DNA from: Allomuricauda sp.
Lineage (GTDB): Bacteria > Bacteroidota > Bacteroidia > Flavobacteriales > Flavobacteriaceae
Assembly (NCBI GenBank): GCA_003712125.1
Contig: RHLF01000002.1
Coordinates: forward strand, 1,054,001 to 1,118,000
Length of the DNA stretch: 64,000 nt
Direction of reading: 5' to 3'
The notes under the pieces are model-generated. The model had not been told where the DNA came from and did not search any database. It was given only the letters and a program-made list of their open reading frames with translations. A program made the position numbers and the translations under genes. Below are positions 1-64,000 of the stretch, piece by piece. How positions within the stretch are numbered: position 1 is the stretch's first letter; the number at the start of each line of letters is the position of its first letter.

Positions 1-856
1 TCACCTTGCCTCGAATTCGCGTTCCTATTAATGCCAAATCACCGATTACATCCAAGAGCTTGTGGCGTGCCGCCTCGTTCGGTTGATGCAAGGTCAAGTT
101 GTCGAGAATACCATTGGGTTTTACCGATAACTTCTTCTTGTTGAAAGCTTTCTCAAGCTTTTTCATGGTAGGTTCGGAAATCTCCTTATCCACATAAACA
201 ATGGCATTGTTCAAATCACCGCCCTTGATAAGGCCATGTTCGAGCAACATTTCCAGCTCATGCAGAAAACTGAATGTACGTGCATTCGCTATTTCAGAAG
301 AGAAATCCGTAATATTTTCAAGAGTAGCATTTTGGGTGCCGAGCACCTTGGTACCAAAATCGACCATGGTCGTCACTTGATACGACTCTGATGGAATAAC
401 CGTAATCTCGCTACCCGTGGCTTCATCTTTATAGGAAATCACATCTTTCACCACATACTCTTCCCTATTGGCATTCTGTTCTTCGATACCAACTTCTTGT
501 AGGGCTTCTACGAAGAATTTTGAAGAGCCGTCCATGATGGGAGGTTCCGGTGCGTCAAGCTCTATCATCACATTGTCCACTTCCATGCCCACCAATGCTG
601 CCAAGACATGCTCAGAGGTTTGAATTTTGACCCCATTCTTCTCTAGATTGGTACCTCGTTGTGTGTTGACCACATAATTGGCATCCGCTTCGATAACGGG
701 CTCACCTTCAAGATCGATACGCTTAAAGGCATAGCCGTGGTTGACATCAGCGGGAACAAAGGTCATGGTCACATTCTCGCCAGTGTGCAATCCAACGCCT
801 TTAAGAGTAATTGATTTTTTAATGGTTTTCTGCTTCACCTCAATCTTTTTCACCAT
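1..856 (-). CDS. lpxC: UDP-3-O-acyl-N-acetylglucosamine deacetylase (LpxC, probably LpxC/FabZ fusion), truncated at window start
   Basis: Minus-strand reading from ATG at 856 gives MVKKIEVKQKTIKKSITLKGVGLHTGENVTMTFVPAD...; KGVGLHTG and the HLLDVIGDLALIG-like region are typical of LpxC. Its start overlaps the lpxD start-to-stop junction (lpxD stop at 840). Confidence 0.93.
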   Translation of the reverse strand, partial: MVKKIEVKQKTIKKSITLKGVGLHTGENVTMTFVPADVNHGYAFKRIDLEGEPVIEADANYVVNTQRGTNLEKNGVKIQTSEHVLAALVGMEVDNVMIELDAPEPPIMDGSSKFFVEALQEVGIEEQNANREEYVVKDVISYKDEATGSEITVIPSESYQVTTMVDFGTKVLGTQNATLENITDFSSEIANARTFSFLHELEMLLEHGLIKGGDLNNAIVYVDKEISEPTMKKLEKAFNKKKLSVKPNGILDNLTLHQPNEAARHKLLDVIGDLALIGTRIRGKV

Positions 857-1871
857 CTATCTTTTTTTCTATTGCAGCTACTTGATTTACCAATTTTGGT
901 AAGTTTTTAAAATGCACGTAGGATTTGTTGTAATCCCCATAATTTAGGGCTGGGGAGCCCTGAAGCACCTCATCATCTTTTACATTGCGTCCAATACCAG
1001 ATTGTGCTTGTATTTTCACTCGGTCACCAATGGTAATATGGCCAACGATACCCACTTGACCCCCAATTAAACAATGCTTTCCGATTTTTGTTGATCCTGC
1101 AACACCGGTTTGGGCAGCTATGGCTGTATGCTCGCCAATCTCAACATTATGGGCAATTTGAATTTGGTTGTCTAGTTTGACCCCTTTCCTTAAGATTGTA
1201 GATCCCAAGGTGGCGCGATCAATCGTGGTTCCGGCCCCAACGTCTACATTATCTTCAAGAATGACATTGCCGGTTTGGGGTACTTTGGCGTATTCCCCTT
1301 TTTCATTTGGCGTGAAACCAAAGCCATCGGCACCAATAATGGCACCACTATGAATCACACAACCATTACCGATTATGGATTCTGAATAAATTTTAGCCCC
1401 CGCATAGATCAGCACATCATTTCCTATAACTACATTATCACCGATATACACATTGGGAAATACCTTAACATTATTGCCTATTTTAACGTTGTTCCCAAGA
1501 TAGGAGAACGCACCCAAGTAAAATCCTTCGCCGTAGGTCGCAGATTCAGAAATATGGGAAGGGCTTTCTATACCGATCTTATTGTTCTTTACCTGGTTGT
1601 AGTATTCCAAAAGTTTCGAAAACGACTTGTAGGCATCGTCTACCTTTATGAGCGTTGTTGAAAGCGCTTGCTCAGGAACAAAATCCTTATTCACAATGGT
1701 GATCGAGGCTTTTGTTGAATAGATATAGGAGGTGTATTTTGGATTTGCCAAAAAGGTCAGGGAACCGATTTCCCCCTCTTCAATTTTTGACAGTTTATGT
1801 ACGGCTGTCTCAGGGTTGCCATCAACCTCTCCCTCTAATATTCCTGCTATCTGGGTAGCCGTAAATTTCAT
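840..1871 (-). CDS. lpxD: UDP-3-O-(3-hydroxymyristoyl)glucosamine N-acyltransferase LpxD
   Basis: Hexapeptide-repeat protein with GADGFGF and DNQIQIAHNVEIGEHTAIAAQTGVAGS. Start set at MKFTATQIAGIL (1871), not the track start at 1919. Confidence 0.95.
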   Translation of the reverse strand: MKFTATQIAGILEGEVDGNPETAVHKLSKIEEGEIGSLTFLANPKYTSYIYSTKASITIVNKDFVPEQALSTTLIKVDDAYKSFSKLLEYYNQVKNNKIGIESPSHISESATYGEGFYLGAFSYLGNNVKIGNNVKVFPNVYIGDNVVIGNDVLIYAGAKIYSESIIGNGCVIHSGAIIGADGFGFTPNEKGEYAKVPQTGNVILEDNVDVGAGTTIDRATLGSTILRKGVKLDNQIQIAHNVEIGEHTAIAAQTGVAGSTKIGKHCLIGGQVGIVGHITIGDRVKIQAQSGIGRNVKDDEVLQGSPALNYGDYNKSYVHFKNLPKLVNQVAAIEKKIDGEKD

Positions 1872-1894
1872 CGCTGCAAAAGTAAGAAAATTTG

Positions 1895-3124
1895 TTAAAC
1901 GCTTGTCTTCGGATAGCAAGCATAGTATTTGGTAACTGTTTTGGATAAGGCCTGAAGGCCCAAATCATCTGATGCCTTGGCAACATCCGTTAATTTGCCA
2001 TTTTTTAGTAGAATATTAATGTTCTGATGTTGTACATCATAGGCCGTATTCTTTATTTCTCCCGAGAAGACAAAATAATCCACTTCGTCCTCAGCGACCT
2101 TATAATACGAGCGGGTCCATTTCTTTCTTTCAGCTAAACGGCTTTCTAAAAAGGGTTTGTTCTTTATTTTGATTTTTAGCAGGTCTCGGTTCAATAGCAT
2201 CTGACACAATCGCGACAGTACTTGGTCATCCGCATTTTGCCACATTTTGATCGCAGCCAATACATCTATATCATCGAGCCTTGCGAATTGCTCAAGAATT
2301 TCCCTCGACAAGGGCTGCCCTTCCACCGATTGCTGCAAGAAGTATAATAATGTAGCGCTACCGGGCAAATCAAATCCTTCCTCCAAGAGTTTTTTTGCCC
2401 TTTCTATCAAACGAACCAATAACATCTCAGCTACAAATCCGGTCTTATGCAGATACACCTGCCAGTACATGAACCGCCTGGCCATCAAAAATTTCTCAAC
2501 CGCATAGATGCCTTTTTCCTCAACCACCAATTGGTTGTCGACCACATTTAGCATGGTAATAAGGCGCTCTGAATTAATGTTGCCTTCGGTCACTCCCGTA
2601 TAAAAACTGTCGCGTTTCAGATAGTCAAGACGATCCATATCCAATTGACTCGAAACCAATTGGTTCATAAAATCTTTTGGATAGGCACCCTCAAAAATTG
2701 CTATGGCGGTTTCCAATTGACCGTCAAATTCATGGTTCAATTCTTGCATATAGGCCAACGAAATTGCCTCGTGACCATGTTCACCCAGAAGGTGATGCTC
2801 CAAGGCATGAGAAAAAGGACCATGACCGATATCGTGCAATAAAATGGCACAAAGCAAGCCTTTTTCCTCCTCCTCGGTTATTTCGACGTTCTTATACCGC
2901 AACACCTGAATGGCTTGCTGCATGAGATGCATACAGCCCAAGGCGTGGTGAAAACGGGTATGGTGGGCACCAGGAAATACCAGGTAAGACATCCCCATTT
3001 GCGCAATTCGTCGCAATCGTTGAAAATAGGGATGCGCAATCAGGTTAAAAATAAGTTCATTGGGCGTGCCAATAAATCCGTAGATTGGATCGTTGAATAT
3101 TTTAAGCTTGTTGGTCGTTGCCAA
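1895..3124 (-). CDS. HD-domain phosphohydrolase (dGTPase-like family)
   Basis: HTRFHHALGCMHL, LLHDIGHGPFSHALE: HD superfamily metal motifs. The start appears to be TTG. Confidence 0.85.
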   Translation of the reverse strand: MATTNKLKIFNDPIYGFIGTPNELIFNLIAHPYFQRLRRIAQMGMSYLVFPGAHHTRFHHALGCMHLMQQAIQVLRYKNVEITEEEEKGLLCAILLHDIGHGPFSHALEHHLLGEHGHEAISLAYMQELNHEFDGQLETAIAIFEGAYPKDFMNQLVSSQLDMDRLDYLKRDSFYTGVTEGNINSERLITMLNVVDNQLVVEEKGIYAVEKFLMARRFMYWQVYLHKTGFVAEMLLVRLIERAKKLLEEGFDLPGSATLLYFLQQSVEGQPLSREILEQFARLDDIDVLAAIKMWQNADDQVLSRLCQMLLNRDLLKIKIKNKPFLESRLAERKKWTRSYYKVAEDEVDYFVFSGEIKNTAYDVQHQNINILLKNGKLTDVAKASDDLGLQALSKTVTKYYACYPKTSV

Positions 3125-3159
3125 AAAGTTGCTATTTAATCCGACAAAGATACTTTTTA

Positions 3160-4701
3160 ATGAACACTATAGATATTCTTTGGGTCGATGACGAAATTGA
3201 CCTACTCAAACCCCACATCCTCTTCCTTGAACAAAAAGGATATAGCGTGGTAACCTGCCAAAGTGGGCAAGATGCCTTAGAGGAAATCAATGGAAAAACC
3301 TTCGACATTGTTTTCTTGGATGAAAACATGCCGGGCATATCCGGATTGGAAACCCTCAATGAAATCAAACAGATCGATGTAACCCTCCCCGTAGTGATGA
3401 TCACCAAAAGTGAGGAGGAATACATTATGGATGAGGCCATCGGTTCGAAGATTGCCGATTACCTGATAAAACCGGTGAATCCGAACCAAATATTGCTATC
3501 GCTCAAAAAGAGTTTGGACAATTCACGCCTGGTTTCTGAACGTACTACGGCCAATTACCAGCAAGAGTTTCGAAAAATTGCGATGGACCTATCCATGGTC
3601 AACTCATGGGAAGAGTGGACAGAACTCTATAAAAAGCTGATCTATTGGGAGCTTCGTCTCGAAGACATCGAAGACCTAAGCATGTTCGAGATATTGGAAT
3701 CACAAAAAGTCGAGGCCAATAGTCAATTCAGCAAATTTGTGGATAAAAATTACGGGGATTGGTTTGATGGTGAAGGCCCTATTATGTCGCATACCTTATT
3801 CAAAGAACTGATCAAACCTGAACTAAAGGACTCCAAAACTCTTTTATTGGTTATTGACAACTTGCGTTACGACCAATGGTTAGCCTTCGAAGATGTGTTG
3901 ACCAATTTCTACAGAAAGAAAAAGGAGACGCCCTATTATAGTATTCTACCAACGGCTACCCAGTATGCCCGTAATGCCATATTTTCAGGACTGACACCAT
4001 TGGATATGGAAAAGCAACATCCAGATTGGTGGAAAAACGATACCGACGAGGGCGGCAAGAATTTATTTGAGGCCGAATTTCTAGGGGCCCAGCTTCGCCG
4101 CTTGGGGTTGAACATCAATTGGGAATACCATAAAATCAGCAGCTTGCGACAAGGCAAACACCTGGCGCAGAATTTCCGTTCACAAAAAGACAACGACCTT
4201 ACCGTGATCGTCTACAATTTTGTGGATATGCTCTCGCATGCCAAGACCGAAATGGAGGTGATCAAAGAATTGGCTTCCAACGATAAAGCCTATCGATCTT
4301 TAACCTTGAGCTGGTTTAAAAACTCTCCGCTACTCGATATTATTCAACAAGCCCAAGATCTTGGTAAAAAATTGATCATCACCACGGACCATGGCACCAT
4401 CAATGTGAAGCATCCGTCAAAGGTCATCGGGGATCGTGATACCAGTTTGAACCTGCGCTATAAAACCGGGCGTAGTTTAACGTTTGAGAACAAAGATGTG
4501 TTGGCGGCCAAAAACCCGCACAGCCTGCATTTGCCCAATATCAATTTGAGCAGTTCGTACATTTTTGCGAAGAACGATCTGTTTTTTGCCTACCCCAATA
4601 AGTACAATCACTATGTGAGCTACTACCGCAACACCTACCAACATGGCGGGGTATCTTTGGAAGAAATGATTGTACCCTTTGTGGTGTTGGAAGCAAAATA
4701 A
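3160..4701 (+). CDS. porX: PorX-type response regulator with C-terminal PglZ/alkaline-phosphatase-like domain
   Basis: N-terminal receiver domain (DILWVDDEIDLLKPHILFLEQKGY, DIVFLDENMPGISG) plus TTDHGTINVKHPSKVIGDRDTSLNLRYKTGR. Start ATG at 3160. Confidence 0.9.
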   Translation: MNTIDILWVDDEIDLLKPHILFLEQKGYSVVTCQSGQDALEEINGKTFDIVFLDENMPGISGLETLNEIKQIDVTLPVVMITKSEEEYIMDEAIGSKIADYLIKPVNPNQILLSLKKSLDNSRLVSERTTANYQQEFRKIAMDLSMVNSWEEWTELYKKLIYWELRLEDIEDLSMFEILESQKVEANSQFSKFVDKNYGDWFDGEGPIMSHTLFKELIKPELKDSKTLLLVIDNLRYDQWLAFEDVLTNFYRKKKETPYYSILPTATQYARNAIFSGLTPLDMEKQHPDWWKNDTDEGGKNLFEAEFLGAQLRRLGLNINWEYHKISSLRQGKHLAQNFRSQKDNDLTVIVYNFVDMLSHAKTEMEVIKELASNDKAYRSLTLSWFKNSPLLDIIQQAQDLGKKLIITTDHGTINVKHPSKVIGDRDTSLNLRYKTGRSLTFENKDVLAAKNPHSLHLPNINLSSSYIFAKNDLFFAYPNKYNHYVSYYRNTYQHGGVSLEEMIVPFVVLEAK

Positions 4702-4749
4702 CGGACGAAGAATTCCAGAAGAACTCTCCATCCGATTTTGAAAATGGGT

Positions 4750-4941
4750 CTATTTTTTTATCAGCTTGATATAAAATAAATAGATACTACACCCCATGAT
4801 ATACAATGGCACAATGATTTTAGAAAAAGCGTGTAATAGGCCCACCTCTTCCCTTGATATTTCACTTATTCCTTGATACATGTCATAAATACTATATAGG
4901 AAAAAGGAAAAAATCAAGAGAATCCAAAAAAGCTTTTTCAT
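4750..4941 (-). CDS. Small hypothetical membrane protein (63 aa, two predicted TM segments)
   Basis: ORF with hydrophobic segments and Lys-rich ends, same strand as and immediately downstream of 4953..5603. Confidence 0.5.
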   Translation of the reverse strand: MKKLFWILLIFSFFLYSIYDMYQGISEISREEVGLLHAFSKIIVPLYIMGCSIYLFYIKLIKK

Positions 4942-4952
4942 TTGTTAATAGA

Positions 4953-5603
4953 TTATTTTTTACAAGCAGCAATTACATTATACGTACTCCACCCTTTGGT
5001 AATTAAAAATCCAACTGCAGCCGCGGTTCCAAATCCACCGGTCGCAGCGGTAACTCCAGCGAAAATTGCTGTAGCCAAAATTGTTCCAACAACTGCTCTT
5101 CCGCAAGCACCTCTTGCGACTAGATTTAAAGCGGATTTCGAACTATTTGTTATTTCACTATACTCAATAAAAGTATGAAGGTAGGTAAAAATTAATTCCG
5201 CAGTTTCTATTGATTCAACTTCTTCAACTTCTAATAAATCCTCATAAAAATTTTCGTTTGACAAGTTGTTCATTGCCCAATCGATTGTGTTCGGAAGACT
5301 TGTGTCAATACCATTAGAATCGAATAAAAATTCTAATCCATTGTTTTGAGCTATTTCCAAGTTTTTGTCAAATTCAAAATTGAAAATTTCTTGAACTTGA
5401 TCATTTAATGAACTTTTAAATCCAAAAGTACCTCCGCTCTCAAATTTGTGTTCAATGTCGTTATGAATACTTCTTAGCATTTCGACTGAGAGTTCTTCAT
5501 TTGAAGAATCAAGAGTTTCATATTGTGTGCACGAGAAACATAGCACTAACATTGCCAAGAAAATTGAAAGATTAGATTTTCCGTTAAAATTATTTGCTCT
5601 CAT
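4953..5603 (-). CDS. Putative lipoprotein with hydrophobic Gly/Ala-rich, two-cysteine C-terminus
   Basis: MRANNFNGKSNLSIFLAMLVLCFSCTQYE lipobox-like start; C-terminus ...ARGACGRAVVGTILATAIFAGVTAATGGFGTAAAVGFLITKGWSTYNVIAACKK. Confidence 0.6.
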   Translation of the reverse strand: MRANNFNGKSNLSIFLAMLVLCFSCTQYETLDSSNEELSVEMLRSIHNDIEHKFESGGTFGFKSSLNDQVQEIFNFEFDKNLEIAQNNGLEFLFDSNGIDTSLPNTIDWAMNNLSNENFYEDLLEVEEVESIETAELIFTYLHTFIEYSEITNSSKSALNLVARGACGRAVVGTILATAIFAGVTAATGGFGTAAAVGFLITKGWSTYNVIAACKK

Positions 5604-5761
5604 AATATTTGATTTTTTGTTACTAAAACTTGCCATGACATCTCAAATATAGTATTTATTCTCTATTATACAAATTATAATCTATATTATAGCGCATTTA
5701 GTCTGTATAGATTTATTTTTCATAGAAAATAGTATCTTTAGGGCCTACCAATAATGATTTT

Positions 5762-6142
5762 ATGCTCAAGGCCATTGATCGTGTGATGCAGTTTATAGAC
5801 TATGCGGGTATGAGTGCCCGGCAATTTGATATCAGTATAGGCGCCAGTAATGGGTATACCCTGCGCATGAAAAAGAATAAAGCTTCCATTGGCAGCGATG
5901 TTATCGAAAATATCATCAAAACCTATCCACAGCTCAATTTGATATGGTTGATTACCGGTGAGGGTGAAATGCTCAATCCGGACAAAGAAACGTTACGTAC
6001 CGGAAAACTACCGCGTGAAAAGGAGATGGAGATTGAGCGTATCATTGAGGCCAAAATCAAAAAACGCCAAGAGCAAGAATTACAAGATTTATTGAAGGCC
6101 GTAAATAAGGAGATAGCTAAGCAGCAAAAAAAGGAGAAATAA
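5762..6142 (+). CDS. XRE/HTH-type DNA-binding protein
   Basis: Short HTH N-terminus followed by NLIWLITGEGEML, the WL-x-GEG motif common in flavobacterial XRE-like proteins. Confidence 0.65.
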   Translation: MLKAIDRVMQFIDYAGMSARQFDISIGASNGYTLRMKKNKASIGSDVIENIIKTYPQLNLIWLITGEGEMLNPDKETLRTGKLPREKEMEIERIIEAKIKKRQEQELQDLLKAVNKEIAKQQKKEK

Positions 6143-6160
6143 GTTCCCCGCAGTTTTGGC

Positions 6161-7156
6161 CTATTTACTATTTAATTCTTGCTCCAATTTACTTTTAAGC
6201 TCTTTAAGTCCTTTAAGATTGTTAAGGGAATCATGCAGTTCTTTTTTATACTCCTCAATAAACTTCTGTCTTTCAAGGTTTCTTTTACCCACAGCTTCCT
6301 TTATCTTTGAATATTTAGTTTCAAGAAAAAGGGCGACCCGGCTCTGATGTTCAACAATTTGTGCTATGGCAACAAGAAAAATAGCCAGCAAAGTTAGTAC
6401 AGGGGCCGATTGAACCACTTCTATTTCATCCACAACACCGGAATCTTCTCCGAACAAGTTTATTATTTGATAGATATATAGTATTACTGCAGACAAAAAA
6501 GTATATCTAATCCAATCTCTTGTTCTAAAATAAAATATAAGGATTGGGATTAGAAAACAGATTTTCACAAATAAGTAATAAAATGCACCATTGGCATCTT
6601 TAAAACCATAGCTGCCAAATTGAAAAAAGTATAAATCATAATATCCTGTTCCCTCGGGAAGATATTTCCAAAAATCTCGTAAAAATGGCATGCTAATTAA
6701 GAGTACAGCTGCACCTATATTTCTCTTGGAGTTCCAAAACTCGCAGAAATCTTGAATAAATTGGTCCTTATATTTTAGGAGACTAAAAATAAGCCAACTA
6801 AGTAAAATTACTATTGTAAATAATTTTACATCAAAATGTTCAATATTGCTGTTTTTAGGATTAAAAGACTCAAAAAACCTCCACAAGGTCATATAAATTG
6901 GAAACAATAATAATGTGCGAAACGCAAATGACTGTCTATTCCAAATAACGAATATAATTATCAACCAGATTCCCCTAGAAGACATTGCCCATATAAAATT
7001 TTGATTTGTTGTGTAGTCATGGTCAAATCTGTAACTAAAAAAATCAAAGCCAGATTGAGGAGCTTCGGAAAAATAAATATGACTGTATGGCAATAATGGC
7101 AAGAGAAAAACCACAAGAGCAATTAGTATTTCTTTTTTTTGAATTAGCTTCGTCAT
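6161..7156 (-). CDS. Hypothetical polytopic membrane protein with C-terminal coiled coil
   Basis: Multiple TM segments and a charged C-terminal helix; ATG at 7156 preferred over the track's TTG. Similar to 7989..8531. Confidence 0.6.
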   Translation of the reverse strand: MTKLIQKKEILIALVVFLLPLLPYSHIYFSEAPQSGFDFFSYRFDHDYTTNQNFIWAMSSRGIWLIIIFVIWNRQSFAFRTLLLFPIYMTLWRFFESFNPKNSNIEHFDVKLFTIVILLSWLIFSLLKYKDQFIQDFCEFWNSKRNIGAAVLLISMPFLRDFWKYLPEGTGYYDLYFFQFGSYGFKDANGAFYYLFVKICFLIPILIFYFRTRDWIRYTFLSAVILYIYQIINLFGEDSGVVDEIEVVQSAPVLTLLAIFLVAIAQIVEHQSRVALFLETKYSKIKEAVGKRNLERQKFIEEYKKELHDSLNNLKGLKELKSKLEQELNSK

Positions 7157-7176
7157 CAGTACCAATATAACATATT

Positions 7177-7587
7177 TTGGAGAAAATAGTCTATAATATC
7201 GATAAAATAAACGAGATTGCCCAACTGTTGTTACAACAGCAACAGCATAAGGCGTTCTGTTTTTACGGCCCGATGGGCGCGGGCAAAACCACCCTAATCA
7301 AGGCCTTGGTGGAGGCGTTGGGGGCGGTGGACTCCGGGAACAGCCCCACTTTTGGCCTGGTGAACCGCTATGAAAATGCCGAAGGCATCCTGCTCGCCCA
7401 TCATTTTGACTTTTACCGTATTGAGCATGAGGTGGAGGTATTGGATATGGGCATTGAGGATTACTTTGCTAGTGAGGCCCATATCTTTATCGAGTGGCCC
7501 GAGAAAATACCCAATCTCCTCCTTGAAGACCATCTTAAGGTTAACTTGCAGTTTATCGATGAAACCACCCGAAGTATCGAGTTTTAG
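7177..7587 (+). CDS. tsaE: tRNA threonylcarbamoyladenosine biosynthesis ATPase TsaE
   Basis: FYGPMGAGKTTLIKALVEALG Walker A, SPTFGLVNRYE, HHFDFYRIE, FIEWPEKI. Confidence 0.93.
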   Translation: MEKIVYNIDKINEIAQLLLQQQQHKAFCFYGPMGAGKTTLIKALVEALGAVDSGNSPTFGLVNRYENAEGILLAHHFDFYRIEHEVEVLDMGIEDYFASEAHIFIEWPEKIPNLLLEDHLKVNLQFIDETTRSIEF

Positions 7588-7700
7588 CCTCTTAAAGATT
7601 TGTTAACCGCATTTTTTTGTAGTTTCAACACAGTTCCCTCAGGATCGGTGAAGTGACCTCATTTTAGGATGAAATGCAAATTTTATCGTTCAAATGCACA

Positions 7701-7727
7701 TTTTGCTAAAATATTTCGCTACATTTG
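7701..7727 (+). promoter_or_regulatory. Putative Bacteroidota promoter for the 46-aa ORF (-7 element TACATTTG at 7720-7727)
   Basis: Exact TAnnTTTG match about 42 bp upstream of the ATG. The upstream TTTTG has a short (14 bp) spacer, so the -33 assignment is weak. Confidence 0.4.
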
Positions 7728-7769
7728 CTTCTGAATGAATTCATTTATTGTTAACCAAAAAAATGTACG

Positions 7770-7910
7770 ATGAACACTAGAAAAGTATTTTTTGGTCTAT
7801 TAGGTGTTGCCTTTTTGGCAATGACCGCTGTATCTACCACTGTTATCAGTGATGATACTTTGGATAATGGTACTACTCAAATTGACAAAAGAAATGTCAA
7901 GAATCAGTAG
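7770..7910 (+). CDS. Small secreted or membrane peptide (46 aa), not in ORF track
   Basis: MNTRKVFFGLLGVAFLAMTAVSTTVISDDTLDNGTTQIDKRNVKNQ*; signal-peptide-like N-terminus, promoter element upstream, hairpin terminator downstream. Confidence 0.65.
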   Translation: MNTRKVFFGLLGVAFLAMTAVSTTVISDDTLDNGTTQIDKRNVKNQ

Positions 7911-7928
7911 GACTAATACCTAAAATGC

Positions 7929-7953
7929 AAAGCCCCTTTTTGGGGCTTTTTTT
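7929..7953 (+). terminator. Rho-independent terminator after 46-aa ORF
   Basis: AAAGCCCC-TTTTT-GGGGCTTTTTTT hairpin with T tract. Confidence 0.85.
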
Positions 7954-7988
7954 ATACAATAAATTTAGGTAACTGTTGTTATACAGTT

Positions 7989-8531
7989 ATGGATCCCAAA
8001 AAGGAAAAGAAAAAAAGGTTGATAATCGAGGGGGTTATTGCATTATTAATTGCTATTACCCCTGTATTATTTTACTCCTATAAATATACCCCGACTCAAA
8101 CCGAAACGTTAGACTTCTTTCTTTTTGAAATGGGATCTAATGGGTGGGGTGATGCAAGAACTGCCCTTTGGTATTATTTGTCAAAATTAATTCCAATGCT
8201 TTTGCTTATAATTTGGTTCGTCACTTGTAAGCAATGGTGGTACCATGCGATTCTCATCCCCATCGCTATGTATGGATTTCAATTTTTTACTGAAATTTTC
8301 AATGACACATTCATTACTGACGAATCAGAAATTCTATTGGTCTTGGCAGTTACAGCAGTAATCACCCCTGTGGTGTACTTTATTAGGGTAAGACTTGTCG
8401 ATAAACATGTTCACGGTATTGATTTAAAGGCCATGGATGCTGAATTGCGTATCCTAAAGGAAAAAGAAGAGCTGCGTAAAGAGCGTGAAAAGCTCGAACA
8501 ACGTCAGGAGACCCTAGCGAAAAAATCGTAA
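7989..8531 (+). CDS. Hypothetical membrane protein with C-terminal coiled coil
   Basis: TM segments plus a charged helix (ELRILKEKEELRKEREKLEQRQ). Its TM region resembles that of 6161..7156. Confidence 0.65.
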   Translation: MDPKKEKKKRLIIEGVIALLIAITPVLFYSYKYTPTQTETLDFFLFEMGSNGWGDARTALWYYLSKLIPMLLLIIWFVTCKQWWYHAILIPIAMYGFQFFTEIFNDTFITDESEILLVLAVTAVITPVVYFIRVRLVDKHVHGIDLKAMDAELRILKEKEELRKEREKLEQRQETLAKKS

Positions 8532-8581
8532 ATTCGTTTGAAGCGAATTTGGTGCCTAATTGGCGCCTGCATTAGCAACGT

Positions 8582-9781
8582 ATGGACCAACCTTCCTCTC
8601 CCTTTAGCAAACAACAATTACTGCCCCAAGAAGAAACCCTTGAAGTTCTCAAACAAAAAGGCGAACTCTTTATTGGCATTCCCAAAGAGAACCAGTACCA
8701 AGAAAAACGTATTTGCCTGACCCCCGATGCCGTCAACGCCATTACGGCCCATGGCCATCGTGTGATGCTCGAAGCTGGTGCGGGAGAAGGGGCCAATTAT
8801 GCCGATATTGATTATACCAATGCCGGAGCCGAGGTGGTGCGCGATACCAAAAAAGTCTATTCGTGCCCCATCATATTAAAGGTAGAACCCCCTACCCTTC
8901 AAGAAATCGAATTGCTGAATCCGCAAACCATTGTGATTTCGGCCCTGCAGATCAAGACGCAGTCGAAACGCTATTTTGAGGAGTTAGCCAAGAAGCGAAT
9001 TACGGCCATCGCCTTTGAATACATTCGTGATGAAGATGGCAAATATCCTGCCGTGCGCTCCTTGAGCGAAATTGCCGGTATCTCTTCGGTATTGATTGCC
9101 TCAGAATTGATGGCCACTACCAATAAGGGCAATGGATTGATGTTTGGTAACATCAGTGGGGTGCCCCCGGTAGAGGTAGTTATTTTAGGGGCAGGTACCG
9201 TTGGTGAGTTTGCAGCTCGGTCGGCCTTGGGGCTCGGTGCCAACATTCGGGTATTCGACAATTCGCTCACCAAACTGCGGAACATTCAAACCAGTTTGAA
9301 CCAAACCATTTATACCTCTACCATTCAACCAAAGAATCTTTTGAAGGCCTTGAAGCGCTGCGATGTGGCCATTGGTGCCATTCGCGGAAAAGACCGTTCA
9401 CCCGTAGTAGTCTCCAGTGCCATGGTCGAGAACATGAAAAAAGGGGCCGTAATTATCGATGTAAGCATTGATATGGGAGGCTGTTTTGAAACTTCTGAGA
9501 TTACCAGTCATGACAAACCTACCATAGAAAAGTTTGGTGTGTTGCATTACGGGGTGCCCAATATTCCGTCACGCTATCCGCGAACCTCCTCAATTTCGAT
9601 AAGTAATATCTTTACCCCCTACTTATTAAAGATCGGTGAAGATGGTGGCCTTGAGCAGTCGCTCCGTTTTGATAAGGGATTGCGAAACGGGCTGTATATG
9701 TATCACGGCATTTTGACCAATAAGACAGTGGGCGATTGGTTTGACTTGAACCATAGTGATATCAACTTCTTAATTTTTTAA
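8582..9781 (+). CDS. ald: Alanine dehydrogenase
   Basis: GIPKENQYQEKRICLTPDAV, VVILGAGTVGEFAARSALGLGANIRVFD, GAVIIDVSIDMGGCFETS. Confidence 0.92.
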   Translation: MDQPSSPFSKQQLLPQEETLEVLKQKGELFIGIPKENQYQEKRICLTPDAVNAITAHGHRVMLEAGAGEGANYADIDYTNAGAEVVRDTKKVYSCPIILKVEPPTLQEIELLNPQTIVISALQIKTQSKRYFEELAKKRITAIAFEYIRDEDGKYPAVRSLSEIAGISSVLIASELMATTNKGNGLMFGNISGVPPVEVVILGAGTVGEFAARSALGLGANIRVFDNSLTKLRNIQTSLNQTIYTSTIQPKNLLKALKRCDVAIGAIRGKDRSPVVVSSAMVENMKKGAVIIDVSIDMGGCFETSEITSHDKPTIEKFGVLHYGVPNIPSRYPRTSSISISNIFTPYLLKIGEDGGLEQSLRFDKGLRNGLYMYHGILTNKTVGDWFDLNHSDINFLIF

Positions 9782-9786
9782 AGAAA

Positions 9787-10170
9787 ATGGCATTTCTCAA
9801 ACGATTGGGGTGGTACCTCGTGGGCCTGTCTATAGGGCTTATTTTTTTGGTGTTCCTTTTCAAGAAAAAATCTGAAGAAAGCAATGTGGAATTCTGCTAC
9901 CTGCCCAACTGTAGGGTGTTAAAGGATATGCGCACCAAAAAGCTGGTGCTTTCCGATAAGGCCATTTCGCAGCTAACAACATTCGAATTGGATACACTAA
10001 TCATAAGATCCACTTTGGAAGACGGCAGTATCGACTTTTCAAATAGCGATACCAAATCGAAACCATGCAAAACCTATTTGGTCAACACCCCGGATCAAGA
10101 AAAGGAATATCAGATGCGATTTTCGAATTGTGACAGCCTATTGACCTTGACCGAAGTACTCAAGAAATAA
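9787..10170 (+). CDS. Hypothetical membrane-anchored protein (possibly DUF4258 family)
   Basis: Single N-terminal TM plus small soluble domain; 5 bp after ald, likely same operon. Family name recalled, not searched. Confidence 0.5.
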   Translation: MAFLKRLGWYLVGLSIGLIFLVFLFKKKSEESNVEFCYLPNCRVLKDMRTKKLVLSDKAISQLTTFELDTLIIRSTLEDGSIDFSNSDTKSKPCKTYLVNTPDQEKEYQMRFSNCDSLLTLTEVLKK

Positions 10171-10171
10171 C

Positions 10172-11338
10172 TTAGATTTTTCGGCGCGCTTTTTCTTTTT
10201 TCAACAACGAAAGTTCTCGTGTGGTCTGACCGGCCACCGAGGTGTTTTCCTCTGCGCGTCGGATCAAATACGGCATTACATCGCGAACTGGCCCATAGGG
10301 CAAATATTTGGCAGCCAAAAATCCAGCATCTGCAAGATTGAAGGTAATATGATCACTCATACCAAATAATTGTCCGAACCAAACCCGGGGATCTTCCGGT
10401 TTGATGCCCTGCTCTTTCATCAATTGAATCAAATCGTAGGTACTTGCCTCGTTATGGGTACCGGCAAAAATGGAAAACACATCGAGGTGCTCCATCATAA
10501 AGCGTACGGCTGCGTCAAAATTCTCGTCTGTAGCTTTCTTTGACGCACATATGGGGCTATCATAGCCTTTGTTCTGGGCCCGCTCACGCTCTTTTTCCAT
10601 ATAGGCCCCTCGTACCACCTTGATGCCAGCTTTGAAATTTTCCTTTGTCGCCAACTGACCCAGTTGCTTCAAATAGTCGAGACGATCCCAACGGTACATT
10701 TGGGCGGTATTGAAAACGATGGCCTTTTTGGTATTGTACTTTCGCATCATCTGAAGGGCTACATCATCTGCAGCCTGTTGCATCCAACTCTCTTCAGCAT
10801 CGATCAACAAGCACACGTCCAAATCAGCTGCCTTTTGGCACACCTGTTCGTAACGATTCAGCACACGATTCCATTCCTCATTTTCCGCTTCACTTAAGGT
10901 TTGGCCTGAACTCAATTTTTCATAAAGTTCAAAGCGCCCAAAACCGGTAGGTTTGAACACCGCAAAGGGGATGGCATTTTTCTCCTTCACGAACTGCAAT
11001 ACCCGTAAGGTGACTTGCAAGGCGTGATCAAACTGGTCTTCCGATTCTTTTCCCTCTACCGAATAATCCAGAATCGAACACACCCCTTTTTCGAACATCT
11101 TATCAATTATGGGCAAACAATCTTCTTCATTGACCCCTCCGCAAAAATGATCGAACACTGTGGCACGTATAAGACCTTCGACAGGCAAATGGGCTTTCAC
11201 GGCGAAATTGGTGACTGCCGTTCCTATACGAACCAGGGGTTCATTGGCAATCAACTTAAACAAAAAATAGGCGCGCTCAAGTTCCGAATCGGTTTTCAGT
11301 TGAAAGGCTATTGCCGTATTCTCAAAATCAGGCTGCAT
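10172..11338 (-). CDS. Proline dehydrogenase
   Basis: Proline-oxidase barrel motifs: VCLLIDAEESWMQ, GIKVVRGAYMEKER, FGQLFGMSDHITFNLADAGFLAAKYLPYGPVRDVMPYLIRRAEEN. Confidence 0.92.
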   Translation of the reverse strand: MQPDFENTAIAFQLKTDSELERAYFLFKLIANEPLVRIGTAVTNFAVKAHLPVEGLIRATVFDHFCGGVNEEDCLPIIDKMFEKGVCSILDYSVEGKESEDQFDHALQVTLRVLQFVKEKNAIPFAVFKPTGFGRFELYEKLSSGQTLSEAENEEWNRVLNRYEQVCQKAADLDVCLLIDAEESWMQQAADDVALQMMRKYNTKKAIVFNTAQMYRWDRLDYLKQLGQLATKENFKAGIKVVRGAYMEKERERAQNKGYDSPICASKKATDENFDAAVRFMMEHLDVFSIFAGTHNEASTYDLIQLMKEQGIKPEDPRVWFGQLFGMSDHITFNLADAGFLAAKYLPYGPVRDVMPYLIRRAEENTSVAGQTTRELSLLKKEKARRKI

Positions 11339-11432
11339 TATTGCAAAATTTTTAATGAATCAAATATAAGCAGGGAACATCTATGGATATGATAAAAAAT
11401 AGTCTTTATTTGGGGTAGCTTAAATTCCCATA

Positions 11433-12488
11433 TTGGAAACTAAATACCTGCATACCATTTATTTCGAGGATTTAGCCGCTGCAGCCTTGTCACAACACAT
11501 GGCCAAAAGCAACTATTCCAAAGTTTTTGTCTTGGTTGATTCGAACACCAAAAGTCATTGTTTGCCCTCCTTTGCCAAAAAGTGTGGCTTTGACATCGAC
11601 TTGGTCATTGAAATCAAGGCTGGGGAAGAGCACAAAACAATTCAGACCTGTACCACGGTTTGGGATGCACTCTCGACCTTAGGCGGTGATCGGAAAAGTT
11701 TGTTGATCAATTTAGGCGGGGGCGTTGTTACCGATTTGGGTGGGTTTGTCGCTTCAACCTTTAAGCGTGGTATCGATTTCATCAATGTGCCCACTACCCT
11801 CTTGGCCATGGTCGATGCGGCTATTGGTGGAAAGACCGGTGTAGACTTTGAGGCCCTAAAAAATCAAATTGGAGTCATCAACCAACCGGAAATGATCTTG
11901 ATTTTTTCAGATTTTTTAGCAACCCTGGATAAGCGCCAAATTCGAAGTGGATTTGCCGAAATGCTAAAACACGGATTGATTTTAGATCAAGGCTATTGGA
12001 ACGAACTTATTCAACTCAAGGATTTTGATCAATCGAAATCGCACATTAAAAGATCCACGGAAATCAAGAGTGGTGTGGTCGAAGCAGACCCCTTTGAGGC
12101 GGGATTGCGAAAAAAATTGAATTATGGCCACACCTTGGGCCATGCCATTGAATCTTATTTTTTAATGGAAGCCAATCGGGAAACCTTGTTGCATGGCGAG
12201 GCCATAGCCGCTGGAATGATTTTGGAAGCTTATTTGTCACACGAACTTACCGGACTTTCGAAATTGGAACTCGATGAAATTAAAAGGGTGTTTTTGGATT
12301 ATTATGGTAAAATTTCATTTGATGACCAAGAAATTGAAAGCATCATTGAATTGTTACAGCACGATAAGAAAAATACTCATGGCAAGGTGAATTTTGTGCT
12401 CTTAAATTCGATTGGCAAAAGCATAGTCGATATTAAGATTGCCCCTGAATTACTCAAAAAAGCCTTCGCTTACTACGCCCAAGAATAA
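11433..12488 (+). CDS. aroB: 3-dehydroquinate synthase
   Basis: LLINLGGGVVTDLGGFVASTFKRGIDFINVPTTLLAMVDAAIGGKTGVDF, LNYGHTLGHAIES; TTG start. Confidence 0.95.
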   Translation: METKYLHTIYFEDLAAAALSQHMAKSNYSKVFVLVDSNTKSHCLPSFAKKCGFDIDLVIEIKAGEEHKTIQTCTTVWDALSTLGGDRKSLLINLGGGVVTDLGGFVASTFKRGIDFINVPTTLLAMVDAAIGGKTGVDFEALKNQIGVINQPEMILIFSDFLATLDKRQIRSGFAEMLKHGLILDQGYWNELIQLKDFDQSKSHIKRSTEIKSGVVEADPFEAGLRKKLNYGHTLGHAIESYFLMEANRETLLHGEAIAAGMILEAYLSHELTGLSKLELDEIKRVFLDYYGKISFDDQEIESIIELLQHDKKNTHGKVNFVLLNSIGKSIVDIKIAPELLKKAFAYYAQE

Positions 12489-12582
12489 GTACATATACTA
12501 TTTTCTTCAGTTGACAACTCTTTGCGTTGTTGCGAACAAAAAAGTTTTAGTTTGGGTACACAAACCATAACCTAAACCTATG

Positions 12583-12921
12583 ATGAAACGTGTACTTATA
12601 GACTACAAAAAATTGGACCGCGCAGTGGCTGCACTTCTTATTGATTTATATCCCCACGGCTATGGCGATGAAGACATTATAATCATTAAAAAACCCAATG
12701 GGGAAATCATCGAAGCGGTAGAAGTCAAAACTCCTGATACCATTTACCTTGTCAAGATCAGTAAAAGTTTGGCCAATTTCATTTCGAACTTTGAGGAAAA
12801 TATTGAAAAGGAATTAGCACTTGATAACAAGGCGCCTGAAGCTGTGGAAAGCAGTTCGGCCTTCGAAACAACAGATGATGCTGACTTGGATACTGAGGAA
12901 AATACCGAAGAAGGCCTATAG
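12583..12921 (+). CDS. Conserved hypothetical protein (acidic C-terminus)
   Basis: MKRVLIDYKKLDRAVAALLIDLYPHGYGDEDIIIIKKPNGE; coherent ORF with intergenic spacing on its left. Confidence 0.6.
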   Translation: MKRVLIDYKKLDRAVAALLIDLYPHGYGDEDIIIIKKPNGEIIEAVEVKTPDTIYLVKISKSLANFISNFEENIEKELALDNKAPEAVESSSAFETTDDADLDTEENTEEGL

Positions 12922-12924
12922 GTC

Positions 12925-13443
12925 TTAATCCAAATAGCGTTCTTCCAGAATCCGTTTGTGGTGTTCTTGGTGCCCACAGATAATAAATCCTAAGGCGCGA
13001 ACGCTCATATCTGCATTACTGGCAACACCAATTCGTTGAAGTTCATCATCGTTGAGGTAAGAAAACAAATGAATTGAGGCTTCGCGAACCGCCAAAAATT
13101 CATCACCTATCGCGGCCAAAGTTTTTTGATCTGCCCTCGAAGCCGGCACATAGTCATCTTGATCAAAACCTGGTAAGGGAGTTTTATCGCCTCTCGAAAA
13201 ACGGAGCGCCCGGTATTGAAATACCCGTTCCGCATCTATCAGATGTTGCAGTACTTCTGCAACCGTCCATTTCCCTTCCTGATACCTAAAGTCCTTTTTT
13301 TTCTCCGGAATCGCATTGATGAAATCTGAAAAATCAGATTTGCCATCAGTGAGTGCAGGTAACAGTGCTACATCACCTAAGGTACTTATATAGGGTTGAT
13401 AATAGGAATGGTACTCATTCGTTCCAAGTTGAGCGGAATGCAT
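12925..13443 (-). CDS. DinB-family protein
   Basis: KWTVAEVLQHLIDAERVFQYRALRFSRGD ... CGHQEHHKRILEERYL: DinB four-helix metal-binding fold signature. Confidence 0.8.
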   Translation of the reverse strand: MHSAQLGTNEYHSYYQPYISTLGDVALLPALTDGKSDFSDFINAIPEKKKDFRYQEGKWTVAEVLQHLIDAERVFQYRALRFSRGDKTPLPGFDQDDYVPASRADQKTLAAIGDEFLAVREASIHLFSYLNDDELQRIGVASNADMSVRALGFIICGHQEHHKRILEERYLD

Positions 13444-13451
13444 ACTAGGAA

Positions 13452-13931
13452 TTAAAGTTCATTAAAAATGGTATGCATCAAACGCTTTTTGTCGTTGATA
13501 CTCTCCTCTAATGAAATCATGGTTTCGGTTCTACTGATCCCATCAATATCATCTATTTTGAAAATGATGTTTTTGGCATGGGTTGTATCCTGGGCTCTAA
13601 TTTTACAGAAAATATTGAATTTACCGGTGGTGATATGTGCCACGGTAACATAAGGTATTTGGGTAAGACGCTCTAGAACAAATTTTGTTTGATGGGTCTT
13701 TTCAAGAAATATCCCCACATAAGCAATAAAGGCGTAACCTAATTTGACATAATCCAATGTGAGTGAAGAACCCTTGATGATACCAGCTTCTTCCATTTTT
13801 CTAACCCGAACATGAACCGTACCGGCGGAGATTAGCAATTTCTTGGCAATATCCGTAAAAGGAGTTCTGGTGTTGTCAATCAACATATCCAGAATCTGGT
13901 GGTCTATTTCGTCTAGTTTTACCTTAGCCAT
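13452..13931 (-). CDS. Lrp/AsnC-family transcriptional regulator
   Basis: LDEIDHQILDMLIDNTRTPFTDIAKKLLISAGTVHVRVRKMEEAGII plus ligand-binding domain. Confidence 0.9.
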   Translation of the reverse strand: MAKVKLDEIDHQILDMLIDNTRTPFTDIAKKLLISAGTVHVRVRKMEEAGIIKGSSLTLDYVKLGYAFIAYVGIFLEKTHQTKFVLERLTQIPYVTVAHITTGKFNIFCKIRAQDTTHAKNIIFKIDDIDGISRTETMISLEESINDKKRLMHTIFNEL

Positions 13932-14103
13932 ACAATAATATTTTCAACAAAAGTAATGAATTAAGAAATTAAATATAATATAACGTGGGTTTTTTTAAAA
14001 AAAACACAATCAAAATCCTTTATTTACGAATAAACCTAACAATTACATGATATTAGGTTAACATCTCTACAGATAAGGAGAGGATTTTTACTTCTGTAAA
14101 CGC

Positions 14104-14128
14104 TTTTTGACGCCTTTGGCGTCAAAAA
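14104..14128. repeat. Perfect inverted repeat in the lrp-XRE intergenic region
   Basis: TTTTTGACGCC-TTT-GGCGTCAAAAA, 11-bp arms. Confidence 0.8.
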
Positions 14129-14256
14129 TCCCAGAAATTTACATTTGTACTTTACTTTTTTAAATTATCACCGTATAGTGCTCTATATCAATATATTATA
14201 ATAACTCATCAAAATTAATTAGTTAGGCTTTTTGCCCATTTATACGATGTTCAAGT

Positions 14257-14287
14257 TGTTGTTTGAAATTTCATTTAATTACTTTTG
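14257..14287 (+). promoter_or_regulatory. Putative Bacteroidota promoter for XRE gene
   Basis: TTG-N21-TACTTTTG immediately upstream of the ATG at 14296. Confidence 0.5.
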
Positions 14288-14295
14288 TAAACAAT

Positions 14296-14649
14296 ATGAT
14301 TGCAGAACGCCTCAAAACGATTATCGACCATTATGCGCTCACTTCTTCGAGCTTTGCCGACCGTCTTGGTGTTCAGCGTTCCAGTTTGTCACATATTTTA
14401 AATGGGCGTAATAAACCGAGTCTCGATTTTGTGATTAAGGTAGATCGTAGCTTCCCTGAGGTTGCCCTGCATTGGCTACTTTACGGTGAAGGCAGTTTTC
14501 CTTCTTCAACAAGCAATACCCCTCCCCTTTCCGATTCTGAAGAAAATCTTCCTCCAACACCCAAGACAACTTCAAAAAAGTGGCAAGCCTCAAAAATTGC
14601 CATTTTTTATGAGGATGGTACATTTGAATTTTTTTCACCAAAGCAATAG
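14296..14649 (+). CDS. XRE-family HTH transcriptional regulator
   Basis: MIAERLKTIIDHYALTSSSFADRLGVQRSSLSHILNGRNKPSLDFVIKVDRSFPEVALHWLLYGEG. ATG at 14296 preferred over upstream TTG at 14263. Confidence 0.85.
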   Translation: MIAERLKTIIDHYALTSSSFADRLGVQRSSLSHILNGRNKPSLDFVIKVDRSFPEVALHWLLYGEGSFPSSTSNTPPLSDSEENLPPTPKTTSKKWQASKIAIFYEDGTFEFFSPKQ

Positions 14650-14689
14650 CTTTGCCCAAGCAAAAGAAATTTTTTACACCTATTGCTTT

Positions 14690-15064
14690 ATGAGAAAATC
14701 GATTGCGCTTTGCCTAATGCTGCTTGTTGCCGTTTCATGCGCTACTCCTGAACGGAATTGTGCTCAATATAGAACCGGTACTTTTACATTTACCTCACTG
14801 GTCGATGGCAAGGAAGAAACCACAACCTTTACCAGAGAAGATGCCATCGAAATTGAAACCTTCAATGGCAATAAAGATACCGCAACAGTACGATGGATCA
14901 ATGATTGTGAATACATTCTGAAAAAAATCAACCCAAAAAATAGGGCCGAGGAAAAATCGATCCACATTAAAATTTTGACAACCTCGAATAGTTCTTATAC
15001 ATTTGAATACAATGCTGTAGGAAGCTCGCAAAAATTTAGGGGCGAAGCATTTAAAATACACTAA
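14690..15064 (+). CDS. Small putative lipoprotein (124 aa)
   Basis: MRKSIALCLMLLVAVSCATPERNCAQYRTGTF; lipobox VSCA. The track ORF 14462..15064 is N-terminally over-extended. Confidence 0.75.
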   Translation: MRKSIALCLMLLVAVSCATPERNCAQYRTGTFTFTSLVDGKEETTTFTREDAIEIETFNGNKDTATVRWINDCEYILKKINPKNRAEEKSIHIKILTTSNSSYTFEYNAVGSSQKFRGEAFKIH

Positions 15065-15066
15065 CC

Positions 15067-15876
15067 ATGTTTGAAATCTTTGCAAGTCCAGATGCCTGGA
15101 TAGCGCTATTGACACTTACCTTTTTAGAGATTGTCTTAGGAATTGACAATATTATTTTTATTTCCATAGCTGCTGGCAAGCTTGAGAAGAAAGATCGGAA
15201 AAAAGCCACTAACATTGGGCTTATCTTGGCAATGGCCATGCGAATCATCTTGCTCTTCGGAATTACCTGGTTGGTCAGTTTAAAAAAACCATTTCTAGTT
15301 TTAGACCATGCGTGGATAACAGGAGCCATAAGCTGGCAAGCCCTAATCCTGTTCTTCGGTGGGCTATTCTTACTTTATAAAAGCACCAAGGAAATACACG
15401 AAAAAATTGAAGACCGGGGGCATGACGAACGAGAAGTCAAAAAAGGACGGTCAAGTTCCTTGACCAACGCTATCATGCAGATTACCGTAATCAATATTGT
15501 TTTCTCCTTTGATTCGATTTTGACTGCCATTGGCATGACCAATGGTATTTCTCCAAACCCCAACGACGCCCTTATATTGATGATTATTGCTGTGGTAGCT
15601 TCGGTAATAATTATGATGCTCTTTGCAAATCCTGTGGGAGATTTTGTAAATCGCCATCCTTCGATTCAAGTCTTGGGACTCTCATTTTTGATTTTAATTG
15701 GGTTTATGTTGATTGCTGAAGCAGCACACTTATCCCATTTGATTGTCTTTGACAACGAGATAGGGTCAATACCAAAAGGATACCTCTACTTTGCCATTGC
15801 TTTCTCGCTTATGGTAGAGTTTTTCGATATGCGAATGACACGCAATAGAAAGGAGAAAGCGGCTGAGGCTGAGTAA
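15067..15876 (+). CDS. TerC-family integral membrane protein
   Basis: LTFLEIVLGIDNIIFISIAAGKL, INIVFSFDSILTAIGMT, LMVEFFDMR. Confidence 0.93.
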   Translation: MFEIFASPDAWIALLTLTFLEIVLGIDNIIFISIAAGKLEKKDRKKATNIGLILAMAMRIILLFGITWLVSLKKPFLVLDHAWITGAISWQALILFFGGLFLLYKSTKEIHEKIEDRGHDEREVKKGRSSSLTNAIMQITVINIVFSFDSILTAIGMTNGISPNPNDALILMIIAVVASVIIMMLFANPVGDFVNRHPSIQVLGLSFLILIGFMLIAEAAHLSHLIVFDNEIGSIPKGYLYFAIAFSLMVEFFDMRMTRNRKEKAAEAE

Positions 15877-15878
15877 AT

Positions 15879-16835
15879 CTAATTGGGCCGCTGATAAACC
15901 AATTCAGGCTTTATCTCTTTTTGTTTTGCAAAAACGGCTTGCTGCTGTTTAACCGTTAGGGTACTACCGTCATGGCTCCAACCCGGAGGCCCGAATATGT
16001 ACATGAATTTGTGACGCCAGCTCTTCACTTTTTTGACGTCGCTCCAAATGTCTTTGAATTCGTGCGTAAGGATTACAATGGGATTGTACGAATTAGGGGC
16101 ATGAATCACACCATATTTGACATCAATCTCATCATCCAACTCCTTCCAAGTTCCGAAGATCTTATCAAAAAAGTTTAAAATTCCGCCATGGTTTTTATCC
16201 AGGTATTCCACATTTTGGGAGTGGTGCACTTGGTGCATGGTGTGCGTATTCAATATTTTTTCAAGGAATCCCAACTTCGGTACATAAACGCTATGTAATT
16301 GAAACTGCCACAGGGCTTCGATTCCCAAACAGACCAACACCATTTCCGGTGGAAAACCAATTGCGGGCATCCACATATAAAATAAGGGCTTGTACAAAAT
16401 GGTAAACCAGCCGTTCCGAACGGCGGTGCCCAAATTGAAATTATCTGATGAATGGTGGACGATGTGGGCGGCCCAAAGAATACGAATTTCATGATTCGCC
16501 CTGTGAAACCAATAGTAGGTAAAATCATCAGCCAACATGCATAGCAGCCAAACGTACCAGGCATATTCAAAAGATTCAAATCCTAAAAAGTTCTGACGGA
16601 TGCCGTTTAGTTCGGGGTTGCATAACTCATACACCCCTTCGAATAAGACAATGGCAAAAATTACTTTGAAAAGCGGACCTAAAAGAGCAGAGCCTACGCC
16701 CATAAAACCACTAGCAGCCAAATCTTTCCATTCATAAAGATGATCATCGCCATGGGCCTTGCTGTAAGTCAGTTCCAGTAAAATAAAAGCAATAAAAGCT
16801 GGTACGCCATACACCAGCGGGTTAGTGAAATCCAT
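15879..16835 (-). CDS. Sterol desaturase / fatty acid hydroxylase family protein
   Basis: Histidine clusters WFHRANHE, HIVHHSSDN, HTMHQVHHSQN. Confidence 0.9.
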   Translation of the reverse strand: MDFTNPLVYGVPAFIAFILLELTYSKAHGDDHLYEWKDLAASGFMGVGSALLGPLFKVIFAIVLFEGVYELCNPELNGIRQNFLGFESFEYAWYVWLLCMLADDFTYYWFHRANHEIRILWAAHIVHHSSDNFNLGTAVRNGWFTILYKPLFYMWMPAIGFPPEMVLVCLGIEALWQFQLHSVYVPKLGFLEKILNTHTMHQVHHSQNVEYLDKNHGGILNFFDKIFGTWKELDDEIDVKYGVIHAPNSYNPIVILTHEFKDIWSDVKKVKSWRHKFMYIFGPPGWSHDGSTLTVKQQQAVFAKQKEIKPELVYQRPN

Positions 16836-16892
16836 GAATTGGGATTAAGTTAGTGGTTTAGTATAAGGGGTCAAATTACGGAGAATAAAACA

Positions 16893-19514
16893 TTAAAACA
16901 ATGTTGTTTGATCAGAATCGGGATTGGTTTCGCCAGTTTCTGGTTCACTTATGTTTTCTTCGTCGACCACTTCAATGTCTTCTGCCTTTTTGGGTTCGGG
17001 TTTTTCATACGGAAGCGGGTCTAATTCATTGATTTCAAGAACCTTTTCCTTGGTCAACTGGTTGCCCATGGCCGAAATTCCCTTTATAGCGATAAACTCT
17101 TCAAGGTTGATGACCCAATTGTCTTTTCGCTCCTCACCCCTTTTCTTGGTAAAGACCACTTCGGCCTGCGGGCGGTAAGCGGTAAACACTTTTTCCAAAT
17201 ACGATTTAGAGTGTTCACTGATAAAACCTTCTTCCTTGTCAGGATTCTCAATGACAAAGCGCTTAACATAAAATAATTCCTTCTCACCTTCCCAATAGAT
17301 TGCGGTAAGTGGTTTTTGTTGATCCCATTTTTCAATAACGACCAAATCATCATCAAAACGAAGCGTCAATTCAGGTATTACGGTTTTAACCACACCTTTT
17401 TGATTCACAAGGAGCAAGCGGTCTTCACTGGTGAACTCTCCCAAAAACTCTCCGCGCTCATCCACATTCAGTCTCAAAATGGTTTCATCAAACCAGAGTT
17501 TTCGAGGCTTCAAGGTAGAGAGGCCTTTTTCTTTTAGCTCTACGCGTTTTACCGGATATTTCGTTACGATATTTCCTTTGGACCCACGGCCTTTTATCAA
17601 GACATCAGAAAAATCAATATCCCATTTCAACTTTTTAATGCTTCCCGACTGCCTTAAAAGCACGGTTACCACCTCAGCCTCCCCGTTCGGATTTGCGGAA
17701 AAATATAGAATGTCTGAGCTGGGTTTCCCTCCTGTGAGGTTATATAATTTGTCGCGTGTTACGCCTGTAACATTAAACCGTTTGATATAACTTGGACCAC
17801 CCCGACCGTCTTTATAAATCATATTGTAAGTGGTGCGGTTGTCTTTCTTTTTAAAGACCGCTACATGAAGGATGTTTTTACCCACAAAGGTCTTGGCATC
17901 GACTTTTGTCACCATCATTTCTCCCTTTTTGGTAAAAACGATGATATCATCAATGTCACTGCAGTCCGTTACATATTCGTCACGGCGCATTGAAGTTCCT
18001 ACAAATCCTTCTTCGCGATTTACATACAATTTGGTATTGCGAATAACGACCTTGGTCGCCTCTATATCATCAAATATTCTAATTTCAGATTTGCGCTCAC
18101 GCCCTTTGCCATACTTCTTTTTAAGTTCCTTGAAATAGGTAATGGCATACTCGGTAAGATTGGCCAAATGATGCTTGGTCTCCGCGATTTTATCCTCCAA
18201 ACTCTCAATAAGCTGCTGGGCCTTGTCCAAATCAAATTTCGAAATACGCTTGATGCGGATTTCGGTCAACCGAACAATGTCTTCTTCGGTCACGGCCCGT
18301 TTTAAATGCTTGGTGTGCGGTTTTAAGCCTTTATCTATGGCAGCGATGACCCCTTCCCATGTCTCTTCCTCTTCGATATCACGGTAGATCCGGTTTTCGA
18401 TAAAGATGCGTTCAAGGGAGGCAAAATGCCATTGTTCTTCAAGCTCGGCCAACTGGATGTCAAGCTCACTTTTTAAGCATTGCACCGTGTTGTCGGTTGA
18501 CCTTTCCAACATTTCTCGAACCCCCATAAAAATGGGTTTATTGTCTTCGATGATGCAACCTAATGGAGAAATCGAGGATTCACAATTGGTAAAAGCGTAA
18601 AGCGCATCAATGGTTTTATCAGGCGAAATGCCATTTGGTAAATGGATCAATATTTCCACTTCGGCAGCCGTATTATCCTCAATCTTTTTGATCTTTATTT
18701 TACCCTTGTCATTGGCCTTAAGAATCGAATCAATTAAGCTAGAGGTATTGGTGGCGTAAGGAATCTCGTTGATAACGAGTGTATTTTTGTCTTGCTGGGA
18801 AATTTTGGCACGCACCCTGATCTTGCCGCCTCGCATGCCATCATTGTAATTGGTGACATCAATTATGCCAGCCGTTGGGAAATCGGGATATAATTTGAAC
18901 CGTTGGCCCTTAAGGTGTTTGATGGAAGCATCGATCAATTCATTAAAATTATGGGGCAGGATTTTGGTTGACAGGCCCACGGCTATTCCCTCGGCCCCTT
19001 GAGCCAATAACAGCGGGAATTTTACTGGCAAATTGATAGGCTCCTTTTTTCTGCCATCGTAAGACAGCTGCCAGTCGGTGATTTTAGGACTGTAAACTAC
19101 CTCTAAGGCAAATTTAGACAGGCGCGCTTCGATGTACCTTGAAGCAGCAGCACTATCCCCTGTCAATATATTCCCCCAATTGCCCTGGGTGTCTATCAAT
19201 AGGTCTTTTTGACCAATTTGAACCATCGCATCACCAATACTGGCGTCGCCATGGGGGTGGTATTGCATGGTATGCCCCACCACATTGGCCACCTTATTGT
19301 AGCGGCCATCATCCAGCTCCTTTAACGAATGCATGATCCTGCGCTGAACAGGCTTGAAACCATCTTCGATTGCCGGCACTGCCCTTTCCAATATGACATA
19401 GGAGGCATAATCTAAAAACCAGTCTTTGTACATACCCGTGACCTTGGTCAGGGTATCTTGGTTTTCACCTTCCATTTCCATCGCATCCTCGTTCAATTCA
19501 CCATTGTCATTCAT
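16893..19514 (-). CDS. parC: DNA topoisomerase IV subunit A
   Basis: YASYVILERAVPAIEDGFKPVQRRIMHSLKEL, YHPHGDASIGDAMV, AAASRYIEARLS; paired with parE upstream on the same strand. Confidence 0.92.
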   Translation of the reverse strand: MNDNGELNEDAMEMEGENQDTLTKVTGMYKDWFLDYASYVILERAVPAIEDGFKPVQRRIMHSLKELDDGRYNKVANVVGHTMQYHPHGDASIGDAMVQIGQKDLLIDTQGNWGNILTGDSAAASRYIEARLSKFALEVVYSPKITDWQLSYDGRKKEPINLPVKFPLLLAQGAEGIAVGLSTKILPHNFNELIDASIKHLKGQRFKLYPDFPTAGIIDVTNYNDGMRGGKIRVRAKISQQDKNTLVINEIPYATNTSSLIDSILKANDKGKIKIKKIEDNTAAEVEILIHLPNGISPDKTIDALYAFTNCESSISPLGCIIEDNKPIFMGVREMLERSTDNTVQCLKSELDIQLAELEEQWHFASLERIFIENRIYRDIEEEETWEGVIAAIDKGLKPHTKHLKRAVTEEDIVRLTEIRIKRISKFDLDKAQQLIESLEDKIAETKHHLANLTEYAITYFKELKKKYGKGRERKSEIRIFDDIEATKVVIRNTKLYVNREEGFVGTSMRRDEYVTDCSDIDDIIVFTKKGEMMVTKVDAKTFVGKNILHVAVFKKKDNRTTYNMIYKDGRGGPSYIKRFNVTGVTRDKLYNLTGGKPSSDILYFSANPNGEAEVVTVLLRQSGSIKKLKWDIDFSDVLIKGRGSKGNIVTKYPVKRVELKEKGLSTLKPRKLWFDETILRLNVDERGEFLGEFTSEDRLLLVNQKGVVKTVIPELTLRFDDDLVVIEKWDQQKPLTAIYWEGEKELFYVKRFVIENPDKEEGFISEHSKSYLEKVFTAYRPQAEVVFTKKRGEERKDNWVINLEEFIAIKGISAMGNQLTKEKVLEINELDPLPYEKPEPKKAEDIEVVDEENISEPETGETNPDSDQTTLF

Positions 19515-19533
19515 AGAAATTCAAGAGATTGTT

Positions 19534-21393
19534 TTACAATTGGTTCTCTTCTACCAAATCAAGTTCTACTTTAAGGTTTTCGATTATAAATTTTTGCCGG
19601 TCGGGCGTATTTTTGCCCATATAAAATTGCAGTAAATTATCAATGCTCATAGCCTTGTCAAGCATTACAGGTTCAAGACGTATGTCGTCACCAATGAAGT
19701 GCTTGAACTCATCGGGAGAGATTTCACCCAATCCTTTGAATCGGGTTATTTCGGGTTTTCCCCTAAGCTTTTCAATGGCTGCCCTTTTCTCTTCTTCGCT
19801 GTAGCAATAAATCGTTTCCTTTTTATTTCGCACTCTAAAAAGCGGGGTTTGAAGAATATACAGATGATTCTCCTTTATTAATTCTGGAAAAAATTGAAGA
19901 AAAAAGGTGATTAGCAGCAAACGAATATGCATCCCATCCACATCGGCATCCGTGGCAATGACAATGTTGTTGTAACGCAGGTCTTCAATGGACTCTTCAA
20001 TGTTCAAAGCCGCTTGAAGTAAATTGAATTCTTCATTCTCATACACCACCTTTTTTGACATGCCATATGAATTCAACGGCTTGCCACGCAAACTAAAAAC
20101 AGCCTGTGTATTTACATCACGAGATTTGGTAATCGAACCTGATGCCGAATCTCCCTCTGTAATGAACAGTGTGGTCTCTAAGCGTCGATCTTTTTTCATA
20201 TCACCAAGGTGCACGCGACAATCCCTTAATTTTTTATTGTGAAGACTTGCTTTTTTAGCACGCTCACGAGCAAGCTTACGGATACCCGATAGTTCTTTGC
20301 GTTCCTTTTCGGCTTGAACTATTTTTCGTTGAAGGGCATCGGCCGTCTCTTGGTTTTTATGGAGGTAATTGTCCAATTGCCTGCCAATGAAATCATTGAC
20401 ATAGGTGCGCACCGTGGGCAGGCCTCCACCCATATCAGTGGAACCCAATTTCGTTTTGGTCTGACTCTCAAATACAGGTTCCATCACTTTGATGGACACG
20501 GCGGATATAATAGATTTTCTAATGTCGGAAGCTTCGTAATTCTTTTTGTAAAAATCACGGATGGTCTTTACAATGGCTTCACGAAATGCAGCCTGGTGGG
20601 TGCCCCCTTGGGTGGTATGCTGTCCGTTTACAAAGCTGTGGTATTCTTCGCTGTATTGGGTTTTGCTATGGGTAATGGCCACTTCGATATCATTGCCCTT
20701 CAGGTGAATGATGGGATACAGCATATCATCAACACTATTATTGTCTTCCAGCAAATCTTTGAGACCGTTTTCTGAATGGAACTTTTCGCCGTTAAAAACG
20801 ATGGTCAATCCTGGATTGAGGTAGACATAATTTTTGAGCATGCGTTCGACATACTCATTTCTATACTTGTATTTCTTGAAAATGGATTCATCCGGCACAA
20901 AGGTCACCTTGGTTCCCTTTCTCCGCGAAGTCTCGTTCAGCAATTCTTCGTTCTTAAGCTCACCTAGCTCAAATTCTGCCGTTTTTGATTTTCCATCTCT
21001 TGTAGATTCTACCTTGAAATAAGTAGAAAGGGCATTAACCGCCTTGGTACCCACACCATTTAGACCCACTGATTTTTTGAAGGCACGGGTGTCATACTTT
21101 CCACCGGTGTTCATTTTAGATACCACATCAACCACCTTACCCAGAGGAATGCCCCGACCATAATCCCTTACGTGTACGGTATTCTCGCGAATGGTGATCT
21201 CGATGGTCTTTCCAGCACCCATCACAAACTCATCGATACAGTTATCGATGACCTCCTTCAAAAGAATATAAATTCCGTCATCAGCCGAGGAGCCATCGCC
21301 AAGCTTTCCAATGTACATTCCAGGGCGCATGCGAATATGCTCCTTCCAGTCGAGGGAACGTATATTCTCTTCGGTATATTGGGCCTGCGCCAT
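19534..21393 (-). CDS. parE: DNA topoisomerase IV subunit B
   Basis: GHKL ATPase and Toprim motifs: [61 protein letters not shown]. Confidence 0.93.
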
Positions 21394-21500
21394 TTAAAAG
21401 GAGTTTATCCCAGCTAATATAAAATTATGGCATAAAAATCAAAATGGGACTAGGGGAAAGTAATCAACAGTAATTCTTGATAACTTAAGACAGCTCGGGC

Positions 21501-22595
21501 TTACACATTAAATCGAAAGTGCATCACATCACCATCCTTAACCACATACTCTTTACCTTCCACCCGCATTTTTCCTGCTTCCTTGACCTTCGCTTCACTG
21601 CCAAACTGCAAATAGTCACTTAGTGCAATGACTTCGGCTCGAATAAAGCCTTTTTCAAAATCGGTATGGATGACCCCTGCGGCCTGCGGTGCCGTAAAGC
21701 CTTTTTTTATGGTCCAAGCTCGAACTTCTTTTTCACCTGCGGTAAAATAGGTTTCCAAATTGAGTAGCCTGTATGCACCGCGAATCAATTTTGCTGAACC
21801 GGGTTCTGTTAGCCCCATATCTTCCAAAAACAGTTGTCGTTCTTCATAGCTTTCCAATTCTGTGATATCGGCCTCAGTCCCAACAGCCAAATAAATCACT
21901 TCGGCATCTTCGTGAGCCACTGCGGCTTTCACTTTTTCGACGTAGGCATTACCATCGACGGCTGCTGCTTCATCGACATTGCAGACATACATTACCGGCT
22001 TATCGGTGATCAGCTGTAGCGGTTTGACGTAATCACGATAGTCTTCATCTGACACGGTAATTGCCCTTACCGATGTGCCTGACTCGAGTCCCTCCTTTAA
22101 TTGAGTTAAAATAGCGGCTTCTTTTTGTGCCTCTTTATTCCCTGTTTTTGCGGCCCTGCCAACTTTATCAAGCTTCTTTTCGATGCTCTCCAAATCTTTT
22201 AACTGCAGTTCCATGTCAATGGTCTCCTTGTCACGTATGGGGTCAACGGAACCATCCACATGAACTACATTGTCGTTATCAAAGCAGCGCAGCACATGTA
22301 AAATGGCATCGGTTTCCCTGATATTCCCCAAAAACTGGTTGCCCAGACCTTCGCCCTTGCTCGCACCTTTCACCAGTCCGGCTATATCCACAATTTCTAC
22401 CGTAGCTGGTATTACCTGTTGTGGATTTACCAGGTCGGCCAATTGGGTCAAACGATCGTCAGGAACGTTTACCACCCCTATATTGGGTTCGATTGTACAA
22501 AAGGGAAAATTCGCGCTTTGTGCTTTCGCATTGGATAAGCAATTAAACAGGGTTGATTTACCAACGTTAGGGAGTCCGACGATACCAGCCTTCAT
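21501..22595 (-). CDS. ychF: Redox-regulated ATPase YchF
   Basis: MKAGIVGLPNVGKSTLFNCLSNAKAQSANFPFCTIEPNIGVV ... DIAGLVKGASKGEGLGNQFL. Confidence 0.95.
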   Translation of the reverse strand: MKAGIVGLPNVGKSTLFNCLSNAKAQSANFPFCTIEPNIGVVNVPDDRLTQLADLVNPQQVIPATVEIVDIAGLVKGASKGEGLGNQFLGNIRETDAILHVLRCFDNDNVVHVDGSVDPIRDKETIDMELQLKDLESIEKKLDKVGRAAKTGNKEAQKEAAILTQLKEGLESGTSVRAITVSDEDYRDYVKPLQLITDKPVMYVCNVDEAAAVDGNAYVEKVKAAVAHEDAEVIYLAVGTEADITELESYEERQLFLEDMGLTEPGSAKLIRGAYRLLNLETYFTAGEKEVRAWTIKKGFTAPQAAGVIHTDFEKGFIRAEVIALSDYLQFGSEAKVKEAGKMRVEGKEYVVKDGDVMHFRFNV

Positions 22596-22641
22596 TGTCA
22601 AAATTTAAGGCTGCAAATATAGGATGAAGTTTTTACAGAAT

Positions 22642-22842
22642 TTAACTACCAAGGAATAAGTTGTAGCCCAACAAGCCTATGACCGCAATAATCGATAAGA
22701 CCACCAAGATCGAAAGCAAACAGCCGACTTTCATCCAAATGCCATTGTAATCATTATTCGCCTCAGACATGGACGCAAGATACCATATCTGACCAGGGCC
22801 AACAAACTCGCCATTGCTTTTGGTATATTTAGGCCATGTCAA
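22642..22842 (-). CDS. Small hypothetical membrane protein
   Basis: Single TM segment (CLLSILVVLSIIAVIGLLGYNLFLG). True start may be MSEANNDYN (about 22770). Confidence 0.5.
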   Translation of the reverse strand: MTWPKYTKSNGEFVGPGQIWYLASMSEANNDYNGIWMKVGCLLSILVVLSIIAVIGLLGYNLFLGS

Positions 22843-23612
22843 AAATCATGCTACAAGGTATTTTATACGATGAAAAGTCGTCCTTTTTAAGGGGGTCTGC
22901 ATTGGCGCCCGAACTAATTCGAGCCGCTTATCATTCACCATCGGCAAATTATTATGCTGAAGATTTAACATTGGTTTCCAACGACTTATTGTCAGACAAA
23001 GGTGATTACACCATTCAAGACTATTTTGAAATTGAACAAATTACAACGACAAATCTCAAAGACGACAAACCGCTATTGACATTTGGTGGTGATCACTCGA
23101 TTACATTTCCGATAGTTAAGGCATTTTATGAGAAATATGGCCCCCTATCGATTTTGCATTTTGACGCGCATAGCGATATGTATACTGATTTTGAAGGGGA
23201 TATCTATTCACACGCCTGCCCTTTCCACAATATCATGAGAGAAGGTTTGGCTAAGGACCTAACTCAGGTAGGTGTTCGAACCTTGAGCGGGGAACAAAAG
23301 GTCAACATCAAAAAGTATGGTGTTGAGGTTGTCGAGATGAAAGATTTTGAATCCTTTCAGATGCCCAACTATACAGCGCCTATTTACCTTTCGTTAGACA
23401 TTGATGCTTTAGATCCAGCTTATGCACCAGGGGTTTCGCACCATGAACCTGGTGGACTGAGTACAAGACAGGTAATTTCGATCATTCAGAACATTCCCGT
23501 GCCCATAGTGGGTGCCGATATCGTTGAATACAACCCTGAGCGGGATATCAACGGCGTAACCGCAATGGTGTGTGCTAAATTATTCAAGGAAATCGTGGTC
23601 AAAATGCTCTAG
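22836..23612 (+). CDS. Agmatinase / arginase-family ureohydrolase
   Basis: TFGGDHSITFPIVKA, ILHFDAHSDMY, LSLDIDALDPAYAPGVSHHEPGG: binuclear Mn ligand motifs. Confidence 0.88.
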   Translation: MSKIMLQGILYDEKSSFLRGSALAPELIRAAYHSPSANYYAEDLTLVSNDLLSDKGDYTIQDYFEIEQITTTNLKDDKPLLTFGGDHSITFPIVKAFYEKYGPLSILHFDAHSDMYTDFEGDIYSHACPFHNIMREGLAKDLTQVGVRTLSGEQKVNIKKYGVEVVEMKDFESFQMPNYTAPIYLSLDIDALDPAYAPGVSHHEPGGLSTRQVISIIQNIPVPIVGADIVEYNPERDINGVTAMVCAKLFKEIVVKML

Positions 23613-23618
23613 GCACTT

Positions 23619-23972
23619 TTACCCCTCGGGGTGCATGAATTTTTGTTTCCCTAAAAGTTCTTCTTCCGTTTCAACGATATCTTCATCAGGAACACAGCAA
23701 TCCACTGGGCACACAGCAGCACATTGGGGCTCTTCATGAAAGCCCATGCACTCCGTGCATTTATCGGGTGCTATATAATAAATTTCGTCGCTAATGGGTA
23801 TTTGGACTTCCTCGGCATTCACCTGTTTTCCATTGGGCAACACCACATCGCCGGTAAGGGAAGTCCCATCGCTGTAGCGCCACTCATCAGCGCCTTCATA
23901 AATTGCAGTATTCGGACATTCTGGTTCGCATGCCCCGCAGTTTATGCATTCATCGGTGATAATGATTGCCAT
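23619..23972 (-). CDS. 4Fe-4S dicluster ferredoxin
   Basis: [20 protein letters not shown] and [24 protein letters not shown]. Confidence 0.92.
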
Positions 23973-24038
23973 AATTTTCTTTTTCTATTGCTTAATTTTG
24001 CACAAAATTAATCCCTAGTAACTTAGCATACAAATATA

Positions 24039-25079
24039 ATGGATGAACAATCCAACACCATAAGTGCTTTTGCCAAACTCGGTGATTTTCTTAACGGTAT
24101 GGTGCCTTCAGAAAACACTCAAAACGAAGCAGTTGAACAACTCCAAGCGGTTATTGCGTCGGCTGGCAGACACAACGGTTGGTTCACCGAAGCGTCCGTT
24201 CTTTATGCCTTAAAACAATGGTCGCAATTGCTGACCACGGCACGTTTAAGCCACTGGGTAAGCCCTTATAAATTCAATGCCGCGTCTCCCAAAACCATTG
24301 CCATTATCATGGCCGGAAATATTCCGCTAGTCGGTTTTCATGATTTCTTGTGTGTGCTTTTAAGCGGCAATAAGGCGCTTTGCAAGCTATCCTCCAACGA
24401 CACCCAATTGCTTCCACATTTGGCCAACATGTTAATCGCCTATGAACCTGCCCTGAAAAACCGGATTGAATTTACCGAGGGCAAACTTGAAAATTATGAC
24501 GCCGTTATTGCTACCGGCAGTACGAACACATCGCGCTATTTTGAGTACTATTTCGGTAAAAAACCCAACATCATTCGAAAAAATCGGACATCGGTAGCAC
24601 TACTTACAGGCAAGGAAACCCATGCCCAACTTGAGAAATTGGGTGGCGATATTTTTAGATATTACGGACTGGGATGTAGAAATGTTTCAAAATTGTTTGT
24701 TCCCAAGGGATATGATTTCGATGCTTTTTTTAAGGCCATGTTTTCCAATAAAGAAGTAATCGAACACCACAAGTATGCCAATAACTACGATTACAACAAG
24801 GCCGTTTACCTAATGAGTGATTTTAAGATTCTGGATAACGGATTTATGATCCTAAAGCAAGACGAAGGCCTACACTCCCCCATATCCGTTCTTTATTTTG
24901 ACTATTATGACGATTTGCAATCGATAGGTCAACTGCTTCACGAGCAACAGGAAAACATCCAATGCGTAGTATCTGAAATCGGACTTGAAAATGAAGTTTC
25001 CTATGGGAGTACCCAAAATCCAAATCTTGATGATTATGCCGATGGCGTAAACACCTTACAATTTCTTTCCAATCTGTGA
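24039..25079 (+). CDS. Acyl-CoA reductase (LuxC-like)
   Basis: IIMAGNIPLVGFHDFLCVLLSGNKALCKLSS, RYYGLGCRNVSKLFVP. Confidence 0.85.
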   Translation: MDEQSNTISAFAKLGDFLNGMVPSENTQNEAVEQLQAVIASAGRHNGWFTEASVLYALKQWSQLLTTARLSHWVSPYKFNAASPKTIAIIMAGNIPLVGFHDFLCVLLSGNKALCKLSSNDTQLLPHLANMLIAYEPALKNRIEFTEGKLENYDAVIATGSTNTSRYFEYYFGKKPNIIRKNRTSVALLTGKETHAQLEKLGGDIFRYYGLGCRNVSKLFVPKGYDFDAFFKAMFSNKEVIEHHKYANNYDYNKAVYLMSDFKILDNGFMILKQDEGLHSPISVLYFDYYDDLQSIGQLLHEQQENIQCVVSEIGLENEVSYGSTQNPNLDDYADGVNTLQFLSNL

Positions 25080-25153
25080 TATCCTATAACTTAAGTTCGC
25101 CAAAAAATTATGACCTTTGCAGCTTAATTTGACATAACCTTTTTTGCCACACC

Positions 25154-26218
25154 ATGAAAAAACACAATTTTAGCGCTGGGCCCTGTATTTTACCGCAAGA
25201 AGTCATGAAAAAAGCTTCGGAGGCCGTTCTTGAGTTAGATGACATTGGTCTATCCCTTATTGAAATTTCGCACAGAAGCAAGGAGTTTGTTGCCATCATG
25301 GAAAAAGCTAGAAGTCTCGCTTTGGAGCTGCTAGGTCTTGAGGGAAAAGGCTATCAAGCGCTTTTCTTACAAGGCGGAGCGAGTACCCAGTTCTTGATGG
25401 CCGCTTACAACCTTTTAGAGAATAAGGCCGGGTACATCAATACAGGAACATGGAGCTTAAAGGCTATCAAGGAAGCTAAATTAATGGGTGATATTGTTGA
25501 GGTGGCATCGTCACAAGACCAAAACTTTAATTATATCCCCAAGGGTTATGAAATTCCGGCCGGTTTGGATTACCTGCATTTGACATCGAACAATACCATC
25601 TTTGGCACCCAAGTCAAGGAATTTCCCAAAACAGATATTCCCTTGATCTGCGATATGAGTTCAGATATTTTCTCAAGGCAACTCGATTTTTCACAGTTTG
25701 ATTTGATCTATGCAGGTGCCCAAAAAAATATGGGTCCTGCTGGAACTACACTGGTAGTGGTTAAGGAAGATATTTTGGGCAAGGTCAGCAGAACCATCCC
25801 TTCGATGTTAGACTACAAAGTGCATCTCGGCAAAGACAGTATGTTCAATACACCTCCCGTTTTTCCGGTTTATGTTTCGATGTTGACCCTGCAATGGCTC
25901 AAAGAGTTGGGCGGTATTGCGGCTATTGAAGAAATCAACGAGAAAAAAGCGAATTTGATCTACTCTGAAATAGAACTGAATCCGGTTTTTGCCGGTTTTG
26001 CTGCTAAAGAGGATCGTTCGATTATGAATGCCACTTTCAATATTACGGATGAAAGTCTGAAGGAAGAATTTGATGCCAAATGCAAGGAGGCAGGCATAAA
26101 TGGTATTAATGGACACCGTTCTGTTGGTGGTTACCGGGCCTCAATGTACAATGCCATGTCCCTTGAAAGTGTTGGGGTGTTGGTAGATGTAATGAGTGAA
26201 TTGGAACGAAAAGGATAA
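25154..26218 (+). CDS. serC: Phosphoserine aminotransferase
   Basis: KKHNFSAGPCILPQEV, GYINTGTWSLKAIKEAKLMG, YAGAQKNMGPAGTTLVVV. Confidence 0.95.
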   Translation: MKKHNFSAGPCILPQEVMKKASEAVLELDDIGLSLIEISHRSKEFVAIMEKARSLALELLGLEGKGYQALFLQGGASTQFLMAAYNLLENKAGYINTGTWSLKAIKEAKLMGDIVEVASSQDQNFNYIPKGYEIPAGLDYLHLTSNNTIFGTQVKEFPKTDIPLICDMSSDIFSRQLDFSQFDLIYAGAQKNMGPAGTTLVVVKEDILGKVSRTIPSMLDYKVHLGKDSMFNTPPVFPVYVSMLTLQWLKELGGIAAIEEINEKKANLIYSEIELNPVFAGFAAKEDRSIMNATFNITDESLKEEFDAKCKEAGINGINGHRSVGGYRASMYNAMSLESVGVLVDVMSELERKG

Positions 26219-26224
26219 GACAGC

Positions 26225-27178
26225 ATGACAAAGATTTTAGCAAATGACGGAATTTCAAATTCGGGTGTTCTAGAATTGGAAGCCTCGGGATTTGAAGTAC
26301 TGACCACAAGGGTAGCACAAGAACAGTTGGCAAATTTTATCAACGACAATGCCATTGAAGCCCTGTTGGTCAGGAGTGCAACCAAAGTTCCCAAAGAAAT
26401 CATTGACGCATGCCCCAATCTAAAGCTGATTGGACGTGGAGGTGTTGGTATGGACAACATTGATGTGGCCTATGCAAAGGAAAAAGGCATTCATGTAATC
26501 AATACCCCAGCGGCTTCTTCAGAATCGGTCGCCGAGTTGGTATTCGCCCATCTTTTTTCAGGGGTGCGTTTTTTGTATGATTCTAACCGAAATATGCCCT
26601 TGGATGGCGACAACAAATTCAAGGAACTTAAAAAAGCTTATGCCTCCGGCGCAGAACTCAGGGGCAAGACCCTGGGAATCATCGGTATGGGCCGAATTGG
26701 TCAAGCCACTGCAAAAATTGCCCTTGGTCTCGGTATGAAGGTGATTTATCATGATCCATTTACCCAATCGGTGCGTCTTGTGTTGGCATTTTATGATGGC
26801 CAGCAACTTTCGTTCGAGCTCAAAAGCGAGGATATGGATGGACTTTTGACGAACGCTGATTTTATTACGATACATGTTCCCGCCCAAAAAGAATATGTGC
26901 TGGGTAAGGCAGAATTCACCAAAATGAAAAAAGGCGCAGGCATTGTCAATGCTGCACGAGGGGGTGTTATTGATGAGATCGAATTGCTAAAAGCGCTGGA
27001 CGCAGGTCATCTTTCCTTCGCAGGGCTTGATGTGTTTGAATCGGAACCTAGGCCAGAAATTCAGATTTTGATGCATTCCAAAATATCCCTGACGCCTCAC
27101 ATTGGAGCAGCTACCCAAGAAGCTCAAAATCGTATTGGTCAAGAACTGGCCGAACAAATCAAAAAATTGTTGGGTTAG
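26225..27178 (+). CDS. serA: D-3-phosphoglycerate dehydrogenase
   Basis: GKTLGIIGMGRIGQATAKIALGLGMKVIYHDP, NAARGGVIDEIELLKALDAGHLSFAGLDVFE; directly after serC. Confidence 0.9.
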   Translation: MTKILANDGISNSGVLELEASGFEVLTTRVAQEQLANFINDNAIEALLVRSATKVPKEIIDACPNLKLIGRGGVGMDNIDVAYAKEKGIHVINTPAASSESVAELVFAHLFSGVRFLYDSNRNMPLDGDNKFKELKKAYASGAELRGKTLGIIGMGRIGQATAKIALGLGMKVIYHDPFTQSVRLVLAFYDGQQLSFELKSEDMDGLLTNADFITIHVPAQKEYVLGKAEFTKMKKGAGIVNAARGGVIDEIELLKALDAGHLSFAGLDVFESEPRPEIQILMHSKISLTPHIGAATQEAQNRIGQELAEQIKKLLG

Positions 27179-27243
27179 CTTGTTTTAGGCGCACGTGACT
27201 TTTTTGTACTTTTTGGGTCTTAAAAAATAAACACATATAGAAC

Positions 27244-27885
27244 ATGTCAGGATTATTGGATTTATTAAATAGCCCGATGGGCAAACAGATTGTAAGTGGG
27301 GTGGCCGGGCAGACCAACCAACCAGAAAATAAAACGGCCGATGTGCTCTCGATGGCACTTCCCATTTTGATGGGGGCCATGAAACGCAATGCCAGCACAA
27401 ACGATGGAGCTGCGGGTCTTCTTAACGCGCTTAATTCGAAACATGACGGAAGTATTCTAAACGACCTTGGCGGTCTTTTTGGAGGCGGAGTCAATAAGGA
27501 AGTTTTAGACGATGGAGCTGGAATCTTAGGACATATTCTGGGCAACCGACAACCTCAAGTTGAAAATGCACTAAGCAGAAAATCTGGAATGGATGCCGGT
27601 TCAATCGCGCAGATTCTAAAAGTTGCTGCCCCTATCCTTTTAGGGTTTTTAGGCAAGCAGACACGGCAGCAACAAGTAAGTAGTCCTGATGCCATGAGCG
27701 GGCTTTTAGGTGGCCTACTGGGAGGCGGTAGCAATGCCAACAAACAGCAATCCCTTATCGAATCTTTATTGGACAGTGACGGTGACGGCAGCTATATTGA
27801 TGACTTGGCCGGTATGGTACTTCAAGGTGGCGGACGCAAAAAAAGTGGTCTGGGAGGTCTCTTAGGCGGTCTTTTTGGCAAGTAG
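27244..27885 (+). CDS. DUF937-family protein
   Basis: Gly-rich MSGLLDLLNSPMGKQIVSGVAGQTNQPENKTADVLSMALPILMGAMKRN. Confidence 0.8.
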   Translation: MSGLLDLLNSPMGKQIVSGVAGQTNQPENKTADVLSMALPILMGAMKRNASTNDGAAGLLNALNSKHDGSILNDLGGLFGGGVNKEVLDDGAGILGHILGNRQPQVENALSRKSGMDAGSIAQILKVAAPILLGFLGKQTRQQQVSSPDAMSGLLGGLLGGGSNANKQQSLIESLLDSDGDGSYIDDLAGMVLQGGGRKKSGLGGLLGGLFGK

Positions 27886-27907
27886 TCATTTAAACAAAGC
27901 TTTAACA

Positions 27908-27938
27908 AGCCATTCCACATTTGGAATGGCTTTTTTTG
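27908..27938 (+). terminator. Rho-independent terminator
   Basis: AGCCATTCC-ACATT-TGGAATGGCTTTTTTT hairpin. Confidence 0.85.
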
Positions 27939-27950
27939 TACCTTAATGTC

Positions 27951-28412
27951 ATGAAAAAGAATATTTTATATGCCCTTATGGGGCTATCCCTTATGGTTGT
28001 CACAAGCGAAACCATTCAGGCCCAGCAGAAGGAAATTCAACTTACTGCCGAGGAAATTGAAATTTTTAAGGAGGCCGAAGAAAAGGAAACTGAAGAAGAA
28101 GCCTACGATGAATCAGAATATGATATCGTTATTATGGATATCGGGTTCAACACTTGGTTGACCCGAATTGCCCAACCAAAAGGGTACTATACCCAATCGT
28201 TTATGGAACGAAGAAATTACCTCTACGTTTTGGAATGGAATCGAAGGGTATTGGAACCCAGGGTTTTTAACCCTCGTCTGTACGAACTCCAAATCAATTA
28301 CGACCCAGAGATCGATTATGGTTATGATGTAAACTATAAACTTTACAACTATTTTATTTACTTCCAGCGCCGTTACGATCAGCACTTGGGACTTTGGGTT
28401 CCGAGAATTTAA
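27951..28412 (+). CDS. Secreted conserved hypothetical protein (possibly DUF6146 family)
   Basis: MKKNILYALMGLSLMVVTSETIQAQQKE signal peptide; IMDIGFNTWLTRIAQPKGYYTQSFMERRNYLYVLEWNRR. Confidence 0.7.
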   Translation: MKKNILYALMGLSLMVVTSETIQAQQKEIQLTAEEIEIFKEAEEKETEEEAYDESEYDIVIMDIGFNTWLTRIAQPKGYYTQSFMERRNYLYVLEWNRRVLEPRVFNPRLYELQINYDPEIDYGYDVNYKLYNYFIYFQRRYDQHLGLWVPRI

Positions 28413-28440
28413 AAGGTATATTTGCTGCCATTATTAAGGT

Positions 28441-28956
28441 ATGCAAAAACTCAAAGAACGCTGGGAGATAAGCCAATCTTGGCAACTGCTTTTTCCAATT
28501 TTGGGCGCATTATTGGTGCTTCTCAGCGCATATACCATTGCAAGACGATTATTACATCTTTTTACACTCAATAACAGCTATTGGGAATGGCCCTTTACCC
28601 TTGCCCTAAGCGTATTGGGCTATTTTATAGGATTGCGTTTCTTTTTATGGTGTTTTAAAAAACTGGAAAACAAATGGGTCGTTTCACAAAAATGGGAGAT
28701 GATCGCCATTTTTATTGTATTTGCCATCACAGGAAGTGTTGCCGCAAAATTGGCAAAACCGTTGATGGATATGATTGGTCTGCAGCAAGCAAGTACCAAT
28801 GGTTGGATCTATTGGCCGTTGCGAATTTTGATCATTCTACCCATTTATCAGATCTTATTGGTCATTTTTGGATGGCTCTTTGGGCAATTCAAATTCTTCT
28901 GGGCATTTGAGAAAAAAATGCTAAAGCGCATGGGGCTAGGGTTCTTAATTAAGTAA
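28441..28956 (+). CDS. Conserved membrane protein (possibly DUF6787 family)
   Basis: MQKLKERWEISQSWQLLFPILGALLVLLSAYTIARRLL, several TM segments. Confidence 0.65.
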   Translation: MQKLKERWEISQSWQLLFPILGALLVLLSAYTIARRLLHLFTLNNSYWEWPFTLALSVLGYFIGLRFFLWCFKKLENKWVVSQKWEMIAIFIVFAITGSVAAKLAKPLMDMIGLQQASTNGWIYWPLRILIILPIYQILLVIFGWLFGQFKFFWAFEKKMLKRMGLGFLIK

Positions 28957-29012
28957 ATATTATAATTGCCTTAACATTGCAGGTTTTACCAAAAAAGTTA
29001 GCTTTGTGGCTT

Positions 29013-29312
29013 ATGGTTGCGAGAAAGTATTTTTTTACGCTTTTCTTTTTAGCCTTGATTACTTTCAAGGTCTCTGCCATGCACATCTATGCACATCATG
29101 CAGATGAAAACGATCACCACCAAGATTGTGAGTCTTGCGAAGATGCTATCTATTTTCAAAGTATAGGTTTCTCTACACCGGTAGAAATTGAACTGAATAT
29201 TGTTAGCCATATTTCTGAATTTAAGGAAATCAATAGCTATTACGAAACTCCCCGTATTACAGCCGTTTCTAAAAACTTATATTTAGTAAGGCCTCCTCCT
29301 CAACACATCTAA
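29013..29312 (+). CDS. Small exported His/Cys-containing protein
   Basis: MVARKYFFTLFFLALITFKVSAMHIYAHHADENDHHQDCESCEDAIYF; signal peptide followed by a putative metal-binding stretch; precedes a TonB receptor gene. Confidence 0.6.
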   Translation: MVARKYFFTLFFLALITFKVSAMHIYAHHADENDHHQDCESCEDAIYFQSIGFSTPVEIELNIVSHISEFKEINSYYETPRITAVSKNLYLVRPPPQHI

Positions 29313-29398
29313 GATTTTATCTTCAATCGAGTTCTTAAGCGCAGGGCTTAAACAAACAATTGTATTTCAACTACTTGTAGGTTATAATTTAACTATTA

Positions 29399-31813
29399 AT
29401 GAAGCTAAAGCTTCTTTTAATATTCATTTTTTTGGTTGTTCCATTATTGGTTATGGCACAAATTGACCCTTGCAGCTATGCTGTAAGCGGCAAGGTGCTA
29501 GATATCGATACAAAAGCTCCTATTCCAAATGCAGTTATTAAAGTTGATGGTACTGAAAAATATACTACGACAGATACAAATGGGAATTTTAAAATAGGGG
29601 GTTTGTGTTCTGAAAAGAATACATTGATCATCTCTTGTATAGGGTATGCCGATTCCACCAAAGATCATGAACACGATTCTGAGCTACACTTTTATCTAAC
29701 TCAAGAGGTGACAAATTTAGAAGAGGTAACGATTCAAGCCCAACGAGCCAAGGAAAAGGGGACAGAAACCATTTCGCAGGTAACCGTTGGAAAAGCAGAA
29801 ATTGCGAATAATCCGACCCAATCGCTGGCTGCCGTTATATCAAAAGAACAAGGAGTTACTTTTATTTCTACTGGTAATAATGTACAACTGCCAGTAATAC
29901 ATGGTTTGTACGGTAATAGAATTTTAGTTTTGAATAACGGCCTAAAACATGGTTTTCAGAATTGGGGTACCGATCATGCCCCAGAAATTGACATCACTTC
30001 AGCAAATAGTATTACGGTCATAAAAGGTGCTGCCGGGGTAAGATATGGCCCTGAGGCCCTGGGCGGGGCCATTATTGTCGAGTCAAATCCGTTGCTGTTG
30101 AACAATCCATTTTATGTGAATCTGGGAACAGGGTACCAAACCAATGGGCGCGGGTACAATGCAAATATTGAGATGGGTCAAGGAACTGAAAATTGGAGCT
30201 TTTTTGCCAACGGGAATTATACTAGAATTGGTGATAGAAATACCCCAGACTATAGTTTAACCAATTCTGGTAAAGAAGAAAGGGCATTTAGCTTCGGACT
30301 GCTTCATCATTTGAACCAATGGGATTTTAAAGTCAATTATAGTTTTGTAGACCAGAATTTGGCGCTTTTGCGATCTTCAATTGCCGATAGTCCTGACTCC
30401 TTTATTCGCGCCATCAATTCAGAAGAACCTATTATCATAAATCCATTCTCTTATGATATTAACCAACCTAATCAAACCACTCAGCATCATTTGGCCAAGG
30501 CAGAAATCAACTGGTGGTACGCTGATAACGCAAGACTAACACTGGTTGGGGGAATACAGCTAAACAAAAGGGACGAATTCGATGTTAGAAGAAATGCCAA
30601 TTTGCCCATAATTGACCTTGACTTGGTCACCTATGATTACCAATTGGAATGGAAGCACCCCAAATGGAGTGGATTGGATGGCTTGGTGGGGGTTCAATAT
30701 TTTACGCAGAATAATGATAACAACCCTGGCACGCAAACCACTCCTTTTATTCCCAATTACAATACCGATAGGTTCAGTGCCTTTGCTGCAGAGCGAATTG
30801 ATTTTGGCAAAAACACCATTGAAGCCGGACTTCGATTTGATTTTGAAACCAATGATGTCAGAGGCCGGGAAACCAATCAAGACATTTTTAGAGATAATTA
30901 CAATTTTACAAATTTTACAGGGTCCTTGGGCTATGTGCGGCAACTATCTGAAAATAGCACTTTTAGAACAAATTTAGGTACCGCATGGCGAACGCCCAAC
31001 ATGGAAGAACTTTTCAGTTTTGGGCAACATGGTTTTAAAACAATTTTTGGCTTATTACGATTTCAAGATAACAATGGGCAATTGAGCACAGATGAAGTTA
31101 TTCCTTTAGATGGTAGCGATGTTGATCCTGAGAGGGGTTATAAGTTTATCAATGAATTCCAAACAGTTAAAGATGGGAACACACACAACCTTACCGTCTA
31201 CTCCCATTATATTGAGAATTACATTTTTGACAGGCCCATAGGTGTCTTTGGAACTATTAGAGGTCCCATGCCCGCATTTTTCTTTGATCAAGTAGATGCG
31301 CTGTTTTTTGGTGCCGATTATACATGGAAAAAAGAATGGACACAACAGTTGTCAAGTGCTTTTGGTTTCAGCTTTTTATGGTCTGAAAATATTGGTGATA
31401 ACGACCCTTTGATTAACCAACCTCCCATTTCTACAAATATTGAGCTAAACTGGAACCAAGGGAAATTCTGGAAGTTTGAGACCTCGAATTGGAGCCTGCG
31501 ACCCAGCTATACATTTGAACAGTTTCAAGCACCAAGGACAATAACCCCAGAAAGTTTGGTGAATGGTTCGGCAACTTTGACCACAGATTCTGAAATATTT
31601 GACTTTGCAGATGCCACCGAAGGCTACTTCTTGCTAGATGTTTCGTGGTCTTTTGGTTTTAAAAACCTTGATGGAAGTATTGCGGTACAAAACCTTTTAA
31701 ATACCAGCTACCGCAATTACTTAAATGAGATGCGCTATTTTGCCGATGAGCCAGGCAGAAACATACTTTTTACATTGAATTATAGATTTAAATCAAAAAA
31801 CAAAAATGAATAA
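29399..31813 (+). CDS. TonB-dependent receptor with N-terminal carboxypeptidase-regulatory-like domain
   Basis: SGKVLDIDTKAPIPNAVIKVDGTEKYTTTDTNGNF; plug GLYGNRILVLNNGLKHGFQNWGTDHAPEIDITSANSITVIKGAAGVRYGPEALGG; beta-barrel ending in aromatic strand. Confidence 0.92.
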   Translation: MKLKLLLIFIFLVVPLLVMAQIDPCSYAVSGKVLDIDTKAPIPNAVIKVDGTEKYTTTDTNGNFKIGGLCSEKNTLIISCIGYADSTKDHEHDSELHFYLTQEVTNLEEVTIQAQRAKEKGTETISQVTVGKAEIANNPTQSLAAVISKEQGVTFISTGNNVQLPVIHGLYGNRILVLNNGLKHGFQNWGTDHAPEIDITSANSITVIKGAAGVRYGPEALGGAIIVESNPLLLNNPFYVNLGTGYQTNGRGYNANIEMGQGTENWSFFANGNYTRIGDRNTPDYSLTNSGKEERAFSFGLLHHLNQWDFKVNYSFVDQNLALLRSSIADSPDSFIRAINSEEPIIINPFSYDINQPNQTTQHHLAKAEINWWYADNARLTLVGGIQLNKRDEFDVRRNANLPIIDLDLVTYDYQLEWKHPKWSGLDGLVGVQYFTQNNDNNPGTQTTPFIPNYNTDRFSAFAAERIDFGKNTIEAGLRFDFETNDVRGRETNQDIFRDNYNFTNFTGSLGYVRQLSENSTFRTNLGTAWRTPNMEELFSFGQHGFKTIFGLLRFQDNNGQLSTDEVIPLDGSDVDPERGYKFINEFQTVKDGNTHNLTVYSHYIENYIFDRPIGVFGTIRGPMPAFFFDQVDALFFGADYTWKKEWTQQLSSAFGFSFLWSENIGDNDPLINQPPISTNIELNWNQGKFWKFETSNWSLRPSYTFEQFQAPRTITPESLVNGSATLTTDSEIFDFADATEGYFLLDVSWSFGFKNLDGSIAVQNLLNTSYRNYLNEMRYFADEPGRNILFTLNYRFKSKNKNE

Positions 31814-31936
31814 ACACCAAATTCTTAAAAAAAGAACAATGGGTACTAGAGCTCCTTGAGTTTGTTTAACCCATTCAATTATAAATACCATTAATAACAA
31901 AAACGATTAAACAAGTAAACTATTAAAAAAAGAACA

Positions 31937-32557
31937 ATGAAAACGATTGAACAATTCAGAACTTTAAGATTGATGGCCCTTTTATTTATGGGGATAGCCG
32001 TAATAAGCTGTAGCGATGACGATGATACCCCAGAAGAGGAAAATGAAGTGGAGGTGATTACCGATGTTACCCTGGTATTTACCAATACTGCTGATGCAAG
32101 TGATGTGGTGAGGGCTTCTGCGCAAGACCCAGACGGTGCAGGTATTCAAGAATTGGTAGTAGATCCAGCTGGGATTACACTTAGCACTGACGCCACTTAT
32201 ACCTTGACTTTCGAAATTTTCAACAATTTGGAAACTCCAGGTGAAGACATTGGAGAAGAAGTTGCCGAAGAAGATGATGAGCATCAAATTTTCTTCAGCT
32301 TTACCGATGGAGCATTTGCCAACCCAACCGGAAATGGAAATGTAGACAATGCAGGAGATGCTGTTAATTACAACGATCAAGATGGTAATGGAAATCCATT
32401 AGGCCTTTCCACTACTTGGACCACAGGCGCAAATCCTGTAGCTGGTGGAAACTTTACTGCTAGATTGCAGCATCAACCAGATATTAAATCGGCTACAACT
32501 GGAGCTGCTGACGGGGATACTGATTTCAACCTATCATTTGTATTGAACATTCAGTAA
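31937..32557 (+). CDS. Putative lipoprotein (type-1 periplasmic binding fold-like family)
   Basis: MKTIEQFRTLRLMALLFMGIAVISCSDDDDTPEEENE lipobox; acidic secreted protein downstream of the TonB receptor. Confidence 0.7.
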   Translation: MKTIEQFRTLRLMALLFMGIAVISCSDDDDTPEEENEVEVITDVTLVFTNTADASDVVRASAQDPDGAGIQELVVDPAGITLSTDATYTLTFEIFNNLETPGEDIGEEVAEEDDEHQIFFSFTDGAFANPTGNGNVDNAGDAVNYNDQDGNGNPLGLSTTWTTGANPVAGGNFTARLQHQPDIKSATTGAADGDTDFNLSFVLNIQ

Positions 32558-32575
32558 AAGTAATTGCACTATGAT

Positions 32576-32618
32576 AAAACTCCCATCTCCTATGTTTTGT
32601 AAGAGTGGGAGTTTTTTG
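32576..32618 (+). terminator. Probable terminator downstream of lipoprotein
   Basis: AACTCCCA...TGGGAGTTTTTT hairpin with T tract. Confidence 0.7.
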
Positions 32619-32657
32619 TTATAAATCCTTTCAGACTTCACCTAAACAAGAATATTT

Positions 32658-33374
32658 ATGATCAACACGAATAATCTCACAAAAAAATATGGTGAGCAAA
32701 CTGCGCTTGACCATTTAAATTTAGATGTCAAAGAAGGTGAGATTTATTGCCTTCTTGGGGCCAATGGTGCAGGAAAAACAACCACCATCAATTTGCTATT
32801 GGGCTTTGTTGAGCCTACCTCAGGAAGCGCATTCATCAACCAATTAAATGTAAGTGAAGATAAAAGGGCCACCAAAAGATTTCTAGCTTACATCCCAGAA
32901 AACCTCATGCTTTATCCTAGCTTGACGGCCCTTGAAAATCTAGACTATTTTGCTGGGGTTGCCGGAAAAAGACTATCACAAGACAATCTAAAAGGGTTTT
33001 TGGCAGAGGCAGGCTTGCAAACTGAAGCCTTTAATAAGCGCATCGCCACTTTTTCTAAAGGCATGCGACAGAAAGTGGGAATAGCTATTGCTTTGGCCAA
33101 AGATGCCAAGGTATTGTTACTGGATGAACCTACCTCGGGTTTAGACCCCAAGGCCAGTAATGAATTTGGCCTCCTGTTGCAGAAATTACGCGGGAAGGGT
33201 GTAGCCACCTTAATGGCTACACACGACATATTTCGCGCCAAGGAGGTCGCCACGCATATAGGCATTATGAAAGATGGGCAGTTAAAACAGCAATTCGTTG
33301 CCAATGACATATCCCTTTCCAAATTGGAGAAGGCATACCTCAACACAATGGAATATAACGAGGTCGGATCATGA
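32658..33374 (+). CDS. ABC transporter ATP-binding protein
   Basis: LLGANGAGKTTTINLLLGF, FSKGMRQKVGIAIALAKDAKVLLLDEPTSGLDP. Confidence 0.92.
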   Translation: MINTNNLTKKYGEQTALDHLNLDVKEGEIYCLLGANGAGKTTTINLLLGFVEPTSGSAFINQLNVSEDKRATKRFLAYIPENLMLYPSLTALENLDYFAGVAGKRLSQDNLKGFLAEAGLQTEAFNKRIATFSKGMRQKVGIAIALAKDAKVLLLDEPTSGLDPKASNEFGLLLQKLRGKGVATLMATHDIFRAKEVATHIGIMKDGQLKQQFVANDISLSKLEKAYLNTMEYNEVGS

Positions 33375-34777
33375 TTTTAAAAACTTTTCTAAAGGAAACC
33401 AAAGAATTGCTCCGCGAAGGTCGTGTGCGTATTTCGATTGTTATCGTACTACTACTGTTAGGAGTGGCTGTTTGGATAAGCACCAAACAGTATCAAAATG
33501 TAAATGAACAATACGCTGTTGCAAAAACAGCTGAAAGAGCAGTGTGGGACAACCAAGGTGAAAAAAACCCACATTCCGCTGCCCATTATGGCACCTATGC
33601 CTTTAAACCTAAATACCCCTTGTCATTGGTAGATCAAGGTGTGGATAAATATGCGGGAACCTCCATATTTCTAGAGGCCCATAAGCGCAACGAAGCCCAA
33701 TTTAGTGCGGCGGCGGATCAGACAGGTCTGGCGCGATTTGGGGATCTCACTCCAGATTTTATCTTACTTTTTATCATTCCCTTATTGATTATTCTTTTGG
33801 GTTATAACAGCTTCACAAAAGAAAGGGAAATGGGTACCTTAACCCTATTAAATAGCCAAGGAATTTCTCATCCAAAATGGATAATTGGCAAATGGGCGGC
33901 CCTCTTCCTTCCAATTTTTGTAATAACAGCATTGTTGTTTTTGATTGCCGGCCTTCTACTGGGTAATTTGGAAGATTTTGGGGTTTTTAATTGGTCTTCC
34001 CTAGCGATGATGTTTTTGGTCTATACCGTCTATTACATCGTTTTTATCAATGTTGTTCTTTTGATTTCCTCCCTCACCAAAAAATCAGGAATTGCCTTGG
34101 TCATTTCTTTATCGGTCTGGATATTGGCTTGTTTAGCTGCCCCAAAAGCAGCAAGTAACATTGCCGAAAGTAAACACCCCTACCCTACCCGCCAAGAATT
34201 CGCGGCCAATGTATTAAAGGATAAAAAACAAGGATTGGATGGCCATAACCCTTGGAGCAAAGAAGCCAAACTTTTGGAGGCGCAGGTGCTAAAGGAATAT
34301 GGGGTAGATAGCCTGCATCAACTCCCCTTTAATTTTAGTGCATATCGCACACAAAAAGGTGAAGAACACGAAGCCGAAGTTTACTTTAAACATTACAAAT
34401 TTCTTAAAGATCAATATGCCAACCAATCGAAGGTGTATAGCGGATTGGCTGCAATTTCACCTTATTTGCCAACACGATTTTTGAGCATGGCCCTGGCCCA
34501 TACCGATTATGCAACGCATTGGGACTTTGCCGATACTGCAGAGGCGTATCGCATCGCAACACAAGAATTTTTGAACAATAACACCGCACAAAACACCCAA
34601 TATGGCCAACGGGGTTATAAAGCAAGTGCGGATTTTTGGCAGCAGCTTCCCGCCTTTGAATATGACCCTCCCGAACTCAACACCATTTTAACCAAGAATA
34701 GGTCAAATATGATGGCATTGGGTATTTGGCTATTCGCCTCATTCGGATTGTTGCTCTTCACCACTAAAACCCTTTAG
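33371..34777 (+). CDS. ABC-2 type permease (DUF3526-like)
   Basis: TM N-terminus, large extracytoplasmic loop, C-terminal TM block; 4-bp overlap with the ATPase gene. Confidence 0.82.
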   Translation: MILKTFLKETKELLREGRVRISIVIVLLLLGVAVWISTKQYQNVNEQYAVAKTAERAVWDNQGEKNPHSAAHYGTYAFKPKYPLSLVDQGVDKYAGTSIFLEAHKRNEAQFSAAADQTGLARFGDLTPDFILLFIIPLLIILLGYNSFTKEREMGTLTLLNSQGISHPKWIIGKWAALFLPIFVITALLFLIAGLLLGNLEDFGVFNWSSLAMMFLVYTVYYIVFINVVLLISSLTKKSGIALVISLSVWILACLAAPKAASNIAESKHPYPTRQEFAANVLKDKKQGLDGHNPWSKEAKLLEAQVLKEYGVDSLHQLPFNFSAYRTQKGEEHEAEVYFKHYKFLKDQYANQSKVYSGLAAISPYLPTRFLSMALAHTDYATHWDFADTAEAYRIATQEFLNNNTAQNTQYGQRGYKASADFWQQLPAFEYDPPELNTILTKNRSNMMALGIWLFASFGLLLFTTKTL

Positions 34778-34779
34778 TT

Positions 34780-36210
34780 ATGTTGTCATATAATTTTAAA
34801 TATGAACTAAAGCTTTTATTGAGAAGCCGATGGATTCAATTGCTAAGCATTATTTTGCTGCTGCTCTTCGGTTTTTCCACATACAATGGATTGCAAAAGG
34901 TTGAGAAACGCAAAAATGACATTTTAGCGGCCAAAACTGAAATTCAAGAAAATGACGTCTTAATGCTGAAGCTACTTGATTCTGTAGAACGCGGAATGCA
35001 AGTAAACGTTCCCAGTTGGACCATTCCTTCAAGTCCCATGGCGGTTGGCAATTACCATCCCAGGGTGGCAGCTATGGAACCGCAACCCATGGCTTTTTTA
35101 GCCACAGGCCAAGCTGACTTGTTTACCCACTATGTTAAGCCTACGGTTGGTGGTGATGATGCGGCACTTAACTTTACTGAAATGACCAGCCCGGTACAAT
35201 TGCTTTTCGGCAGTTTTGATTTAGCATTTGTGATCATCTACCTATTACCCTTGCTGATAATCGCATTTTCGTACAATGTACTTTCTGCTGAAAAAGAATC
35301 AGGTTCGTTGCGCTTATTGGCGGCCCAACCCATTCGAATTCAAAATTGGGTTTTGCAGAAATTGGCCCTTCGGTTTTTTTGGTTATCGTTGTTGGTTATT
35401 TTCTCCTTATTAACTGTCTTCTTTCTATTGGGGTTAAGCCCTTTTGGTAATTCCAACACTTTTATTTCACTATTGGGTCTGATACTGGCTTATATGCTTT
35501 TTTGGTTTGCCCTTGCCTTTTTGGTCAACCTTTGGGTAGGCAGTTCCGCCAAAAATGCGGTATCCCTATTGGGCCTTTGGGTGGTGTTCGTATTATTGGT
35601 TCCGTCTGTTTTAAATCAATTGGGAAACACGATCTATCCCATGCCTTCGCGAAACCTAATGATCAATGAATTGAGGAATATGAAAGCTGAGGTTACGGAA
35701 AAACAGGATGAAATCTTGGATAATTTTTTGCGTGACCATCCCGAGTATGCCTTAAATGACAGTACACAAACCAGAGGATTTTACCACCGATTGATGGCTT
35801 CCAAAAAATTGGTGAAAGAAAATATGGAACCCATTCTTCAATCATTTGAAAAACAACTACAAAATCAACAGAACTGGGTTGAAAAGTTTAAATGGGTATC
35901 TCCGGCCATATTGGCACAGGAATCCTTAAATCAAATGGCAGGTACGTCAAAGGCCGATTATGAAAATTATAGAAAGCAGGTCATTGTGTTTGCCGAGGAA
36001 TGGCGCGAACACCTTTTGCCTTTTCTTTATAACAATCAAGATTTCTCATCAAACGACTATGCAAACCTGCCCAGTTTTAGGTATACCGAGCTAACAAGTG
36101 GTTCCCAAAAAGGGATTCCTATGCTGTTTTTGATTTCGTTTCTTTTGACAGCTGTAGGTTTGATATCCTCAAGGACACGAAACTCGAAGGAGGTCTTAAA
36201 TCAAGGCTAG
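34780..36210 (+). CDS. ABC-2 type permease (DUF3526-like), paralog of the preceding ORF
   Basis: Same architecture (FSYNVLSAEKESGSLRLLAAQPIRIQNWVLQKLALRF versus GYNSFTKEREMGTLTLLNSQGISHPKWIIGKWAALF). Confidence 0.82.
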   Translation: MLSYNFKYELKLLLRSRWIQLLSIILLLLFGFSTYNGLQKVEKRKNDILAAKTEIQENDVLMLKLLDSVERGMQVNVPSWTIPSSPMAVGNYHPRVAAMEPQPMAFLATGQADLFTHYVKPTVGGDDAALNFTEMTSPVQLLFGSFDLAFVIIYLLPLLIIAFSYNVLSAEKESGSLRLLAAQPIRIQNWVLQKLALRFFWLSLLVIFSLLTVFFLLGLSPFGNSNTFISLLGLILAYMLFWFALAFLVNLWVGSSAKNAVSLLGLWVVFVLLVPSVLNQLGNTIYPMPSRNLMINELRNMKAEVTEKQDEILDNFLRDHPEYALNDSTQTRGFYHRLMASKKLVKENMEPILQSFEKQLQNQQNWVEKFKWVSPAILAQESLNQMAGTSKADYENYRKQVIVFAEEWREHLLPFLYNNQDFSSNDYANLPSFRYTELTSGSQKGIPMLFLISFLLTAVGLISSRTRNSKEVLNQG

Positions 36211-36211
36211 C

Positions 36212-38419
36212 ATGGCACGGTTGGTTATACTTTTTCTCTTATGTGGCGTTTCGATTTGGGGGCAGCAAGACCAAACCGATAATTTCCCTCCCGCTGAACA
36301 TCCGATAGAAGTGGCTGTATCAAAGATTGAGGGTCAACTAAAGCTGGATGGAAAATTGGATGAAGCCGATTGGGCGAAAGCCTCTGTAACCGATGATTTT
36401 TTTAGAACTGAACCCCGACAGGGTGGACCCGTAAAATACAAGACCGAAGTACGTTTTTTATACGATGACAAAAACCTTTATGTAGGAGCCTTTTGCAAAG
36501 ACTCAGTGGGAATCAAAGGCATTCGGCTGCAAGATTTGAGAAGAGATTTTAACTGGGGGGAAAATGACCTGTTCGGGATCGCCCTCGACCCACAAAACTT
36601 AAAGCAGTATGCGCAAGGATTTCAAACCACACCCTATGGCAATCAAAGGGATTTTCAAAATTTCAATGGTAATAGTTTTGATACGGGCTGGAATACCCTA
36701 TGGCGGGTAAGAACGCAGCGAACAGCACAGGGCTACACCGTTGAAATGGCCATTCCCTTTAAGAGCCTGCGTTACAATCTACCTGAATCGGGCAATACCA
36801 TCGAATTGGGATTTACTTTGGTGCGCTATGCCCGTAGGGATGTCGAAGTTTCAACCTTTCCTGCAATTCCGCAATCGTTTACGCCCTATCGCATGACCTA
36901 TGCGGCAAAATTGACCGGTATTGAAGCCCCTCCTCCATCAACCAATATTCGGGTAGAACCGTATGCCCTTTACCAGTACGATGAAAATAAAACGGGAAAT
37001 CAATTGACGGACAAGTTAAACGATCCCAAAGTTGGAGTTGATGCCAAATGGGCCATTAATCCAAAAACAGTATTAGACCTTACCCTGAATACCGATTTTG
37101 CCCAGGCCGATGTGGATTTAGCTGTAAACAACTTGGAACGTTTTAACATCTTTTTCCCCGAACGAAGGCAGTTTTTCTTGGAAAATTCAGGAATATGGGC
37201 TGGTGGTTTACAGCGATCTATCCGACCATTCTTTAGCAGAAGGATCGGATTGCAAGGTGAATTCAATGCCATTCCAGCACCTATCGATGTCGGTGCACGT
37301 TTTACCCAACGTACTGAAAAAAGTGCCCTGGCAGGACTTTTTGTGCGCCAAAGGGAAACAGACAATTCTGCCGGTGCCAACTTTGGCGTTTTCAGATACC
37401 TCAAAAATTACGGTCGGGAAAACAATATTGGCTTGATGGTCACCCATCGACTCGATGATAGCTACGCTGACTTAGGAATTGAAGGCAACAACAATACGAC
37501 CATAACCCTTGATGGACAGATTCGACCTTCAAGTCAATGGGACATCCAATACCTGTTATCAACATCGATAGATGAATTGACTGGGGAAACCGGTTTCGCC
37601 GGACGCATCTTTGTAGGGAACGATAGCAATAAATACTACTATGGGTGGGTAACAGAGTATACCGATGCCAACTACAATCCACGTATGGGCTTTGTGCGCC
37701 AAAACAATGTCATACGCCATAACCCTGGCGGCTATTACATTTGGCGTCCCAAAAACATTGATTGGATTAGAAGGTGGGACCCCGGAGTCTTTGCCGATTA
37801 CAATCATGATGCGACCGATCCGACGCAATTTCAACAAGCAAGCCTATATATATTCCCAGTGTTTACCTGGTTTAAGGACAACAGTTTTTTAGAAGTTTCT
37901 ACCTCGCCAACCTGGCAAAACATCAATTTTAATTTTGCGCCATTAGGTATCGAAATTGAAAATGGCCGATATGATTATATCCGATATACCTTGCGATATT
38001 ACACCGACCTATCTAAAAAGATTTCGGGTGCGTTGCGCTATAATTTTGGTGATTTTTACAATGGTAACAGAAATACCATAACGGCTTCAGTGCGATTTGC
38101 ACCTGTCCCCAACACTTCGCTTACCCTTGACTACGAACACAACGATATAAATAATGTCGGGCTTCTTTCAGAAAATTTAGAAACCGATTTATATACAGCC
38201 AATCTTCGGTTGGCTTTGAATCCAAGGGTACAGCTATCGACTTTTTATCAATACAACAGTTTTAACCAACAGGGCCGATGGAACGTGCGTTTCAGTTGGG
38301 AATACATGCCGCTGTCGTTTATTTATCTGGTATTCAATGATACCCAAACCGACATCTTTGACCCTGTTCAACAAAGCACGCAGTTTATAAGCAAGATTAC
38401 ATTGCTTAAGCAGTTTTGA
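36212..38419 (+). CDS. DUF5916 / CBM9-like domain outer-membrane-associated protein
   Basis: KLDGKLDEADWAKASVTDDFFRTEPRQGGPVKYKTEVRFLYDDKNLYVGAFC ... RFNIFFPERRQFFLENSGIW. Confidence 0.82.
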   Translation: MARLVILFLLCGVSIWGQQDQTDNFPPAEHPIEVAVSKIEGQLKLDGKLDEADWAKASVTDDFFRTEPRQGGPVKYKTEVRFLYDDKNLYVGAFCKDSVGIKGIRLQDLRRDFNWGENDLFGIALDPQNLKQYAQGFQTTPYGNQRDFQNFNGNSFDTGWNTLWRVRTQRTAQGYTVEMAIPFKSLRYNLPESGNTIELGFTLVRYARRDVEVSTFPAIPQSFTPYRMTYAAKLTGIEAPPPSTNIRVEPYALYQYDENKTGNQLTDKLNDPKVGVDAKWAINPKTVLDLTLNTDFAQADVDLAVNNLERFNIFFPERRQFFLENSGIWAGGLQRSIRPFFSRRIGLQGEFNAIPAPIDVGARFTQRTEKSALAGLFVRQRETDNSAGANFGVFRYLKNYGRENNIGLMVTHRLDDSYADLGIEGNNNTTITLDGQIRPSSQWDIQYLLSTSIDELTGETGFAGRIFVGNDSNKYYYGWVTEYTDANYNPRMGFVRQNNVIRHNPGGYYIWRPKNIDWIRRWDPGVFADYNHDATDPTQFQQASLYIFPVFTWFKDNSFLEVSTSPTWQNINFNFAPLGIEIENGRYDYIRYTLRYYTDLSKKISGALRYNFGDFYNGNRNTITASVRFAPVPNTSLTLDYEHNDINNVGLLSENLETDLYTANLRLALNPRVQLSTFYQYNSFNQQGRWNVRFSWEYMPLSFIYLVFNDTQTDIFDPVQQSTQFISKITLLKQF

Positions 38420-38422
38420 TGC

Positions 38423-39889
38423 TTAATATTCAAGAACATTGGTCATGGCATAAATCTCGTCGATCAATGGCGTGGTAATACCCGTTCCTGAACCAATGGT
38501 CACAGGCGTAATTACAGCTTCCCCAATGACATAACGTCCTTTTAAGGTTCCATCTTCATCTTGGTGTATTCCTTCAATGGGATACCTTTCAATATAATCT
38601 GCCAAATGCGCATTGGTGTAAGACGTTTTTAGCCCCCAAATGGCATGCAAGATCAAGGGCTCGCCATTTTCAGAAGTACCTACATAGAGCATATTGTGCC
38701 CACTCTTTCTCAAAAGGGTTAAAAAGGGTATACCATTTTCCTTAATGCGTTGCATTTTTTCTTCGGAACTTCCTGTCAACTCGATTTTTTGGCCTAACTC
38801 AATCTGATCCTTGGAATCACGCGGCAACCATATTTTATAGGTGCCCAACAAATCGCGAATTAGGGAGGAACAGTCTCGATTTTCCAAATTTCCGCCCCAT
38901 CCGTAGGGCCGCTCAACAAATTGGGAAACCAACAATGCAAGACTGGCGCTATCAAGGTTTAAATCGTCAAATGCCAAATGCCTTTTGGGCAGTTCCGCTT
39001 TTAACAGGTTCGCATATTGGTTTTCGTCCGTATTTACGTAAAAGGCCCGAACCCGACCAGGGTCTTCCGATGCCTCATAGGGCAAAACCATACCCATTTT
39101 GGCATTTAGGGCGTATTGGGAATTTGGTGAGGCCAAAGTCAAGCTGTCGGACAAGGGCATGGCATAAGCTTGGGTCGTCCATTGACGGATGAAATCATCA
39201 TCAACTAGGCCAATATCATGCATCTGCACCCATCCTTTATAGTAGGGACTGAGCACATAACACCATTGCTTGTCATTTGACAGATGAACCAATTGCAAGG
39301 GTGTATTCGCCCACAAATTGGTTTCTTGAAAATAATCGAAGGGGAAGCCCTCCCCTGCCTTCGAATACCGATCAAAACCGGGGCGATTGGTAGGGATTCT
39401 TCGCAAATTGGTATGGCGCACAACAATCCCTCGATTTAGAAAATTCGGAAAGCTGGCCAAATCAATATTGGATACTAAGGCTTCGCGCTGCCATTTTTTA
39501 TGCGCTTTTTTGTTTTCCCCGTACCATGTTTCATCATTTAGGTAGTCATTGAGATAAACCACCTCCTTGCCTGGTAGTGCCGCTGCTGCATTGGCCATCG
39601 CATCAGCCGCAATGTTCCATGGTTTGAAAAAATTACTAATAAATTCACTTTTTAGGGAATCAGGAACGTTAATTTCCGCATCAGGATAATCAAGACTTTC
39701 TTGAGAAACCGTTTCAATGCGTATTTCCGTGTTTTCGTTCTCGACCCTTTTACAGCCCGAGACACCCAATACCAAGCAAAGCACAATGCCAGCAAGGGCC
39801 CGAATTCTTCGAATCCCTACGAAATTGGCCGTTTGGGAATTATCCCTTTTTACCCACAGACACCTGTGGTATGTCTTTTGATTTCTCAT
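38423..39889 (-). CDS. SH3-domain-containing C40 (NlpC/P60) peptidase, putative lipoprotein
   Basis: FVERPYGWGGNLENRDCSSLIRDLLGTYKIWLPRDS Cys catalytic motif and HAIWG His motif; lipobox VSGCKR. Start uncertain. Confidence 0.8.
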   Translation of the reverse strand: MRNQKTYHRCLWVKRDNSQTANFVGIRRIRALAGIVLCLVLGVSGCKRVENENTEIRIETVSQESLDYPDAEINVPDSLKSEFISNFFKPWNIAADAMANAAAALPGKEVVYLNDYLNDETWYGENKKAHKKWQREALVSNIDLASFPNFLNRGIVVRHTNLRRIPTNRPGFDRYSKAGEGFPFDYFQETNLWANTPLQLVHLSNDKQWCYVLSPYYKGWVQMHDIGLVDDDFIRQWTTQAYAMPLSDSLTLASPNSQYALNAKMGMVLPYEASEDPGRVRAFYVNTDENQYANLLKAELPKRHLAFDDLNLDSASLALLVSQFVERPYGWGGNLENRDCSSLIRDLLGTYKIWLPRDSKDQIELGQKIELTGSSEEKMQRIKENGIPFLTLLRKSGHNMLYVGTSENGEPLILHAIWGLKTSYTNAHLADYIERYPIEGIHQDEDGTLKGRYVIGEAVITPVTIGSGTGITTPLIDEIYAMTNVLEY

Positions 39890-42800
39890 TAACGTTTTGA
39901 ATGTCGGAACCAATAATTCGGTTTAATGAACTTTGTGCTGCATTTACTTCACCCTTCAATTGTTCCAATCGAGCATTTTGCGGTTGGGTAGGTTTGGCTG
40001 TTGCCCCGTTTACCGCACGCATCAACGAACGTATCTCCTCCCGCAGTCTTGGTCTTTGACGATAGGTCATGTCTGGTGGCGGTCTTTTCAAGATGTCATC
40101 TTGAAGTTCAACAATGCTGTTCATTGCTACATCGATGGCTTCAAAAATTGTCGCGTCAACCCCTTCTCCTTTATGCTGCTTTAATTTCCTTTTTAACTCC
40201 CCCAACTGGCTTTGGTAGGCCTTGGTGTTGTTGATCATGGTGTGCGTTTGCGAAAGCAGCGCTCGCAATTCCAACAACAGCTCAGTCTTCGCAGCATAAT
40301 CGGCTTGTGGTAACGTCATACGGGGATCGGCACGCACTACTATTGGGGTTTCGAAGACTTCATTATTCACTTTTAAGCGAGCGGTATATGTGCCGGGGGG
40401 TACCAAAGGATGTATGGAACCCGAAAAGAATCCACCTCCGGTTGCTCCTTCCATTTTTGTAGCACCCTCATGTCCCAGATCCCAAACGATTCGATTTACC
40501 CCTGCAGTAACCGTGGTATCTTTTAAGGTACGAATCACCGTTCCCGAGGCATCGGCAATCTCAACTTCGGCCGTAACCGTTTCCTTCTGGTTCAAATAAA
40601 AATTGATATTGGCACCAAAATCGGGGTTTTTGGCCTTGTAATGACGGTCTCCCAGATTTTCCAAGCGCCAGAACATATGCCATAGCGTTGCTTGACGGAC
40701 TGGGAAAAGATGAGTCGATTTCCCTTTGGTATCATTCATTTCCTGAAGGGGTCTAATATCATCCAAAATCCAGGCTCCCCGTCCGTGGGTACCCACTATT
40801 AAATCGCGGTCTCTCGCTTGAATTCGCAAATCCCTAACCGATACGTTTGGTAAATTATTGTTGATTTTGGTCCAAGATTGCCCCTGGTTCCAACTTGCAA
40901 AAATGCCATGCTCCATACCCGCGTACAAGACATCGGGGTTTATGGGGTCTTGCCGTACCACTTTTACATAATCGTCTTGGGGAAGGCCGTTGGTTATTTT
41001 TGTCCAGGTTTTACCGTAATCTTTGGTCATAAAAATATAAGGTCTGAAATCATCCATCCGGTGCTGATCCACAGTCACGAAGGCAGTGCCCCCATCATGT
41101 TCAGAAGCATGTATTTTGGCCACCCAGGCAAATGCCGGCAATCCCTTGATCCGATCATTCAATTTCGTCCAGGTGGTTCCGCCATCGCGTGTCAATTGTA
41201 CATTTCCATCGTCTGTCCCCACCCATATTACACCTTTTTCTACCGGAGATTCATCAATATACAGGATGGAACAATGAAATTCAGCAGCGGTATTATCTTG
41301 GTAAATCTCACCCCCTGAGGTTCTTTGTTTTGATTTGTCATTGGTCGTCAGGTCAGGACTAATTTCTTGCCATGAATTACCTCTATTCGTTGATTTGAAC
41401 ACCACATTACCACCAAAATATACCGTGTTGGGGTCATGGGGCGAAATGGTTATGGGCGAATCCCAATTGAATCGGTATTTGTGGTTTTCGATGGCATCAC
41501 CGGCTGAACCGATAATTTTTGGATAGGGATGTATGTTACGAACATTACCATGTCTTGAATCGACATGAAAGATCACACCGCCCTGTAAATTGGCATATAC
41601 CTCGTGTTCACTACCAGGTATGGGTACGGCAAAATAACCATCTCCATAGGCCAGGCCTTTCCAATGCCGTTTTAGAATGCCTGCTGAATAAAGGGAATTA
41701 CTTGGGCCAACCCAGGTACCATTGTCTTGCAGCCCACCGTACACATTATAGGGATCCTTGTTGTCAATAAAAATCTGATAGAATTGCGAGAGTTCTACAT
41801 TATTGATGATTTCCCAGCTATCCCCGCCATCATAAGACACTTGATACCCTCCGTCACTACCGTTCAAAATACGGTTCGAATTGGTAGGATCGATCCAAAG
41901 TGCTTGGTGGTCACCGTGAACCGTTCTCGCAATGGGCTCCCAATTTTTGCCACCATCGACCGATCGACTAAGCCTACCTGAGATGGAAAAAAGAATATCC
42001 GGATTGTTGGGGTCGACGCGCACATCACTGTAGTAAAAAGGTCGAAAGTTGATGTTAGGATCATCGTTGACCATCACCCATGAATCCCCACGGTCTTCGG
42101 ACCTGAATGCAGTACCCCCACCTTGAAATTCGGTCATCAAGTAGATGATGTTCGGACTGCTCTTTGCAATATGGATGCCTGGCCTTGCCATTGGGGTTTT
42201 TGGCAGGCCTTTCATTATTTTTTTCCAGGTTTCACCACCATCCATAGTTCGGTAAATGGCTGTTTCTTTCCCGCCATCATCAAATCGCCAAGGTTTTCTT
42301 CTAAACGTCCACATACCGGCAAACATGATACGTGGATTGCTCATATCCATAGCAATATCAGAACACCCTGTATCTTCATTGATGTAAAGTATTTTTTTCC
42401 AGCTTTTGCCCCCATCCGAGGTTTTGAAAACCCCGCGTTCGGGATTGGGCCCCCATTCTTTACCCAAGGCACATACACAGGCAACATCAGGGTCATTGGG
42501 ATCGACCACAATTCGCTTAATTCTTTCGGTTTCCTTTAGACCAAGGTGGGTCCAATTTTTTCCTGCATCTACGGAGCGGTATACACCCCATCCATAACCT
42601 ACACTATTTCTAGGGTCACCTTCTCCCGTTCCTACCCATAACACGTTGGTATCGGAAGGAGCAATGGTCAGCGCACCAATAGAATAGGCCCGTTGCCCCT
42701 CGAAAATGGGTGTGAAATTCACACCACCATTGGTGGTCTTAAAAATACCGCCATCGGCACCAGAAACATAAAAGGTACTGGGGTCTCCGGGTATACCATC

Positions 42801-42950
42801 TATATCGGTTACCCTACCTCCCATATTGGCAGGACCAATGGCCCGCCATTCCATCGATTTCAGGGCTTCGGCATAGTTGTCGTTTTGGGAAAATACAAGG
42901 CTCGAAAAAAGCACGGCCCACAAGAAAGGGCGCAGATTGAAACTTTTCAT
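39840..42950 (-). CDS. Sortilin/BNR-repeat (VPS10-like) secreted protein
   Basis: Multiple S/T-x-DGG-x-S/TW repeats (TSDGGKSWKKI, TMDGGETWKKI, SVDGGKNWEPI); signal peptide. Confidence 0.85.
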   Translation of the reverse strand: MKSFNLRPFLWAVLFSSLVFSQNDNYAEALKSMEWRAIGPANMGGRVTDIDGIPGDPSTFYVSGADGGIFKTTNGGVNFTPIFEGQRAYSIGALTIAPSDTNVLWVGTGEGDPRNSVGYGWGVYRSVDAGKNWTHLGLKETERIKRIVVDPNDPDVACVCALGKEWGPNPERGVFKTSDGGKSWKKILYINEDTGCSDIAMDMSNPRIMFAGMWTFRRKPWRFDDGGKETAIYRTMDGGETWKKIMKGLPKTPMARPGIHIAKSSPNIIYLMTEFQGGGTAFRSEDRGDSWVMVNDDPNINFRPFYYSDVRVDPNNPDILFSISGRLSRSVDGGKNWEPIARTVHGDHQALWIDPTNSNRILNGSDGGYQVSYDGGDSWEIINNVELSQFYQIFIDNKDPYNVYGGLQDNGTWVGPSNSLYSAGILKRHWKGLAYGDGYFAVPIPGSEHEVYANLQGGVIFHVDSRHGNVRNIHPYPKIIGSAGDAIENHKYRFNWDSPITISPHDPNTVYFGGNVVFKSTNRGNSWQEISPDLTTNDKSKQRTSGGEIYQDNTAAEFHCSILYIDESPVEKGVIWVGTDDGNVQLTRDGGTTWTKLNDRIKGLPAFAWVAKIHASEHDGGTAFVTVDQHRMDDFRPYIFMTKDYGKTWTKITNGLPQDDYVKVVRQDPINPDVLYAGMEHGIFASWNQGQSWTKINNNLPNVSVRDLRIQARDRDLIVGTHGRGAWILDDIRPLQEMNDTKGKSTHLFPVRQATLWHMFWRLENLGDRHYKAKNPDFGANINFYLNQKETVTAEVEIADASGTVIRTLKDTTVTAGVNRIVWDLGHEGATKMEGATGGGFFSGSIHPLVPPGTYTARLKVNNEVFETPIVVRADPRMTLPQADYAAKTELLLELRALLSQTHTMINNTKAYQSQLGELKRKLKQHKGEGVDATIFEAIDVAMNSIVELQDDILKRPPPDMTYRQRPRLREEIRSLMRAVNGATAKPTQPQNARLEQLKGEVNAAQSSLNRIIGSDIQNVNEKSKDIPQVSVGKKG

Positions 42951-43149
42951 AGTAGTGTTGATTGGTTATTAGCTATCCTTCAAGAATATTGTCTACAAAA
43001 TAACCAAAATCCCACTATAAAAAAAGAGAAACTTCAAAGGGACAACCACCCAAATTAGCGGGTTCTTGGGAACATTTTATTACCCGCTTTTTCATTCCCT
43101 TTTCATTGCAAAAATGGTTACATTTAAGGACATCAAACAACTACCCATT

Positions 43150-46100
43150 ATGAAGTCTTTTTTCTACTCCCTCCTGGGCATTCTTTTGCTTTCGGCGGCA
43201 ACCGATCTGAATGCCCAACGCAAAAAAAATAAAAGTCTAACGACCGAGAATTATTCCGAATCCTTGTACAATTCTATCGAATGGCGCCTCGTTGGTCCTT
43301 TTCGAGGTGGGCGTGCAGGAACCGTTGCCGGTGTTCTGAACAATCCAAATCTCTATTATATGGGAACCGCCGGTGGAGGTGTCTGGAAAACTACCGATGC
43401 CGGGAACACATGGAGCTGTATATCCGATGGTTATTTTGGAGGCTCCATAGGGGCAGTGGCCGTATCAGAAGCTGACCCCAATGTCATCTATGTGGGTGAA
43501 GGTGAACAAACACTTCGTGGTAATGTTTCATCAGGAAATGGCATTTGGAAAAGTCTGGATGCGGGAGAAACATGGCAATTTATTGGATTGGAAGGATCTG
43601 AACATATCGCCAGAATTCGAATTCACCCAACCGATCCCAATCTTGTTTATGTTGCTGCTATCGGGAATTTGTGGAAGCCAAATGAAACCCGAGGGGTATA
43701 CCGCTCCAAAGATGGGGGTCAAAACTGGGAGAAGATCTTGTACGAAAGCGATAAGGCCGGAGCAGGAGACTTGATATTGGACCCCAATAACCCACGTATT
43801 CTTTATGCTGCCACCTGGGAAATGAAACGAAACGGTTACCGTATGGATAGTGGTGGCCCTGACAGTAAACTATATAAAAGTACCGATGGTGGGGATACAT
43901 GGACTGATATTTCAAAATACAGTGGCTTACCTAAAGGCCCATGGGGCATCGTGGGCATCACCGTCTCACCGGTAGATTCAAACCGTGTCTGGGCCATTAT
44001 CGAGGCCGAAGATGGGGGTGTGTTCCGTTCAGACAATGCTGGCAAAACTTGGAAAAAGATTAATGAAAATAGGGCTTTACGGCAACGCGCTTGGTACTAT
44101 AGCAGAATTTATGCGGACACGCAAAACAAAGACAAGGTGTATGTCATGAATGTAAGTTATGGGGTTTCAACGGATGGTGGAAAAACATTCACCCTTAAAA
44201 ATGCCCCTCATGGTGACCACCATGATTTGTGGATCGATCCAAATAACAACAACAGGATGGTTATTGCAGATGATGGAGGTGCGCAGGTTTCCAATGATGG
44301 TGGTGAAAACTGGACCACCTACCACAACCAACCCACGGCCCAGTTCTATCGGGTAACAACAGACAATAGTTTTCCGTATCGGATTTATGGTGCGCAACAG
44401 GATAACAGCACCGTTCGAATTTATCATCGTACGGCAAGTTCAAGCATTAATGAAAGTCATTGGGAGCCCTCAGCAGGAGGTGAAAGCGCCCATTTAGCCC
44501 CAGACCCCAACAACAATGATATTGTATACGGTGGCACTTTCAAGGGGTATATGATGCGGCAGGACCATTCCGTCAATCAAACCCGCTCTATTAATGTATG
44601 GCCCGATAATCCGGCAGGTTCGGGCGTCGAGGTAATGAAATACCGATTCAATTGGAATTTTCCGGTAAAATTCAGTATTCATGACAACAAGAAGTTGTAT
44701 GCAGGCTCCAACTATTTGCATGTAACCACCAACGAAGGACAGACTTGGAAGACCATTTCACCTGACCTCACCCGAGGATTGCCCGAAACCATAAAGTCAT
44801 CTGGAGGGCCAATCACACAAGACAACACGGGAGCGGAATTTTACGCGAATCTTTTCGCCATCAATGAATCACCCCTCGAAGAAGGCGTTATTTGGGTGGG
44901 CAGCGATGATGGTCTGATCCATATTTCAAGAGATAATGGTGCGAATTGGGAAAACATCACACCCCCATCTGGCATGAGCCCAAAATTGAACATGATCAAT
45001 TGTATAGACCCAAGTCCTTTTCAAAAGGGTACAGCCTATGTAGCCGCAACCTCTTACAAATTTGGTGATTATACGCCCTATCTCTATAAAACGAGTGATT
45101 ATGGGAAAACCTGGAAGCTGATTACCAAAGGAATAAAAAACAATCATTACACGCGGGCCATTCGGTCCGATAAAGTACGGGAAGGTTTATTATACGCCGG
45201 AACCGAATGGGGCATGTACATTTCCTTTGATGATGGTGCCAGTTGGACCCCCTTTCAATTGAATTTACCCGTCACCTCTATCCGTGACCTTCATGTGCGT
45301 GACAACGATTTGATTGCGGCTACCCACGGTCGCAGTTTTTGGATGATAGATGACTTGACCCCACTGCACCAGCTATCAGATCAAATGGCCAATGCCGAGT
45401 CTTATCTGTACCAACCCGATAAGGCGTATCGGATGCATCAATCCGGAGGTTGGGGACAACCCAATACCAAGTTGGTGGGTGAAAATCATCCCAATGGGGC
45501 CATCATCAATTATTACGTGAAAAATGTCAAGGACAGCGACAAGGTTTCTTTGGAGATATTGGAGATGGATGGCACCTTGATCCAACGTTTTTCAAATACG
45601 GCAAAACCGAATAAGTTAGATCCCAGTGCAGATAAAACCTTAAAAGTGAAGTCTGGTGGAAATAGAATTGTTTGGAATATGCGGTACCCCGGCTATAAAA
45701 CCTTCAAGGGAATGGTATTCTATTCTTCTCCCAATATTGGGCCCAAAGCTGTACCAGGTGATTATAAAGTACGATTGAATTATAATGGTCAGCTATTGGA
45801 ACAGGTGCTCACGATCATCAAAGATCCTAGATTGCCGAATACACCAAGCGACTACCAACAACAGTTTGACTTTTTAATGGCTGTAAGAGACCAGGTCAGT
45901 CGGGCAAATACCGCCATCATCGATATTAGAACGGTAAAAAAGGACTTGGACTATTTAAAAGGAAAGAAGACCTTGAAAAAAGAAATTAAGGGCATGATTT
46001 CCGAATTTGAATCAAAGCTGGATGTCATTGAAAACAACATCCACATGACAAAAAACCAGAGTTATCAAGACCCCTTGAATTACGGTATTCGTATCAACAA

Positions 46101-46302
46101 CCGATTGGCCTTTTTGTTGGTAGACTCCCAACGTGGCGATTACCGTCCGACGGATCAGGCAAAAGAATTTTTTGCTGAAGTTACCCAAGAACTCGATGTT
46201 GAAGTCGCTGCCTTAAAGCGATTGATGGATGAATATGTTTCCAAAATCAATGGGCAAGTCTCTGAAAACGGAATGGAAATGATCTCGATAGGTGAAAAAT
46301 AA
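43150..46302 (+). CDS. Sortilin/BNR-repeat secreted protein (paralog 2)
   Basis: KTTDAGNTWSCI, SKDGGQNWEKI, STDGGDTWTDI; start taken at MKSFFYSLLGILLLSAA. Confidence 0.85.
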   Translation: MKSFFYSLLGILLLSAATDLNAQRKKNKSLTTENYSESLYNSIEWRLVGPFRGGRAGTVAGVLNNPNLYYMGTAGGGVWKTTDAGNTWSCISDGYFGGSIGAVAVSEADPNVIYVGEGEQTLRGNVSSGNGIWKSLDAGETWQFIGLEGSEHIARIRIHPTDPNLVYVAAIGNLWKPNETRGVYRSKDGGQNWEKILYESDKAGAGDLILDPNNPRILYAATWEMKRNGYRMDSGGPDSKLYKSTDGGDTWTDISKYSGLPKGPWGIVGITVSPVDSNRVWAIIEAEDGGVFRSDNAGKTWKKINENRALRQRAWYYSRIYADTQNKDKVYVMNVSYGVSTDGGKTFTLKNAPHGDHHDLWIDPNNNNRMVIADDGGAQVSNDGGENWTTYHNQPTAQFYRVTTDNSFPYRIYGAQQDNSTVRIYHRTASSSINESHWEPSAGGESAHLAPDPNNNDIVYGGTFKGYMMRQDHSVNQTRSINVWPDNPAGSGVEVMKYRFNWNFPVKFSIHDNKKLYAGSNYLHVTTNEGQTWKTISPDLTRGLPETIKSSGGPITQDNTGAEFYANLFAINESPLEEGVIWVGSDDGLIHISRDNGANWENITPPSGMSPKLNMINCIDPSPFQKGTAYVAATSYKFGDYTPYLYKTSDYGKTWKLITKGIKNNHYTRAIRSDKVREGLLYAGTEWGMYISFDDGASWTPFQLNLPVTSIRDLHVRDNDLIAATHGRSFWMIDDLTPLHQLSDQMANAESYLYQPDKAYRMHQSGGWGQPNTKLVGENHPNGAIINYYVKNVKDSDKVSLEILEMDGTLIQRFSNTAKPNKLDPSADKTLKVKSGGNRIVWNMRYPGYKTFKGMVFYSSPNIGPKAVPGDYKVRLNYNGQLLEQVLTIIKDPRLPNTPSDYQQQFDFLMAVRDQVSRANTAIIDIRTVKKDLDYLKGKKTLKKEIKGMISEFESKLDVIENNIHMTKNQSYQDPLNYGIRINNRLAFLLVDSQRGDYRPTDQAKEFFAEVTQELDVEVAALKRLMDEYVSKINGQVSENGMEMISIGEK

Positions 46303-46385
46303 TCAAAATAGCCTTGTACCTTCTTTTCAATGTCAACTGTTATCCAAATTAACCCAATCCCTTTCGGATTGGTAAACCTTAACTA

Positions 46386-48089
46386 ATGAACCAAAAATTT
46401 CGAATCGCGTTTTTATTCACCCTTGTTATTTCCTTGCCGGTTGCCATGGCACAAGACCGTATTACAGGAGAGGCCTTCGCCACTCGTTCCGTAGTTTTAG
46501 GACAAAACGGTATGGTGGCAACGAGTCATCCTTTGGCGACTCAAATTGGGCTCGATGTACTTAAAGATGGTGGCAGTGCCATTGATGCAGCTATTGCGGC
46601 AAACGCCGCCCTGGGACTCATGGAACCTACGGGTTGTGGTATCGGTGGAGATCTCTTTGCGATTGTTTGGGATGGCGAAACCAAGAAATTGTACGGTCTA
46701 AACGCCAGCGGCCGTTCACCCCAAAATTTGAGTTTGTCCTATTTTGAAAAGAAGGGCATGCAAAAAATTCCCTCCCATGGTCCATTGCCGGTAAGTGTGC
46801 CAGGTGCTGTTGATGGTTGGTTTGAATTGCATGGAAAATTTGGATCCAAACCAATGACCGAAATATTGGCCCCTGCGATTGCCTATGCAGAAAACGGATT
46901 TCCCTTAACAGAACTTATTGCATGGTACATGCATCGAACGGTACCTTTTTTTGAATCAAAGGGGTTTCCCAATATTGCGGACACCTACAAATCCCAAAAT
47001 GGAGGGAAACTGCCGATGGAGGGCGAAATTTATAAGAACCCCTATTTGGCGAATACCTATCGAAAAATTGCCGCAGGCGGACGTGATGCTTTTTACAAAG
47101 GCGATATTGCAAAAACCATTGGTCGATTCATTCAAGGCCAGGGTGGTTTTTTATCAGCCAAAGACTTGGCAGACCACAGCTCAGAATGGGTAGAACCGGT
47201 TTCTGTGAATTACCGGGGCTATGATGTTTGGGAATTGCCTCCTAATGGTCAGGGTATTGCGGCCCTGCAAATGTTGCAATTATTGGAGGGTTATGATTTT
47301 TCCAAAATAAAATTCGGCAGTGCTGAGCACCTGCACCTATTTACCGAAGCCAAAAAATTAGCGTTTGAAGATCGGGCCAAGTATTATGCCGATATGGACT
47401 TTTTTGATGTGCCAGTCGAAGAGTTGCTGTCAGACACCTACGCCCAAGAACGGAGAAAATTAATCGGGGAACGAGCCGGAACCTATAATGCGGGGGAAAT
47501 ATCAGCAGGGGAAACCATCTATATGACCGTGGCAGATGGCAAGGGCACCATGATTTCTTTGATACAAAGTAATTATCGGGGTATGGGATCGGGCATGGCA
47601 CCGCCGAAACTAGGTTTTATGTTACAAGACCGAGGCGAACTGTTCAGTTTGAAACGAGGGCAGGCCAATACTTTTGAACCCGGCAAAAGACCTTTCCATA
47701 CGATTATTCCGGCATTTATCACCAAAGATGGGAAGCCCTATGTTAGTTTTGGTGTCATGGGAGGAGACTTTCAGCCCATGGGCCATACCCAAATCGTGAT
47801 GAACCTCATCGATTTTGGTATGAACCTGCAAGAAGCTGGCGATGCCCCAAGATGGGACCATACAGGAGGTGCAAGTCCGATGGGAAGAACCACAGAAAAT
47901 ACGGGAATGATACGAACAGAATCTGGTATCCCCTATGCCACGATCCGCGAACTAATGGACAAAGGTCATCGCATGGGAACCGCTAGAGGCGTTTATGGCG
48001 GGTATCAAGCCATATTATGGGATGATGAAAATAAAGTATACCATGGTGCTTCTGAAAGTCGTAAGGACGGACAGGCAGCAGGATATTAA
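46386..48089 (+). CDS. Gamma-glutamyltransferase family protein
   Basis: GMVATSHPLATQIGLDVLKDGGSAIDAAIAANAALGLMEPTGCGIGGDLFAIVWD; TYMTVAD-type Thr region and SNYRGMGSGM. Confidence 0.9.
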   Translation: MNQKFRIAFLFTLVISLPVAMAQDRITGEAFATRSVVLGQNGMVATSHPLATQIGLDVLKDGGSAIDAAIAANAALGLMEPTGCGIGGDLFAIVWDGETKKLYGLNASGRSPQNLSLSYFEKKGMQKIPSHGPLPVSVPGAVDGWFELHGKFGSKPMTEILAPAIAYAENGFPLTELIAWYMHRTVPFFESKGFPNIADTYKSQNGGKLPMEGEIYKNPYLANTYRKIAAGGRDAFYKGDIAKTIGRFIQGQGGFLSAKDLADHSSEWVEPVSVNYRGYDVWELPPNGQGIAALQMLQLLEGYDFSKIKFGSAEHLHLFTEAKKLAFEDRAKYYADMDFFDVPVEELLSDTYAQERRKLIGERAGTYNAGEISAGETIYMTVADGKGTMISLIQSNYRGMGSGMAPPKLGFMLQDRGELFSLKRGQANTFEPGKRPFHTIIPAFITKDGKPYVSFGVMGGDFQPMGHTQIVMNLIDFGMNLQEAGDAPRWDHTGGASPMGRTTENTGMIRTESGIPYATIRELMDKGHRMGTARGVYGGYQAILWDDENKVYHGASESRKDGQAAGY

Positions 48090-48120
48090 AACACAAACTA
48101 ATCTAATACCAATCTTAAAA

Positions 48121-51100
48121 ATGAATTCAATTCAAAAACTCACTTTTTTATTGGGCATACTTGCAGTGGTGATTATCCCAGTGCAAGCCCAAAAAATGAA
48201 TGATGACACTTTCAAAGGCCTAAAACTTCGGAATATTGGACCAGCATTCACCTCTGGGCGAATAGCCGATATCGCCATTCATCCAACTAATGAAAATGTA
48301 TGGTATATCGCTGTTGGATCTGGTGGTGTTTGGAAAACTGTTAATTCAGGAACCACCTGGAAGCCCATTTTTGATGATCAAACATCGTTCTCGATCGGTA
48401 CCATTACCATTGATCCCAGCAATCCACATACGATTTGGGTTGGTACCGGCGAAAATGTAGGAGGGCGACACGTGGCATTTGGAGATGGTATCTACGTTAG
48501 TCATGACGATGGGGCTTCCTGGAAAAATATGGGCCTAAAAAACTCTGAACACCTTTCCAAAATAGTAGTTCATCCCGAAGACTCGAAAACCATATGGGCC
48601 GTTTCCCAAGGTCCACTATGGACGTCCGGTGGTGAGCGTGGTGTTTATAAATCAACAGATGGCGGAAACAGTTGGAAGCGAACCCTGGGAGATGACGCAT
48701 GGGTCGGCGCAACAGATTTGGTTATGGATCCACGAAATCCAGATGTACTGTATGCCGCAACTTGGCAGCGTCACCGCACAGTGGCGGGGTATTTAGGTGG
48801 CGGACCCGGTTCGGGGTTGCACAAAAGCACCGACGGCGGTGAAACTTGGAAAAAACTAACCAAGGGTATTCCTAAATCCAACCTGGGTAAAATTGGTTTG
48901 GCGATATCGCCTTTCAACCCAGATGTTGTTTACGCTGCCATTGAATTAGATAGAAAAAAAGGAGGCCTTTTTATGACCACCAACCGAGGTGCATCATGGT
49001 CCAAACAGTCTGATGCGGTTTCTGGAGGCACGGGACCTCATTATTATCAAGAATTGTATGCGTCACCACATCATGAGGGAAAATTGTTTTTGATGAACAA
49101 TTACGTACAAATTTCAGATGACCATGGAAAGACCTTTTACACCATGAATGAGAGGAATAAACATGTAGATAGCCACGCAATGGCTTTTAAAACCTCGGAT
49201 CCCAACTATGTGCTTTTTGGAACTGATGGCGGGTTATATGAAAGCTTTGATTTGACCAAAAGTTGGAAATACGTGAGAAATCTACCCATTACCCAATACT
49301 TTAAAGTCGCCGTAGATGATTCAAAACCTTTTTATAAAATCTATGGGGGAACCCAAGATAACGGTTCCCATGGGGGGCCATCACAGACGACCAGCTCTGA
49401 CGGTATTACCAATTCTGACTGGTGGAAAACCTTGGGTGCCGATGGGCATCAATCCGCTATCGAACCGGGAAATCCAGATATCACCTATGGTGAATTCCAA
49501 CAAGGTGTGCTTTGGCGCGTAGATCAGACCACAAGGGAGACCGTTTTTATTCAACCACAGGCCCGAGCGGGAGATCCTTACGAACGCTTTAATTGGGATG
49601 CTCCTATTCTAGTGAGTCCGCACAATCCAAAACGCTTGTACTTTGCATCACAACGTGTTTGGCGATCTGAAAATAGGGGTGATGATTGGACGCCGATTTC
49701 AAAAGACCTCACCCTAAATCAGGATCGTATTACATTTCCTTATTATGGCAAACAGCAAAGCTGGGATAATGCTTGGGATGTAGGGGCCATGTCTAACTAC
49801 AATACAATTACCTCATTGGCTGAATCACCAAAACAAGAAGGTTTGGTATATGCCGGCACAGATGATGGAATTATTCAGACCACTGAAGACGGTGGACAAA
49901 CCTGGCGTAAAACAACGTTGAGCTCCGTCAAGGGGTTGGGCTACGTTCCTTTTGTAAATGATGTACGGGCTGATTTATTCGACGCCAATACGGTTTTTGC
50001 GGCAGTAGATAATCACAAGTACGGTGATTACAAACCCTATATTTTGAAAAGCACCGATAAAGGAAAAAACTGGACCTTGATCAATGGCGATTTGCCAGAG
50101 CGCTTGTTGGTATGGCGATTGGTACAGGACCATGTGAACAAAGATTTATTATTTGCGGCCACGGAGTATGGTATTTACTTTACCTATAATGCAGGAGTAA
50201 ATTGGATCAAACTCAAAGGAGGTGTGCCGACGATTTCGTTTCGAGACATTACCATACAGCGTAGAGAAAATGATCTTGTGGGTGCTTCTTTTGGAAGAGG
50301 CTTCTTCATTTTAGACGACATTACGCCGCTGCGCAACTTTGAATCGTCCATGCTTACAAAAGAAGCCACGATGTTCCCTATCAAGGATGCCTATTGGTAC
50401 CGTGAATACAGTCGTGTGGGAAGCCAGGGAGATGCCCGCTATATTGCTAAAAATGCACCTTTCGGGGCGAGATTTACCTATTTCTTGGCTGACAAGGTGA
50501 AGTCATTGAAAGACATCCGCAAGAAAAAGGAAAAAACCAATACCGATTTTCCTGGTTGGGAGGCCTTGGAAAAAGAAAAGAACCAAGAGGGTCCCGAAAT
50601 TCTTTTGGTGATCAAGGATGCAAATGGAAATCTTGTGAATACCGTTAAGGGTTCCAATAAAAAAGGGTTCAACCGTGCCAGTTGGGGCTTGAACTACCCG
50701 AATAAAAGGGGTGAACGGTTGAGGGCTCAAGGAGAAGGCAGAGGATTTGGTCGGGGTCGCATCTTAGCCACACCGGGCAGGTATACCGTAACTTTAGTGA
50801 AACGCGTAGACGGTGTTACCACAACATTGCAGGGACCTATGGAATTCAATGTTGTACCTATGTATGACGGCGCTTTGCCACGCAAGTCTTTTGATGAAAT
50901 GAATCAATTTAGAGAAGAAGTGGTGGCCTTTCAACAAGATTTGACTGCCACCAATTTGGCCATGGCAAATCAGATGCAGAAAATTGATGCCATGAAACGG
51001 GCCGGCAATAAAACCACTGCACCAAATGATGCTTTACTTCAAGATATCAATGCGGCCCGACTGAATTTGTTGGCGGTACAAAAAGAATTAAGGGGTGATG

Positions 51101-51354
51101 CTGTCAAGGGTGAAATAGGAGAACGCTCCAACCCTACCCCTAATGATGGCAATCGTATCGCGTTCAGCGCCCTATCCAATACCTACGGGCCCACGGGCAA
51201 TCATAAGGCATCCTTGAATCGAGCAAAAAATCAGTTGCAGCAGGTAAAAGGAAAACTAAAAAATCTTATGGACAATACGCTTCCTGGTCTTGAAAGAAGG
51301 CTACAACAGGCTGGAGCCCCTTGGATTGAAGGTCAGGGATTAATTAAAAATTAA
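48121..51354 (+). CDS. Sortilin/BNR-repeat secreted protein (paralog 3)
   Basis: STDGGNSWKRT, STDGGETWKKL, TEDGGQTWRKT; start taken at MNSIQKLTFLLGILAVVIIPVQA. Confidence 0.85.
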   Translation: MNSIQKLTFLLGILAVVIIPVQAQKMNDDTFKGLKLRNIGPAFTSGRIADIAIHPTNENVWYIAVGSGGVWKTVNSGTTWKPIFDDQTSFSIGTITIDPSNPHTIWVGTGENVGGRHVAFGDGIYVSHDDGASWKNMGLKNSEHLSKIVVHPEDSKTIWAVSQGPLWTSGGERGVYKSTDGGNSWKRTLGDDAWVGATDLVMDPRNPDVLYAATWQRHRTVAGYLGGGPGSGLHKSTDGGETWKKLTKGIPKSNLGKIGLAISPFNPDVVYAAIELDRKKGGLFMTTNRGASWSKQSDAVSGGTGPHYYQELYASPHHEGKLFLMNNYVQISDDHGKTFYTMNERNKHVDSHAMAFKTSDPNYVLFGTDGGLYESFDLTKSWKYVRNLPITQYFKVAVDDSKPFYKIYGGTQDNGSHGGPSQTTSSDGITNSDWWKTLGADGHQSAIEPGNPDITYGEFQQGVLWRVDQTTRETVFIQPQARAGDPYERFNWDAPILVSPHNPKRLYFASQRVWRSENRGDDWTPISKDLTLNQDRITFPYYGKQQSWDNAWDVGAMSNYNTITSLAESPKQEGLVYAGTDDGIIQTTEDGGQTWRKTTLSSVKGLGYVPFVNDVRADLFDANTVFAAVDNHKYGDYKPYILKSTDKGKNWTLINGDLPERLLVWRLVQDHVNKDLLFAATEYGIYFTYNAGVNWIKLKGGVPTISFRDITIQRRENDLVGASFGRGFFILDDITPLRNFESSMLTKEATMFPIKDAYWYREYSRVGSQGDARYIAKNAPFGARFTYFLADKVKSLKDIRKKKEKTNTDFPGWEALEKEKNQEGPEILLVIKDANGNLVNTVKGSNKKGFNRASWGLNYPNKRGERLRAQGEGRGFGRGRILATPGRYTVTLVKRVDGVTTTLQGPMEFNVVPMYDGALPRKSFDEMNQFREEVVAFQQDLTATNLAMANQMQKIDAMKRAGNKTTAPNDALLQDINAARLNLLAVQKELRGDAVKGEIGERSNPTPNDGNRIAFSALSNTYGPTGNHKASLNRAKNQLQQVKGKLKNLMDNTLPGLERRLQQAGAPWIEGQGLIKN

Positions 51355-51374
51355 TCATCCTGAAGGAATATATT

Positions 51375-51407
51375 AAAAGTGACTATGGCTCCATAGTCAC
51401 TTTTTTT
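51375..51407 (+). terminator. Strong rho-independent terminator
   Basis: AAAAGTGACTATGG-CT-CCATAGTCACTTTTTTT, 14-bp perfect stem. Confidence 0.9.
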
Positions 51408-51424
51408 CTCTTCCATAAATCATC

Positions 51425-51445
51425 AAATGCAACTTGGTTGCATTT
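51425..51445. promoter_or_regulatory. Putative Zur operator (copy 1) upstream of COG0523 gene
   Basis: AAATGCAAC-TTG-GTTGCATTT perfect 9-bp inverted repeat; matches the core of the palindrome at 63110..63136. Overlaps the -33 TTG of a TTG-N19-TATTTTTA promoter-like pair. Confidence 0.65.
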
Positions 51446-51507
51446 ACTCAATTTTGTTTTATTTTTACGCCTGTTTAATGCATAAAGCAGCTGTCTAAAA
51501 ATACTAC

Positions 51508-52731
51508 ATGACTCTCGAGAAAAAATTACCCGTAACGGTTTTAAGCGGATTTCTGGGCGCCGGAAAAACTACACTTCTCAATCATATACTTCATAACAAA
51601 GAAGGTCTAAAAGTGGCCGTTATTGTTAATGATATGAGCGAGGTGAATGTTGATGCCGCCTTGGTGCAAAGTGAAAACACCTTATCGCGTACCGACGAAA
51701 AACTGGTAGAGATGAGCAATGGCTGTATTTGTTGTACCCTGAGAGAAGATTTAATGATTGAGGTAGAACGGTTGGCCAAAGAAAACCGATTTGATTATTT
51801 GCTTATTGAAAGTACAGGAATCAGCGAACCAGTGCCAGTGGCGCAAACCTTCTCCTTTGTTGATGAAGAAAACAATATTGATCTTTCCCGATTTAGTTAT
51901 GTAGACACTATGGTCACTGTTGTAGATGCCTTTAATTTCTTCAAGGATTTTGGCAGCCCAGAAACCTTGATGGATCGCGAACTCACCGATATGGAAGGGG
52001 ACTATCGAACCATTGTCAACTTGCTCACCGATCAAATCGAATTCGCCAATGTCATTGTATTGAATAAAACAGATTTGGTTTCCAAAGATTCTTTGGCCAT
52101 GTTAAAGACCATAGTAAAAAAATTAAACCCTACAGCTCAAATTGTCGAATCTGAATTCAGTAAAGTTGATCCAAGTGCCATTTTGCACACAGGCCTCTTT
52201 AATTTTGAAGAAGCCGAACAAAGTGCAGGTTGGATTGAAGAATTGAATAAGGAAGAACACACCCCTGAAACTGAGGAATATGGTATAAGTTCTTTTGTAT
52301 ATCGTAGTAAAAAGCCGTTTGACCCAATACGGTTTTGGAGTTATGTACAGCAAAAATTTCCACATACCATCATTCGAAGCAAAGGACTGTTTTGGCTAGC
52401 CTCACGCCCTGAACAGGCCTTGGTTTGGGGCCAGGCAGGAGGCTCCCTTAGGGCTGACAGCGCCGGAGTGTGGTGGTCAAGTATGCCTTTTCAGAAAAGG
52501 ACCCAATTTATGGCCTTCTTAGAAAACCAAGAACATATTGAAAAGGATTGGGACCCCACTTTTGGAGATCGGAAAAATGAAATTGTTTTTATTGGTCAAG
52601 ACATGGATGAGCAAAACATTCGAAAGCATTTGGATTCCTGTTTGGCAACCGATAGTGAAATTGAATCCAACCACTGGAAAGAAGGCTATAATGATCAATG
52701 GCCTGTGGAACGGGCTTACGCATTGGAATAA
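51508..52731 (+). CDS. COG0523/CobW-family GTPase (putative zinc metallochaperone)
   Basis: [18 protein letters not shown] Walker [16 protein letters not shown] CxCC motif, NKTDLV, C-terminal CobW_C domain. Confidence 0.93.
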
Positions 52732-52739
52732 TTAATGAA

Positions 52740-53333
52740 ATGAAAAGAACACGTTTTGTACAAAATCTTTTGGGAATTGGGCTACTCTCGGTAGTGGGCT
52801 GTCGAATGGGCGATGATAAAAAAGAAACATCTTCGAATCTCGTTCACACAGATACAAATAAAACCAAAGAAATTGCTGATGGGCTACGAAGAGAACTTAT
52901 TGAAGCGTGGCATCAATCGGAAAAAATGACCATGATCAATGTACAACAGATGCCCACTGAATATTTCACCTATAAATATACCGAAGAGGCCATGACTTTC
53001 TCTGAGCAATGGCGCCATTGTGTTATTTATACCTGCGGTCAGTTGGCCGGGAGAGCAGGAATCAAAAACCCCTATGAGAATATCAAACTTCCCGTACAAA
53101 TGCCTAAAGAGGATGTCATCACGGAATTAAAAAATATGTATGCCCATGTCCGAAAATCAATTAAAGAACTGTCCGATGAAAAGCTCTTTTCCGACTGCGA
53201 TTTTGCCGGTGCAACTATTCCGGTTTGGCGTCTATTTTATGCTATGGAAAATCATATTATTCACCATCGCGGTCAATGTGTGGTGTATTTGCGCTTAAAT
53301 GAAGTGGTTCCTAAAGGGTACTATGGATGGTAA
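52740..53333 (+). CDS. DinB-like exported/lipoprotein
   Basis: MKRTRFVQNLLGIGLLSVVGCRMGDDKK lipobox; EQWRHCVIYTCGQLAGRAG ... MENHIIHHRGQCVVYLRLNEVVP DinB-like. 8 bp after the COG0523 gene. Confidence 0.75.
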   Translation: MKRTRFVQNLLGIGLLSVVGCRMGDDKKETSSNLVHTDTNKTKEIADGLRRELIEAWHQSEKMTMINVQQMPTEYFTYKYTEEAMTFSEQWRHCVIYTCGQLAGRAGIKNPYENIKLPVQMPKEDVITELKNMYAHVRKSIKELSDEKLFSDCDFAGATIPVWRLFYAMENHIIHHRGQCVVYLRLNEVVPKGYYGW

Positions 53334-53380
53334 TGACCTATTTGAAAGTTTTAATCTGAAATAAATATTTAAATCATACA

Positions 53381-54097
53381 ATGATGCTACAAAAAAAATT
53401 TGATGAAATTGTTAAAACGCATTTTCCCAATGCAATGGATGCCAAGGACACCTCAATACATTACCTAGGAAAAATGCAATTAGAACATGGCATAGATGTC
53501 TCCAAGGCGTTAATGGCCACATCAGTATGTTCGGACGATATTAACGTGCCTTCCACTACATTTTTTAATGTTTTGTTCGGACCCTTTGTAATGGGAGGTC
53601 TCGGAGGTATCCCTTTTGTTGGTCAAACCGGGATGACGGCCTTCGCCCACCATATTCCAGATGACGGAAGTGCATTTTTCTTTTATGGGCCTCATATAGG
53701 TGTTACATCTGATGGGGAATTGGGTAAAATGTACAGACCGGGCCAAGAAAACAAAGGAAATTCCTGTGGGGCCCTAATGCTGGCTTTAAGTAGATTTCAA
53801 GATGGGTCTTATAAACCTGTTTTGCACGATGATGATTATCAACAGATGAAGTTAGAGCAGAGCCTTATTTCACAAAGGGAGGACATAATAAATAGTGAAA
53901 ACCCGCAAAAGGCAATTACCGAGGCCACGTATGAAATCATTGATAAAAAAATACATGAATATATCAAAACATGTAAAAGTGAGTTTCCGGTAGATAAAGT
54001 TGCTCTTTTGGGTGGTATCATTATAAATACAGATCCAGGAACAGATGATTATTTTGATGCCAGAAACTTCGAAATTATTGACATAAATACCCTTTAG
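53381..54097 (+). CDS. LCIB-like (limiting-CO2-inducible B family) putative carbonic anhydrase
   Basis: VCSDDIN...FGPFVMGGLGGIPFVGQTGMTAFAHHIPDDGSAFFFYGPHIGVTSDGELGKMYRPGQENKGNSCGAL matches the remembered LCIB family pattern (SVCSDEIN / GGLAGFPFGGVTGFGAMAHHIPDGG / YGPHVGV / CCG). Confidence 0.72.
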   Translation: MMLQKKFDEIVKTHFPNAMDAKDTSIHYLGKMQLEHGIDVSKALMATSVCSDDINVPSTTFFNVLFGPFVMGGLGGIPFVGQTGMTAFAHHIPDDGSAFFFYGPHIGVTSDGELGKMYRPGQENKGNSCGALMLALSRFQDGSYKPVLHDDDYQQMKLEQSLISQREDIINSENPQKAITEATYEIIDKKIHEYIKTCKSEFPVDKVALLGGIIINTDPGTDDYFDARNFEIIDINTL

Positions 54098-54220
54098 CAA
54101 ACAGATCAACTTGCAGCCCAGAAAGCTAAAACATCTAGAACCCACTTCTAAAATAAGCTTTGGAGGTGGGTTTGGAGCAACTCTATATAGTAAGGTGATT
54201 TGTTATCACAATGTTAGCCT

Positions 54221-54718
54221 ATGAAGGCACATTTATACTTTATTTGCCCAACTGACCATCTTGAACCCGTTATCAATGAGTCATCGGATAACGGAAGCCA
54301 TTATTACACCTCGCTTGGAAACTCAGTTGTATTCACTAAGTACACCATAAATCAAATCGAACATTTGATTGCGAAATACAATATAGAGGAGGCAACGTTT
54401 ATCTTATCAAGCACCAATCCAATTATCCGCGATGCGTTGGAAAGGCAGGATTTTTCTGGAATAAGGGGATTGAACGGTTTCTACGACGAAATTGCAAGGC
54501 AAAAAAGGTATTCAAAGGTACTATGGCAAGAACACAACAATCAATTCATTATTCTTTCCTATTACCTAAACAAAAAAATAGAGGAATTACAACATAAACT
54601 CAAGGCTCAATTTGCCAACCAAATAAAAATAACTGGGAAAATTTACGACAAAAAGAAAAATACATTCGACGAAATATATCCAAATTTGGTATGCACTAAA
54701 TTTTTTAGTTTAAATTAA
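54221..54718 (+). CDS. Conserved hypothetical protein, family not identified
   Basis: Coherent ORF MKAHLYFICPTDHLEPVINESSDNGSHYYTSLGNSVVF with no motif I can name. Confidence 0.6.
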   Translation: MKAHLYFICPTDHLEPVINESSDNGSHYYTSLGNSVVFTKYTINQIEHLIAKYNIEEATFILSSTNPIIRDALERQDFSGIRGLNGFYDEIARQKRYSKVLWQEHNNQFIILSYYLNKKIEELQHKLKAQFANQIKITGKIYDKKKNTFDEIYPNLVCTKFFSLN

Positions 54719-54778
54719 CCAGCTGAAGGGAATTTACTAGTACTCTAAATTCAGGACAAAGAGCCCCTTCAAGTAAAA

Positions 54779-56176
54779 ATGAGCCCATTTAAAACCTCCA
54801 CTTTTTTCGAACGTATCCCCCACGCCATTACGATGCTTTTCGGGATTATTGTGCTGGTCAGTATGCTTACTTATATCATACCCGCGGGTAGCTACGAAAG
54901 GGTTGTTATAGAGGGTAGGAATACGGTCATACCAAATTCGTACAGCACAATTGCGTCCACACCAATTGGGATACTGGACATGTTCAAAGCCATTCCGCTC
55001 GGGTTTAAAGCCGCAGTAGAAATCATATTCATAGTGCTTGCCGGGGGAATCATGTTTGGGTTTATGGAAAAATCCAAGGCGGTCGAAAATGCAGTAGGCA
55101 CCTTGATCAAGAATTTGGGTGTGGAGCGCAAAAATCTGATCATCGTTCTAATGACCTTCATTTATGGCTTGCTTGGTGTGGCCGTAGGCTACGAAAACAA
55201 TATCGCCATGGTGCCAATTGCGGCCGTTTTGAGCTTGGCTCTGGGCGGTGACTTGATCTTGGCCGCAGGCATTTCTGTTGGGGCCATGACCATTGGATTT
55301 GGGTTGTCACCAATTAACCCCTATACGGTGGGTACAGGGCATAAATTGGCAGAACTTTCTATGTTTTCGGGAGCTTGGTTGCGAAGTATCCTATGTTTTT
55401 CGGCCCTAAGTATAATGGCCTTCTACAATGTTCGATACTTTAAAAAAATACTGGCCAATCCGTCAAAGAGTTTGGCAAAAGGTTTGGACACAAGCAATTT
55501 AACCTTATCAAAATCCATTCAAGAGTATACAATAAGTCCGAAGAATTGGTTGGTCATTGGTATTTTTATACTGGGCCTGTTAGCCATTTTATATGGTGTT
55601 TTCAATTTAAATTGGCACATCAATGAACTTTCGGCCGTTTTTCTGATCATTGCCCTGCTTTGTGGTTTAGCTTCTAAAATGAGTGCCACTACAATGAGTG
55701 AAACGGTGCTCAAATCTGTTGCTTTGGCTGCTCCTGGTGCATTCATGGTAGGATTTGCCACAACGATAAAAGTGTTGATGGAGATGGGCAACATCGGCGA
55801 TACCATTTCCTATCAACTTTCAAATATTCTAGAGGGATTGCCTTTGTATGCGTCGGCAATATGCATGTCGATTTCGCAATCGGTTATCAATTTTTTTATT
55901 CCCTCAGGCAGTGGGCAGGCCTTGGCCACTTTACCTGTAATGTTACCCTTAGGCGAATCGTTAGGTCTGACTAGGCAAATCACCATCTTGGCCTTTCAAA
56001 TAGGTGATGGTCTTTCGAATCTTATCAATCCAACCCTCGGTGGTCTAATTGCGATGCTAAGTATGTGTCGTGTACCCATTGATCGTTGGATCCGTTTTAT
56101 TTTTCCTGTTTTAATCACCATCCTCTTATTGGCCTTTTTGGCCTTGATAGTAGCAGTGGCAACCAATTATAGTTAA
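54779..56176 (+). CDS. YfcC-family membrane transporter
   Basis: IPHAITMLFGIIVLVSMLTYIIPAGSYERV, VGYENNIAMVPI, FIPSGSGQALATLPVMLPL, QIGDGLSNLINPTLGG. Confidence 0.85.
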   Translation: MSPFKTSTFFERIPHAITMLFGIIVLVSMLTYIIPAGSYERVVIEGRNTVIPNSYSTIASTPIGILDMFKAIPLGFKAAVEIIFIVLAGGIMFGFMEKSKAVENAVGTLIKNLGVERKNLIIVLMTFIYGLLGVAVGYENNIAMVPIAAVLSLALGGDLILAAGISVGAMTIGFGLSPINPYTVGTGHKLAELSMFSGAWLRSILCFSALSIMAFYNVRYFKKILANPSKSLAKGLDTSNLTLSKSIQEYTISPKNWLVIGIFILGLLAILYGVFNLNWHINELSAVFLIIALLCGLASKMSATTMSETVLKSVALAAPGAFMVGFATTIKVLMEMGNIGDTISYQLSNILEGLPLYASAICMSISQSVINFFIPSGSGQALATLPVMLPLGESLGLTRQITILAFQIGDGLSNLINPTLGGLIAMLSMCRVPIDRWIRFIFPVLITILLLAFLALIVAVATNYS

Positions 56177-57349
56177 ATGAATATGAATGTTGAGGAAATT
56201 TTGGCAAAACTCGTTTCCTTTCCTGTTTTGGGAGGAGAGAGCAACCTAAGCATTTTAGGTTGGATCAAAGAATACGTAGCATCTTTTGGGGTAACCGTTA
56301 GCTTGGTACCCAATGAAGATGGAAATAAAGCCTCCTTGCATTGCCGCATCGGCCCCGCTATAGATGGAGGGGTTATTCTCTCTGGTCATATGGATGTCGT
56401 TCCTGTAGCAGGTCAAGATTGGACCACCGACCCCTTTGTCCTTACCGATAAAGGCGATGGAAAACTGTATGGTCGAGGGTCGTGCGACATGAAAGGTTTT
56501 TTGGCATGTTGTTTAGCCGCCTTGCCTGAAATGGCAAAAGCAGATTTAAAAAAGCCCATCTACTTTGCTTTTTCCTACGATGAAGAGATAGGATGTTTGG
56601 CGGGGCCTGAATTGGCACAGGCCATTAGAACACAGTATGTGGAAACACCGAAATATGCGATTATTGGTGAGCCATCGCTAATGCGGCCGACCATAGGACA
56701 AAAAGGCATTTACATTATGGAAACCTATGTGAATGGCTCTGCAGGTCATAGCAGTCGTATCAAGCAAGAGGTTAGCGCAATTCATGAGGCGGCCCGTTTG
56801 ATTTTATGGTTGGAAAAAAAGATGGATGATTTAATCGCAGCGAAAAGAATGGATGAACGCTTTCAACCGCCCCATTCTTCAATTCATATCGGTTTGGTTC
56901 ATGGGGGTATCGCTCCTAATGTTATTGCAGACAAAGCCCAGTTTCATTGGGATCTTCGCACCATACCAAAAGATGACCTCGATTCCATCGTGCAAGAATA
57001 CTTTGCCCATTGCCAAAAGCGTGAGTCTGAATTGCGACACACATTTCCCGGGTTTGAAATTAAAAATGTGGAGCACCATCCACCCGTGCCCCCCTTGGAT
57101 ACCAAGGCAGAAGATGATGTTGTTGCCCTAACAAAACGCATTTCAGGCATTTCAGAACTGGATGCCGTTTCCTATGCGGCTGAAGCTGGTCAATTCGCTA
57201 ATGAAGGGTTTCAAACGGTTATTTGTGGTCCGGGATCTATAGCACAGGCGCATCGGGCTGATGAATTCATTGCTCAAGAACAACTCCAGTTAGGGGTGGC
57301 CATGTTACATAATTTAATCGGAGAGCTCACCTCTGATAATTTCTATTAA
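56177..57349 (+). CDS. M20-family peptidase, acetylornithine deacetylase-like (ArgE-like)
   Basis: VILSGHMDVVPVAGQDWTTDPF, GRGSCDMKGFLACCLAALP, FSYDEEIGCLAGP, AEAGQFANEGFQTVICGPGSIAQAHRADEF. Confidence 0.88.
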   Translation: MNMNVEEILAKLVSFPVLGGESNLSILGWIKEYVASFGVTVSLVPNEDGNKASLHCRIGPAIDGGVILSGHMDVVPVAGQDWTTDPFVLTDKGDGKLYGRGSCDMKGFLACCLAALPEMAKADLKKPIYFAFSYDEEIGCLAGPELAQAIRTQYVETPKYAIIGEPSLMRPTIGQKGIYIMETYVNGSAGHSSRIKQEVSAIHEAARLILWLEKKMDDLIAAKRMDERFQPPHSSIHIGLVHGGIAPNVIADKAQFHWDLRTIPKDDLDSIVQEYFAHCQKRESELRHTFPGFEIKNVEHHPPVPPLDTKAEDDVVALTKRISGISELDAVSYAAEAGQFANEGFQTVICGPGSIAQAHRADEFIAQEQLQLGVAMLHNLIGELTSDNFY

Positions 57350-57408
57350 GTTGCCATGCCACTATTTATCGTATATTTATTTCTGACGAATAACTAAAGC
57401 CAAAAACC

Positions 57409-58686
57409 ATGTCAAAATCAATGCGCTATTTTTCATTTATCCTGGTACTCACCCTTGCAATCAGCTCATGTAAGGAAAAAACTGCCAGCGAAGAAACGGA
57501 AACTGAAGAACAACTTGTTGAACGGGCGCTTGCCATTCACGATAGGGTACTTACCGTTGATACCCATGCCGATACGCCGCTTCGTATGATTGAGCCCGGT
57601 TTCGATATGGCTGAAAGACATGATCCCAGGGAAACAGGCTCCAAGGTAGATTATCCTCGAATGAAGGAAGGCGGCTTGGACGCCATCTTTTTCGCCGCCT
57701 TTGTAGCCCAAGATATACGAGATGATGATGGCAATACCCGTGCCAAGGCATTGTGCCTGCAAATGATAGATTCGGTAATCGCATCAACCGAAAAAAACTC
57801 TGATGTGGTAGGTCTGGCCCTTAATCCGGATGATGCTTACGCCTTGGAAAAAGAAGGGAAACGCGCCATCTACATTGGCATTGAAAATGGGTACCCAATT
57901 GGCAATGACGTTTCAAACGTTGAAGAATACTATAACAAGGGAGTACGTTACATTACCTTGGTTCATTCATCAAATAATGATTTGGCTGATTCAGCTACAG
58001 ACCAAAATGGGACCGAACATGGCGGCATAAGCGAGTTTGGCGCATCGGTTGTGAGTGAAATGAACCGATTGGGAATCATGGTCGATGTATCACATGGAAA
58101 CGACAGTGTATTCTACGATGCCATTAAACTTTCTAAGGCACCCATCATTGCAAGCCATTCAAACGCACGTTCGGTGACCGAGCATCAGCGTAACATGACC
58201 GACGAAATGTTGAAGCTAATGGCAGAAAACGGTGGCGTGGTACAGTTAACCATGTTGGCCGATTACCTAAGAACGGCACCACCCAATGCCGCCCGTGATT
58301 CAGCCATGACAGCCATGCGAGCAAGCATCACCAAACCGATTTCAGAAATGACGGATGAAGAACGTGCTGCCCTACGCAAATCCTTTAACGAATTAAATGA
58401 AAAATACCCTTCTCCCCCTGCTACAGTAACCCATGTAGCGGATCATATTGACCACATTGTCAAGGTGGCAGGTATCGACCATGTCGGAATTGGTTGCGAC
58501 TTTGATGGTGGAGGTGGTATTGAAGGAGTGTTTGATGCCAGTGAGGTAATGAACATTACCATCGAACTGGTGCGACGCGGTTATACCGAAGAAGAAATTG
58601 AAAAAATTTGGGGCGGAAACTTAATTCGTGTATTTAAAGAAGTTCAGGCCGTTGCCGAAGAATTGAAAACGGAAGTAGGTTCGTAA
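57409..58686 (+). CDS. Membrane dipeptidase (M19), putative lipoprotein
   Basis: VLTVDTHADTPLRMI, GIMVDVSHGNDSVFYDAIKLSKAPIIASHSNARSVTEHQRNMTDEML, HVGIGCDFDGGGG; lipobox SSCKEK. Confidence 0.92.
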   Translation: MSKSMRYFSFILVLTLAISSCKEKTASEETETEEQLVERALAIHDRVLTVDTHADTPLRMIEPGFDMAERHDPRETGSKVDYPRMKEGGLDAIFFAAFVAQDIRDDDGNTRAKALCLQMIDSVIASTEKNSDVVGLALNPDDAYALEKEGKRAIYIGIENGYPIGNDVSNVEEYYNKGVRYITLVHSSNNDLADSATDQNGTEHGGISEFGASVVSEMNRLGIMVDVSHGNDSVFYDAIKLSKAPIIASHSNARSVTEHQRNMTDEMLKLMAENGGVVQLTMLADYLRTAPPNAARDSAMTAMRASITKPISEMTDEERAALRKSFNELNEKYPSPPATVTHVADHIDHIVKVAGIDHVGIGCDFDGGGGIEGVFDASEVMNITIELVRRGYTEEEIEKIWGGNLIRVFKEVQAVAEELKTEVGS

Positions 58687-58707
58687 ACCCAAACAAACGC
58701 GACTATT

Positions 58708-59214
58708 TTGAGAGTATTGCTCACAGCATTCTTGTTGGCTATCTCAACAATTTCTGTTGCGCATCCATTGCGTCTATCCTTATGTGAAGTGGAGTATGTG
58801 CCCAAAAAACAACTGCTTACCGTTAATCTCAAGTTGTTTTTGACCGATGTAAATGAAGCCATAACCTTTGACCCTTATAGCAAAGAATTGGCTTTTTGTG
58901 AACCGAATGAAGCGGACAATGCAAACACACTACTCATGAAGTATGTGAACCAGTTCTTTTATGTCAAGGCGAACAATAAAAAAATTTCGCTTAAAATAAA
59001 GAGCAAGAAGTTAAGCGGTGAGGGCGAAAATACCGCCCTTTGGATCTACTTCGAACTGGAACAGCACGACCCATTAAAGTCATTGGAGATTAAAAATGCT
59101 GTGTTTACCGACCTCTTCTTTGACCAAAACAATATCGTATATGTGCATGCCAAGGGAGAATCGAAAAGCCTAATGTTCACCAAAAAGACACCCGTTCACC
59201 AACTAAGGTTTTGA
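58708..59214 (+). CDS. DUF6702-like exported protein
   Basis: MRVLLTAFLLAISTISVAHPLRLSLCEVEYVPKKQLLTVNLKLFLTDVNEAI; TTG start; 1 bp before the HupE/UreJ-like gene. Confidence 0.7.
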   Translation: MRVLLTAFLLAISTISVAHPLRLSLCEVEYVPKKQLLTVNLKLFLTDVNEAITFDPYSKELAFCEPNEADNANTLLMKYVNQFFYVKANNKKISLKIKSKKLSGEGENTALWIYFELEQHDPLKSLEIKNAVFTDLFFDQNNIVYVHAKGESKSLMFTKKTPVHQLRF

Positions 59215-59215
59215 T

Positions 59216-59800
59216 ATGCATCCTTTTGAATTTTACTTGAAATTGGGTTTTGAACATATAGCGGATATGGCTGCTTATGATCATATTCTCTTTTTGGTTG
59301 CCCTATGCGCTGTGTATCGGATAGAAGAATGGAAAAAGATTTTGATTCTGGTCACCGCCTTCACCATTGGTCATAGTATTACGCTGGTCTTGGTTTCCCT
59401 AGAGCTATTTTCCATCCCCTCAAATATCATCAAGTTTTTGATACCGCTCACCATATTTGCAACAGCGGTTCACAATGTCATTGGGTCAGATCAGGCAGTG
59501 AAATCAGTAAAAATGAAAAGGAACTATGCATTGGCATTGTTTTTTGGAATGATCCACGGAATGGACTTTTCAAACTACTTCAAGGCGCTTATTATGGACC
59601 CCGCCGATATTGTTGTCCCGTTATTGGGCTTTAATGTGGGTATTGAACTAGGGCAATTATTGATCGTATTCTTTATTGTGGGAATTGCTTTCTTGTTTTT
59701 GAACCTTCTCAAGGTGAAACACCGCGAATGGAATGTGTTTATTTCAGGTGCCGCGGCAGGGATGTCCCTGATATCGATGCTCGATAATGCAATTTGGTAA
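59216..59800 (+). CDS. HupE/UreJ-family membrane protein
   Basis: GFEHIADMAAYDHILFLVALCAVY, TAFTIGHSITLVL, FFGMIHGMDFSNYF. Confidence 0.85.
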   Translation: MHPFEFYLKLGFEHIADMAAYDHILFLVALCAVYRIEEWKKILILVTAFTIGHSITLVLVSLELFSIPSNIIKFLIPLTIFATAVHNVIGSDQAVKSVKMKRNYALALFFGMIHGMDFSNYFKALIMDPADIVVPLLGFNVGIELGQLLIVFFIVGIAFLFLNLLKVKHREWNVFISGAAAGMSLISMLDNAIW

Positions 59801-59813
59801 ATAGCATTAACAG

Positions 59814-60203
59814 CTAACATGCAGCGCAGGTACCTTTAATAATAGTCTGCACGTTTTTAGTCTTAAAACCTTCTGGAACATTAATTTTTGATGAATTTGC
59901 ATTCTCGATGCAATAGACCGTTTCACAGGATTCACAAACAAAGTGAGCGTGGGCATTTCCATGATCGTGAAGCGCTCCAAACGCATATTTGGCCATTCCA
60001 CTTTGATCATTGATGCGATGAATGAGACCTGCTTCCTCAAAAGCGCCGAGGTTTCTATATAGGGTTGATTTGTCAACCTGCTCACCCAAGGCATTTTTTA
60101 TATCTAAATAGGACTGTGCGTGTTTAGAATTAAACAAATACCCCAATAATGCCATTCGCAATTTTGTGCGCTTTAATCCTTGTTTCTGAAGCAAATCTTC
60201 CAT
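59814..60203 (-). CDS. Fur-family transcriptional regulator (probable Zur)
   Basis: MEDLLQKQGLKRTKLRMALLGYLFNSKHAQSYLDIKNALGEQVDKSTLYRNLGAFEEAGLIHRI ... HAHFVCESCETVYCIE ... GTCAAC. Zinc rather than iron is inferred from neighbours. Confidence 0.85.
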   Translation of the reverse strand: MEDLLQKQGLKRTKLRMALLGYLFNSKHAQSYLDIKNALGEQVDKSTLYRNLGAFEEAGLIHRINDQSGMAKYAFGALHDHGNAHAHFVCESCETVYCIENANSSKINVPEGFKTKNVQTIIKGTCAAC

Positions 60204-60226
60204 ACTAGAATCCTGATCAAATCTTA

Positions 60227-60661
60227 TTAAAAGCCAAAGGCCTCAGCCTCATCAAGCAAATAATAACAACGTGTAGGGTCGTTCATATTTAAACGTAATA
60301 TTCCGGTAACCGATATCAAATCATCCATTGCAAAGGAAGGGGGTTGGGCAAACGAAATTTCAGAAACCGTTTCCATACCACCGTTACCGCAAAAAAAGCA
60401 ACTTGCCATGGGGTTTTTGGAAAGCAAATAAACGGATTGACCTCCTCCCATAACCAAAAGAAATCCAACCAAGGATACCTTTTTACCTTCCAAGCTGGTC
60501 AATTTGTCAGAAAAGGTTGCTTCTTGAAAACTGGGATACGCCGTTTTTTCGATGCGTTCTTTCCACGAGATACCGCCCTCTAAATCAGACCAATACAAAG
60601 TGGTCTGCGCCACAATAGTAGGGGAACAAACCAATAATATAATGAGTAGCGCACTTCTCAT
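60227..60661 (-). CDS. Exported protein with NPMASCFFCG motif (DUF3299-like), paralog A
   Basis: Signal peptide MRSALLIILLVCSPTIVAQ; TTLYWSDLEGGISWKE..., GKKVSLVGFLLVMGGG...NPMASCFFCGNGG. Confidence 0.75.
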   Translation of the reverse strand: MRSALLIILLVCSPTIVAQTTLYWSDLEGGISWKERIEKTAYPSFQEATFSDKLTSLEGKKVSLVGFLLVMGGGQSVYLLSKNPMASCFFCGNGGMETVSEISFAQPPSFAMDDLISVTGILRLNMNDPTRCYYLLDEAEAFGF

Positions 60662-60662
60662 C

Positions 60663-61100
60663 TTAGTTTACCAATTTACCGGTAACCTCACTCATGATGT
60701 AGTTGCAATGATCGACGTCATCCCTATTCAATTTCAGAACACCAGTAACCTGAACAACTTGATCGGTTTTAAAAGGAGGTTTTTCCTTAAAAGTTACTTC
60801 GATTATACTCTCTGGACCTGCCCCACCGCAAAAAAAGCACGAAGCCATTGGATTGGCCGAAATCAAAAAAACCTCTCCCGTACCTGAGATATCTAAAAAA
60901 TAACCCGTTACCTCAATCTTTTTTCCATTAAATGATTTGATCTTCTCGCCAAATTTGGGCATTAAAAAGTGGACATCGTACTTTTCATTGTATTCAGGTT
61001 GAAAATCGACATCAGCCAAATCACTCCAAGTCAGTTTTGTTTGCGCGAAAATACTTGGCGCCGCTAGAAGGGCAAGCACAATCAACCAATTCTTAATCAT
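60663..61100 (-). CDS. Exported protein with NPMASCFFCG motif (DUF3299-like), paralog B
   Basis: Signal peptide MIKNWLIVLALLAAPSIFAQ; TKLTWSDLADVDFQPE..., GKKIEVTGYFLDISG...NPMASCFFCGGAG. Confidence 0.75.
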   Translation of the reverse strand: MIKNWLIVLALLAAPSIFAQTKLTWSDLADVDFQPEYNEKYDVHFLMPKFGEKIKSFNGKKIEVTGYFLDISGTGEVFLISANPMASCFFCGGAGPESIIEVTFKEKPPFKTDQVVQVTGVLKLNRDDVDHCNYIMSEVTGKLVN

Positions 61101-62457
61101 CAGACAATATTTTTGAAATGTTCATTTTAAAAATCGATGTGGAAGCTAAAGTTACGGCAACAATTGCAATAAACAAGGTAGCCCCAAGCAAGGCGAACTC
61201 AATAACGGTTGGCCCGCCTATCGATAGCACGTAACCGTATCCTGATTCGATATATGTTGAAGTCAATAATAATGCCAAACGACCCAAGAACCATCCCAAT
61301 ACAAATCCAAATAAGGCCAAAAACAAGCCTTCGAACAACACCAGGTACAACAACTTGCGTGTACCCAAACCATAGGTGCGCAACAAGGCCAATTCTTGCC
61401 GTCGTTCACGAATGGTTTTTAACAGACTTATGAAAATACTGAATCCGGAAACCAGTAAAATGGCTAAGGCAATGCCATTTATGGTCTTGACACCTGAACC
61501 CAATAAGCCCATTAAACGCTGTACTTCGAACCCAGGAAGAGCAGCTTGCATAGTGGTGTTTTCGTTGATAAATCGAGGCAGTTGCACCAAACCCAAGGGA
61601 CTTTTGAACTTGACCAAGAGCGAGGTGATTTCAAGCTCGTCGCCATCATCTTCATGAGCGTGGTCATGTTCTTGATCTTCATGCTCCTGATGGTCATCTC
61701 CTTCGTCCACATGGGATTCATGATCATGCTCTTCTTCTCCATGTTCATGATGGTTATGTTCTTTATCACCGTGGTCATCATGGTCATGCTCCACAACCTC
61801 ATCTTCATCGTGATCTTCTTGGTCGTGTTCCCCATCTGTATGGGCATGGGCGTCCCAAATACTTTCCAAATTGGAAACCAACAACTGATCTACTACAGTT
61901 CCAGAGGGTTCCAATAGCCCAACAAGGGTGTACGGATGGTCTTCATGGGCTTCTCCTCCACTGGCAGCCAAACCGTGCGAACCTACTATCTTATCTCCAA
62001 TTTGAAGTCCTAGTTTTTTAGCTACACTACTTCCAGCGACAACTTCAAAAGACCGTTCAAAAAACCGTCCCCTATCCAATACGACATTATAACTCTCAAA
62101 ATAGGCCAACTCTGTTCCCAGTATGCGGTACCCCTTATAACTATCACCATAGGAAACTGGTATGGCCGTCCCCACAAAAGGGTGGTTTTTGATTTGCTCT
62201 GCTTCCTTTAAATTGATATTTCCTGTGGGGGCATCAATATGCAAAACTGAGGACAAAACCAGTTGTAACGGACTCCCTTTTGCACCCACAACCATGTCAA
62301 CGGGCGCAATGTTCTTGTTTAGCTGTCCATTCAATTGATTGCTCAATTGAAGCACATAGGTGACCAAAGAAACGCTCAAAACCAACAGCAAAAGGCTCAA
62401 AACCAAGTTTAATGGTTTTGAAATCATATTGCGGTATGCCAAATAACCTAACTTCAT
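61093..62457 (-). CDS. FtsX/MacB-like ABC transporter permease with His-rich loop
   Basis: NMISKPLNLVLSLLLLVLSVSLVTYVLQLSNQL ... C-terminal three-TM FtsX-type domain (RRQELALLRTYGLGTRKLLYLVLFEGLFLALFGFVLG); long HDH/HEDH stretch in extracytoplasmic domain. Confidence 0.88.
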   Translation of the reverse strand: MKLGYLAYRNMISKPLNLVLSLLLLVLSVSLVTYVLQLSNQLNGQLNKNIAPVDMVVGAKGSPLQLVLSSVLHIDAPTGNINLKEAEQIKNHPFVGTAIPVSYGDSYKGYRILGTELAYFESYNVVLDRGRFFERSFEVVAGSSVAKKLGLQIGDKIVGSHGLAASGGEAHEDHPYTLVGLLEPSGTVVDQLLVSNLESIWDAHAHTDGEHDQEDHDEDEVVEHDHDDHGDKEHNHHEHGEEEHDHESHVDEGDDHQEHEDQEHDHAHEDDGDELEITSLLVKFKSPLGLVQLPRFINENTTMQAALPGFEVQRLMGLLGSGVKTINGIALAILLVSGFSIFISLLKTIRERRQELALLRTYGLGTRKLLYLVLFEGLFLALFGFVLGWFLGRLALLLTSTYIESGYGYVLSIGGPTVIEFALLGATLFIAIVAVTLASTSIFKMNISKILSDD

Positions 62458-63080
62458 AGCACAATTTGATTTTTAAAATGTTGACTCACCCTTTGGTCAT
62501 GGGTGATTATGACCAGACTACTTTCACAAATATCAGCTTCGTCCTTTAAAAGCTGTATTACTTTACCGCAATTCTTATCATCCAAATTGGACGTGGGTTC
62601 ATCTGCAAAAACAACTTTGGGTTTATGAATTAACCCTAGGGCAATAGACAATCGCTGTTGTTGGCCTTGACTTAATTGCGTTACTTTCTTTTTTAAATGT
62701 TCTGTAAGACCCAATCGTGCTGCCAGTTGCTGTCTTCGTTCTTTGTCTTGCAAACTTTTCGGAAAACTTTGGCGCAACTGAAGGTTTTCCCCCGCATTCA
62801 AAGACTTTACAAAATAGTACTGTTGGAAGATTAGGCCGATATGGGTTCCTCGAAATTGGTCCATACGTTGCCGGTTCAGCGAAGTAATTTCAACATCATT
62901 GATGCATATAGTCCCTTTTGACGCAGGAAGGATTCCTGATAATAAGTGAAGTAGGGTTGTTTTCCCCACCCCAGAAGGCCCTAATATGAGTAGGTGCTCC
63001 CCTGGGACCAAATCGATATCGGGAAAATGAAACGCCTTTTCACCCGGATAAGCAAAATTGAGTCCAGCTGTTTTGACCAT
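62454..63080 (-). CDS. ABC transporter ATP-binding protein (LolD/MacB-like)
   Basis: LLILGPSGVGKTTLLHLLSGILP, QLSQGQQQRLSIALGLIHKPKVVFADEPTSNLDD. Start MVKTAGLNF at 63080; 4-bp overlap with the permease gene. Confidence 0.92.
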   Translation of the reverse strand: MVKTAGLNFAYPGEKAFHFPDIDLVPGEHLLILGPSGVGKTTLLHLLSGILPASKGTICINDVEITSLNRQRMDQFRGTHIGLIFQQYYFVKSLNAGENLQLRQSFPKSLQDKERRQQLAARLGLTEHLKKKVTQLSQGQQQRLSIALGLIHKPKVVFADEPTSNLDDKNCGKVIQLLKDEADICESSLVIITHDQRVSQHFKNQIVL

Positions 63081-63109
63081 TAAAATTATTTTCACAAAAA
63101 TAATAGAAA

Positions 63110-63136
63110 TGTAAATGCAACTAAGTTGCATTTACA
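63110..63136. promoter_or_regulatory. Putative Zur operator (copy 2), perfect 27-bp palindrome between divergent operons
   Basis: TGTAAATGCAACT-A-AGTTGCATTTACA, 13-bp perfect arms; overlaps TTG of TTG-N19-TATTTTAG (merC side); TATTTTTG -7-like element on the minus strand toward the ABC ATPase. Confidence 0.7.
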
Positions 63137-63189
63137 AAAATTAGGTTTATTTTAGCATCCTAATTTTCGATAAAACCATAATCATTCCC

Positions 63190-63609
63190 ATGAATGTCCT
63201 TCAACTTACGACAAAATCAGATATAATCGGAGCATCGGCAAGTGCACTTTGTTTGATACATTGTGTAGCTACTCCCCTTCTCTTTGTGGCACAGGCGGGA
63301 CTTGTTGGCGATGGTGAATCTCACCCAGAATGGTGGGGCACTCTTGACTTCATATTTTTGTTTATATCGTTGCTTGCCATTTGGTGGTCAGGTAAAAATA
63401 CCTCCAAAACATGGATGCGCATCGCTTTATGGGCAAGTTGGTCGGTATTGTTCTTTGTGGTCCTCAATGAAAAGCTTTCAATCATTGCTTTGGCTGAACA
63501 GATAATTTACATACCAGCCATAGCTCTTATTTTCTTTCATTTATACAACCGAAAGTATTGTCAATGCGGAAGAGGTGATTGTTGTACAGAAGAGCTGCCA
63601 GATTCCTAA
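63190..63609 (+). CDS. MerC-domain membrane protein
   Basis: SDIIGASASALCLIHCVATPLLFVAQAG; C-terminal CQCGRGDCC. Confidence 0.88.
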   Translation: MNVLQLTTKSDIIGASASALCLIHCVATPLLFVAQAGLVGDGESHPEWWGTLDFIFLFISLLAIWWSGKNTSKTWMRIALWASWSVLFFVVLNEKLSIIALAEQIIYIPAIALIFFHLYNRKYCQCGRGDCCTEELPDS

Positions 63610-63621
63610 AAGTTAACATTA

Positions 63622-64000
63622 ATGTTGGACATAGATAAAATCGAAACCTTAGGCGATGAGCACATTGGTACTTCATTGAGAACTCCAATGAAGGATAATG
63701 CTTTTACTATTTCAGACAGCAAGAAGATCGAACTTATACAACATCATTTTCAAAAAATAATGGAAACCTTAGGGTTGGACCTGGCTGACGATAGTCTATC
63801 AGGAACTCCCTATCGCTTTGCGAAGATGTATGTAAAGGAGTTGTTCTATGGATTAAATCCAGAAAATAGGCCCAAAATATCCACGTTTGACAATAAATAT
63901 GGGTACCAAAAAATGTTGGTAGAGCAAGACATCACGATTGATTCATCTTGTGAACACCATTTTTTACCCATCGTCGGACATGCCCATGTGGGGTACATTC
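63622..64000 (+). CDS. folE: GTP cyclohydrolase I, truncated by window end
   Basis: MLDIDKIETLGDEHIGTSLRTPMKDNAFTISDSKKIELIQHHFQKIMETLGLDLADDSLSGTPYRFAKMYVKELFYGLNP...ITIDSSCEHHFLPIVGHAHVGYI. Read from the sequence; not in ORF track. Confidence 0.92.
   Translation, partial: MLDIDKIETLGDEHIGTSLRTPMKDNAFTISDSKKIELIQHHFQKIMETLGLDLADDSLSGTPYRFAKMYVKELFYGLNPENRPKISTFDNKYGYQKMLVEQDITIDSSCEHHFLPIVGHAHVGYI

Follow-up and report, generated by a model that had tools for sequence, protein, structure and literature searches.

Organization of the locus

The window, by which we mean the whole stretch of 64,000 nucleotides of Allomuricauda sp. DNA analysed here, contains two copies of one palindrome. Operator 1, AAATGCAAC-TTG-GTTGCATTT (51425-51445, no strand), consists of two 9-bp arms around a 3-bp spacer, and we interpret it as a putative Zur-type box on the basis of its sequence, its count in the genome and its conservation at orthologous loci. 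Its twin, operator 2 (AAATGCAAC-TAA-GTTGCATTT, 63113-63133, no strand), lies in a divergent intergenic region and is embedded in a longer 12-3-12 palindrome (63110-63136). Re-reading the DNA reproduced exactly the sequence, the coordinates and the 9-3-9 layout given in the initial annotation, as well as the twin within 63110-63136. The strong terminator described there as preceding operator 1 is also present (plus strand, 51375-51404; assigned by a terminator scan as the intrinsic terminator of the upstream gene), and the distance to the GTPase start, given as about 60 bp, is 62 bp.

Downstream of operator 1, on the plus strand, lies a gene for a COG0523 (G3E) GTPase (51508-52731), which its domains, motifs and model match identify as a ZigA-like zinc metallochaperone. 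The protein carries the G3E motifs including NKTD, a CxCC metal motif and CobW domains, among them CobW_C. The NCBIfam model "zinc metallochaperone GTPase ZigA" matched it over the full length (E = 1.8e-169) with 563.7 bits, 36 short of the curated cut-off of 600, while the next-best family reached 165.7 bits. The protein is therefore a near-member of this model, in keeping with its earlier assignment to the Zur-linked type of COG0523, and its gene is the only strong COG0523 gene of the genome. It is probably co-transcribed with the two genes behind it on the same strand: these encode a DinB-superfamily lipoprotein (52740-53333, recognized by domain search) as probable second gene and an LCIB/C-type carbonic anhydrase (53381-54097) as probable third. 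A homologue of the lipoprotein stands directly behind an operator in another locus (L085), and in two more (L178 and L191) operators lie immediately 5' of homologues of the carbonic anhydrase. The next plus-strand gene (54221-54718) encodes a 165-aa protein with no function assigned, a homologue of which belongs to a MerC cluster that has an operator (L127).

Operator 2 separates two divergent transcripts. To its right, on the plus strand, lie genes for a MerC-domain membrane protein (63190-63609) and for FolE (GTP cyclohydrolase I, recognized by its domain; 63622-64000, extending beyond the window), of which the genome has four copies in all. To its left, tightly packed on the minus strand, an ABC operon begins with a LolD-like ATPase (62454-63080, assigned by its domains) and continues with a permease that combines MacB_PCD and FtsX domains, contains a histidine-rich loop and resembles ZrgB (61093-62457; compared with PMC9820375). 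Next come genes for two secreted paralogues, one of 145 aa that carries the motif NPMASCFFCGxxGPE (60663-61100) and one of 144 aa (60227-60661), and a gene for a Fur-family regulator (59814-60203) closes the operon. The block between the operators is kept in close relatives, four of which carry both operators (L039, L042, L043 and L052).

The palindrome is rare in the genome and conserved at orthologous promoters

With up to three mismatches allowed, 0.07 matches were expected in the window and two were found, each with no mismatch. The 3.1-Mb genome contains exactly these two perfect copies; none with one or two mismatches occurs genome-wide, and the next best has three. A shorter core with one mismatch tolerated added just three genome matches, each within a coding frame. 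None of the five weaker genome matches (three mismatches, or one in the core) lies beside a recognized metal gene, and four of them fall within coding frames. A position weight matrix trained on promoters of GTPase orthologues scored 12 or more in the window at operators 1 and 2 alone (31.4 and 33.6), while simulated DNA with matching dinucleotide content gave no match of at least 24 bits in 20 Mb. The check for further sites proposed in the initial annotation thus ended at the same two operators, and a multitude of unrelated copies, named there as evidence against an operator, does not exist in this genome.

The proposed alignment with intergenic regions of orthologous COG0523 genes drew on 80 loci from named genomes across Bacteroidota; the genera include Croceivirga, Flagellimonas/Allomuricauda, Aquimarina, Kordia, Winogradskyella and Tenacibaculum, and the set also holds records labelled Saprospiraceae/Saprospirales, Cytophagales, Chitinophagales and Sphingobacteriales. 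The motif lay immediately 5' of the GTPase gene in 48 of the 80 loci and, in another 20, 5' of the gene heading the run to which the GTPase gene belongs, the opposite of the missing conservation that was to speak against the claim. Three loci stop at a contig end; the nine orthologous loci without any site count against the reading as a Zur operator. When 40 column-permuted palindromic matrices were used as a control, 39 trials gave no site and one gave a single site. Per-column conservation was restricted to 23 bp with the consensus TAAATGCAAC-NNN-GTTGCATTTA and fell sharply outside, except for a -7 block about 20 bp further on.

The same motif was found in other genera. A scan of 201 Flavobacteriaceae genera with a strict-core pattern returned 52 sites in 39 genomes, against 10 sites with the reversed pattern as control. 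Its presence in 39 of 201 genera, and hence absence from most, also counts against the Zur-operator reading; site and GTPase orthologue nevertheless co-occur in this family sample (11/19 versus 28/182, Fisher p ~1e-4). Among 29 loci from other genera, the start of a Fur-family gene lay no more than about 70 bp from the site in 18 and a MerC gene directly behind it in 10, and the Fur-family genes that directly abut the site in other genera include CxxC-bearing ones. Other genes found behind it elsewhere encode FolE, DUF1826, a HisI (PRA-CH) paralogue and LCIB-type carbonic anhydrase, as well as TonB receptors and ABC transporters, and the site is seldom found away from zinc-type genes. COG0523 proteins, paralogues of HisI and of carbonic anhydrase, and DUF1826 have been described from proteobacterial Zur clusters (Haas et al. 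2009, PMC2770081). Because many of these neighbour types belong to known Zur regulons, they support the zinc/Zur reading.

Comparison with known Zur systems

For the znuABC-zur operons of two Desulfovibrio, Rodionov et al. (2004, PMC545781) predicted the ZUR site ATGCAACNNNGTTGCAT. This 17-bp consensus of the znuABC-zur_D box is identical to the motif described here, so that one consensus was reached both from znuABC and, in our case, from GTPase promoters. The palindrome shares three traits with Zur boxes: it is near-perfect and stands at a promoter, within the size range of 7-1-7 to 23 bp; it precedes zinc-starvation genes and is kept at their orthologues; and its sequence agrees with a predicted Zur consensus. 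The Desulfovibrio operons also resemble the present one in including a Fur-family regulator and in targeting zinc uptake. They differ in belonging to another phylum and in having ZnuABC as target, which is lacking here, and the boxes in both cases are predictions. The Gram-positive 23-bp Zur box TAAATCGTAATNATTACGATTTA, as quoted in PMC545781, shares the length of about 23 bp and the TAAAT/ATTTA ends, whereas the inner part of the present motif is GCAAC-NNN-GTTGC.

The GTPase type and the operator directly upstream are shared with the Zur-regulated ZigA/YciC subfamily of COG0523, and HisI, carbonic anhydrase and DUF1826 neighbours with its Zur clusters (PMC2770081). The text of that study names no Bacteroidetes regulon; in the present arrangement, genes for a DinB-type protein and an LCIB-type carbonic anhydrase come after that of the GTPase, and FolE is of type I instead of being FolE2. 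The ABC operon recalls Vibrio ZrgABCDE, in which an ATPase, a MacB-like permease and a small periplasmic protein are likewise under Zur and in which V. cholerae ZrgBC has a MacB-like four-helix permease (PMC9820375). Unlike the Vibrio system, the present genome has no ZrgA homologue, as a genome search for ZrgA confirmed; the histidine-rich loop sits in the permease, and the operon encodes two CFFCG proteins that belong to no Pfam family. A search of the genome found no ZnuA either, which makes the Zrg-like ABC system a candidate zinc importer. The initial annotation spoke of a small zinc regulon; in this genome it comprises just two operators, with no znuA gene and no additional sites.

The open-access literature on Zur in Bacteroides, Flavobacterium and Riemerella yielded no description of a regulon. 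A Zur-type operator with a compact zinc-starvation regulon in Bacteroidota would accordingly represent a known type of control for which we found no report from this phylum in that literature.

The right half-site overlaps the promoter

Bacteroidota promoters consist of -33 and -7 elements, the latter of the TAnnTTTG type. At operator 1, the conserved spacing suggests that a TTG within the right half-site (51438-51440, plus strand) serves as the -33 element, since a TAnnTTTG-type -7 element, TATTTTTA (51460-51467, plus strand), is found N19 past it and coincides with the conserved columns. The MerC-side promoter at operator 2 repeats this geometry, with TTG at 63126-63128 and the -7 element TATTTTAG at 63148-63155 (plus strand), so that the TTG-N19-TATTTTTA arrangement reported earlier is correct at both sites. 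Among 51 orthologous promoters, the TTG in the right half-site is followed by TAnnTTTG at a spacing of N18-20 in 41 and of N17 in three, with almost none at any other distance. The TTG of GTTGCA thus appears to double as a -33 element covered by the operator. Because the half-site contains this TTG and the geometry is conserved, repression by occlusion of the -33 element is likely.

A Fur-family protein is the likely repressor

The product of the last gene of the ABC operon (59814-60203, minus strand) is the likely repressor of both operators. Domain search, alignment and structure prediction agree on its family: it matches PF01475 (E = 4.2e-15), and its predicted structure shows a Fur fold (pLDDT 88) that matched structures of PerR, Fur and Zur to about the same degree. 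By sequence it is no nearer to solved Zur than to solved Fur or PerR structures; the Zur model PRK11639 gave 27.9 bits against a cut-off of 167, and scores with the Fur, PerR and Irr models were likewise below their cut-offs. Two CxxC pairs (C90, C93, C126 and C129), invariant in the alignment, form the structural zinc site. The genome has three Fur-family genes, and this one is a candidate Zur because it alone bears CxxC pairs and belongs to the operon that follows operator 2.

The regulatory M-site, which we placed by alignment with Streptomyces coelicolor Zur (the D65 position, a cysteine and two histidines), is less canonical. Glycine replaces the cysteine in this protein and its closest relatives, which retain H62, H85 and H87. 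In other genera, most of the proteins encoded immediately after the operator possess all of these residues, with histidine at the D65 position, and the candidate is only about 29-34% identical to these Zur-like proteins. Since it lacks the M-site cysteine, zinc specificity rests on the motif and the target genes, not on the sensor ligands. The zinc reading put forward in the initial annotation is supported by the motif, the targets and the ZigA-like GTPase, though not by the M-site of the candidate repressor.

This lack of a canonical cysteine makes it conceivable that the site is a Fur-family operator at which this lineage senses manganese, iron or cobalt, or not zinc alone. The glycine, the invariance of H62, H85, H87 and C98 despite it, and the presence of Fur and PerR among the closest solved sequences by E-value would fit such a sensor. 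The operator and targets, however, equal those of relatives whose regulators keep the cysteine, and the GTPase is ZigA-like, so that we consider another metal improbable. Slightly less probable still is binding by one of the other two Fur-family proteins of the genome (L210 and L211) or by a dimeric regulator unrelated to them. Palindromes are recognized by many metal regulators, and the candidate gene lies 3 kb from operator 2 and 8-9 kb from operator 1; against this stand the CxxC-bearing Fur-family genes next to the site in other genera and the lack of CxxC pairs in L210 and L211.

A second Fur-family group from many Flavobacteriaceae (L152-L177) was rejected as the regulator: its members have CxxC pairs but no operator upstream. 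These genes appear to be located in metal-efflux clusters. C98 and H62, by contrast with the M-site cysteine, are invariant in the aligned members of both groups linked to the operator, the candidate with its closest relatives and the Zur-like proteins of other genera.

Proposed mechanism

We put the probability at about 85% that a Zur-type repressor, a zinc-responsive member of the Fur family, uses the palindrome as its operator and acts as follows. When zinc is sufficient, a repressor dimer, by our proposal the 59814-60203 product, would occupy the 21-23 bp palindrome and cover the TTG of the GTPase promoter, thereby blocking RNA polymerase. When zinc is low, the repressor would be released and the ZigA-like GTPase made, probably together with the DinB-type protein and the LCIB-type carbonic anhydrase encoded behind it. 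Operator 2 would govern two transcripts simultaneously, the Zrg-like ABC operon and MerC-FolE, and the position of the repressor gene at the end of the former would result in autoregulation.

That the palindrome is instead an RNA hairpin (a terminator or attenuator), or a chance or mobile repeat, is very improbable: the terminator scan does mark it as a weak stem, but its position 5' of the promoter, with which it overlaps, places it outside the GTPase transcript, no T-run follows the stem on the plus strand, and its bases are conserved, not pairing alone. We rejected a hairpin on these grounds and a chance repeat because of genome-wide uniqueness and the simulation; both genome copies, moreover, precede related genes.

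Returning to the Zur-type operator, we tentatively suggest, at clearly less than even odds, that two or more diverged Fur-family lineages recognize a single Bacteroidota Zur operator, and that the sensor of the present lineage, encoded at the end of its own Zrg-like transporter operon, has lost the Zur cysteine and senses zinc via other ligands. If true, this sensor would define a distinct Zur subclass. The Zur-type reading itself would provide a concrete zinc-starvation regulon and an operator definition for a phylum in which the open-access literature yielded none. Under zinc scarcity, marine flavobacteria probably use the transporter, the GTPase, the carbonic anhydrase and the small CFFCG proteins, and a regulon of two operators is compact enough for complete testing.

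Observations on neighbouring genes

Pfam and PDB searches gave no assignment for the two CFFCG proteins. Both paralogues share an invariant CFFCG core, their genes adjoin that of the ABC permease in every close relative compared, and a relative of theirs has its own operator in another locus (L108). Genes for a DUF6702 protein (58708-59214) and a HupE/UreJ-type membrane protein (59216-59800) are convergent with the regulator gene, and this pair is conserved within the same block in relatives. In another GTPase-bearing genome, a weakly ZrgA-like protein with a histidine run (L184:9936-10433; PF10986, below cut-off) stands behind an operator. Two FolE copies behind operators elsewhere have apparently lost a zinc ligand, through HLC to HLY (L190:5189-5851) and CEHH to CEHN (L090:15001-15663), whereas the copy in the window keeps all of them.
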